DNA of 36,362 nt, taken from Bacteroidales bacterium (GTDB taxonomy: Bacteria; Bacteroidota; Bacteroidia; Bacteroidales; DTU049). The notes under the pieces are model-generated. The model was not told where the DNA came from, made no database searches, and was given only the letters and a program-made list of their open reading frames with translations. The DNA lies in NCBI GenBank assembly GCA_016937255.1, contig JAFGWG010000202.1, positions 1 to 36,362 of the forward strand, given 5' to 3'. The translations under genes and the position numbers were made by a program. This document shows positions 1-36,362 of this stretch, in pieces (the stretch's first letter is position 1; the number at the start of each line of letters is the position of its first letter).

Positions 1-366
1 ATTTTTGTATTGAAAGCCACTGGTTGGAAAAACAAACAGGGCATGGATGAGCGTGTAGTTGAAGTTATGACTACGGTAGGACTTCCCGATAAACTCGATA
101 AAATGCCGCACCAACTATCAGGTGGGGAACAACAAAAAGTGGTAATAGCCAGGGCTTTACTTAATCATCCCGATTTGATACTTGCTGATGAGCCTACCGG
201 AAACCTCGATCCTATTTCTTCGGAAGAAGTGATGAATACCATTATGGCGTTGAAAGAAAAAGGCATTACCATTCTTATGGCCACACACGATTTAATGGTG
301 ACCGAGAAATTCTCATCAAGAACCCTCTGGTTCAATAATGGTAAAGTACAGGATAACAGACCGTAA
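1..366 (+). CDS. ftsE: Cell division ATP-binding protein FtsE, 3' part (5' end outside window)
   Basis: The frame is open from base 1, so the gene begins upstream; the ATG-like start at codon 4 (TTG, base 10) is internal. About 121 C-terminal residues are visible. They contain the ABC signature LSGGEQQKV, Walker B (LILADEP followed by TGNLD, the D-loop) and the H-loop histidine in MATHD. Walker A and the Q-loop lie outside the window. The segment before the signature (VLKATGWKNK) is typical of Bacteroidota FtsE. FtsE is the cytoplasmic ATPase that, with the membrane protein FtsX, controls peptidoglycan hydrolases at the division site. ftsX is not next to it here. The last residues, NGKVQDNRP, recur in a diverged copy at 1048-1080. 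FtsE is preferred over a LolD-type ATPase because of the GWKNK segment. Confidence 0.85.
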   Translation: MFVLKATGWKNKQGMDERVVEVMTTVGLPDKLDKMPHQLSGGEQQKVVIARALLNHPDLILADEPTGNLDPISSEEVMNTIMALKEKGITILMATHDLMVTEKFSSRTLWFNNGKVQDNRP

Positions 367-368
367 TA

Positions 369-412
369 AAAATTCTGTCATGCTGAGCTTGTCGAAGTAT
401 AGACAGAATTTT
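369..412 (+). terminator. Hairpin terminator after ftsE, dispersed-repeat type
   Basis: An 11-bp perfect inverted repeat (AAAATTCTGTC at 369-379, GACAGAATTTT at 402-412) encloses a 22-nt loop just after the ftsE stop. The right arm ends in four T. The loop contains TGAGCTTGTCGAAGTAT, which recurs in altered form at 30890-30918, so this is a copy of a dispersed palindromic repeat that may also serve as terminator. Confidence 0.6.
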
Positions 413-455
413 GTAATTCACTAATACACTCATTTCATTTTCAAACTTTGAATAA

Positions 456-1013
456 ATGACAGTACTAAAGAAAATATTACAAGAATCAAAAGATAAAAAG
501 AGTTTAATTGGAATCCGAATTGTCAATGAGGATGGTCGATTTTATTGTGGATATATTTTAGACTTTAATGAAACTTTGATTCAAATTCAACATTATTCCG
601 AATCAGGTCAATATGACGGTGTGATTATTGAAAAGATTGAAAATATTGAAAGTATTGATAGTGAGGATGAGTATAGTGCTGCTTTTCAGTACTTAATTGA
701 GAGGCAAAATAAATTTACTAATAAAACAAATAAAATAGAATTGCCTAATTCTGATTGTTGGCAATTTGATTTTTTGAGAGATTATAAACTGACAAATCAA
801 ATCCTCTCTTTTGATTTTGACATGGACTACACAATTTATGGAAAGATTGTTGATTTAGATTCAGAGTTTGTAAAATTAGAGACTATTGAACGTTTAGGTG
901 AATTAGACGGCTTTAGCAGCTATAGATTAAACGATATTAAAGCAATAAGTATTGATAATATTGAGTCTATGAAAAGGAAAGCATTATTAGAATGGAATGA
1001 AAAACAAAAGTAA
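456..1013 (+). CDS. Hypothetical protein with two internal repeats
   Basis: This 185-residue protein has no signal peptide or membrane segment and is probably cytoplasmic. I do not recognise the family. It is built from two similar halves: residues about 13-72 (GIRIVNEDGRFYCGYILDF, ending IENIESIDSEDEY) and about 117-176 (FDMDYTIYGKIVDLDSEFV, ending NDIKAISIDNIES). Each half has the pattern strand, 'Y-G-x-I-x-D-x-x', strand, then an I-x-x-I-x-S-I-D end, which resembles a small SH3/Sm-like barrel. The gene is strongly AT-rich and lies between the real ftsE 3' end and a diverged copy of that end, suggesting acquisition by insertion. The start ATG at 456 follows an AT-rich leader with no clear ribosome-binding site. 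Confidence 0.7.
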   Translation: MTVLKKILQESKDKKSLIGIRIVNEDGRFYCGYILDFNETLIQIQHYSESGQYDGVIIEKIENIESIDSEDEYSAAFQYLIERQNKFTNKTNKIELPNSDCWQFDFLRDYKLTNQILSFDFDMDYTIYGKIVDLDSEFVKLETIERLGELDGFSSYRLNDIKAISIDNIESMKRKALLEWNEKQK

Positions 1014-1047
1014 ACTTGTAAATGTTGCTCTGTGCAATACCAAGATA

Positions 1048-1080
1048 GGTAATTGGAAAGTTCAAGATAATAGACCGTAA
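1048..1080 (+). pseudogene. Diverged remnant of an ftsE 3' end
   Basis: Bases 1048-1080 read GNWKVQDNRP and stop, matching the real FtsE tail NGKVQDNRP-stop at about 337-366. Over the last 30 bases 25 agree by eye. In the aligned Val, Gln and Asn codons the differences are third-position and synonymous (gta/gtt, cag/caa, aac/aat). That pattern fits a second, diverged ftsE end left by recombination or insertion better than chance. Upstream similarity stops after about ten codons. Confidence 0.45.
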
Positions 1081-1093
1081 ATTAAAAGAAAAA

Positions 1094-1136
1094 TCTATGT
1101 TTCATCGTCCCGAAGAATGAGGGTCATGGAACATGA
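1094..1136. repeat. Dispersed palindromic repeat, copy 1
   Basis: The arms ATGTTTCATCGTCCC and GGGTCATGGAACAT are imperfectly complementary and can form a hairpin. A second copy with the same centre (GAGGGTCATGGA) lies at 31443-31486. It sits between converging genes and may end transcription from either side. Confidence 0.5.
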
Positions 1137-1192
1137 ACAAGAAGCCTTTCAGGTTTATTTTGCAATTCGTCGTCGGAATGAGTCAAGGATTC

Positions 1193-2341
1193 CTACCCAA
1201 AAATCAATTTTGCAAGATTCTCAGCGTTATATGCGTTACTGAAACCGTTTTGCAGCAGCATTGAATGACGCTGTTTTATTTCAGAACTGGCAATTTCTTT
1301 TTTCATAAGCTTATGAATAGCCATTTTGAATTCATCGGGTGTATTCACAACATGGCAAAGTTCTTCCAACCCAGTTTTATCTACCATGGGTGTATTGACC
1401 AATAAATGACGTCCTTTGTGGAGTGCGAGTAATAGTTTTAGTTTGATGCCAGTTGACTGAAAAGTTGGCAGCACATTCACCTGCGCATCAGCAATTAGAT
1501 TTTCAAAATCATTTTCTTTCAGGTTGGTGCGCAACTCAATATTCTTCATGTTCTTACATGCCGTTTTCAACTCTTTCCCCGGCTTATTTCCAGCAATAAC
1601 AAGAGTATAATCCAAGTTATTGAAGACTTCATTAACCAGAAATAGTGCGGCTTGATTGTTTTCACTTACATCGAGACTGCCGTGATATAATGCATAATTG
1701 CCAAGTCCCTCACGCACTTGCACTTCTTCACTTGGATGAAAAGCACTAATGACTTTTACATTATTATGGCACTGAGAAAAATGAGTTGCATCATTTCGAG
1801 AAATAACGGCCAATGCATTGGCATAGCTTAAATTTTTCTCAAAACGCTTTAGTTTCCGAGATTCATTGTGAAAATATATGGCTTTCAATGGGTCATTCTC
1901 TGCAATTGCAAGCCCTTTATAGTATTCATGCTCAATATTATGAGTGCGTACTATTTTTCTTTTGTGTTGTAATTTTGGATGAGAAAGATAGAGGCAGGTA
2001 TGTAAACCTTCAAATAATATAGGGTGCTGGTCTGCGGCAAGTCGATTAAGCAGCTCATCGGAAGAGCGTGATGCTACAATATAAGGGCGGGAAGAAAAAA
2101 GATTTGTTTTATTATTGTTTCTGGGATAGTAATGTACTTCTTCGCAGTATTTCAGAAAACTTTTATTGCTTTTTCTTCCACCATATTGAAAATTGTGCAG
2201 TATTATTTTAATTCCGAGTTTATGCAAAGACTTAATTTTATTGAAAATGTCGATAACTCCACCGTAATTGACAGGTAAAGGGATGTCGAAAGAGACAATG
2301 TGTACTGTTTTATTTGAGAAAGCTTCGGAGCTCATCTTCAA
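1193..2341 (-). CDS. GT4-type glycosyltransferase
   Basis: A 382-residue protein with the two-Rossmann GT-B layout. The N-terminal half begins HIVSFDIPLPVNYGGVIDI, a common start of GT1/GT4 enzymes with a glycine-rich acceptor loop. The middle segment KIVRTHNIEHEYY is seen in mannosyl/glucosyl transferases of surface polysaccharide clusters. The C-terminal half has YALYHGSLDVSENNQAA, LVIAGNKPG and, instead of a strong EX7E motif, a weak segment around VLPTFQSTGIKLKLL. The likely reaction is transfer of a sugar from a nucleotide donor to a glycan or lipid acceptor at the inner membrane. The start at 2341 overlaps the 3' end of the preceding glycosyltransferase by 32 bases; an ATG two codons later (2335) is equally possible. 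It is the last gene of the minus-strand operon running from 6296. Donor and acceptor cannot be predicted. Confidence 0.8.
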   Translation of the reverse strand: MKMSSEAFSNKTVHIVSFDIPLPVNYGGVIDIFNKIKSLHKLGIKIILHNFQYGGRKSNKSFLKYCEEVHYYPRNNNKTNLFSSRPYIVASRSSDELLNRLAADQHPILFEGLHTCLYLSHPKLQHKRKIVRTHNIEHEYYKGLAIAENDPLKAIYFHNESRKLKRFEKNLSYANALAVISRNDATHFSQCHNNVKVISAFHPSEEVQVREGLGNYALYHGSLDVSENNQAALFLVNEVFNNLDYTLVIAGNKPGKELKTACKNMKNIELRTNLKENDFENLIADAQVNVLPTFQSTGIKLKLLLALHKGRHLLVNTPMVDKTGLEELCHVVNTPDEFKMAIHKLMKKEIASSEIKQRHSMLLQNGFSNAYNAENLAKLIFG

Positions 2342-3428
2342 TTTTTTTTGATTCTTCTTCCCAACACAAGTTTTGCGCCGCTAATTTGGCATTTTTTTTC
2401 CAATGCTCCAACTGTTTTTTGTCGGAAAGCATGTTTTCTATCTCCAAGGCAATATTTTCAGGTGAAAGGTTGCTTAGAATTCGTCCACAATTGTTTTCTT
2501 TTACAATTTTTCCAACTTCTGGTAAATCTGAACATAAAACTGCGGTGCCAGCCTGCATATAATCAAATACTTTGTTTGGAAGGCTATACAGATAATTGAT
2601 ATTGGTGTTTTTGTCTAATGTAAGACCAATATCTGCATGAAAAGTATAGGAATATAAGTCTTCTCTTGGAACACGGCCTCTAATAATGACTTTTTCGCTT
2701 AAAACCTTGTCATTGGCCATCATTTTTTCTAAAACAGGAAATACATCTCCACCACCAATAAGCAGTAAAACACAATCATCTATCGATTTCATCGCCTCCA
2801 CAGCTTCCTCTGCACCTCGGTCAATATTGATGCCACTTCCTTGTAAAATAATGATATGCTTGTCTTCAGGCAGCCCTAGTTCTTCACGACTTCTGATGCT
2901 AATGTCGGGCAAACTCATTGGGACATTTCGAACAACAAAGAGTTTTTTCTTGTATTTTTCTTCGTAAAGCCTGGCAATAGAGTCATTTACAGTAATAATA
3001 AATGGTAATTTCGGAAAAATTCGTTTTTCAATTCTTTCCCAAAAGCGTTTTACGAATTTCCGTCCTTGTAATTCAGGTACTTCGGTAAAATATTCGTGGC
3101 TATCGTATATGATTTTCTTTCTTTTCCATTTTGATGCAAGCCGGCAAGCCCAAAGGGTATCAAGGTCATTGGCCCATACCGCATCCCATTTTGTGAATAG
3201 CAGCCTAATAAAAAGTCGGATATTAAAAAACGCATAAAAAGGAGCTCCTTTTTCAAATAAAAGACGCATGCGAATATGCTTATAGGATCTCTGATCCATG
3301 GCGGGACTACTTTGTTTTTTTCGTCCAATAAGTGTTACCTCATGCCCCATGCTCTGCAATAGAGAACAAGTACGGTGTACACGTTGATCTGTTAGAAGAT
3401 CATTTATTACGGCAACACTGATTTTCAT
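2310..3428 (-). CDS. GT4-type glycosyltransferase
   Basis: A 372-residue GT-B glycosyltransferase. The N-terminus (ISVAVINDLLTDQRVHRTC, MGHEVTLIGRK) is the classic first Rossmann strand plus acceptor loop of Bacteroidota GT4 enzymes; WANDLDTLWA and IYDSHEYFTEVPEL follow. The C-terminal donor domain has IILQGSGINIDRGAEEAVEAM, LLLIGGGD and YLYSLPNKVFDYMQAGTAVL, with the PNKVFDYM nucleotide-sugar-binding region. There is no transmembrane helix, so it probably acts at the cytoplasmic face of the inner membrane. It ends inside the start of the next glycosyltransferase (32-base overlap), implying translational coupling, and it follows a TPR lipoprotein by two bases. The most likely role is assembly of an exopolysaccharide or O-antigen-like glycan. 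Confidence 0.87.
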   Translation of the reverse strand: MKISVAVINDLLTDQRVHRTCSLLQSMGHEVTLIGRKKQSSPAMDQRSYKHIRMRLLFEKGAPFYAFFNIRLFIRLLFTKWDAVWANDLDTLWACRLASKWKRKKIIYDSHEYFTEVPELQGRKFVKRFWERIEKRIFPKLPFIITVNDSIARLYEEKYKKKLFVVRNVPMSLPDISIRSREELGLPEDKHIIILQGSGINIDRGAEEAVEAMKSIDDCVLLLIGGGDVFPVLEKMMANDKVLSEKVIIRGRVPREDLYSYTFHADIGLTLDKNTNINYLYSLPNKVFDYMQAGTAVLCSDLPEVGKIVKENNCGRILSNLSPENIALEIENMLSDKKQLEHWKKNAKLAAQNLCWEEESKKIEDELRSFLK

Positions 3429-3430
3429 TT

Positions 3431-3841
3431 TTATTTACAGAATTTAGTGTCTTCACGAAGATTTTTCTCTCCAAGAGATTCGGCTTTCAACCAATCTTTA
3501 CAGGCATTATCCTTATCGTTACGCATAGAATAGATTTTGCCTCTATTTACATAGGCTTTGGAAAAAGTACTGTCAACTTCAATGGCTTTACTGAAATACT
3601 CAAAAGCCTTGTCAGTATCTTTTTTCCCATACCACACATTGCCAATATAATAATAGGTTTCTGGATCCTGATCGTTATAAGATAATGACTTTTCAAATTT
3701 TTCAAGAGCTGCATCAAATTGTGAGTTTTGTAATAAATTGATTCCTTCAATTTTAAGATCGATGGCTTTCTTGGTAGGATCACCACCGCAAGAACTCATT
3801 AAAAAGAGTAGTATTATGCCCGAAACTATTCCTGCCTTCAT
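3431..3841 (-). CDS. TPR-repeat lipoprotein
   Basis: I chose the ATG at 3841, which gives 136 residues starting MKAGIVSGIILLFLMSSCGG: a lipoprotein signal with lipobox MSSC and Cys at about residue 18. A longer reading from 3889 would put 16 unlikely residues before the signal and run into the preceding gene. After the Cys come about three TPR units: KKAIDLKIEGINLLQNSQFDAA, PETYYYIGNVWYGKKDTDKA and SKAYVNRGKIYSMRNDKDNA. TPRs mediate protein-protein contacts, so this is probably a small membrane-anchored adaptor. The start lies two bases after the stop of the BNR lipoprotein and the stop two bases before the glycosyltransferase start, so it belongs to the polysaccharide operon. Confidence 0.78.
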   Translation of the reverse strand: MKAGIVSGIILLFLMSSCGGDPTKKAIDLKIEGINLLQNSQFDAALEKFEKSLSYNDQDPETYYYIGNVWYGKKDTDKAFEYFSKAIEVDSTFSKAYVNRGKIYSMRNDKDNACKDWLKAESLGEKNLREDTKFCK

Positions 3842-3843
3842 AA

Positions 3844-4953
3844 TCAATTTCCTAAAGTTTGTGTTCTTGTAATGTATATCCCCGACCATACATTGTCTTC
3901 TTCCTGAGTGCCCACAGACATAATAACCGGGCCACTTGTAGCAAAAATATCGGTATAATGAATGAATTCAGTATAATAATTGGCGATCCACGATTCTCCG
4001 GCATTGGCTGTACGAAGAATGATGCCCAGTGTATAATCATAATATGAACCCATATCCGTTCCAAAATCGAAAGAAATAGCGGCAAATCCATTTAGACTAT
4101 CCACCATGCAAAAAGAATTGAGTTTGGCATTTTGTGCACCTGATAAAATCAGTCCTAATTGAAAAATTTGAGTCCAAGATTCACCTTCATCAAAACTTCT
4201 GAAAACTGAACCAGAATACCCCCCAGCATACAATACACCTTGATCGCTTTTGTAAATATTGAGTAATTCAAATGCAGAATTATACTTCTGTGTCCACGTA
4301 TTTCCACCATCAATTGATTTTAGAATATCGAAACCCGAAATACCAATGAATGTGCTATCGTTAATTGCTTTCGCAAAACTTAGGGTGTCGCTGCTGATTT
4401 TAATCCATGAATTTCCACCGTTGCTGCTCTTGTAAATTCCATCATTACTTAGGGAAAGGCCCGTGGTGGAATTTGCAAAGCAAAGAAAACCAGGATCAGA
4501 AGGTATGGCAGACCATGTCCAGATAAATCCCGAGTTAAGAGATTTTCCAAATTCTATACTACCCATGTATTCGCGTAGCGCGTATACTGTATCTCCTTGA
4601 ATATGAGCTGAATGAATTATTGTTCCATATAAAGAACTTTGATGAAACCAAGTAAGGCCTTTGTCGTAGCTAGAATAAAAGTAGCAGACCTGTGAGTTTT
4701 TATAACGGTTAGAATATACCACAACGCTGTCACCCTTCTGCAGGAGAAAAGCACTTACAATTCTGGAATACATGCCCGGAAGTGCTCCCGGAAGATCAGA
4801 AAGTGGGCGATCATCTAGTTTTCGTTTTTGCCAATTGCTCTGATATTCATCCAGACGATAGGTGTTATTTGGCTCATCGGTACCATCATCAGGCTGACAG
4901 GCCAATAGGAGGGTGAGGAACAAATAGACGCTTATTTTAAGTAGTTTATTCAT
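3844..4953 (-). CDS. BNR/Ycf48-like beta-propeller lipoprotein
   Basis: A 369-residue lipoprotein with a signal of about 18 residues (MNKLLKISVYLFLTLLLAC) and lipobox LLAC. The mature part shows repeated Asp-box/BNR signatures of the form S-x-D-x-G-x-x-W: SYDKGLTWF, SSNGGNSWI, SIDGGNTWT, SFDEGESWT and TANAGESWI. This indicates a sialidase/Ycf48-type beta-propeller of about six blades. No sialidase catalytic Arg triad can be assigned, so a scaffold or binding role is more likely than hydrolysis. Its ATG overlaps the stop of the phosphomannomutase gene by one base (TAATG type), showing tight coupling. A glycan-binding or assembly-monitoring role in the same envelope pathway is inference from context. 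Confidence 0.75.
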   Translation of the reverse strand: MNKLLKISVYLFLTLLLACQPDDGTDEPNNTYRLDEYQSNWQKRKLDDRPLSDLPGALPGMYSRIVSAFLLQKGDSVVVYSNRYKNSQVCYFYSSYDKGLTWFHQSSLYGTIIHSAHIQGDTVYALREYMGSIEFGKSLNSGFIWTWSAIPSDPGFLCFANSTTGLSLSNDGIYKSSNGGNSWIKISSDTLSFAKAINDSTFIGISGFDILKSIDGGNTWTQKYNSAFELLNIYKSDQGVLYAGGYSGSVFRSFDEGESWTQIFQLGLILSGAQNAKLNSFCMVDSLNGFAAISFDFGTDMGSYYDYTLGIILRTANAGESWIANYYTEFIHYTDIFATSGPVIMSVGTQEEDNVWSGIYITRTQTLGN

Positions 4954-6296
4954 TATTTAAATCTTCCAATGATTTCTTTAATGTGATTAACCTTTTCTTC
5001 TAGTAAAATATTGTTTCTTGCTTCCACCAGTAATCGTAAATACGGTTCTGTATTGGAAGGACGAATATTGAACCACCAATCGGCAAATTCAATTCTATAC
5101 CCGTCGAAATCCATGAATTGTTCAGCTTTCTCATTAGCCATAAGGGTTTCTTTTACGGCTTCCATTGCTTCGCGCTTATGTTCAATCCTGAAATTAATCT
5201 CGCCTGAATTTTCGTATTTTCTAATATTGGAAATCAGATCAGATACCGATTTTCCTTCTCGTTTAAATCTTGAAATCAGGTTGAGGATTAGAATGGCAGC
5301 CAGCAATCCACTATCGCTATAATAGAAATCACGGAAATAATAATGACCGGCAAGTTCACCTCCAAAAATACCATCAATTTCTCTAAGTTTATTGGCTGCA
5401 TATGCACGTCCAACACGCCATATTTCCATTACGGCACCCATAGGTTCGAGATATTCAGCCACAGATTTTGATGTGCGAATATCTTGAATAACCTTGCCTT
5501 TTAGGTTTCTTTCTTCCAGAAAATAATGTCCAAGCAAAGCAATCATAAGATCTGGAGGAATGAATTTTCTGTTCTCATCAACAAACATTACTCGGTCGGC
5601 ATCGCCATCAAAAATGACACCTATATCTGATTTGTTTTTTCGAACATCTTCCTGCAGTTGAATCAGATTTTTTTCATTCAATGGATTGGGCTCATGATTT
5701 GGAAAAGTACCATCTAATTCTTCAAAAAGATAGTGAGGTGCATTGCCAAAAAGATCGCGAACGAATAGTCCGGCCATTCCATTGCTGCAATCTATGCTAA
5801 GATTCAGATCTGAAATATTCTTGGAATATCCTTTAAGATATTCGGTATAATCATTTTTGAAATCGAATTCATGAACAGATGAAGCCTCTTTGTTTTTGAC
5901 ACCAATTTCTTGTTTAATCAATTGTTCAAGCTTATTTAAACCGGTGTCGTATCCTACAGGAACAGCATTTTTGGCAGATATTTTTAAGCCATTATACTCT
6001 GCGGGATTATGACTGGCGGTAATCATAACTGAAGCTTCAAAATCGAATTTTGCTGTACCCCAATAAATCATGGGTGTGGTGCTCAAGCCTGCATCGTGAA
6101 TTTCACAACCGGCATCGCTTAACCCTTCAATTAATGCTTTATGAATTTCAGGAGAAGATGATCTGGCATCGCGTCCGATTAGTATTTTTTTAGCATCGAG
6201 AACCTGTGGCAAAAAATAGCCGATTCGGTAAACGGTGTCTTTGTTGAAATCAGTATCATAAATTCCTCTGATATCGTATGCATGAAAAGCTGACAT
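4953..6296 (-). CDS. manB: Phosphomannomutase/phosphoglucomutase
   Basis: A 447-residue alpha-D-phosphohexomutase of normal length. It interconverts mannose-6-phosphate and mannose-1-phosphate, or the glucose equivalents, in the cytoplasm, supplying GDP-mannose or UDP-glucose precursors. The active-site loop TASHNPAEYNG has the phosphoserine at about residue 95; the Mg-binding loop DGDADR is at 230-235; the sugar-specificity loop reads GGELAGHYYF; the phosphate-binding loop is RPSNTEPYLRL near residue 425. The GGELAGH form (rather than GEQSGH) supports PMM/PGM over phosphoglucosamine mutase. It is the first gene of the operon with two lipoproteins and two glycosyltransferases. The ATG at 6296 lies 13 bases after a TATCTTTG -7 box. 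Mannose versus glucose preference cannot be decided from sequence. Confidence 0.92.
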   Translation of the reverse strand: MSAFHAYDIRGIYDTDFNKDTVYRIGYFLPQVLDAKKILIGRDARSSSPEIHKALIEGLSDAGCEIHDAGLSTTPMIYWGTAKFDFEASVMITASHNPAEYNGLKISAKNAVPVGYDTGLNKLEQLIKQEIGVKNKEASSVHEFDFKNDYTEYLKGYSKNISDLNLSIDCSNGMAGLFVRDLFGNAPHYLFEELDGTFPNHEPNPLNEKNLIQLQEDVRKNKSDIGVIFDGDADRVMFVDENRKFIPPDLMIALLGHYFLEERNLKGKVIQDIRTSKSVAEYLEPMGAVMEIWRVGRAYAANKLREIDGIFGGELAGHYYFRDFYYSDSGLLAAILILNLISRFKREGKSVSDLISNIRKYENSGEINFRIEHKREAMEAVKETLMANEKAEQFMDFDGYRIEFADWWFNIRPSNTEPYLRLLVEARNNILLEEKVNHIKEIIGRFK

Positions 6297-6309
6297 GGTT
6301 TTTTTATAT

Positions 6310-6317
6310 CAAAGATA
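6310..6317 (-). promoter_or_regulatory. Bacteroidota-type -7 box before the phosphomannomutase operon
   Basis: The minus strand reads TATCTTTG, matching the Bacteroidota sigma consensus TAnnTTTG, 13 bases before the ATG at 6296. No clear -33 TTTG is visible at the expected distance. Confidence 0.55.
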
Positions 6318-6434
6318 AGGTTTTAGTGGAAATTGAAAAGAAAAGTGAATAGAAATCTTCTTTTCTATAGTTCAAATCACTAAAATGGCCATATATGCTA
6401 TGTCAAAAGAGCTTGTAAAGTAATAGCGTTTTGT

Positions 6435-7874
6435 TTATAAAACAATTGTAATCTCCACCCCAGAGTAATACGTGCTTCGCATATTTACTTGTTCACCATC
6501 GAATGTAATGGCTGCGGTGAAGTGTCCACCTGCATGAATTTTTCCATTGCTGTAATGTATGCAATGAAGATTGTCGCTTTTTGCACCTCCACCACGTTTT
6601 ATCCACTCCAAGCTTCCGTCTGAACCGAGTTTTATGATAAAGGCATCGGAAAAATTATACCGGTCGTTTCCTTCTCCATATACAAATTCCACAGGGGCTT
6701 CGCCTGTAGTTCCTTCGAAGCCGAATTCATAGAGACCAAACCCTGATAGAAATATACTTCCATCTGGAGCTTCTACGGCTTCAGTAACTCTATTGTCGCC
6801 ACTACCTTTGCCTCGGGCTACCCAAATACAGTTTCCGTCAAGGTCAAATTTGGCTGCAAATGCGTCTTCACTAGTACCCTCACCATCTTTGGGTGTGGAA
6901 AGAACCTTTTTATCACCAAACCAAGAAACGTTAATATCTTCTCCGGTAACATTGCCGTTAAAATAGCCTGATACAAGTAATGTACTATCTTGTAGATAAA
7001 TGATGTTTTCGGGATTGGCTTCGGTAATAATTTTTTTCAAACTTTCACTTTTCCCATTTCGATTTATTTTAATGAGAAAACATTCGTTGTCGAATAATGA
7101 TTCACCAGGCCCATACGTGGTTTTATGAGTAGTATAGCTGTTATCTCCACTTTTAACTTTTCCACTCATTCTGCCTACAACCCATACATTATTTTTTGCA
7201 TCATGCGTTAGGCTATAAGGCCATATACCGGTAATGTATGAATCACCGCCGGTTAGTAAATGAAACCAATCCATTTTTTTCTCATTATTGAGATGAATTA
7301 CTGCATAATTTTTTTGCATATCTGCAAAAATACTTCGACCTTCAAAATTGAATTTTTCTTCAAAGGAAACAATGAAACTTACTTCATTGTTGTTGCAATC
7401 GATAGCAGTGGCATAAGCCGAGTTTTCATCATTGCCGCCTTCAGCCAAATAGTCTAATTTCCCATTGCTGTCGAAGTGAATAAGAATGATAGGTTTGCTG
7501 AATTCTTCACCAGGTTTATCGGCTAAGATATAGCTTTTACTTGATTGTCCCAAAATCCAAATACCATCATTAGATGCTGCAATGTCCTTAATAGTGAAAG
7601 GTAAAAGCTTGATCCAGATTATTTCATTTTCACTGTTTCTGGCATAAACTATATCCGCAGAAGGACTTGCATTTAGTTGATTTCCGGCCAGAGTCATGTT
7701 GCCTGCAAACATAGCAGCATAATAGGTATTGCCTTGTTCATCAGAATCGATATTGGTTATCATCGACAGTTTTGCCGTTGGCATTTGCCATATTTCTGTG
7801 TTTTCCTGTGCCCGAAGGGCAAAAGCGAACAATAAAAGGAAAAGAGTGGACAGAAAGAAATTTAATCGTGTCAT
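6435..7874 (-). CDS. Secreted beta-propeller-like protein (SBBP-type repeats)
   Basis: A 479-residue protein with an N-terminal signal peptide (MTRLNFFLSTLFLLLFAFALRAQ, cleavage after about residue 22). The body consists of repeats of the kind IVYARNSENEIIWIK, AAKFDLDGNCIWVARG and IIKLGSDGSLEWIKRGGG, alternating with segments such as GSIFLSGFG and GKIHAGGHF. This x-I-K-x-D-x-x-G-x-x-x-W pattern is that of SBBP/delta-60-type beta-propeller repeats in Bacteroidota surface proteins. There is no type IX C-terminal domain; the chain ends in a beta strand (YYSGVEITIVL). The location is probably periplasmic or outer-membrane associated. A TATCTTTG box at 7915-7922 gives it its own promoter. Function unknown. 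Confidence 0.7.
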   Translation of the reverse strand: MTRLNFFLSTLFLLLFAFALRAQENTEIWQMPTAKLSMITNIDSDEQGNTYYAAMFAGNMTLAGNQLNASPSADIVYARNSENEIIWIKLLPFTIKDIAASNDGIWILGQSSKSYILADKPGEEFSKPIILIHFDSNGKLDYLAEGGNDENSAYATAIDCNNNEVSFIVSFEEKFNFEGRSIFADMQKNYAVIHLNNEKKMDWFHLLTGGDSYITGIWPYSLTHDAKNNVWVVGRMSGKVKSGDNSYTTHKTTYGPGESLFDNECFLIKINRNGKSESLKKIITEANPENIIYLQDSTLLVSGYFNGNVTGEDINVSWFGDKKVLSTPKDGEGTSEDAFAAKFDLDGNCIWVARGKGSGDNRVTEAVEAPDGSIFLSGFGLYEFGFEGTTGEAPVEFVYGEGNDRYNFSDAFIIKLGSDGSLEWIKRGGGAKSDNLHCIHYSNGKIHAGGHFTAAITFDGEQVNMRSTYYSGVEITIVL

Positions 7875-7914
7875 GATATATCGTTTTTAATGAAACAAGG
7901 CAATACTTATAAAT

Positions 7915-7922
7915 CAAAGATA
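7915..7922 (-). promoter_or_regulatory. Bacteroidota-type -7 box
   Basis: The minus strand reads TATCTTTG, 40 bases before the ATG at 7874 and in the short gap after the upstream gene's stop at 7930. It fits separate transcription of the propeller-like gene. A TTTG lies about 15 bases further upstream, closer than the usual spacing. Confidence 0.5.
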
Positions 7923-7929
7923 CAAAATC

Positions 7930-9489
7930 TTATTTTTCAAAGCTACAATTTGTCAAAGTTACCCATGTATCGTCGTACATTGGGTTTTTGAAATCCACAA
8001 GAGCTTTTTCACCACTTATTTCTTTAATGGTAGCTTTCATTTTTCCTTTGGTGGTGTTTACATATACATCATCACCCACTTTAAAGCTTGAGCTTGATTT
8101 AGATTCTGATGAAGAACTGCTGCTGCTTCCACCATTAATATTGGTGCCCACATGACCTTTTTTAAGGCTTACTTCTTCCATCCAATAACCTTTGCCACTA
8201 TTGTCGCCTACCAATTTAATGAAATAGCGTGTGCTGATGTTAGGATCTAATTTATCAATAGTTGCATTATACTCTCCGTTAGAGAAAATACCAGTTACAT
8301 CATCGCCAACCTTATAGCTTAAAACTTCGCGAACAGTAAGGTCGGGTTTTTCTTGACAATTTTCGTTCATGCTTTTAAGTTCTTCCTGCTCACTGGTTGA
8401 GGCGGGATAAAAGCTAATTAAAGTAAGTTTCCAAGTACCATTATCTTCTATACCTACATAACGAAGCATGCGTTTGTTATTTCGATCATAAAATGTTATT
8501 CCGGCTTTTGATTCAGACTGAACGGTAGGATATTGGCAATAGCAAGATTTGAATGCCTCGTGATTGTTGGTTAACTTGTCTAGCCATTCCTGGTCATAAT
8601 TATTCAATAAAACAGTACTGTTGTTTTTGAAACATGCCGGTGCAAGTACCTTATATATATGAGCCTTCACTTCATTAACATCTTTGTTTAGAATGATGTC
8701 GTGAATATAGTAGAATAATTGAGCACTGGATTGAAATGTAGGAGCATCAGCAACACTTGGCAGAGAAGCCATAATGGCTGCAGCCCTGTTTTCTGCATCA
8801 AGATCAGCAAGAGTTGGCATATTATCAATCTCATCTTTAGTATAAGTCAGTACTTCTCCTGCGTTTTTGTCTTCCTCTTCACGAGAGCTATTGAAGCTTT
8901 TCCAGGCACCTTTAAATTCGTCAGAGTAAATTCTTACTCGATAAGTGTGTTCAGCTTTTCTTAGCTGTGTGCTGTTTATTTTTTCTGAATAGGTTACTTT
9001 GGTTAGAAATGAAACTGAAGTCAATTCGTGCCAATGATATTCAGGATCGGCAGGAAAAGAAATAGGAGAAAGTTCACCAACAACTCTGTTGTAGTATACA
9101 TTCTTAAGGTACTTTTCCAAATCGGCATTCAGCATTGTTAAAATTTCATTTTTATCAGGATCTGGTACTCCGATAAACCAATGATCACCAATAAGATACT
9201 GGCTAAAGACATAAGATCCACTTGATTGAACATATTGAATGGATCCTGAATAAACTTCTGAAATTCCAGTATAAGTGGTTGGTTTAGTAGTACGATAAGA
9301 GCGGCGATAATAATTATAATACGCTCCATCAGTGTATTCTCGGCTAGTGGTTCCGCTTCCAAGCAATTCAATATTTGTTGCTGAAGGGCTGTCTGCCTGA
9401 ATTTTTGCCTTTATTGTCCCGTCAGAAGGTTGGGCAATTACCATGATTCCCAAAAGAATCATAAACATGGTGGTGATAAGTGTTTTCAT
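7930..9489 (-). CDS. Secreted protein with two C-terminal Tudor/SH3-like repeats
   Basis: A 519-residue protein. Residues 1-20 (MKTLITTMFMILLGIMVIAQ) form a signal peptide. The central part (about 130-370) is a unique alpha/beta region I do not recognise, with a YCQYPT segment. The C-terminal 150 residues hold two similar modules: VGDDVTGIFSNGEYNATIDKL and, after a serine-rich linker (GGSSSSSSSESKSSSSF), KVGDDVYVNTTKGKMKATIKEI. Each begins V-G-D-D-V and continues as a short barrel, as in Tudor/Agenet/SH3-like folds. Such repeats occur in several secreted Bacteroidota proteins; the ligand is unknown. It is transcribed in the same direction as the next gene, 55 bases away, but that gene seems to have its own promoter. 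Confidence 0.68.
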   Translation of the reverse strand: MKTLITTMFMILLGIMVIAQPSDGTIKAKIQADSPSATNIELLGSGTTSREYTDGAYYNYYRRSYRTTKPTTYTGISEVYSGSIQYVQSSGSYVFSQYLIGDHWFIGVPDPDKNEILTMLNADLEKYLKNVYYNRVVGELSPISFPADPEYHWHELTSVSFLTKVTYSEKINSTQLRKAEHTYRVRIYSDEFKGAWKSFNSSREEEDKNAGEVLTYTKDEIDNMPTLADLDAENRAAAIMASLPSVADAPTFQSSAQLFYYIHDIILNKDVNEVKAHIYKVLAPACFKNNSTVLLNNYDQEWLDKLTNNHEAFKSCYCQYPTVQSESKAGITFYDRNNKRMLRYVGIEDNGTWKLTLISFYPASTSEQEELKSMNENCQEKPDLTVREVLSYKVGDDVTGIFSNGEYNATIDKLDPNISTRYFIKLVGDNSGKGYWMEEVSLKKGHVGTNINGGSSSSSSSESKSSSSFKVGDDVYVNTTKGKMKATIKEISGEKALVDFKNPMYDDTWVTLTNCSFEK

Positions 9490-9534
9490 TTTTCGTGTTT
9501 ATTAGTTTAAACAATTGATTTTTAAATTCATATT

Positions 9535-9542
9535 CAAAAGTA
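9535..9542 (-). promoter_or_regulatory. Bacteroidota-type -7 box
   Basis: The minus strand reads TACTTTTG (TAnnTTTG), 45 bases before the ATG at 9489 in the divergent gap with the AraC-type regulator gene. Confidence 0.4.
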
Positions 9543-9666
9543 TCAATAGCCATGCAAATTGTCTACATTTTTTTTCCTTTTTTATATTCAAAAACGCAAA
9601 ATATTCAAATAGCTGAATATTAACATGATAAATACTTTTTCCATTGCTATTCAAATCATTTTTTGT

Positions 9667-9674
9667 AATTTTGA
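9667..9674 (+). promoter_or_regulatory. Possible -7 box of the AraC-type gene
   Basis: TAATTTTG fits TAnnTTTG, with a TTG at 9644-9646 20 bases upstream, the usual Bacteroidota spacing. It ends only five bases before the ATG at 9680, so the transcript would be nearly leaderless; AT-richness makes a chance match possible. Confidence 0.35.
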
Positions 9675-9679
9675 GCAGT

Positions 9680-10843
9680 ATGCTGCAGGAAATTAAAATC
9701 ATCGCTTTAGCAATTGCTTTTTTTGCACCTTTTTTATGGGCAATTACTTACTTAATTGATGGCGTTTGTAAGCAAAAATCCAGAATATTCATTCTGTTTT
9801 TAATGCTTGCTGCATCATTGGTGTATTTTATGACTTTTATGAAATTTGAAGGTCATCTGGGAATTTATACATTGCTTTTTCCAGTACATGCTGGAATGGT
9901 TCTTACATTGTTTCCACTCCTTTATTTATATCTGAAATCGTTAACTTCAGAAAAACGATTAACGGTGAATCAAATCATTCCCCATTTTATTCTTGCATTT
10001 GTTTTCTTTTTGTTTTTTATTATATATGAAAGAGTAATGCTTAATTCAGCAGACGATGAACTCTTTATACGTAGTGTGCTTGGATTAACATACGATGCAG
10101 AATCGAGTTTTATATTGAGTTTGGGTAAATGGATTTACAGAATTGGGAAGTTAATGTTTGTAGTATTGTCGGTAGTTTATGTATATTTTTCATTTACTCA
10201 GGTAAAGGATTATTATCGGAAACAGCGTGATTTATTTTCAGACAATGTAAAAAACCACTTGAACTGGTTGAAAATGCTTGGCATCTTTTTCATTTTTATG
10301 ATGTTGGCTCATTTGGTTATTCATATACTTAATAATAGTCAGGTTATAAATAACGATTGGCTTATTATAGTTTCTTATTCTCTTTTTGCTATGTTTTTCT
10401 GGATTTTAGGTATCAATGTCTTTATGCAAAAAGAAGTCTTTGATCCTCTGCAAGTTATCGAAACGGAAACATTTGAAGAGGAAATAAAAATTAGCAAAGA
10501 AGAATTAGAAAAATATCTTCTTGATGAAAAACCCTATCTAGATCCTGAGATCTCTGTATACGATTTTTGTTATCATTTTCAAACCAATAGAACATATTTG
10601 TCAGATGCCATTAGCAAAGGTTTAGGCTTGAATTTCAGGGGACTTATTAATCAATATCGGGTGCGTGAAGCAGTCGATATTATAGACCAATACAAGAAAA
10701 TGGGTCTAGAAATTACATTGGAAATTATTGCCCATAAGTCTGGTTTTAGCTCATATTCCTCATTTTTGAGGGTTTTTAAGTCTGAATTGGGAATAACACC
10801 AAACGAATACGTAAAAAACAAAATAGTTAACGATAAGAATTAA
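9680..10843 (+). CDS. Membrane-anchored (7TM) AraC-family regulator
   Basis: A 387-residue protein from the ATG at 9680; an in-frame TTG at 9644 is rejected because it lies in promoter-like DNA. The N-terminal ~255 residues hold seven hydrophobic segments, among them IIALAIAFFAPFLWAITYL, LGIYTLLFPVHAGMVLTLF, ILAFVFFLFFIIYERVML and WLIIVSYSLFAMFFWILGI. A short linker leads to an AraC/XylS double helix-turn-helix (about 290-385): ISVYDFCYHFQTNRTYLSD, then ITLEIIAHKSGFSSYSSF and FRVFKSELGITPNEYV. It therefore binds DNA from the inner membrane and probably senses a membrane or extracellular signal through the 7TM part. Its stop is four bases before pepD, so the two are probably co-transcribed. 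A TAATTTTG box at 9667-9674, only five bases before the ATG, would imply a nearly leaderless message. Confidence 0.85.
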   Translation: MLQEIKIIALAIAFFAPFLWAITYLIDGVCKQKSRIFILFLMLAASLVYFMTFMKFEGHLGIYTLLFPVHAGMVLTLFPLLYLYLKSLTSEKRLTVNQIIPHFILAFVFFLFFIIYERVMLNSADDELFIRSVLGLTYDAESSFILSLGKWIYRIGKLMFVVLSVVYVYFSFTQVKDYYRKQRDLFSDNVKNHLNWLKMLGIFFIFMMLAHLVIHILNNSQVINNDWLIIVSYSLFAMFFWILGINVFMQKEVFDPLQVIETETFEEEIKISKEELEKYLLDEKPYLDPEISVYDFCYHFQTNRTYLSDAISKGLGLNFRGLINQYRVREAVDIIDQYKKMGLEITLEIIAHKSGFSSYSSFLRVFKSELGITPNEYVKNKIVNDKN

Positions 10844-10847
10844 TTCT

Positions 10848-12299
10848 ATGGAAAATCCTTTTGTATCTCTTCAGCCTGAAAAATTGTGGCAGTATTTTTA
10901 TGAAATCTGTCAAATTCCTCATTGTTCAAAACAGGAAGGAAAAATTGTAGCTTATCTAATTGATTTTGGTAAACAGCTTGGTCTTGAAACCATTTCCGAT
11001 GAAGTAGGAAACGTTGTTATTCGTAAACCTGCTACTCAAGGTTATGAAAATAAACCTTCGGTTGCCTTACAGAGTCACGTAGATATGGTTTGTGAGAAAA
11101 ATGCTGATGTAGAGTTCGATTTCAGCAAAGATGCCATTCAACCCTATATTGATGGGGAATGGGTAAAGGCTAAAGGAACTACTCTTGGTGCGGATGATGG
11201 AATTGGCGTGGCTACACAGATGGCACTACTTGCATCAAAAGATATTAATCATGGTCCTATTGAATGTTTATTTACTGTAGATGAAGAAACCGGACTCACA
11301 GGAGCATTTGCACTTAAAAGTAATATGCTGAAAAGTAAAATTTTGCTTAACCTCGATAGCGAAGATGAAGGCGAAATTTTTATGGGTTGTGCTGGTGGTA
11401 AAGATACTGTTGGACGTATTGGGTATCAAACTGAAGCTGTGTCTGCGGGAATGAAAGCTATTCAGATTAAAGTTTCTGGCCTTATGGGCGGTCATAGTGG
11501 CGACGATATTGAGAAAAAACGAGGTAATGCCAATAAAATTCTCGTTCGTTTCCTTTGGGATATGGATCACAAATATGGAATTCGCCTAAGCTCTATTGAT
11601 GGCGGCAATCTGCGAAATGCCATTGCCCGTGAAGCGCAAGCAGTAATTCTAGTTGATGATAATAATGCAACTGCACTGCTAAATGATGCAAAAGAAATGA
11701 ACGCTTCTGTTCAAGCTGAACTTAAAATCAGCGATAAAGGCGTAAAGCTGGAAGCCAAAGAAATAACTGTCCCTGAAAACGTAATTGATGAAGCATCAGC
11801 TAAAAAGCTAATTGCAGCAGCTTATGCCATGCCACATGGCGTGATTGCTATGTCGCAAGATATTGAAGGTTTTGTGGAAACATCTACCAACCTGGCCAGT
11901 ATCAAAATGGAAAACGGACAGTTGGTGTTAACTACTAGCCAGCGTTCATCTATCGAATCTGCCAAAGACAATATATGTAGTATGGTGGCATCAGTATTTG
12001 AATTAAGTGGGTTTAAGTATGAATCTGGTGATGGCTATCCTGGCTGGACTCCTGATCCCAATTCAGCCATTTTGAAAGTTTCTGTTGAACAGTTTAAGAA
12101 ACAGTTTAATTACGATCCTATTGTTCGTGCCGTACATGCCGGTCTCGAATGTGGATTATTTAGCGAAAAATTCCCTGGACTGGATATGGTTTCTATAGGA
12201 CCAACCATTCGTGGGCCTCATAGTCCTGATGAACGTTTGGAAATTGCCACTGTTGAGCGTTTCTGGAAATTTGTTCTGGATATTTTAGAGGCAGTTTAA
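10848..12299 (+). CDS. pepD: Aminoacyl-histidine (cytosolic non-specific) dipeptidase PepD
   Basis: A 483-residue M20C metallopeptidase of normal length that hydrolyses Xaa-His and many other dipeptides in the cytoplasm with two metal ions. Visible metal or catalytic sites: SHVDMVCEK (His77, catalytic Asp79), LGADDGIGVA (bridging Asp116), DEETGLTGA (Glu146 general base, Glu147 metal), and a GPHSPDERL histidine near residue 460. The lid domain contains GLMGGHSGDDI, typical of PepD. It begins four bases after the AraC-type regulator gene, suggesting a transcriptional link with whatever signal that regulator senses. A hairpin followed by T residues lies 24 bases after the stop. Confidence 0.95.
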   Translation: MENPFVSLQPEKLWQYFYEICQIPHCSKQEGKIVAYLIDFGKQLGLETISDEVGNVVIRKPATQGYENKPSVALQSHVDMVCEKNADVEFDFSKDAIQPYIDGEWVKAKGTTLGADDGIGVATQMALLASKDINHGPIECLFTVDEETGLTGAFALKSNMLKSKILLNLDSEDEGEIFMGCAGGKDTVGRIGYQTEAVSAGMKAIQIKVSGLMGGHSGDDIEKKRGNANKILVRFLWDMDHKYGIRLSSIDGGNLRNAIAREAQAVILVDDNNATALLNDAKEMNASVQAELKISDKGVKLEAKEITVPENVIDEASAKKLIAAAYAMPHGVIAMSQDIEGFVETSTNLASIKMENGQLVLTTSQRSSIESAKDNICSMVASVFELSGFKYESGDGYPGWTPDPNSAILKVSVEQFKKQFNYDPIVRAVHAGLECGLFSEKFPGLDMVSIGPTIRGPHSPDERLEIATVERFWKFVLDILEAV

Positions 12300-12323
12300 C
12301 CGAATTATAAATTTAATTTCATG

Positions 12324-12358
12324 CGTAGAGACAAGGCATGCATTGTCTCTACGTTTTT
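12324..12358 (+). terminator. Rho-independent terminator after pepD
   Basis: Perfect 11-bp stem CGTAGAGACAA (12324-12334) and TTGTCTCTACG (12343-12353), loop GGCATGCA, followed directly by TTTTT. The GTAGAGACAAGGCATGC core resembles a palindromic intergenic repeat common in Bacteroidota and cyanobacteria, so it may be a repeat used as a terminator. Confidence 0.8.
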
Positions 12359-12421
12359 ATTTATGCATCACAATCTTTTACCCCTGAAAATCGTTTATTA
12401 TTTGAAGAAAACAATACATGT

Positions 12422-12883
12422 ATGAAAAAGCTGTCAGGAATACTTATTTTTTCTTTAATATCGCTTATGGCATGGTCGCAGGGATCAAAGGAACTTACAC
12501 CCACATTAGCAACGTGGAAAACAGCCATTGGATTGATAATACCAGAAGAAAATTTTGATTTACTAGACACCAGTTATTTTTTGGCTGGAAATCAAATTGA
12601 TCCCAATCTTGATATTGCTGTATATAATTGTCCAGGTAATATAATTGTGGTTTTGGAGGAAGATCCCCAAACAGTTTTGAATGATGGACTTCGCTATACC
12701 AAATATTACGATTTGATTTATTTTATAGATGAAAACACTATAACATACACCTCATATCCCCAGAGTTTTAACTATAGAATAGAATATAAAGGGGAGGAAA
12801 TATTCATATCATTAAGCTATCTGGATGAAACAGTTTTTACCACAAAGCTTTATTATTTGGATGGAGATTTGATTACGATGTAG
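12422..12883 (+). CDS. Small secreted hypothetical protein
   Basis: 153 residues from the ATG at 12422, whose first 20 residues (MKKLSGILIFSLISLMAWSQ) form a clear signal peptide. An upstream start at 12338 would run through the pepD terminator and is rejected. The mature part is acidic and rich in beta-type sequence, with many Tyr/Ile pairs (TKYYDLIYFIDENTITYTSY, RIEYKGEEIFISLSYLDE). I do not recognise a family and see no catalytic motif. It stands alone between the pepD terminator and a convergent hydrolase gene. Probably periplasmic or outer-membrane associated. Confidence 0.6.
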   Translation: MKKLSGILIFSLISLMAWSQGSKELTPTLATWKTAIGLIIPEENFDLLDTSYFLAGNQIDPNLDIAVYNCPGNIIVVLEEDPQTVLNDGLRYTKYYDLIYFIDENTITYTSYPQSFNYRIEYKGEEIFISLSYLDETVFTTKLYYLDGDLITM

Positions 12884-12904
12884 GAATTGTTTTAATTTTT
12901 TAAT

Positions 12905-12966
12905 AATCATCAAGATTCGCGAGAAATAATAGTGTTTGCGTTTTTAGCATCTTTACGAGAACCCAT
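12905..12966. repeat. Degenerate CGCAAAG-type intergenic repeat
   Basis: Read on the minus strand the stretch begins TTCTCGTAAAGATGC, followed by TAAAAACGCAAAC and TCTCGCGAATCTTGATG. This resembles the widespread 'CGCAAAGACGCAAAG' intergenic repeat family, in decayed form. It fills the gap between two converging genes. Confidence 0.35.
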
Positions 12967-12980
12967 CAGCGTCTAATAAA

Positions 12981-13889
12981 TCAATTCACCTCAGCCGCCA
13001 TTTTCTGTGCTTCTACTGCTTCAATAAATTTCAGAATATTCTCAGTTTCGCTTTCCCAATACTGATAATCGTGGCCGAATTCCATTGGAAAATTGCCTTC
13101 CATATATACACGTCCCATTTTATCGAGAACTTCATATAATGTATCTGATTGTGAAAAAGGTACAACGGGATCTTCAACTGCATGGCCAATATAGATGGGT
13201 AAGGTCCATTCTTCAGCACGTCGCAGCAAATTATCTTTACCTTCCCATCGTTCGGGGTATTCACTGTAATCGCCATAGAAATAGATCATTAGGTTGTCAT
13301 CCTTCATTAGGGTTTGATCGTAATCGCCACTTAAAACTATAGCCGCATCAAATAGATCGGGACGCTCAAGACCAATGGCAAATGCGCCACGAGCACCAGT
13401 GCTTAGTCCAATCAGATAATTGTTCGATGTGCCGATCAAAACATTCAAAGAATCGTTTAGAAAAGCAAAAACATCTTCTGTAAGCCACTGACGCAAAGGT
13501 TGGTCTGCAAGAGTGTTCATGGTTTCGGGATACACTTCAGAAGCATACATGCTTTTACCCATGTCGGGAATAATGATATTGTAACCTGCATTGCGCAATT
13601 CATCACAAAGTGTGGTTTGCTCGCACCAGCCTAAAGGTGAAAGATTCCAACCGTGAAGAAGCAAAATATTCCCTTTTACCATAAAAGACTTTGCTGGAAG
13701 CAGGTAAATAGCTCTGGTTTTATCTCCACAAGGTAGATTAATAGTAGTGTCTGGCATGCGTTTGGTATGCGTAATATTACTCTCGAATAATGCTGTTCCA
13801 AAGTTTTTCTTGCTGTCACCCGAACATGCTGAAAGTGTTAGTAAAATGATCAGTAAAAATTTTAAGCTGCTGTTTTTCATACGTTTCAA
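12981..13889 (-). CDS. Alpha/beta-hydrolase lipoprotein (putative esterase)
   Basis: A 302-residue lipoprotein: MKRMKNSSLKFLLIILLTLSAC carries a lipobox (LSAC, Cys about residue 22). The mature domain is an alpha/beta hydrolase: oxyanion-loop region ILLLHGWNLSP, nucleophile elbow GLSTGARGAF (catalytic Ser within G-x-S-x-G), an acidic site in HAVEDPVVPF and a His in EFGHDYQYW. An ester or amide hydrolase facing the periplasm or attached to the outer membrane is likely; the substrate is unknown. It converges with the small secreted gene and diverges from dnaE. A TAACTTTG box lies 60 bases before the ATG. An alternative ATG three codons downstream (13880) would also keep the signal. Confidence 0.8.
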   Translation of the reverse strand: MKRMKNSSLKFLLIILLTLSACSGDSKKNFGTALFESNITHTKRMPDTTINLPCGDKTRAIYLLPAKSFMVKGNILLLHGWNLSPLGWCEQTTLCDELRNAGYNIIIPDMGKSMYASEVYPETMNTLADQPLRQWLTEDVFAFLNDSLNVLIGTSNNYLIGLSTGARGAFAIGLERPDLFDAAIVLSGDYDQTLMKDDNLMIYFYGDYSEYPERWEGKDNLLRRAEEWTLPIYIGHAVEDPVVPFSQSDTLYEVLDKMGRVYMEGNFPMEFGHDYQYWESETENILKFIEAVEAQKMAAEVN

Positions 13890-13949
13890 ATTGTTGATTC
13901 CTTGTTATTAAATTCTTCCGGATTGAGCGGTAAAATTATGTATTTTTAT

Positions 13950-13957
13950 CAAAGTTA
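13950..13957 (-). promoter_or_regulatory. Bacteroidota-type -7 box
   Basis: The minus strand reads TAACTTTG (TAnnTTTG), 60 bases before the hydrolase ATG at 13889, inside the 95-base divergent gap with dnaE. No perfect box for dnaE itself was found on the plus strand. Confidence 0.4.
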
Positions 13958-13984
13958 AAATAAAAGCCTGAATTAGCAAGTATT

Positions 13985-16900
13985 ATGTCCAAATTTACTC
14001 ATTTACACCTACATACCGTTTACTCCGTTCTCGACGGCGCTTCAAAAATTAATAATCTGATGGATCGTGCCATTGAATTGGGAATGGAATCTGTAGCTGT
14101 GACCGATCATGGAAATATGTATGGTGTTCTCGATTTTTTCAATGTCGCTAAAGCCAAAGGTATCAAACCCATAATTGGTGTTGAGACCTATGTGGCGCGC
14201 ACATCAATGAGTGATCAAAAAGGGAAACAGGATCGCAGTGGTCATCATTTGATTTTGCTTGCCAAGAATCTGACTGGTTATCGTAATTTATTAAAATTGA
14301 TATCCGCGGCCAATCTTAAGGGCTTTTATTATACTCCACGAATTGATAAGGATTTATTGTCTCAGCATGCAGAAGGTCTTATTGCTTCTTCAGCTTGTTT
14401 GGGTGGGGAAGTGGCTCAGCTGCTTATGAATGGTAATGAAGCTGAAGCCATTAAAGTGATTGAATGGTATAAAAATCTTTTTGGGGAGGATTATTACCTC
14501 GAAATGATGGATCATGGTTTAACGGAGCAGAAAGAAGTCAATGAAAAGTTGAAAGTTCTTTCACAAAAATGTGGAGTAAAACTTATTGCTACCAATGATG
14601 TTCATTTTGTTCGCAAAGAAGACTTTGAAGCTCATAAAATCCTGATTAAAATTAATACTCATAGTGAGGATAAAGATGATTTATTATACTCCGGAAATGA
14701 GTATATGAAGTCGTACGATGAAATGTTAGCTCTTTTCTCAGATACACCGGAAGCATTATCAAATACTCAGGAAATTGTTGATAAAATTGAAGATTATACG
14801 TTGCACCATGATGTGGTTTTGCCGGTTTTTGATATCCCTTCTGAATTTGAAGATGACAATGCTTATTTGAGACATTTAAGCTATGAAGGAGCCAAGGTTC
14901 GCTATGAAGAAATTACTGAAGAGATTACTGAGCGCCTTGATTTTGAGCTTGAAGTGATTAAAAATATGGGTTTCCCGGGATATTTTCTCATTACACAAGA
15001 TTTTATTGCCAAAGCAAGGGAAATGGGTGTTTTGGTTGGCCCGGGGCGGGGAAGTGCAGCAGGTTCAATTGTTGCGTATTGCCTTAAAATTACCAATATC
15101 GATCCCATTAAACATAAGTTACTATTTGAGCGTTTTCTTAATCCCGATCGTATTTCAATGCCTGATATTGATGTAGATTTCGATGATTATGGTCGCGATC
15201 AGGTTATTAATTATGTAGTGGATAAATATGGTGCCGATAAAGTGGCTCAAATTGTAACCATGGGTAAATTGGCTGCTCGCTCTTCTGTGCGTGATGTGGC
15301 ACGAGTATTTGGTGAAGATCTCTCATTTGCTGATAAAATTGCAAAATTGATTCCCGAAACGCCTGGAATTACAATAGAAAAGGCGTTGAAAGAAAGTAAA
15401 GACCTTCGTAGTTTATACGATAACAACGAAAGTGCAAAGAAAATTCTTGATCTTTCTATCGTGCTTGAAGGAAATGTTCGTAATACCGGAGTTCATGCCT
15501 GTGGAGTTATTATCGGGCGTGAAGCACTCGACCATTTTGTTCCACTTGCCAGACAAAAAGATAAAGAGGGTAGTAATCTTCCCGTTGTGCAATTCGAAGG
15601 TTCTATGGTTGAACAAGCCGGAATGCTTAAAATGGACTTCCTTGGCTTGAAAACTCTTACCATTATTAAAGATTGTCTGGAATTGGTTAAAAAGCGTCAT
15701 GGGAAGGACATTGATATGGATCTTATTCCTATTGATGATGCCAAAACATTTGAATTGTATCAGAAAGGTGAAACCGTTGGTACTTTTCAGTTTGAGTCTG
15801 AAGGAATGCGTACTTGGTTGAAAAAACTGAAACCCACGGATATCAATGACCTTATTGCCATGAACGCCCTATATCGGCCGGGGCCAATGGATAATATTCC
15901 GAATTATATCAGACGAAAGCATGGGAAGGAAGAAATTCAATATCCGCATCCTATGGCAGAGGAAATACTGTCGGATACTTATGGTATTATGATTTTTCAG
16001 GAGCAGATTATGCTTTTATCGCAAAAACTGGCTAATTTTAGCAAGGGGAAAGCCGATGAATTGCGCAAAGCCATGGGTAAGAAAAAGCATGCAATTATTG
16101 ATCGCTTAAGACCTGAATTTGTTGAAGGTGCGCAGCAAAATGGTATCGATAAAAAACTGGCAGAGCATATTTATGAGGCCATGGCCAAGTTTGGTGAATA
16201 TGGTTTTAATAAATCGCATTCAGCCGCTTATTCAGTGTTGGCTTATCAAACAGCTTACCTTAAAGCGAATTACCCTGCAGAGTATATGTCGGCTGTGCTT
16301 GGTAATAACCTTAACGATTTAAATAAAATAACTACATTTATCAATGATTGTAAGCGCATGGGCGTGCCTGTGCTTGGGCCTGATGTCAATGAAAGTGAAG
16401 AGAAATTTACGGTAAATAAAAACAATGAAATCAGGTTTGGACTAGCCGCATTAAAAAATGTAGGGGAATCGGCTTCAGAATCTCTTGTAAAAGAACGTCA
16501 GGAAAATGGTATATATAAAGATATTCACGATTTTTTCAATCGTATTTCTCTGCGTGTTGTCAATAAACGAGCTTTGGAGTCGCTTGCTTCCACAGGAGCA
16601 TTTTTTAGTTTGAATACACATAGGGCTCAGTTTTTCTACCGTCAGCATGAAGAAGATAGCTTTTTTCTTGAAAAATTAATCAAGCATTCTGCCATGGTGC
16701 AAGAACGTAAATCGAGTATGCAGGCTTCTTTGTTTGGTGATAATGAAGAAATTAGCATTTCTAGTATAGATTTACCAGAATGTGAAAAATGGGCACTCGA
16801 CCATATATTGACTATGGAGCTCGAAATTGCTGGTTTTTACATTAGTGGTCACCCTCTTGATGAGTTTGAGAGTACAGTAAAATTATTGTCAACGCATACC

Positions 16901-17542
16901 ATTGAAGAATTAGATAATGGACTAGATGCTTTGATGCATAAGAGTGTGCTTTTTTCTGGAGTGATTAAAAATCGTCAGGAACGCTATGATAAAAAAGGTA
17001 ATAAATTCCTTGTTTTTAAATTATTCGATTATTCAGGCGAAAAGGATTTTATGTTTTTCCGCGATGATTATGAACGATTTGCCGGTGATATAAAAGACGG
17101 AAGTAAACTCTTCTTCCATGCAAAAGTGGAGCCTATAAAATGGGGGAAAAACGAAGGTAATCCAGAACTAAAAATGCAGAAAATTTATCCTCTGGCTAAG
17201 CTATTCGATAATTCTGTTTCTGGCTTTATGGCTTATCTCTCGCTCGAAGATATTTCTGCTCCTTTTACGGATGCAGTTCACGATATTGTGCAATTGAATA
17301 GTGGAGAAATTCCATTGGTTTTTGCTATGAAGGAAAACGGAGAAGACCGTCCGTTGCAAATGGGTTCTGAATTTCTGAAATTGAGCAAAGATGGATTGTA
17401 TAAATTGAAGCAATTGCCTGAAATAAACTCATACAGTATTCGGAACAATATACTGAAGGGATTCACACATTATTCTCAGAAACTTGAGCCCGATGTTACC
17501 ATTTTGAAAGAAGCGACAGATTTGGAAATTAGCGATATTTAA
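13985..17542 (+). CDS. dnaE: DNA polymerase III subunit alpha
   Basis: The 1185-residue replicative polymerase (C family), close to the usual DnaE1 length. The PHP domain starts at once (THLHLHTVYSVLDGA, AVTDHGNMYG, NDVHFV), keeping metal-binding histidines. The palm carries GPGRGSAAGS (about 355) and the catalytic aspartates in MPDIDVDFDD (about 392-401). Fingers and binding regions follow: LYRPGPMDNIPNYIRRKHG, YGIMIFQEQIM, FGEYGFNKSHSAAYSVLAYQT. The C-terminal part includes the OB-fold region (LFSGVIKNRQERYDKKGNKF). Cytoplasmic, part of the replisome. The same strand continues with trxA 94 bases later, which has its own -7 box. Nothing abnormal was seen. Confidence 0.97.
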   Translation: MSKFTHLHLHTVYSVLDGASKINNLMDRAIELGMESVAVTDHGNMYGVLDFFNVAKAKGIKPIIGVETYVARTSMSDQKGKQDRSGHHLILLAKNLTGYRNLLKLISAANLKGFYYTPRIDKDLLSQHAEGLIASSACLGGEVAQLLMNGNEAEAIKVIEWYKNLFGEDYYLEMMDHGLTEQKEVNEKLKVLSQKCGVKLIATNDVHFVRKEDFEAHKILIKINTHSEDKDDLLYSGNEYMKSYDEMLALFSDTPEALSNTQEIVDKIEDYTLHHDVVLPVFDIPSEFEDDNAYLRHLSYEGAKVRYEEITEEITERLDFELEVIKNMGFPGYFLITQDFIAKAREMGVLVGPGRGSAAGSIVAYCLKITNIDPIKHKLLFERFLNPDRISMPDIDVDFDDYGRDQVINYVVDKYGADKVAQIVTMGKLAARSSVRDVARVFGEDLSFADKIAKLIPETPGITIEKALKESKDLRSLYDNNESAKKILDLSIVLEGNVRNTGVHACGVIIGREALDHFVPLARQKDKEGSNLPVVQFEGSMVEQAGMLKMDFLGLKTLTIIKDCLELVKKRHGKDIDMDLIPIDDAKTFELYQKGETVGTFQFESEGMRTWLKKLKPTDINDLIAMNALYRPGPMDNIPNYIRRKHGKEEIQYPHPMAEEILSDTYGIMIFQEQIMLLSQKLANFSKGKADELRKAMGKKKHAIIDRLRPEFVEGAQQNGIDKKLAEHIYEAMAKFGEYGFNKSHSAAYSVLAYQTAYLKANYPAEYMSAVLGNNLNDLNKITTFINDCKRMGVPVLGPDVNESEEKFTVNKNNEIRFGLAALKNVGESASESLVKERQENGIYKDIHDFFNRISLRVVNKRALESLASTGAFFSLNTHRAQFFYRQHEEDSFFLEKLIKHSAMVQERKSSMQASLFGDNEEISISSIDLPECEKWALDHILTMELEIAGFYISGHPLDEFESTVKLLSTHTIEELDNGLDALMHKSVLFSGVIKNRQERYDKKGNKFLVFKLFDYSGEKDFMFFRDDYERFAGDIKDGSKLFFHAKVEPIKWGKNEGNPELKMQKIYPLAKLFDNSVSGFMAYLSLEDISAPFTDAVHDIVQLNSGEIPLVFAMKENGEDRPLQMGSEFLKLSKDGLYKLKQLPEINSYSIRNNILKGFTHYSQKLEPDVTILKEATDLEISDI

Positions 17543-17599
17543 TATGATGAGAATCATATTGATTTTGAAACTTGCACAATTTTGAATGAGAATTTTAGT

Positions 17600-17607
17600 T
17601 AATTTTG
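17600..17607 (+). promoter_or_regulatory. Bacteroidota-type -7 box of trxA
   Basis: TAATTTTG matches TAnnTTTG, 29 bases before the trxA ATG and after the dnaE stop. A TTTG at 17581-17584 is a possible -33 element, though the 15-base spacer is short. Confidence 0.5.
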
Positions 17608-17636
17608 TCAGAGAATAAAACTTAAAAGCAAATATC

Positions 17637-17954
17637 ATGGCAATTCATTTCACAGATGCAGAGTTTGAAAAAGAAGTTTTGCAAAGCGACATTCCGGTTA
17701 TTGTTGATTTTTGGGCAGAGTGGTGTGGCCCTTGCCGCCAGATTGGACCAATCATCGAAGAACTTGGCCAGGAATACGAAGGGAAGGTTAAAGTGGGTAA
17801 ACTCGATGTTGACCATAACCCCGGAGTAGCAGGTCAGTTTGGAATTCGCAATATTCCAACAATTTTGTTCTTCAAAAACGGTGAAGTTGTTGATAAGCAA
17901 GTAGGTGCAGTTCCTAAACGTATGTTGGAAGAAAAGCTGAAGAATCTGCTTTGA
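17637..17954 (+). CDS. trxA: Thioredoxin
   Basis: A 105-residue classic thioredoxin: active site WAEWCGPC with redox cysteines 30 and 33, buried Asp region VIVDFWA, and cis-proline loop [10 protein letters not shown]. There is no signal peptide, so it is the cytoplasmic disulfide reductase, reduced by thioredoxin reductase and serving ribonucleotide reductase and other targets. Start ATG at 17637 gives [12 protein letters not shown], the normal beginning. Its stop overlaps the TTG start of the DUF58 gene by four bases (TTGA), so the two are probably translated together. Confidence 0.96.
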
Positions 17955-18892
17955 TCGATCTTAACGATAAACGTCTGCAGCAGTTCGGTTATCTTGGATT
18001 GCGAGCCAGGCAAGTAGTAGAAGGATTTATTACGGGGCTTCATAAGAGCCCCTTTCATGGTTTTTCGGTCGAGTTCTCTGAACACAGAGCGTATAATCCT
18101 GGTGAAAGTATTCGCCATATCGATTGGAAACTCTTTGGCAAAACTGAAAAGCTTTTTGTTAAGCGCTATGAAGAAGAAACTAATTTGCGCTGCCGTCTAA
18201 TTGTTGACGGATCTGCCTCAATGCTTTTTCCCAATATTAAATCACGACCAGAGGAAATGCAGTCGAAATACCAGTTTGCGGTCTTTTTGAGTGCAGTTTT
18301 TATGTATCTGTTTCGTTTACAACGCGATGCAGTGGGTCTTAGCATTGTAACCGATAAGTTAGAGGAGCATAGCAATGCAAAATCAACCTTCATTCATCAT
18401 CAAGTATTGATGAATATACTGCAAAATCATTTAAGTACTTTGCCTGAAAAAGAAGCTGCTCAGTCGGTGCTTATACCAAATATGCATCAGATTGCGGAGC
18501 GCATTCATAAGCGTTCTATGGTAATCATTATGACCGATTTATTCGATGTGAACCACAACGCAAAAGATGTTTTGAATGCATTGCAACATTTCAAACATAA
18601 TGGTCATGAAGTAATTTTATTTCATATTCTAGACCGCCAGTGGGAAGAACATTTTAATTATGATAACAGACCATATCGCTTCATTGATTTGGAAGATAAA
18701 TCTACCATAAAAGTTCGCCCGGCCGAGATCAGAGATTTATATCAGAAAAAATTTGCTGAACTTACCCACGATATTAAGGAACAATGCCCAAAATATGGTG
18801 TTGATTATGTAGAAGCTGACATACAAGATGGTCTTGAAAAAACACTCTTGGGCTTCTTTGCGAAACGGGCAGTGAAGACGGGTAGATCTTAA
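17951..18892 (+). CDS. DUF58 domain protein (MoxR/Bat-associated)
   Basis: A 313-residue protein with the signature DUF58 block near the N-terminus: [20 protein letters not shown], then [20 protein letters not shown] and [21 protein letters not shown] vWA-like domain follows, with [13 protein letters not shown] (a partial MIDAS, DxSxS form) and [10 protein letters not shown]. The start is TTG at 17951 inside the trxA stop (TTGA overlap); no ATG gives the conserved N-terminus [13 protein letters not shown]. Family members work with MoxR ATPases and BatA/BatB proteins in envelope or protein-complex maturation, but neither moxR nor bat genes are adjacent. No transmembrane segment is present. It ends at a palindrome-rich convergent gap. 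Confidence 0.88.
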
Positions 18893-18902
18893 GAGGTTTA
18901 GC

Positions 18903-19040
18903 CTTCCAACATTGAAGCTAATGTTCACGCAAAGCGTGACATAAATGCATTGAAGCGTTGTAAAATACATTGCCACTTACAACGATTGAATGTTGCACCC
19001 ATAAGCAATAATCTTGCGCGACGATTCAATGTTGTAAGGG
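18903..19040. repeat. Palindrome cluster between converging genes, likely bidirectional terminator
   Basis: A tight hairpin TCACGC-AAA-GCGTGA lies at 18925-18939. A larger imperfect inverted repeat follows: CTTACAACGATTGAAT (18976-18991) against ATTCAATGTTGTAAG (19024-19038), with one bulged base. CATTGAAGC also occurs twice (from 18910 and 18949). The stretch separates DUF58 (plus) from the 157-residue gene (minus) and may end transcription from both sides. Confidence 0.5.
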
Positions 19041-19061
19041 TTTAACATCTTCTTTTTGTAA

Positions 19062-19535
19062 TTACTCCACACCCTCCAAAATACCAGTTAAATATGTAGT
19101 AATCAGGTACGTTTCAGCTTTGGTGTTCACAAAGTTATCTCCATTTTGATCAAGAAGAGTAATTTCAATTATACGTATTTTTGTACTGGATAGTTCTTGT
19201 AGCTTTTTAGTCTTGTCAGCCTCGTTTAAAAAAGGGCTGAAAATAGCACTTGATTCTTTAATTTCAAAGATGCCATCCATTAATTCAATTTGTACTTTTT
19301 CATCAATACCAGGTATAATCACACTATTCCAGACTATTTTTCCGGTTGTCTGGGTTTTTGGCGTTCCAATCCCAATAATAAGTTTTTCAATACACTTATC
19401 TTTATTTTTATACGATAAAGAAAATGTCTGTGTTGTATCAGTTTCATGATACTGGGAATTGATACCAATTTTATTGCTTTGAGCAGAAACTGCCACAAAT
19501 GCAAATGCCAAAAGTGAGAAAATAATTTGTTTCAT
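19062..19535 (-). CDS. Small secreted hypothetical protein
   Basis: 157 residues with a signal peptide (MKQIIFSLLAFAFVAVSAQ, cleavage near residue 19). The mature part is probably beta-rich (TFSLSYKNKDKCIEKLIIGI, GKIVWNSVIIPGIDEKVQIE) with one cysteine. I do not recognise the family. It starts 11 bases after the stop of the TPR protein gene and is probably co-transcribed with it and the esterase gene upstream. Likely periplasmic. Function unknown. Confidence 0.6.
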   Translation of the reverse strand: MKQIIFSLLAFAFVAVSAQSNKIGINSQYHETDTTQTFSLSYKNKDKCIEKLIIGIGTPKTQTTGKIVWNSVIIPGIDEKVQIELMDGIFEIKESSAIFSPFLNEADKTKKLQELSSTKIRIIEITLLDQNGDNFVNTKAETYLITTYLTGILEGVE

Positions 19536-19546
19536 ATTTTATGTAT

Positions 19547-20818
19547 TTATTTTCGTCTCACCATCAACAAAACCAGCAATATAGCAGAAAGTGCTGCCAA
19601 TATTCCAATGATGATATTTTGTATGCTGAAAAGGGCATTGCTTTCGGTTTCGGGGTTTTGCTCGGGTATATTATTTTGAATTTCATCTTTCTCTACATAG
19701 TTTAAACTACGTTCCGACAGCATTTTTTCATATTTCCAGGCTTCTTCATACATTCCAAGTTCGCCATAATTGGAGGAGAGAATAGATAAAATATCGTTGA
19801 GTATGGGTTCGTATTCCATGTTTTGCGCCAATTCCAACGCATTCAGAAGATAATCGTTACTTTCTTCAAACTCTTGCATTGTACTCAGTAAACGACCTTT
19901 TTCAAGCAAAGCGAGCACGGCAACGCGATAATTGTCAGTTTCCATACACAAATTAATACTCTTAAAAAGGTAGAAATCTGCACTATCATTCATTTGCATG
20001 GTCTGATATAGTGTTGCCATGTGTAAATAGCTGCTGCTCAGCCCACTCCAGTCTTTGTATTCTTCTCTAATCTGTATGGATTTTCGAATATTCTTCTCAG
20101 CTTTATCATAGAAGCCCATTTCTGTGTAATTGTCGCCAATATTACTTAGTGCTCTGGCTTCAGAAAAAGGATCATCGTATTCTATGAAAACACCAAGTGC
20201 TTTATTCAAATACGTATTACTTTTCTCAAATTCTTGTAACTCAGCAAGCACTACGCCTACATTTACCCAGTCAAGAGCAGCACCGTATTCATTGTCGTAA
20301 TACAATTCAATTTCTGCAGATTTTAAGTACATTTCTGCTGCTTCCTTTTGCATACCTTTTATTTGATATACCAGACCTATATTATTCAGTCCATAGGCCA
20401 TGCCGGCAGTATCTTTGAGCAAATAATCTATTTCAAGACTTTGCTTGAAATATTTTTCTGCATTATCTATTGCGCCCATGTTTTTATATGCAAGTCCTAT
20501 ATTATTTGCAGCGGCCGACATTCCAATGGAATCGTTAAGTATAGTATAGTATTCGAGGCTTTTTTTTAGAAAAACAGTAGCACTATCAAATGCTGCATTG
20601 AAAAACATAGCGACACCCATATTTTTGAGGCTTAATGCAATTTGCATGCTGTCGTTTTGCTCAAGCGCAAGCTGATAGGCATTATTGGCAAGAACAAAAC
20701 TATGTTGTGGGTTAAATTTACGTTCATTAACGGCTGCTTCATTCAGCTTAGCAGGACTTTGCTGTGCTAAAGACAGAAAGGGAATAAATAGTGTTATTAT
20801 TAGAATAAGTTTTCTCAT
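19547..20818 (-). CDS. TPR protein with signal peptide and C-terminal membrane anchor
   Basis: 423 residues. Signal peptide MRKLILIITLFIPFLSLAQ, then about nine TPR units covering residues ~40-350, for example ALSLKNMGVAMFFNAAFDSA, AAANNIGLAYKNMGAIDNAEKYF, GLNNIGLVYQIKGMQKEAAEMY and ALSNIGDNYTEMGFYDKAEKNI. A transmembrane helix (IIIGILAALSAILLVLLM) is followed directly by the end VRRK. The layout matches the sensor half of Bacteroidota TPR-histidine kinases and TPR-HTH regulators, but the cytoplasmic output domain is missing: the stop comes four residues after the helix. It is either a natural adaptor or a truncated sensor. It lies 25 bases after the esterase gene and 11 before the next. Confidence 0.78.
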   Translation of the reverse strand: MRKLILIITLFIPFLSLAQQSPAKLNEAAVNERKFNPQHSFVLANNAYQLALEQNDSMQIALSLKNMGVAMFFNAAFDSATVFLKKSLEYYTILNDSIGMSAAANNIGLAYKNMGAIDNAEKYFKQSLEIDYLLKDTAGMAYGLNNIGLVYQIKGMQKEAAEMYLKSAEIELYYDNEYGAALDWVNVGVVLAELQEFEKSNTYLNKALGVFIEYDDPFSEARALSNIGDNYTEMGFYDKAEKNIRKSIQIREEYKDWSGLSSSYLHMATLYQTMQMNDSADFYLFKSINLCMETDNYRVAVLALLEKGRLLSTMQEFEESNDYLLNALELAQNMEYEPILNDILSILSSNYGELGMYEEAWKYEKMLSERSLNYVEKDEIQNNIPEQNPETESNALFSIQNIIIGILAALSAILLVLLMVRRK

Positions 20819-20843
20819 ATTAAATGTAAAAATACAAGATTTT

Positions 20844-22484
20844 TTATTGAATTAACGAAATATTCAATGTTTTGGATTCAATCAATATATCGTTTTTACT
20901 TTTTATTTTAAGTTTAATGCTGTATTGAGGGGAACTTTTTAACCAAAAAATTTTGACTTCAGAGTTCGATTTATTTAGAGGAATTGCAATACCTCCCTCA
21001 ACAATCCATTGCACTTTATATTTATCAGATGTATTTACAGAATAATTTGCAACTTTTGTTTCATTGTCTATTTTTAGTGTGCCACTAATGACGATGCTAT
21101 CTCCGCAAAGTCTCTCATACAGAAAATTCATAATGGCATCCTGAATAATTTCTTGAGAGTGGGTATATTGATTTTTTTCATCAAATTGAGGTTCGTGTGA
21201 ACCTCTTTCAATAGTAATGAGTTTCGAAGGGATTCCATATTCCTGAAGTTTCTCAAAAATGGGTTTAGAGCCGTAGACTTTTTTTACAAAGAAAGTGGAA
21301 TATTCTTCACTAACATTCCTAAAGGGGAAATCATACTCGTAAGGAACAATGCGATCGCTATCGCCATGAATCAGCAGGGTAGGGATCTGCTCATTTTCAT
21401 CAATTAAATTGATATCAGTAAGTGCTCCCCACATATTGACAACAGCATCTATTTTAATTTTTTCTTTATAATCATTGGTAGAGCAATCGAGGCATCCTAG
21501 ATCTTCGTAAAATAAAAATAGATTAGCTTTTGTGCTTTCATAAGCTTCTTCATCGCTCATAAATGCAGTTTTCAGCGCAATAAACCCACCTGCACTATTA
21601 CCGGCAACAAAGATTTTATCAGGGTCAATGCGATATTCATGTTTATGATGAATCATATACCGTATGGCAGCCCGCGAATCTTGAACTGCTTTATAAATGC
21701 AGCGTTCCATATTTCCGTATGCTCCGGGTAGAAAAACATAGCCCATGCGGTAATTGATGCTGGCTACTACATAACCCATTTTTGCATAATATTTTGCAAG
21801 GCGCACCTGAAAATCATCTTGTTTATCTCCAACAATAAAAGCACCGCCATGTATCAGCATAATTAGTGGACGATATTTTGAACTATCGCCTTTTGGCTGA
21901 TAAATATCCAAGTTAAGGCTGATTTGTTCAGAGAAAAGGTTCTTTGCGATACTTTTTGTAACACTCATAATGATATCCGGATAAGACTCCGAATTCATGT
22001 CTTTGACCTTTTTTGTGGAATAGAACCCTTTTGCTTTGCCGTATTTTACTGTTTTGCGATCAACATCATCGAATATTTCTTTTTGATAACGATTCGGATT
22101 TCCTTGAAGAGAATATGTTTTTATTGCAATAAATGTGATATCCGTTTTTTCCGGTATTCTCATTTGAAAAACTAGGCTGTCGGTACCTACATCAAATTTT
22201 CCTTTATAAATGGTTTCCTCCTCTGAAACTTTTATTATAAGTTCATTGGAGTTTCTGATTTCAAAGCTGCCATCTTGCACAAGAGCATTATCGCTTGCAT
22301 AAAAACACTGTCCAGAAGCCTTATTAATACCTTTTTCGTTAAATAGTAAATACAGATTGCTGCCATTGGGCATGGTGGCAGAATACCAAAAATCACTACT
22401 TAAAGTACTGAAATCGGTTTTTTTGCTTCCACCGCAAGATAAAAGGATGAAAATTAGAGTAATAGGTAATATAAATTGCTTCAT
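20844..22484 (-). CDS. Alpha/beta-hydrolase (carboxylesterase-type) lipoprotein
   Basis: 546 residues from the ATG at 22484. This start gives a clean lipoprotein signal (MKQFILPITLIFILLSCGGS, lipobox LLSC); the longer reading from 22505 would start inside the -7 box. Residues ~25-130 form an N-terminal beta domain. The hydrolase domain has the oxyanion motif HGGAFIVGDK, nucleophile GNSAGGFIAL (Ser in G-x-S-x-G), acid site LIHGDSDRIVPYE and His in RGSHEPQF. This resembles hormone-sensitive-lipase-like or acetyl-xylan-type esterases. A ~70-residue beta segment ends the protein. Probable surface or periplasmic esterase, substrate unknown. It heads a likely three-gene unit with the TPR protein and the small secreted protein. 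Confidence 0.83.
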   Translation of the reverse strand: MKQFILPITLIFILLSCGGSKKTDFSTLSSDFWYSATMPNGSNLYLLFNEKGINKASGQCFYASDNALVQDGSFEIRNSNELIIKVSEEETIYKGKFDVGTDSLVFQMRIPEKTDITFIAIKTYSLQGNPNRYQKEIFDDVDRKTVKYGKAKGFYSTKKVKDMNSESYPDIIMSVTKSIAKNLFSEQISLNLDIYQPKGDSSKYRPLIMLIHGGAFIVGDKQDDFQVRLAKYYAKMGYVVASINYRMGYVFLPGAYGNMERCIYKAVQDSRAAIRYMIHHKHEYRIDPDKIFVAGNSAGGFIALKTAFMSDEEAYESTKANLFLFYEDLGCLDCSTNDYKEKIKIDAVVNMWGALTDINLIDENEQIPTLLIHGDSDRIVPYEYDFPFRNVSEEYSTFFVKKVYGSKPIFEKLQEYGIPSKLITIERGSHEPQFDEKNQYTHSQEIIQDAIMNFLYERLCGDSIVISGTLKIDNETKVANYSVNTSDKYKVQWIVEGGIAIPLNKSNSEVKIFWLKSSPQYSIKLKIKSKNDILIESKTLNISLIQ

Positions 22485-22502
22485 AACTAAGTGATTCTTG
22501 GT

Positions 22503-22510
22503 CAAAAATA
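22503..22510 (-). promoter_or_regulatory. Bacteroidota-type -7 box
   Basis: The minus strand reads TATTTTTG (TAnnTTTG), 18 bases before the ATG at 22484. It supports that start and marks the head of the esterase-TPR unit. Confidence 0.45.
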
Positions 22511-22578
22511 AGGATTAGCCATGAAAATGCGTATAAAATTTTCAAAAACTAATGAATAATCCATGTTTCTAACGCTGC

Positions 22579-23457
22579 TCAATTGGCACTTTTCTCAATA
22601 AAATCGGCAATTTCTTTCATTAACCACATTGGAGTAGACGTAGCACCACATATTCCAACAGAATTAACATTATTAAACCATTGAAAATCAATTTCTTGAT
22701 TTGAGCTAATAAAAAAGGAATTATCATTCACTTCTTTACAAATACTATAGAGATAATTGCCATTTGAGCTTTTTTTGCCACTCACAAATATAATCACATC
22801 ATGTTCTGCTGCAAATTGCTGCAATTGAGGTACTCGTTCTGATACAAGTTTGCAAATGGAATTATGAACTTTCAGGTTTTCATCTGGATTTAAACCTTCA
22901 TCATTCATATAATTTTTCAACTTATCTGCAATTTCATAAAAGCCTTTTTCATCTTTGGTCGTTTGAGAAAATAGCACAATAGGTTTCTTGCAATCGATTA
23001 GATGAACATCTTCAGATGAGCTGAGTACCAGTGCTTTATTTTTGGTTTGTCCGTTTAAGCCAATGACTTCAGCATGACCTGGCTTTCCATAAATTACCAG
23101 TTGTCCGCCAATTTTCTCAGCTTCAAGCCAAGCTGTGTGAACTCTTTGTTGGAGTTTTAGAACTACTGGGCAGGTGAAATCGAGAACTTCAAGATTATTT
23201 TTTTGTGCCAATTCATAAGTTGATGGTGGTTCCCCATGAGCTCTGATTAGGATTTTCTCATTTTTGAGTTCTTTCATTTCCTCATAAGAAATTACTTTCA
23301 ATCCCATGTCAGCTAATCGATTCATTTCAACCGAGTTATGAACTAAGTCGCCCAAGCAATATAGCACTTCATTGACTCTAAGTTCCTCTTCAGCAGCTTC
23401 AATGGCGGCAGTTACCCCGAAACAGAATCCCGATTTATAATCGATACTGATTTTCAT
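22579..23457 (-). CDS. ispH: 4-hydroxy-3-methylbut-2-enyl diphosphate reductase IspH (LytB)
   Basis: A 292-residue [4Fe-4S] enzyme of the last MEP-pathway step, converting HMBPP to IPP and DMAPP in the cytoplasm. The three cluster cysteines are Cys12 (GFCFGV), Cys96 (DFTCPVV) and Cys202 (NSICKLVSERVPQL). The substrate-handling glutamate lies in GKPGHAEVIGL (Glu130), with His40 (LVHN), His74 (IRAHGEPPSTY) and a SQTT motif. The end GICGATSTPMWLMKEI is typical of the family. Length and motifs are complete. It is divergent from the transposase-like gene, 110 bases away. It looks ordinary and functional. Confidence 0.95.
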   Translation of the reverse strand: MKISIDYKSGFCFGVTAAIEAAEEELRVNEVLYCLGDLVHNSVEMNRLADMGLKVISYEEMKELKNEKILIRAHGEPPSTYELAQKNNLEVLDFTCPVVLKLQQRVHTAWLEAEKIGGQLVIYGKPGHAEVIGLNGQTKNKALVLSSSEDVHLIDCKKPIVLFSQTTKDEKGFYEIADKLKNYMNDEGLNPDENLKVHNSICKLVSERVPQLQQFAAEHDVIIFVSGKKSSNGNYLYSICKEVNDNSFFISSNQEIDFQWFNNVNSVGICGATSTPMWLMKEIADFIEKSAN

Positions 23458-23567
23458 AGAGCAAAATAACGAAATTTTGTGGAGTGGGTGATGTAATTAT
23501 TGAAAATATTGCACCATTTAATGTGTATCCGTTTTTTTACTATTTTTACAAATTAAATTCTAATTAT

Positions 23568-24509
23568 ATGAACATCAAAGAATTTGGTAATTTCCTTATA
23601 GATGAAAATGCATGTATAGATCTTGTTCGTAAGGTAAAAGAGGATAAGGGAGTTGTTTGTCCGAAGTGCGGAAGCAAGGATCATTATTTCAATGTACGGT
23701 ATAGGTCGCACGATTGTAAAAAGTGCAGGTATAGAACTACTTTGAGAAGTGGTACTGTTATGGAAAGTAGTAAATTACCTTTTCATTATTGGATTACATC
23801 AATGTATTTTATGACATTGACAAAAAAGAGTTTTTCCGCTTTGGAGATGCAACGAATTTTAGGACACAAGCGGTATGAACCAATTTGGGCTATGATGCAT
23901 AAAATAAGAGCTTCAATTGGACAATTTGATGAGAAACAGATTCTTTTTGGTAATATTGAAATGGTTAGTTCGAAGATAATTACAATGACAAGGAAGTCAT
24001 TGGAGAGTGATCGTACACTGACCAAGCCAGGACAAAAAAAGGATATAAGAAAAGCAAGGGAAGTAGAATTGTTTATAAGCATTACACCTCCCCAAAAGCC
24101 AGTTTTAAAATCGCTTCGAAAAACGGCTTTTAAACACGTGTATGCTTTTGTAGTTCCTGAATTAGGGAAAAATGAATGCCTGGTTAAGTATGAAACAAAA
24201 GAAAAAGGGAAATTCCCAGATAAGGGATTAAGTACTTTCAGAACTATTAACAATAAAATGTCGATCATGCGACAGTTTCATCCTGTTGATTATGAGAAAG
24301 ATAAATTACATTGGGGCAGAACCTTGGTAAGTAATTTTCGCCGTGTGATTAATGGTATTCACCATAATATTTCTGAACAATATTTACAGAATTATCTAAA
24401 TGAGTTTAGTTTTAAAACCTCATCTCATAAAAAGGATCTTTTTAGTGAATTGCTTGCTATATGTATTGATACACAGTGGTATAATAGTTTTAGGTATGAA
24501 AACGGATAG
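23568..24509 (+). CDS. IS1595-type transposase-like protein with degenerate catalytic site
   Basis: 313 residues from the ATG at 23568; the reading from 23484 would add an unlikely segment. A zinc ribbon (Cys31, Cys34, Cys50, Cys53 in VCPKCG and DCKKCR) is followed by the IS1595/ISXO2 linker RTTLRSGTVMESSKLPFHYW and TKKSFSALEMQRILGHKRYE. The C-terminus, GIHHNISEQYLQNYLNEFSF, is also typical. Where active relatives have an (E/V)-D-E catalytic motif, this protein reads GNIEMVSSK (about 129-136), with no Asp. Where they have the second Asp block it reads LSTFRTINNKM (about 221-231). The frame is full length, without stops, and no convincing terminal inverted repeats flank it. It is probably a domesticated DNA-binding protein or a defective transposase; which one cannot be told from one sequence. 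Confidence 0.75.
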   Translation: MNIKEFGNFLIDENACIDLVRKVKEDKGVVCPKCGSKDHYFNVRYRSHDCKKCRYRTTLRSGTVMESSKLPFHYWITSMYFMTLTKKSFSALEMQRILGHKRYEPIWAMMHKIRASIGQFDEKQILFGNIEMVSSKIITMTRKSLESDRTLTKPGQKKDIRKAREVELFISITPPQKPVLKSLRKTAFKHVYAFVVPELGKNECLVKYETKEKGKFPDKGLSTFRTINNKMSIMRQFHPVDYEKDKLHWGRTLVSNFRRVINGIHHNISEQYLQNYLNEFSFKTSSHKKDLFSELLAICIDTQWYNSFRYENG

Positions 24510-24621
24510 TCATTAATAATTTGTGTATTTCTATTTTTCCCACTTCAAACTTTCCAAAAAAACATCTCAACCCCAAAAAATATATCTTGCCCTTATGGAA
24601 TATCATTGTCGATTGAATCAT

Positions 24622-24629
24622 TATCTTTG
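24622..24629 (+). promoter_or_regulatory. Bacteroidota-type -7 box before the giant SPOR gene
   Basis: TATCTTTG matches TAnnTTTG in the 181-base gap after the transposase-like gene. It would give a leader of about 55-85 bases, depending on whether TTG 24691 or ATG 24721 is the start. No clear -33 element. Confidence 0.5.
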
Positions 24630-24690
24630 AGTAACAAAAACTTAATTTTAGAGTATAAAGACTAAGGATTATAAACTAGAAATACCCACT

Positions 24691-27600
24691 TTGCCTGTCA
24701 TTCGAAATATATTCTTCGCAATGCAGCTTGCTTTTATATTTTTGGTAAGCCCGCAACTGCTTTATGCTCAATCTGATGTAGGCGATGACGAGCAGGTTAT
24801 TCAGGAAGCGGATAAACTTTTTCAGGCTGAAAAATATAATGAAGCCTACCCCTTATATTCTCAATTACTTAGTATTCATCGTAAAGACCCTTTTTATTCT
24901 TATCGTTTTGGCGTTTGTATGCTTTATTCCGATCGTAGAGATACAGAAAAACCTCTGCATTATATGGAATTAGGTGTTGGAAATTTGGAAGGAGAGGACG
25001 CCATAATGGTTTATTATTATTTGGGAGTAGCCTATCATCAAGCCTATCGATTTGGGGAGGCGATTAGAGCATTTACTACATTTAAGCTAAGAATCAATAG
25101 GAAAAATCCCTACTATAAAAAAACAGAAATACGCATGCAAATGTGTAATAATGGAATTGTATTGTTGAATGATATCAGCGATTTAATTGTTTTGAAGAAA
25201 TATGAAGTTGGCTATAGTAATTTTTTCCGGTCTTATGATCTGACACGTTTTGGCGGAAATCTAATTCCAAAACCCGAATTTTTGCAAAGTAAGCTTGATC
25301 GAAAATCAGACGAAATGCAACTTGTATTCTTTAGTGATACACATAGTGTTGTGTATTATAGTAGTTTAGGTGATAAAAAGAAAGACGCAAATAAGGATAT
25401 TTATCGTTCATATAAAAGGATTAATGGAACTTGGACCGAACCAGAAAAACTGAGTGCAACTATTAATACTCAATTCGACGAAGATTTCCCTTACTTGCTT
25501 CCCGATGGAAGAACATTGTATTTCTGCTCGAAAGGCCATAATAGTATGGGCGGCTACGATATTTTTCGTTCAGTATTTGATTCAATAAAAAATGATTGGT
25601 CAAGTCCCGAAAATATTGATTTTGCAATTAATACTCCCTTCGATGATATTCTTTTTATAACCGATCCAAGTCAGCGATATGCGTGGTTTTCATCATTTCG
25701 AAATAGCAACGACGGTCGAATTATGGTGTATTTGGTGCGTATCGACAAAAAGATTGAGGACATAGAGACGTTGAATACAGATATGATCGCTGCCAGTGAG
25801 ATTGACTACGATAATCCTGATTATCTGAAAACACTTGAAAAAATTCGCAGTAAAGCATCATTGGATGTGAATTCAAACGAGGAAATGCAAATTGACACGG
25901 TAGATCGAGATGCTTTAGCCAATGCACAAGATAATCTTAAATACAATTTGCCTGCTAATCCTACGGAAAATGATGTTATTGATATAACTTTTGGACATGT
26001 CAATTCAGCTGAGCAGGACATGCTTAATTTTAGAAAACTTCGCGATGAGTCGTTGAATATTGCAGATCGCAAAAAACGTGAAGCGGTAGCACAAAATCAA
26101 AGGAGCAGCGAATTATACGACCAGGCATTAAATACTACTGACCCAAATGAGCGGAAGAAGCTAATGGCAGAAGCTGTTGAACTTGCAAAAAGTAGTGAGA
26201 ATTTGATGGATGAATCGGATATCGCCATGCAAATGTATAATCAGTATGATCAAGCTGCAATAAATCAGGCAAAAGTAATGGAGACTATACAGGATAAAGC
26301 AGGTTATATTCAACAACTTGCAGAATCACAAAAACTTGATACCAGTGTGGTTCTTTTGAAAAGACTGATCGATGATATTGATACATTTAAAATAGAAATT
26401 GTAGAGGCGAAAAAACGCATTCAGGCAGATCAAGATTATGTAAGTGCAATGCAAAGTGATATTGCCCGTGCGGAAAAAGATATAATTGATAAAGAAAAGC
26501 AAGCCGGACGTTTAGATCAAGAAGCTGCACAGTATGAGAATGAAGCGGCTCTAAGTAATTACAACGAATTAAAACAGCAATATCTGGATGCAGCAGATTC
26601 GCTGAGAACTGAAGCCAGAAATTTACGAAATGAAGTGGCAAACACAAAGTCTCAGTTGGTTGATGATAAAGCGGCTTATAATGATTTACTGAATACTGTT
26701 GAAAGTAGACAAAATGTTAATAATGAAATACTTGCTGTAGTTGATAACAATGAACTCGCTGATAACAACAACTCAAACAACAATAATTCAAATGATAATA
26801 ATACGAATAACACAAATAATAATGACTCAAATAATACGAATAATGATATAAATAATAATAGCAATAACAACGATAATAACACAAACGATAACACTAATAA
26901 CGACTATAACAACAATACCAATAATGCTGATAATAACAATGCAAATAATGATACAAATTCAAATGGCAATAATGACAACAATGCAAATAACAATAATGTG
27001 AATAATCTGACCAATAATAACAATAGTAATGATAATACCAATAATCTAACGGCTGATAATCATCGCAATAATGTCGTGAACATGATTGATTCTAAAGTTG
27101 ATTCGTTAAACAATGAGCGCAACCGTCAGCAAAAGGAAAGTGATGCTTTGGCATTAATGTATGCTCAGAAGAATAGTTTGTATAATACACGTCTTAATGA
27201 CTGGAAAAATAAGCAAAACTTAGTTGGTAATAATCCAACTCAGCAGGATATTGATGACTTGAATACACTAGAATCAATTACCAAAGACCTTTATAATCAG
27301 CTTGATATTTTAAGTGATTTATATAGTGAATCTTTGAATAAACTGCAGAAAACTGATGCATTGATTTCTGAACTCACTGATTTGAGTAATGAAACTGGCA
27401 GTTTCCCTGCTTCTACAGATTCTTCTTTGGTTTATTCACAGCTTGATAAAAGCAATGAAAAGATTGCTAACCTTCGAAATGCCAACGAGAATACTTCATC
27501 ATTAGATATGATGACTATTGATGTACAAACTGCCATTAAAAATGAAGATGATCGTCTGGTAGAGCTTCAAAATGAGAAATTGGCTCTTGATAAGGAATTA

Positions 27601-30225
27601 GCCGAAATCGACGACAAAATTGAAAAGGCTCGGTCTGATGCAAAGAAAGAAAAACTTAGAAATGATAAACTGCCACTAGAGGTCAGAAAAAATGATTTAG
27701 TGAATCAGATAGTGGTTTTGGAATCGAATATTCTTAATTTGAATGATTCGTTGGCAGCCATCAAAGCAAAAAATCAGTACTATAATGAGTTTTCTGAATC
27801 AATAAATTCTATGTCTGACGAAAAACTGGCTGATATGTCTTCAAGTTGGGACCTTGTTGCCGATATGGGATCTGATGATGTTTTAAAAGGCCCGGAAAAG
27901 AATATTATGAATGACTTGGTCGCAATGAACAATAGTACCGGTAATAATATTGACAATAACTCCAATAACCACTCAAACAACAATACGAATAACAATTCCA
28001 ATAATGATAACAATGCCAACAATAATTCAAATAATGACTCGAACAATAATAATACTGCAAGTGTAGATAATAGTAATTCTAATGGTCCTGAATCTTGGTA
28101 TAATGAAAACACCAACATTAATGAATCTGGATACTCTGCGACTGAATTGTCTAATTATCAAGATCTTATTCAGTCTGAGTATTATAATAAAGGCGCAGAA
28201 AGTATAATGATTCGTATTGCTTCATTAAAAAAATTGCAGAAGCAAAATCCTGATCAAGCCGATGAAATTCAGCAGGAAATAGATGCACTTACGAGCACAA
28301 TGAAGGCATATATGGCTGAGTCTGATGCATATGCCCGTAATGCTGACAATAATTTGAATCTCAATAATATCGATAAGCCGGATACCATGCAGACTATTGC
28401 TCCGGGAGCCATGGCATCGTGGCATATGAATCAGTATGCCAATAAATTATTGAAATCGGATAGTCTTCGTCAACTGGCGCTAAATACCAATGATCCGAAT
28501 CTGAAGCAACAGTATAATGAGCAGTCACAGTTATACAACGATGCAGCCCGTATGCATTATCTGGCGGCAACCGATATTTATGGTATTTGGAGCAATTCAA
28601 GATATGAGAACAATAATGTGTTGATTGCTGAAAATCAGAATGATGGTACTTGGGTAATGACAGATGCTTCTCAGTTGATGATTGAAGCACGTCGTCTTCG
28701 TAGTGAGGCATTCAATGAAAATGATTTTGAAAAAAAGCAAAACCTTCTCAATCAGGCTCGTCAGCTTGAATTAAGGGCGCTTGATATGCAAGAGAAAACT
28801 CTGGCGGATGCTGGCATATATTCACCAGAAAAGATGATTACCATTGAAGCGATTCAGTTGGAAAATGATATGGCTATGAATCTTTCGGATCTGAGCGATG
28901 CCTACATGAACAATCGCAATATGCTCAATGATTATGGTAATGACGTTGCGATGAACAACAACGACAATACCAACAATACTAATACTAACGATAATACAAA
29001 CAACAACGACAATACCAACAATACTAATACTAACGATAATACAAACACCAACGACAATACCAATAATACCACCAACGACAATACCAATAATACCAACAAC
29101 GACAATACCAATAGTACCAACAACGACAATACGAATAATACCAATAACGACAATACCAATAATACCAATAACGACAATACGAATAATACCAATAACGACA
29201 ATAACAATAATACCAATAATACCAATAACGATAATGCGAATAATACAAATAATGATTCTAATACTAAGGCCCTTTATTACCGAGTACAGATTGCAGCCTC
29301 TCGGCGAACAGTAGATCCTGCACAATATTTTGGTAATCTTGATGAAGTAGTTGAAGATTTTGGTGACCCTTGGTATCGTTATTTGACAGGGTATTTTACG
29401 AGTTTCAATACTGCCTGGGCTGAGCGCAATAGAGTACGCCCGATTGGCTATCCTGATGCATTTGTCGTTGCGTATTATGATGGAAAGCGTGTTCCAGTAT
29501 ACGAAGCTAGAAGGCTTGAACAGGGCGGGGCAGTAGCCGACGAAAATGCAAATACCAATCCTATCGCAAATAATGGAAATAATGCGACAGCCACTGAGGA
29601 TAAATATGAAATGGCGGATGTTAATGGCTTGGTATATTCTGTGCAAGTTGGGGTTTATGCCACTACGAGAAATACTGAGCGATTATTTGGTATTAGTCCT
29701 TTGGTAGAAGAAATTATGGCCAATGGATATTACCGTTATTATGCGGGAGTTTATGGTGATTATAATCAGGCATTAACCGCTCGTAATCAGGTGCGTACAG
29801 CAGGTGTTCCCGATGCATTTGTGGTGATTCTCTATCAGGGTAAGAAGATTACACAGGCAGAAGCCAATCGATTGAATGGTGAAGGCGTTCAGTTTGGTGG
29901 ATCACTGGGACCGCAAAGCGAAAATTTGAGACCTGACAGAGAAAATGCAACCGACAATAAGCCTGTATTTATGGTACAAATTGGTGCTTTTGATAAAGAT
30001 GTAGCTCAGGCAGAAATTGATGCACTTATTGCCAGTGCAGGACAGGATGTTAGTACATATAAAGACCATGACAGAACCTTGTACACTGTAGGTTCATTTA
30101 GCGATTATAACTCAGCTTTGACATTGAAAAATGGTCTTGCCGAATCTTTCCCCGATGCTTTTATTATAGCATTCTTAAAAGGGGAGAAAATTCCGGTTGG
30201 AGATGCACGAAATATGACAGAATGA
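24691..30225 (+). CDS. Giant envelope protein: TPR, PD40-like propeller, coiled coils, Asn-rich linkers, three SPOR domains
   Basis: 1844 residues from TTG 24691, or 1834 from ATG 24721; the longer form puts an Arg before the hydrophobic signal (FIFLVSPQLLYAQ). In order: TPR-like helices (~30-150); a PD40-like propeller segment with FPYLLPDGRTLYFCSKG and MGGYDIF (~185-360); helical/coiled-coil region (~440-680); Asn-rich tract 1 (685-790); coiled coil (~793-1065); Asn tract 2 (1080-1131); helical region (~1140-1410); Asn tract 3 (1421-1525); and SPOR domains at ~1529-1611, 1648-1730 and 1758-1842 (YYRVQIAASRR, VYSVQVGVYAT, VFMVQIGAFDK). SPOR domains bind denuded peptidoglycan, so it should reach from the periplasm to the cell wall, perhaps at division sites. 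Asn/Asp/Thr linkers of this size are unusual in bacteria. Its stop overlaps the flavin reductase start (ATGA). Confidence 0.88.
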   Translation: MPVIRNIFFAMQLAFIFLVSPQLLYAQSDVGDDEQVIQEADKLFQAEKYNEAYPLYSQLLSIHRKDPFYSYRFGVCMLYSDRRDTEKPLHYMELGVGNLEGEDAIMVYYYLGVAYHQAYRFGEAIRAFTTFKLRINRKNPYYKKTEIRMQMCNNGIVLLNDISDLIVLKKYEVGYSNFFRSYDLTRFGGNLIPKPEFLQSKLDRKSDEMQLVFFSDTHSVVYYSSLGDKKKDANKDIYRSYKRINGTWTEPEKLSATINTQFDEDFPYLLPDGRTLYFCSKGHNSMGGYDIFRSVFDSIKNDWSSPENIDFAINTPFDDILFITDPSQRYAWFSSFRNSNDGRIMVYLVRIDKKIEDIETLNTDMIAASEIDYDNPDYLKTLEKIRSKASLDVNSNEEMQIDTVDRDALANAQDNLKYNLPANPTENDVIDITFGHVNSAEQDMLNFRKLRDESLNIADRKKREAVAQNQRSSELYDQALNTTDPNERKKLMAEAVELAKSSENLMDESDIAMQMYNQYDQAAINQAKVMETIQDKAGYIQQLAESQKLDTSVVLLKRLIDDIDTFKIEIVEAKKRIQADQDYVSAMQSDIARAEKDIIDKEKQAGRLDQEAAQYENEAALSNYNELKQQYLDAADSLRTEARNLRNEVANTKSQLVDDKAAYNDLLNTVESRQNVNNEILAVVDNNELADNNNSNNNNSNDNNTNNTNNNDSNNTNNDINNNSNNNDNNTNDNTNNDYNNNTNNADNNNANNDTNSNGNNDNNANNNNVNNLTNNNNSNDNTNNLTADNHRNNVVNMIDSKVDSLNNERNRQQKESDALALMYAQKNSLYNTRLNDWKNKQNLVGNNPTQQDIDDLNTLESITKDLYNQLDILSDLYSESLNKLQKTDALISELTDLSNETGSFPASTDSSLVYSQLDKSNEKIANLRNANENTSSLDMMTIDVQTAIKNEDDRLVELQNEKLALDKELAEIDDKIEKARSDAKKEKLRNDKLPLEVRKNDLVNQIVVLESNILNLNDSLAAIKAKNQYYNEFSESINSMSDEKLADMSSSWDLVADMGSDDVLKGPEKNIMNDLVAMNNSTGNNIDNNSNNHSNNNTNNNSNNDNNANNNSNNDSNNNNTASVDNSNSNGPESWYNENTNINESGYSATELSNYQDLIQSEYYNKGAESIMIRIASLKKLQKQNPDQADEIQQEIDALTSTMKAYMAESDAYARNADNNLNLNNIDKPDTMQTIAPGAMASWHMNQYANKLLKSDSLRQLALNTNDPNLKQQYNEQSQLYNDAARMHYLAATDIYGIWSNSRYENNNVLIAENQNDGTWVMTDASQLMIEARRLRSEAFNENDFEKKQNLLNQARQLELRALDMQEKTLADAGIYSPEKMITIEAIQLENDMAMNLSDLSDAYMNNRNMLNDYGNDVAMNNNDNTNNTNTNDNTNNNDNTNNTNTNDNTNTNDNTNNTTNDNTNNTNNDNTNSTNNDNTNNTNNDNTNNTNNDNTNNTNNDNNNNTNNTNNDNANNTNNDSNTKALYYRVQIAASRRTVDPAQYFGNLDEVVEDFGDPWYRYLTGYFTSFNTAWAERNRVRPIGYPDAFVVAYYDGKRVPVYEARRLEQGGAVADENANTNPIANNGNNATATEDKYEMADVNGLVYSVQVGVYATTRNTERLFGISPLVEEIMANGYYRYYAGVYGDYNQALTARNQVRTAGVPDAFVVILYQGKKITQAEANRLNGEGVQFGGSLGPQSENLRPDRENATDNKPVFMVQIGAFDKDVAQAEIDALIASAGQDVSTYKDHDRTLYTVGSFSDYNSALTLKNGLAESFPDAFIIAFLKGEKIPVGDARNMTE
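26743..27060 (+). repeat. Asn-rich low-complexity coding tract 1
   Basis: Codons 685-790 of the giant protein are mostly AAT/AAC with some Asp, Thr, Ser and Ala codons. The repeats are irregular, giving a long uncharged-polar linker between two coiled-coil regions. Confidence 0.85.
27928..28083 (+). repeat. Asn-rich low-complexity coding tract 2
   Basis: Codons 1080-1131: Asn with scattered Ser, Asp and Thr. It is shorter and less regular than the other two tracts and separates the second coiled coil from the next helical region. Confidence 0.85.
28951..29265 (+). repeat. Asn/Asp/Thr coding tract 3 with in-frame minisatellites
   Basis: Codons 1421-1525. A 45-bp unit occurs twice in perfect tandem (28954-28998 and 28999-29043), encoding NNNDNTNNTNTNDNT. 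It is followed by a 24-bp array: six consecutive units from 29068 to 29211 with few substitutions, a nine-base interruption, and one more unit at 29221-29244, mostly TNNDNTNN. Both periods are multiples of three, so copy-number changes keep the frame and only alter linker length. Confidence 0.9.
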
Positions 30226-30797
30226 TAGAAGGAAAGAAGATTTGGAAGCCCGGAAACATGTTATATCCACTCCCAGTGGTGATGGTAACATGCGGCAGCG
30301 AAGAAGACGGCTATAATATTATTACTATTGCGTGGACAGGTACGATAAATAATACCCCGCCAATGGTATCTATTTCTGTTCGTCCCGAGCGCTACTCATA
30401 TGACCTGATAAAGAAGCATATGGCATTTACCATTAATTTGGTGAACCAGCCTTTGCTGAAAGCTGCAGATTTCTGCGGAGTGAAATCGGGAAGAGATATG
30501 GATAAGTTTAAAACGGTGCGACTTACCCCAATTCCCGGGGTAGATGTGCCTTGCCCTATAATTGCTGAAAGCCCCATGTCGCTGGAATGCAAAGTGACTC
30601 AGATTATTGAGCTTGGCTCACATCATATGTTTGTGGCAGAAGTAATTAACTCTATTGCTGATGATCGCTTTTTTAACCCAAGAACTAAAAAGTTTGATCT
30701 TGAAAATGCCGGATTGGTAAGTTATAACCATGGTGGCTACTACGAACAAGGTGATAAGGCAGGGAAGTTTGGATACTCGGTGCAGAAGAAGAAATAA
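30222..30797 (+). CDS. Flavin reductase-like (FMN-binding split barrel) protein
   Basis: 191 residues. The N-terminal half has the flavin reductase-like fold signature: PVVMVTCGSEEDGYNIITIA, WTGTINNTPPMVSISVRP, then YSYDLIKKHMAFTINL, with NII(T)-A-W and PPMVSISVRP as typical FMN contacts. The second half contains GSHHMFVAEV, the dimer/flavin region. Members bind FMN and reduce flavins or, in some cases, other acceptors with NAD(P)H, in the cytoplasm. Its ATG overlaps the stop of the giant SPOR gene by four bases (ATGA), so translation should be coupled, although the two products would be in different compartments. There is no partner oxygenase nearby. Confidence 0.87.
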   Translation: MIEGKKIWKPGNMLYPLPVVMVTCGSEEDGYNIITIAWTGTINNTPPMVSISVRPERYSYDLIKKHMAFTINLVNQPLLKAADFCGVKSGRDMDKFKTVRLTPIPGVDVPCPIIAESPMSLECKVTQIIELGSHHMFVAEVINSIADDRFFNPRTKKFDLENAGLVSYNHGGYYEQGDKAGKFGYSVQKKK

Positions 30798-30889
30798 TCT
30801 TTTGTTGTTTCCCACAAAGCCCTCGAAGAACACAAAGTTTTAGGACACAAAGAAGTGCTAATTGTCTTTGACTCTTAAATTTTTTGTTT

Positions 30890-30918
30890 TGCTCAGCTGT
30901 CGAAGTATTGACAGAGCA
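30890..30918. terminator. Hairpin at convergent gap, dispersed-repeat relative
   Basis: TGCTCAGCTGTC and GACAGAGCA can pair with a bulge around the loop GAAGTATT. The sequence resembles the loop and arm of the hairpin after ftsE (TGAGCTTGTCGAAGTAT). It lies between the flavin reductase gene (plus) and the VOC gene (minus). Confidence 0.45.
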
Positions 30919-30927
30919 TTATTATCC

Positions 30928-31365
30928 TTATAGCGACTCCGCCTCTTCTCTCAAATCATCATCCCATTGATTCATAGGGAGTTCAGAAAAGATTTCTAAT
31001 AGATTGCCTTCCGGATCTCTGAAATGTGCAGTGCGCATTCCCCAACCACTCATGTCTTTGGGCTCAGTGATAAAATGTATATTCTTGTCTTTTAGTTTTT
31101 CATAAGTGTCATCTACGCTATCGACTTTAATGACAATGACCATTTTTTCGCGATGATCTGCAGGCAATTCTTTCTCAAAATTTCCTAATGCATGGGCCAT
31201 TAAATCTGACTTGAAGATAGCCAGTCCCGAGGGTAATCCAATATCAAAGCTGGCATATTCGCCGCCGGGTTTTCCCCAAGTGACATTTAGCCCTAAATCT
31301 TCAGCATAAAACTTAAAACAGGTATCGAAATCTTTAACGAGCAGTCGGATATTATTGAATTCCAT
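30928..31365 (-). CDS. VOC superfamily (glyoxalase/bleomycin-resistance-like) protein
   Basis: 145 residues from the ATG at 31365 (MEFNNIRLLVKDFDTCFKFY). A longer reading to 31491 is rejected because it passes through a palindromic repeat and a -7 box. The two beta-alpha-beta-beta-beta modules are visible: first the N-terminus plus YAEDLGLNVTWGKPGGEYAS, then KMVIVIKVDSVDDTYEKLKD, with AHFRDPEGNLLEIFSEL closing the module (the D-P-[ED]-G-N-x-x-[EQ] signature with metal-ligand Glu). VOC proteins include glyoxalases, dioxygenases and antibiotic-binding proteins; the substrate is unknown. Cytoplasmic, transcribed alone. Confidence 0.87.
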   Translation of the reverse strand: MEFNNIRLLVKDFDTCFKFYAEDLGLNVTWGKPGGEYASFDIGLPSGLAIFKSDLMAHALGNFEKELPADHREKMVIVIKVDSVDDTYEKLKDKNIHFITEPKDMSGWGMRTAHFRDPEGNLLEIFSELPMNQWDDDLREEAESL

Positions 31366-31387
31366 GATTTTTGGGGTTTGTGATAAG

Positions 31388-31395
31388 CAAAAATA
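31388..31395 (-). promoter_or_regulatory. Bacteroidota-type -7 box of the VOC gene
   Basis: The minus strand reads TATTTTTG (TAnnTTTG), 22 bases before the ATG at 31365. It supports this start over the longer reading. Confidence 0.45.
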
Positions 31396-31442
31396 GGAAA
31401 ATTGTTTGAAGGTTTTTAGGAAATCATCATCTGCATAGCAAA

Positions 31443-31486
31443 TTCTATGTTCCATTGTCCCAAAGCAATGAGGGTCATGGAGTATG
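31443..31486. repeat. Dispersed palindromic repeat, copy 2
   Basis: Same element as at 1094-1136, sharing TCTATGTT, a GTCCC, and GAGGGTCATGGA, with imperfectly complementary arms. It lies upstream of the VOC gene. Confidence 0.5.
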
Positions 31487-31558
31487 GGCAAGCATGCTTT
31501 TCGACAGCCCTTAACACAAAGGACGATTTGAACGGGTTGTTGCTTTAGAGAATCGGTG

Positions 31559-32968
31559 TCAATCTGCGTCTCCTTTATTCCAAACCAAATTCATTTTAGC
31601 TTTATAAGAAAGATAAATGATATCACGTTCTTCCAAATCACTGGATAATTTCAGCTCATGTTGCCCGGATTCTTGAATTTCTTTAGCCATTTTATCCAAC
31701 ATAATTTGCTTATTATCGGGTTGAATTGCTCTGCTTTTTAATTCACGCATACTCAGAAATAGTGAAATCGGTAATATAACTATTAAAATACTGATTAATA
31801 ATTTCTTATGTTTTATAACCTCAAGTGTATTCACAGTTATATTTGCAGCTAAAAGAGCAAGGAATGGAGTAAATCTGGCCATGTAAATATAGTGACTTGC
31901 CGTGGCACTGAAAACAGCAAGAGCGAATAGCCCGGCACTTAATAATGCTATCCACATGGACTTACCATAAGAGAATTTCTCTTTACTGAAAAAGATGAAT
32001 TTTATGAGCACCAGTGCTATAACGATATAGCCCGGACCCATTAGTACATTATGGATTTGCATGAGAAAGAGCAACCACGTTTCGCTATTGAACCAGCTGT
32101 AGCCCATATCTGTATATTGCTGTCCAAAGAAACCACTGCGCTCAACAAATCGAATGCCAATAGCACGATATAATGCTTCGAACTCGCCAATGCTATAATA
32201 TTGCCAAAAAGTGAGTACTCCTGCTGCTAAAACACCAATAAAACCTGTGAATATCAGGCGTTTAATATATTTCTTTCTGCGATCTTTGATAAATAGAAGT
32301 GCTGCTGCTACAAGAAAAGTAAAGCCCATCCAGTCGGTATAAGTAAGCGCAAAAACAGAAATTCCAAACAAAATTAACGAGAGTCTGGTATTATTGCTTC
32401 TGAAAAACATCAGCATGGATAAGAGGGAAGAGATTAAAAAGAATTGTCCCCATATCTCGCTGAAATTGTGATAGATATGTGCGTAAAGATTGACCGGGTT
32501 AAAAGCATAAACTGCCATTGCAACCAAAGCTCCGAATATAGACCATACCTCCGTTTTGCTATGTGTGGAAAGTCTGGCTGTGAAATAGATCATTAATGCG
32601 CCAAGTAATAGTAAGATAAAGGCTATATTTTTTAAGGTTCTATCGCTGATATTTAACCCTAAAATCTTGATTATATAGTGATTGGCAATGAATGCAAGGG
32701 GTGGGTGAGAGACATAATAATTGTTATTATTTGCATCTACCAAACGGGCATAATAGTGTTTCTTAAGTGAATCTGCCTCTTGAAAAGTTTGAACAGCAGC
32801 AAAGTGATAATGTGCAATTCCATCTTGCTGAAACAATTCCAGACTTGTGAGCATAAAAATATGGGCTGTGTTTTCACGACTAAGCTCAGATTGCCGATAG
32901 GGCTTGCTCAGCATGAAAAGACCAAGAAAAATCAATGCGATAAAAAGAAAAGGGAAGAGCTTTTTCAA
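31559..32968 (-). CDS. Polytopic membrane protein, predicted GT-C-like glycosyltransferase
   Basis: 469 residues with about ten hydrophobic helices starting at the N-terminus (MKKLFPFLFIALIFLGLFML), for example IAFILLLLGALMIYFTARL, FGALVAMAVYAFNPVNLYAH and ALLSAGLFALAVFSATASHY. The first extracytoplasmic loop (SELSRENTAHIFM) and the YYVSHPPLAFIA segment resemble GT-C enzymes of the PMT/ArnT type, which take sugars from polyprenyl-phosphate carriers. I see no full family signature, so the glycosyltransferase call is provisional; a general membrane protein is the alternative. It starts 10 bases after the stop of the DUF59 gene, so it is probably in the suf transcript, although it has no obvious Fe-S role. 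Confidence 0.6.
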   Translation of the reverse strand: MKKLFPFLFIALIFLGLFMLSKPYRQSELSRENTAHIFMLTSLELFQQDGIAHYHFAAVQTFQEADSLKKHYYARLVDANNNNYYVSHPPLAFIANHYIIKILGLNISDRTLKNIAFILLLLGALMIYFTARLSTHSKTEVWSIFGALVAMAVYAFNPVNLYAHIYHNFSEIWGQFFLISSLLSMLMFFRSNNTRLSLILFGISVFALTYTDWMGFTFLVAAALLFIKDRRKKYIKRLIFTGFIGVLAAGVLTFWQYYSIGEFEALYRAIGIRFVERSGFFGQQYTDMGYSWFNSETWLLFLMQIHNVLMGPGYIVIALVLIKFIFFSKEKFSYGKSMWIALLSAGLFALAVFSATASHYIYMARFTPFLALLAANITVNTLEVIKHKKLLISILIVILPISLFLSMRELKSRAIQPDNKQIMLDKMAKEIQESGQHELKLSSDLEERDIIYLSYKAKMNLVWNKGDAD

Positions 32969-32978
32969 AATGAAAATC

Positions 32979-33290
32979 TTATAACATACCGAGATCGAAT
33001 TTCGCTTCTTCAGACATTAGGTCCGGAGTCCAAGGCGGATCGAATGTAAGTTCTACCCAAACACTTTTTACATCGTCAAGAATTTCAACGGTTTCTCTAA
33101 CTTCCACCGGTAACGAATCGGCAACAGGACAATTAGGAGCAGTAACAGTCATTAGGATTTTAACACTATTGTCTTCGCTGATATTGATTTCGTAAATCAT
33201 GCCCATATCCCATATATTTGCCGGAATTTCAGGGTCATAAACTGTTTTTATAGCTTCGATGATACTGTTTCTTAAAACTTCCTGATCCAT
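32979..33290 (-). CDS. DUF59/MIP18-family Fe-S assembly protein
   Basis: 103 residues covering one DUF59 (MIP18-like) domain: IIEAIKTVYDPEIPANIWDM, GMIYEINISEDNSVKILMTV, and TAPNCPVADSLPVEV with the conserved cysteine, ending VELTFDPPWTPDLMSEEAK. Such proteins assist Fe-S cluster delivery or maturation in SUF systems. It lies three bases after the sufE stop in a sufS-sufE-DUF59 run, which supports the role. The protein is close to SUF-associated DUF59 proteins. Cytoplasmic. Confidence 0.9.
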   Translation of the reverse strand: MDQEVLRNSIIEAIKTVYDPEIPANIWDMGMIYEINISEDNSVKILMTVTAPNCPVADSLPVEVRETVEILDDVKSVWVELTFDPPWTPDLMSEEAKFDLGML

Positions 33291-33293
33291 AGT

Positions 33294-33725
33294 CTATTTT
33301 TTAATTTGTTCTTTGGCTTTGAATGCCATGGCATATAATTTCATTTGCTTAATCATACCATTGAGTCCGTTGGAACGGGTAGGAGATAAGTGCTCTCGTA
33401 AACCGATTCCATCAATAAAACTCATGTCGTTGTCTAGTATTTCATCGGGCGTTGAGCCAGACATTACACGAATAAGAATTGCAGCTATTCCTTTGGTAAT
33501 CAGTGCATCGCTATCACCTTCAAAATGTACAAGACCGTTTTCAAAGCTGGCATGAATCCAAACTTGAGACTGACAACCACTAATGAGATACTGAGGTGCT
33601 TTCAGCTTTTCATTGTATGCAGGAAGATCTTTTCCCAATTCAATGATGTGATTGTATTTGTCGAGCCAGTCATCAAAAACGGCAAATTCCTCTGCAACGG
33701 TATTGGCTTTTTCCTGTATTTTCAT
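33294..33725 (-). CDS. sufE: Cysteine desulfuration protein SufE
   Basis: 143 residues of the SufE/NifU-like sulfur acceptor. Cys51 in LISGCQSQVWIHA is the persulfide acceptor, with the usual flanking FDDWLDKYNHIIELGKDLP. The C-terminus carries SGSTPDEIL and a GLREHLSPTRSNGL segment, typical of SufE. It takes sulfur from SufS and passes it to the Fe-S scaffold. Its ATG overlaps the sufS stop by one base (TAATG type), indicating coupled synthesis of the two partners. The SufBCD scaffold genes are not in the window. Confidence 0.95.
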   Translation of the reverse strand: MKIQEKANTVAEEFAVFDDWLDKYNHIIELGKDLPAYNEKLKAPQYLISGCQSQVWIHASFENGLVHFEGDSDALITKGIAAILIRVMSGSTPDEILDNDMSFIDGIGLREHLSPTRSNGLNGMIKQMKLYAMAFKAKEQIKK

Positions 33726-34939
33726 TATTCAAAAATGCTTTTAATTGTTTGTATGGCTACGGCGAAGGTGTCTAATTCCTCTTCCGTGTTGTAGATTGAG
33801 AACGAAGCACGCATGGTGCCCATAATGCCAAGATGCTTCATGAGCGGTTCTGCGCAATGGGTTCCGGTACGAATGGCAATTCCCATTTTATCGAGAAATG
33901 TGCCGGCATCGTATGGGTGGATATTGTTCATTAGGAATGATACCACACCAACTTTATTTTCAGATGTGCCATAAAATGTAACATCGCCGGTATCTTTCAG
34001 TATATCAGTAATTTTCTTTGTCATAGCCACTTCGTGCTCAATTATTTCAGTGAAGCTGAATCCTTGCAAAAACTCAATGGCTTTTCCCAGTCCGATGGCA
34101 TCTCCAACGTTGGGAGTACCGGCTTCAAACTTATATGGAAGTTCATTGAAAGTGGTTCCATCGAAAGAAACGTTTTTAATCATTTCGCCACCACCTTGAT
34201 AAGGAGGCATTTGCTCCAGCCACTTTTCTTTTCCGTATAAAATGCCGATTCCCATTGGTGCGTACATCTTATGGCCGGAAAACACGTAAAAATCGCAATC
34301 GAGAGCCTGAACGTTAACCGGAATATGTGCAATGGCTTGTGCACCGTCTATAGCTACTGGAATATCACGCTTATGTGCTTCGTAGATAATTTCTTTCACC
34401 GGGTTAATGGTTCCAAGAACATTGCTGACATGAGTAACGCTGACAAGTTTTGTTTTTTCATCCATCAGGCTGATTAGATGATCGATATCCAATTCGCCGT
34501 TCTTATGAATATTGGCAACTTTAATATTAATCTTCTTGTTTCGTGCTAATAATTGCCAGGGCACTATATTGCTATGGTGCTCCATCATAGTAAGAATGAT
34601 ATTGTCGCCATCATGAAGCAAAGCACCAAAAGAATGCGCCAATAAGTTCATGCTTTCTGTGGTACCACGTGTGAAAATGATTTCACTTCGACTTCGTGCA
34701 TTAATGAAGTTTTGCACTTGATCGCGTACACCTTCATAAGCAATTGTAGCTTCATTGGCTAGCTGATGAACGCCACGATGCACGTTGCTGTTTTGGAATC
34801 TGTAATAGTGGTCAATAGCTTCAATTACAGAAAGTGGTTTTTGGGTGCTGGCGGCATTGTCAAAATAGATCAACGGTTTATTATTCACCGTTCGGCTAAG
34901 TATGGGAAATTCCGCCCTTATGGCTTCCATTGATTTCAT
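33725..34939 (-). CDS. sufS: Cysteine desulfurase SufS
   Basis: 404 residues from the ATG at 34939 (395-401 if the second ATG at 34930 is used). An open frame runs upstream to 35140, but that stretch is a separate decayed gene and repeat DNA, so it is not part of SufS. PLP enzyme of type II: PLP-stacking His121 in MMEHHSNIVPW, Schiff-base Lys224 in SGHKMYAPMGIG, and nucleophile Cys362 in RTGTHCAEPLM. It also has YFDNAASTQKP and SNVHRGVH. It produces persulfide sulfur from L-cysteine for SufE, with which it overlaps by one base. A TACCTTTG box begins directly upstream. Confidence 0.95.
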   Translation of the reverse strand: MKSMEAIRAEFPILSRTVNNKPLIYFDNAASTQKPLSVIEAIDHYYRFQNSNVHRGVHQLANEATIAYEGVRDQVQNFINARSRSEIIFTRGTTESMNLLAHSFGALLHDGDNIILTMMEHHSNIVPWQLLARNKKINIKVANIHKNGELDIDHLISLMDEKTKLVSVTHVSNVLGTINPVKEIIYEAHKRDIPVAIDGAQAIAHIPVNVQALDCDFYVFSGHKMYAPMGIGILYGKEKWLEQMPPYQGGGEMIKNVSFDGTTFNELPYKFEAGTPNVGDAIGLGKAIEFLQGFSFTEIIEHEVAMTKKITDILKDTGDVTFYGTSENKVGVVSFLMNNIHPYDAGTFLDKMGIAIRTGTHCAEPLMKHLGIMGTMRASFSIYNTEEELDTFAVAIQTIKSIFE

Positions 34940-34943
34940 AGTG

Positions 34944-34951
34944 CAAAGGTA
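34944..34951 (-). promoter_or_regulatory. Bacteroidota-type -7 box of sufS
   Basis: The minus strand reads TACCTTTGCAC, a typical TAnnTTTG box with the frequent GCAC extension. It lies 4 bases before the ATG at 34939 and 13 before the ATG at 34930. Transcription starting 5-7 bases further would favour the 34930 ATG or a leaderless message. No -33 element is clear. Confidence 0.5.
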
Positions 34952-34965
34952 CAAAAACACTGGAT

Positions 34966-35003
34966 AATTAGCGAATTGGCTAATTAGCTGATTAGCAAAT
35001 TGG
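34966..35003. repeat. Short direct repeat upstream of sufS
   Basis: AATTAGCGAATTGG (34966-34979) and GATTAGCAAATTGG (34990-35003) are 24 bases apart and differ at two positions. AT-rich repeats of this type are frequent in Bacteroidota intergenic regions. Confidence 0.4.
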
Positions 35004-35036
35004 AAGTAGTTGTTAATCAGTGTATTTGTGAGACGA

Positions 35037-35279
35037 TTACTGGTTTCCTTTTTTGAAGTTTCTTCTGGCTTTGTACATGTTTTCACCAATCCCACCGTTC
35101 TCCAGATACATCTTTTCAAGCTTTCGCTTGAGTTGATCAATTAGATAATTGGTCTGGTGTATCACGCAAATGATTGCGTTGGCGGCAACTTCTACTGGAT
35201 AATCTTCAATATAGATCTTATAGGCATTTTGACTTGCCTTTTGATTACTAAGTATTCCAGCTTGAATGTAAGATGTAAA
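35037..35279 (-). pseudogene. Truncated four-helix-bundle (suffix-domain) protein gene
   Basis: On the minus strand a frame of 80 codons ends at 35037-35039 and is closed upstream by an in-frame TAA at 35280-35282, with no start codon at its beginning. It reads YIQAGILSNQKASQNAYKIY, then EDYPVEVAANAIICVIHQTN, LIDQLKRKLEKMYLENGG and a basic end (ARRNFKKGNQ). The V/I-S/AANA and L-x-LI-x-QTNYLIDQ pattern resembles the C-terminal part of 'four helix bundle suffix domain' proteins. The N-terminal part is missing, replaced by repeat DNA. It overlaps in another frame the false N-terminal extension of sufS. Confidence 0.5.
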
Positions 35280-35297
35280 TTAATATGCTGTGAAAAG

Positions 35298-35512
35298 GCC
35301 CGAAGGGCTGAAATAATAGAAGAAACGCAATCAAAAAGCCTGTAGGGGTGAAATAATAGAAGAAACGCAATCAAAAAGTCTGAAAGGCTGATAATATTAG
35401 ACGAAGTGCAATTATAAAAGCCCGAAGGGCTGACATTATTCTATCTCAAAGAACTAGAAAGCCTAAACCCCGAAGGGGTGAAATGATTCTTCAAAACCCC
35501 GAAGGGGTGGCA
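35298..35512 (+). repeat. REP-like palindrome array, left side of transposase
   Basis: Six units with core (C)CCCGAAGGGG and tail TGAnATnATT start at about 35298, 35338, 35378, 35420, 35468 and 35497. The first three are 40 bases apart and share AGAAGAAACGCAATCAAAAA or its decayed form; units 2 and 3 have mutated palindromes (CCTGTAGGGG, TCTGAAAGGC). Units 5 and 6 (CCCCGAAGGGG) are perfect. All point the same way and end at the stop of the transposase gene. The array begins where the four-helix-bundle remnant ends. Confidence 0.8.
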
Positions 35513-35971
35513 TTATATCCAATCAAAAAGGTATTTTTCCTCATACTCCACTTGAAATTCTTCCAGAAACTCCAGGTATTCATCTTTGAAAGATTTCTTT
35601 GAGTGATGTTGCTCCTGATTTTGGATATAATTGTACACATTTTCTATCTGAGACTCTGCATATGAAAAAGCCCCGAAGCCTTCCTGCCAGGAGAAACGAC
35701 CGGGAACAAGACTTTTTTTATTGATAAAGTTTGAAGAGTTGTTTTTGATGTCTCTAACCAAGTCAGAAATGGCCATGGCAGGTTTCAAACCGATGAACAA
35801 ATGAACATGATCTCCAACACCATTGACAATGATGGACTTGTGACCTTTATTGGCAACTATGCCCGCCATGTACTTAAAAAGCTCATCTCTCCATGTCTTT
35901 CTAAGGAGGTTTTCTTTGCCTTTTACGGAAAATACTATTTGGATATAGACTTTGGAATATGTGCCGGCCAT
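35513..35971 (-). CDS. IS200-like / REP-associated tyrosine transposase (RAYT type)
   Basis: A 152-residue Y1 HUH transposase of the IS200/IS605 superfamily. The HUH motif is GDHVHLFIGL (His55 and His57). The catalytic Tyr is probably Tyr115 in VYNYIQNQEQHH, and the conserved WQEGFGAFSY precedes it. These enzymes cut single-stranded DNA at hairpins and form a 5'-phosphotyrosine intermediate. Length and motifs are complete. The gene lies between inverted groups of CCCCGAAGGGG palindromes: forward on its 3' side and reverse on its 5' side (from 35990). This suggests it recognises or spreads these REP-like sequences. There is no tnpB. Whether it is active is not known. Confidence 0.88.
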   Translation of the reverse strand: MAGTYSKVYIQIVFSVKGKENLLRKTWRDELFKYMAGIVANKGHKSIIVNGVGDHVHLFIGLKPAMAISDLVRDIKNNSSNFINKKSLVPGRFSWQEGFGAFSYAESQIENVYNYIQNQEQHHSKKSFKDEYLEFLEEFQVEYEEKYLFDWI

Positions 35972-35989
35972 AGTTGTGTTTTTATGTCA

Positions 35990-36048
35990 CCCCTTCGGGG
36001 TTTTAGTTTATTTATATTCTGGTTTACAATCATTTCACCCCTTCGGGG
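35990..36048 (-). repeat. REP-like palindromes in reverse orientation
   Basis: Two perfect units, CCCCTTCGGGG at 35990-36000 and 36038-36048, each preceded on the plus strand by the inverted tail (…TCA or …TTTCA). They are inverted relative to the left array, so the transposase gene is bounded by opposed REPs. Confidence 0.8.
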
Positions 36049-36254
36049 TTCATGATTTGGGTGCTTTGCTAACAAAACTGTATAAAAATAATAAATTTAT
36101 TGCTTTCATTAGAAAAACTCATTGAAATGCAGGTATATATGATGAAAATTGAAGAGAAAACCTTAAAAGCATAATTCCTGACTGATAGAAAAGTAGAATA
36201 TCCATAAATATACATGATGGACTTACAAACGAAGATTTGTGAAATCCTTAATAA
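36049..36254. other. AT-rich stretch without recognised feature
   Basis: About 200 bases between REP groups. A 73-codon frame exists on the minus strand, but its composition and lack of family resemblance give no support for a gene. I see no RNA gene or clear promoter. Confidence 0.5.
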
Positions 36255-36362
36255 CCCCGAAGGGGTGATATTATATATCCCCGAGAACAACTACGCCAAA
36301 ATCCCGAAGGGATGAAATGATTCTATCCCCGAGAACAACTACGCCAAAATCCCGAAGGGATG
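36255..36362 (+). repeat. REP-like palindromes with 48-bp direct repeat, running off the window
   Basis: CCCCGAAGGGG at 36255-36265, then ATCCCGAAGGGAT at 36301-36313 and 36349-36361. The last two belong to a 48-bp unit (starting about 36276 and 36324) that also holds CCCCGAGAACAACTACGCC. The array continues beyond the end of the window. Confidence 0.8.

Follow-up and report, generated by a model that had tools for sequence, protein, structure and literature searches.

A family of giant SPOR-domain proteins with PorE-like heads and variable linkers in Bacteroidia

Our main finding is that the window, the stretch of 36,362 nucleotides of DNA analyzed here, carries a gene for a giant protein (the SPOR giant) whose family is real, widespread in Bacteroidia and apparently undescribed. 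We consider that this protein is probably exported and acts in the periplasm as a long-reach, multivalent tether between the envelope and the peptidoglycan, most plausibly at the division site. What was read directly is the architecture of the giant with its conserved order of blocks, the fold and the ligand residues of its SPORs, the variability of the linkers and the conserved gene cluster; the periplasmic location would follow from a signal peptide and from a search for a transmembrane stretch in the protein, in which none was found.

Results and discussion

A single intact gene

The giant begins with a signal peptide and a head in which a TPR array precedes a short PD40 propeller; a stalk made of three helical blocks and three Asn-rich linkers follows, and three SPOR domains form the C-terminus (Table 1). 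Its 1844 codons are uninterrupted and form a single intact gene, so that the long frame (about 1840 residues) and signal peptide seen in the initial annotation are real. That annotation had also raised the worry of a disrupted frame. An artefact of sequencing error appears unlikely from the sequences compared, since the architecture and the Asn-rich linkers recur in L057 (1828 aa) and G004 (1776 aa), both of them close relatives; G004 aligns with the window protein end to end, at 46% identity. The start codon is either TTG 24691 or ATG 24721, and both leave a signal that ends in ...LLYAQ before the following S. A sequence check found no lipobox Cys at this signal, the only Cys of the protein being at residues 76, 152 and 279 and none near residue 27. 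An antisense ORF lying over the third Asn tract (28822-29646) was set aside as a gene and read as a shadow of the repeat. Elsewhere in the window, tandem repeats of 40 and 48 bp lie near the contig end (35293-35433 and 36256-36362) and share the motif CCCGAAGGG.

Table 1. Features of the SPOR giant and of its gene surroundings (window coordinates, unless a contig or locus is named)
Feature	Coordinates	Strand	Evidence or remark
SPOR giant, 1844 aa	24691..30225	+	open frame; full-length relatives L057 and G004
Sec signal peptide	24691..24771	+	sequence; no Cys at cleavage site
TPR-type helical array, residues 30-161	24778..25173	+	AlphaFold2; TPR structures in profile/fold searches; weak Pfam TPR_2
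Short PD40 propeller-like domain, residues 164-355, motif SKGHNSMGGYDIF	25180..25755	+	Pfam PD40 5.7e-7; AlphaFold2
Helical block 1, residues 440-665, heptad-like	26008..26685	+	periodicity z 3.4 over 440-690
Asn-rich linker 1, residues 692-785	26764..27045	+	composition
Helical block 2, residues 805-1060, heptad-like	27103..27870	+	periodicity z 2.4 over 800-1060
Asn-rich linker 2, residues 1080-1131	27928..28083	+	composition
Helical block 3, residues 1150-1395, helical hairpins	28138..28875	+	AlphaFold2; 46% identical in relative G008
Asn-rich linker 3, residues 1422-1525, tandem ~24-bp units (NDNTNNTN)	28954..29265	+	TRF; disordered in AlphaFold2 model
SPOR 1, residues 1527-1607, keeps Q and R (WYRYLTG)	29269..29511	+	family HMM E 7.7e-24; AlphaFold2; FtsN alignment
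SPOR 2, residues 1646-1726, keeps Q and R (YYRYYAG)	29626..29868	+	family HMM E 2.9e-27; AlphaFold2; FtsN alignment
SPOR 3, residues 1758-1840, keeps Q, no Arg	29962..30210	+	Pfam 1759-1826; family HMM E 3.2e-19; AlphaFold2; FtsN alignment
IS1595-type transposase, directly upstream of the giant	23484..24509	+	Pfam DDE_Tnp_IS1595 2.1e-9
BIG1500 of the window genome	G000:C108:18318-22766 (L218:7292-11815)	-	conserved, secreted-looking
BIG1500 in a relative	L125:4403-8890		

Head, stalk and SPOR domains

The AlphaFold2 model of the head (mean pLDDT 88) is a TPR array followed by a short propeller, in which we count about 3-4 blades judging from the modelled strands. The head matches TPR structures in profile and fold searches; Pfam recognizes PD40 at residues 258-293 (E 5.7e-7), together with a weak TPR_2 match under its cut-off. 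These results back the TPR-like and PD40-like domains proposed initially. The family consensus has, after the propeller, a carboxypeptidase-regulatory-like (CRD-like) region that is seen in most relatives; Pfam calls it (PF13620) in 4 of 24 family members, and no CRD was recognisable by Pfam in the window protein. As for the two coiled-coil blocks described initially, the stalk contains three helical blocks, and it is indeed two of them, blocks 1 and 2, that show heptad periodicity (z 3.4 and 2.4, versus 0.8 for block 3).

The three C-terminal SPOR domains hold up well. SPOR (PF05036) is found by Pfam over two stretches of the window protein, with an E-value of 1.8e-13 and 51 bits against a cut-off of 21, and a family HMM finds all three copies; this HMM was seeded with the window protein's own domains, the independent support being Pfam and the fold. 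AlphaFold2 models three beta-alpha-beta-beta-alpha-beta domains at the C-terminus, which is the fold of solved SPORs. When Foldseek compared this part with known structures, the SPOR domain of CwlC (1x60) ranked first (E 0.02, prob 1.00, TM 0.69 by target). The ligand residues were located by alignment with what we take to be the E. coli FtsN sequence. At the position of FtsN Q251, the first and second SPORs of 56 family members all have Gln, and at that of R285 Arg is found in 50/56 first and 52/56 second copies, while the last SPOR keeps the Gln in 41/46 cases and has mostly Ile or Val at the Arg position. In SPOR structures, the Gln and the Arg contact the lactyl group bared by removal of the stem peptide, and in the bacteria studied the septum is where denuded glycan is enriched (PMC6895207). 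The proteins of the window genome include an amidase whose tail is SPOR-like and a protein (L225:1246-2265) in which a HU-like DNA-binding domain of the HU-CCDC81 type is joined to a SPOR domain. With both present, this organism probably produces denuded glycan and makes use of it.

A family widespread in Bacteroidia

Relatives were sought with a profile of the TPR head, containing neither the PD40 core nor SPOR, in a collection holding one genome per species. A scan of the genome contigs with the single sequence found nothing, and the TPR-head alignment succeeded: the profile scan gave 159 related stretches, 80 of which were kept. Among the 54 relatives whose ORF ends inside the contig, 51 have a head, a long stalk and two to four C-terminal SPORs, which is the conservation of block order that the initial annotation had expected of a true family; the other three have truncated frames (L056, with an assembly gap, L091, of 184 aa, and L126, of 502 aa). 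Seven further members brought the set to 58, with a median length of 2,045 aa. The SPORs number three in 44 of these members, two in 11 and four in 3, a count that rests on the family HMM, Pfam calling SPOR in only 19 of 24 members. The relatives are labelled Bacteroidales, Flavobacteriales, Crocinitomicaceae and Sphingobacteriaceae or belong to Chitinophaga-labelled bins, nearly all of them MAGs; one is labelled Dependentiae and was probably misbinned. Smaller forms (600-1,062 aa, with one to three SPORs) and SPOR-less forms (477-496 aa) occur in other families within the same order. NCBIfam has no model for the SPOR giant family and the open literature that we searched contained no paper describing it, so the early suggestion of an undescribed scaffold family seems to stand.

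Asn-rich linkers as spacers

All three Asn tracts of the initial annotation were recovered. Taken over the wider low-complexity segments, linkers 1, 2 and 3 contain 52%, 46% and 52% Asn, and the densest stretch has 21 Asn in 30 residues; elsewhere in the window genome, in proteins at three other contigs that match the Asn-run pattern, the maximum is 11 Asn in 30. Of the Asn codons, AAC accounts for 56/179 inside the tracts and 11/120 outside. This enrichment of AAC, together with the third tract being a tandem array of ~24 bp, points to growth of the tracts by DNA repeat expansion. An AT-rich genome was considered as the main cause of the Asn content and rejected, as GC explains little (Spearman -0.22, p 0.12 over 51 members). 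Counts of D-S/T-x, presumably the Bacteroidota O-glycosylation motif, showed no excess in the window protein (7, versus 7.1 in shuffles).

The tracts had been called prion-like, and the giant possibly self-assembling, with the Asn tracts as the driver of a scaffold. Tracts of 50-105 residues with about 50% Asn are unusual for the window genome and do qualify as N/Q-rich disordered segments, linker 3, the one tract that was modelled, being unstructured in the AlphaFold2 model (pLDDT mostly 25-40). However, the amyloid-propensity check proposed at the outset gave PAPA scores of -0.05, -0.03 and -0.09, all under the cut-off of 0.05 (scale values and cut-off being those we assume for PAPA), and Asp and Thr interrupt the Asn tracts. 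Moreover, only 15/58 members have a 30-residue window with at least 40% Asn; mapped on the head tree, this trait requires 10 changes or more, of which at least seven are forced by well-supported branches, and the nearby relative G001 lacks Asn tracts. A prion-like scaffold is thus very improbable, and neither term is supported.

Low-complexity segments as such lie between the head and the first SPOR in 37/58 members, often directly before SPOR 1. Their composition is Asn/Gln-rich in G004, Thr/Gln-rich in G038, Thr/Asn/Pro in L103, Pro/Ala in L061 and Ala/Pro in the GC-rich L106, and other members have T/Q-, T/P-, A/P- or S/T-rich linkers at similar positions. Since the linker positions stay similar while the composition changes, the Asn tracts look, at the level of sequence, like interchangeable spacers rather than prions. 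Linkers that keep their position while their amino acids turn over offer a natural test of spacer length versus spacer sequence.

Gene neighborhood and a second giant protein

In many genomes, the gene order is tpiA, prmA, BIG1500, plsY, SPOR giant, clpS and M48 peptidase. Upstream, where 6 kb or more of sequence was available (55 loci), we found plsY in 30, BIG1500 in 28, prmA in 26 and tpiA in 20; downstream, in loci with enough sequence, clpS was present in 23/54 and M48 in 13/51. In the window, the usual neighbor plsY was not seen beside the giant, which lies next to an IS1595 transposase; in the window genome, tpiA, prmA and BIG1500 are together on another contig (C108). The transposase may have helped to split the giant from its usual neighbors.

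BIG1500 is an uncharacterised protein of about 1,500 aa, with an N-terminal signal-like segment and a mean column identity of 48%, for which we found no match in Pfam, NCBIfam or PDB, a profile search against solved structures included. It was detected in 45/59 relatives. It occurs in 20/21 genomes with a SPOR-bearing TPR-PD40 member (G002, G028 and G037 resting on partial ORFs) versus 0/9 genomes with a SPOR-less one (seven checked by HMM, G030 and G036 judged by ORF length); the Fisher p of about 1e-6 overstates this co-occurrence, because the genomes are related and not phylogenetically independent. BIG1500 is also present in genomes with no clear family member. We regard it as the leading candidate for a partner of the giant's head. 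This cluster with a second giant protein was absent from the initial annotation, as were the PorE-type order of the head and the OmpA-bearing paralogues described below.

Relation to PorE and to other SPOR proteins

PorE (PG1058), the T9SS anchor of Porphyromonas gingivalis, has the order TPR-PD40-CRD with OmpA_C at the end (PMC7192894; PMC5053529). The giant shares the TPR array followed by a PD40 propeller, and most of its relatives also have the CRD-like region, which we did not find in the window protein; both types end in a peptidoglycan binder, SPORs in the giant taking the place of OmpA_C. Unlike PorE, the giant has no lipidation signal, its propeller is shorter, and its stalk, helical and disordered, adds ~1,100 residues. 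With FtsN, DamX, DedD and RlpA it shares the SPOR fold and the ligand Gln, plus the Arg of copies 1 and 2, but it differs from them by its 2-4 tandem SPORs, its TPR-propeller head, its several-fold larger size and the lack of a transmembrane anchor.

Three paralogues in the window genome share with the giant a PD40 head with TPR and/or CRD: C219 (PD40-CRD-OmpA, 679 aa), C221 (L219:1225-3555; TPR-PD40-OmpA-weak SPOR, 777 aa) and C183 (L220:786-3317; TPR-PD40-CRD-OmpA-weak SPOR, 843 aa). In contrast to the giant, OmpA is their main wall binder and they have no giant stalk; the weak SPORs of the last two are just under the Pfam cut-off and would give a single chain a second wall binder. A head homologous to that of the giant also occurs in short TPR-PD40 proteins (about 477-496 aa; G013, G032, G034, G041 and G052) from other families of the order, which have neither SPOR nor giant stalk and whose genomes lack BIG1500. 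Given the PorE-like order of the head and the OmpA-bearing paralogues in its own genome, the giant is best placed, from its domains, in a PorE-like superfamily, as a branch that ends in SPORs; it resembles a scaffold anchored to the wall but is distinct from PorE itself.

Proposed role and alternatives

We propose that the TPR and PD40 head, with the CRD-like region in most relatives, would dock on an outer-envelope partner, that the ~1,100 residues of helical blocks and disordered polar linkers would supply reach and slack, and that the C-terminal SPOR array, with two canonical copies and a diverged last one, would grip denuded glycan strands. With the head docked and the SPORs gripping such strands, the partner would be held where amidases have opened the wall, the division site being the most plausible place. 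The anatomy predicted from the sequence agrees with the tether, wall-binding SPORs and flexible spacers put forward initially. Counting against this reading are the Arg lost in the last SPOR, the lack of a recognisable CRD in the window protein, and the location of the giant and BIG1500 on different contigs in the window genome.

Two other roles deserve consideration. The PorE order of the head, the PorE-like OmpA paralogues, and the presence in the 3.85-Mb window genome of SprA and at least 150 T9SS cargo tails (TIGR04183) could indicate that the giant is a counterpart of PorE, fixing the translocon to peptidoglycan by SPORs instead of OmpA. We find this unlikely. SprA is present in 57/59 relatives, including genomes that have the short SPOR-less form only, so T9SS does not track the SPOR form, and its presence is uninformative as a predictor of the giant. 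Conversely, G019, a nominally complete genome, has no SprA and yet has a protein with a propeller and two SPORs (TPR not detected). Moreover, it is a separate PD40-CRD-OmpA protein (C219, L221) that shares a contig with SprA, and the giant lacks the lipidation signal of PorE. Still less probable is a general stiffener of the distance between outer membrane and wall, acting over the whole cell rather than at the septum: the great length of the giant would suit it, and TPR/PD40/OmpA relatives are common envelope proteins, but the SPOR ligand residues are conserved, denuded glycan is septum-enriched in the bacteria studied (PMC6895207), and the giant has neither a lipid anchor nor an OmpA domain.

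The envelope-to-peptidoglycan tether can be extended, speculatively and with rather low confidence, to a two-protein Bacteroidia system in which the giant and BIG1500 would couple constriction or construction of the outer envelope to the amidase-processed septal wall. If true, the two would do the job of Tol-Pal and FtsN-type proteins elsewhere. To our knowledge, little is understood of how dividing Bacteroidota attach their outer envelope to the wall, and the giant is a concrete, conserved candidate whose proposed ligand, denuded glycan, can be tested and which has a possible partner. More broadly, the family and its paralogues suggest that PorE-type heads have been joined to differing wall binders: OmpA, OmpA plus SPOR, or SPOR.
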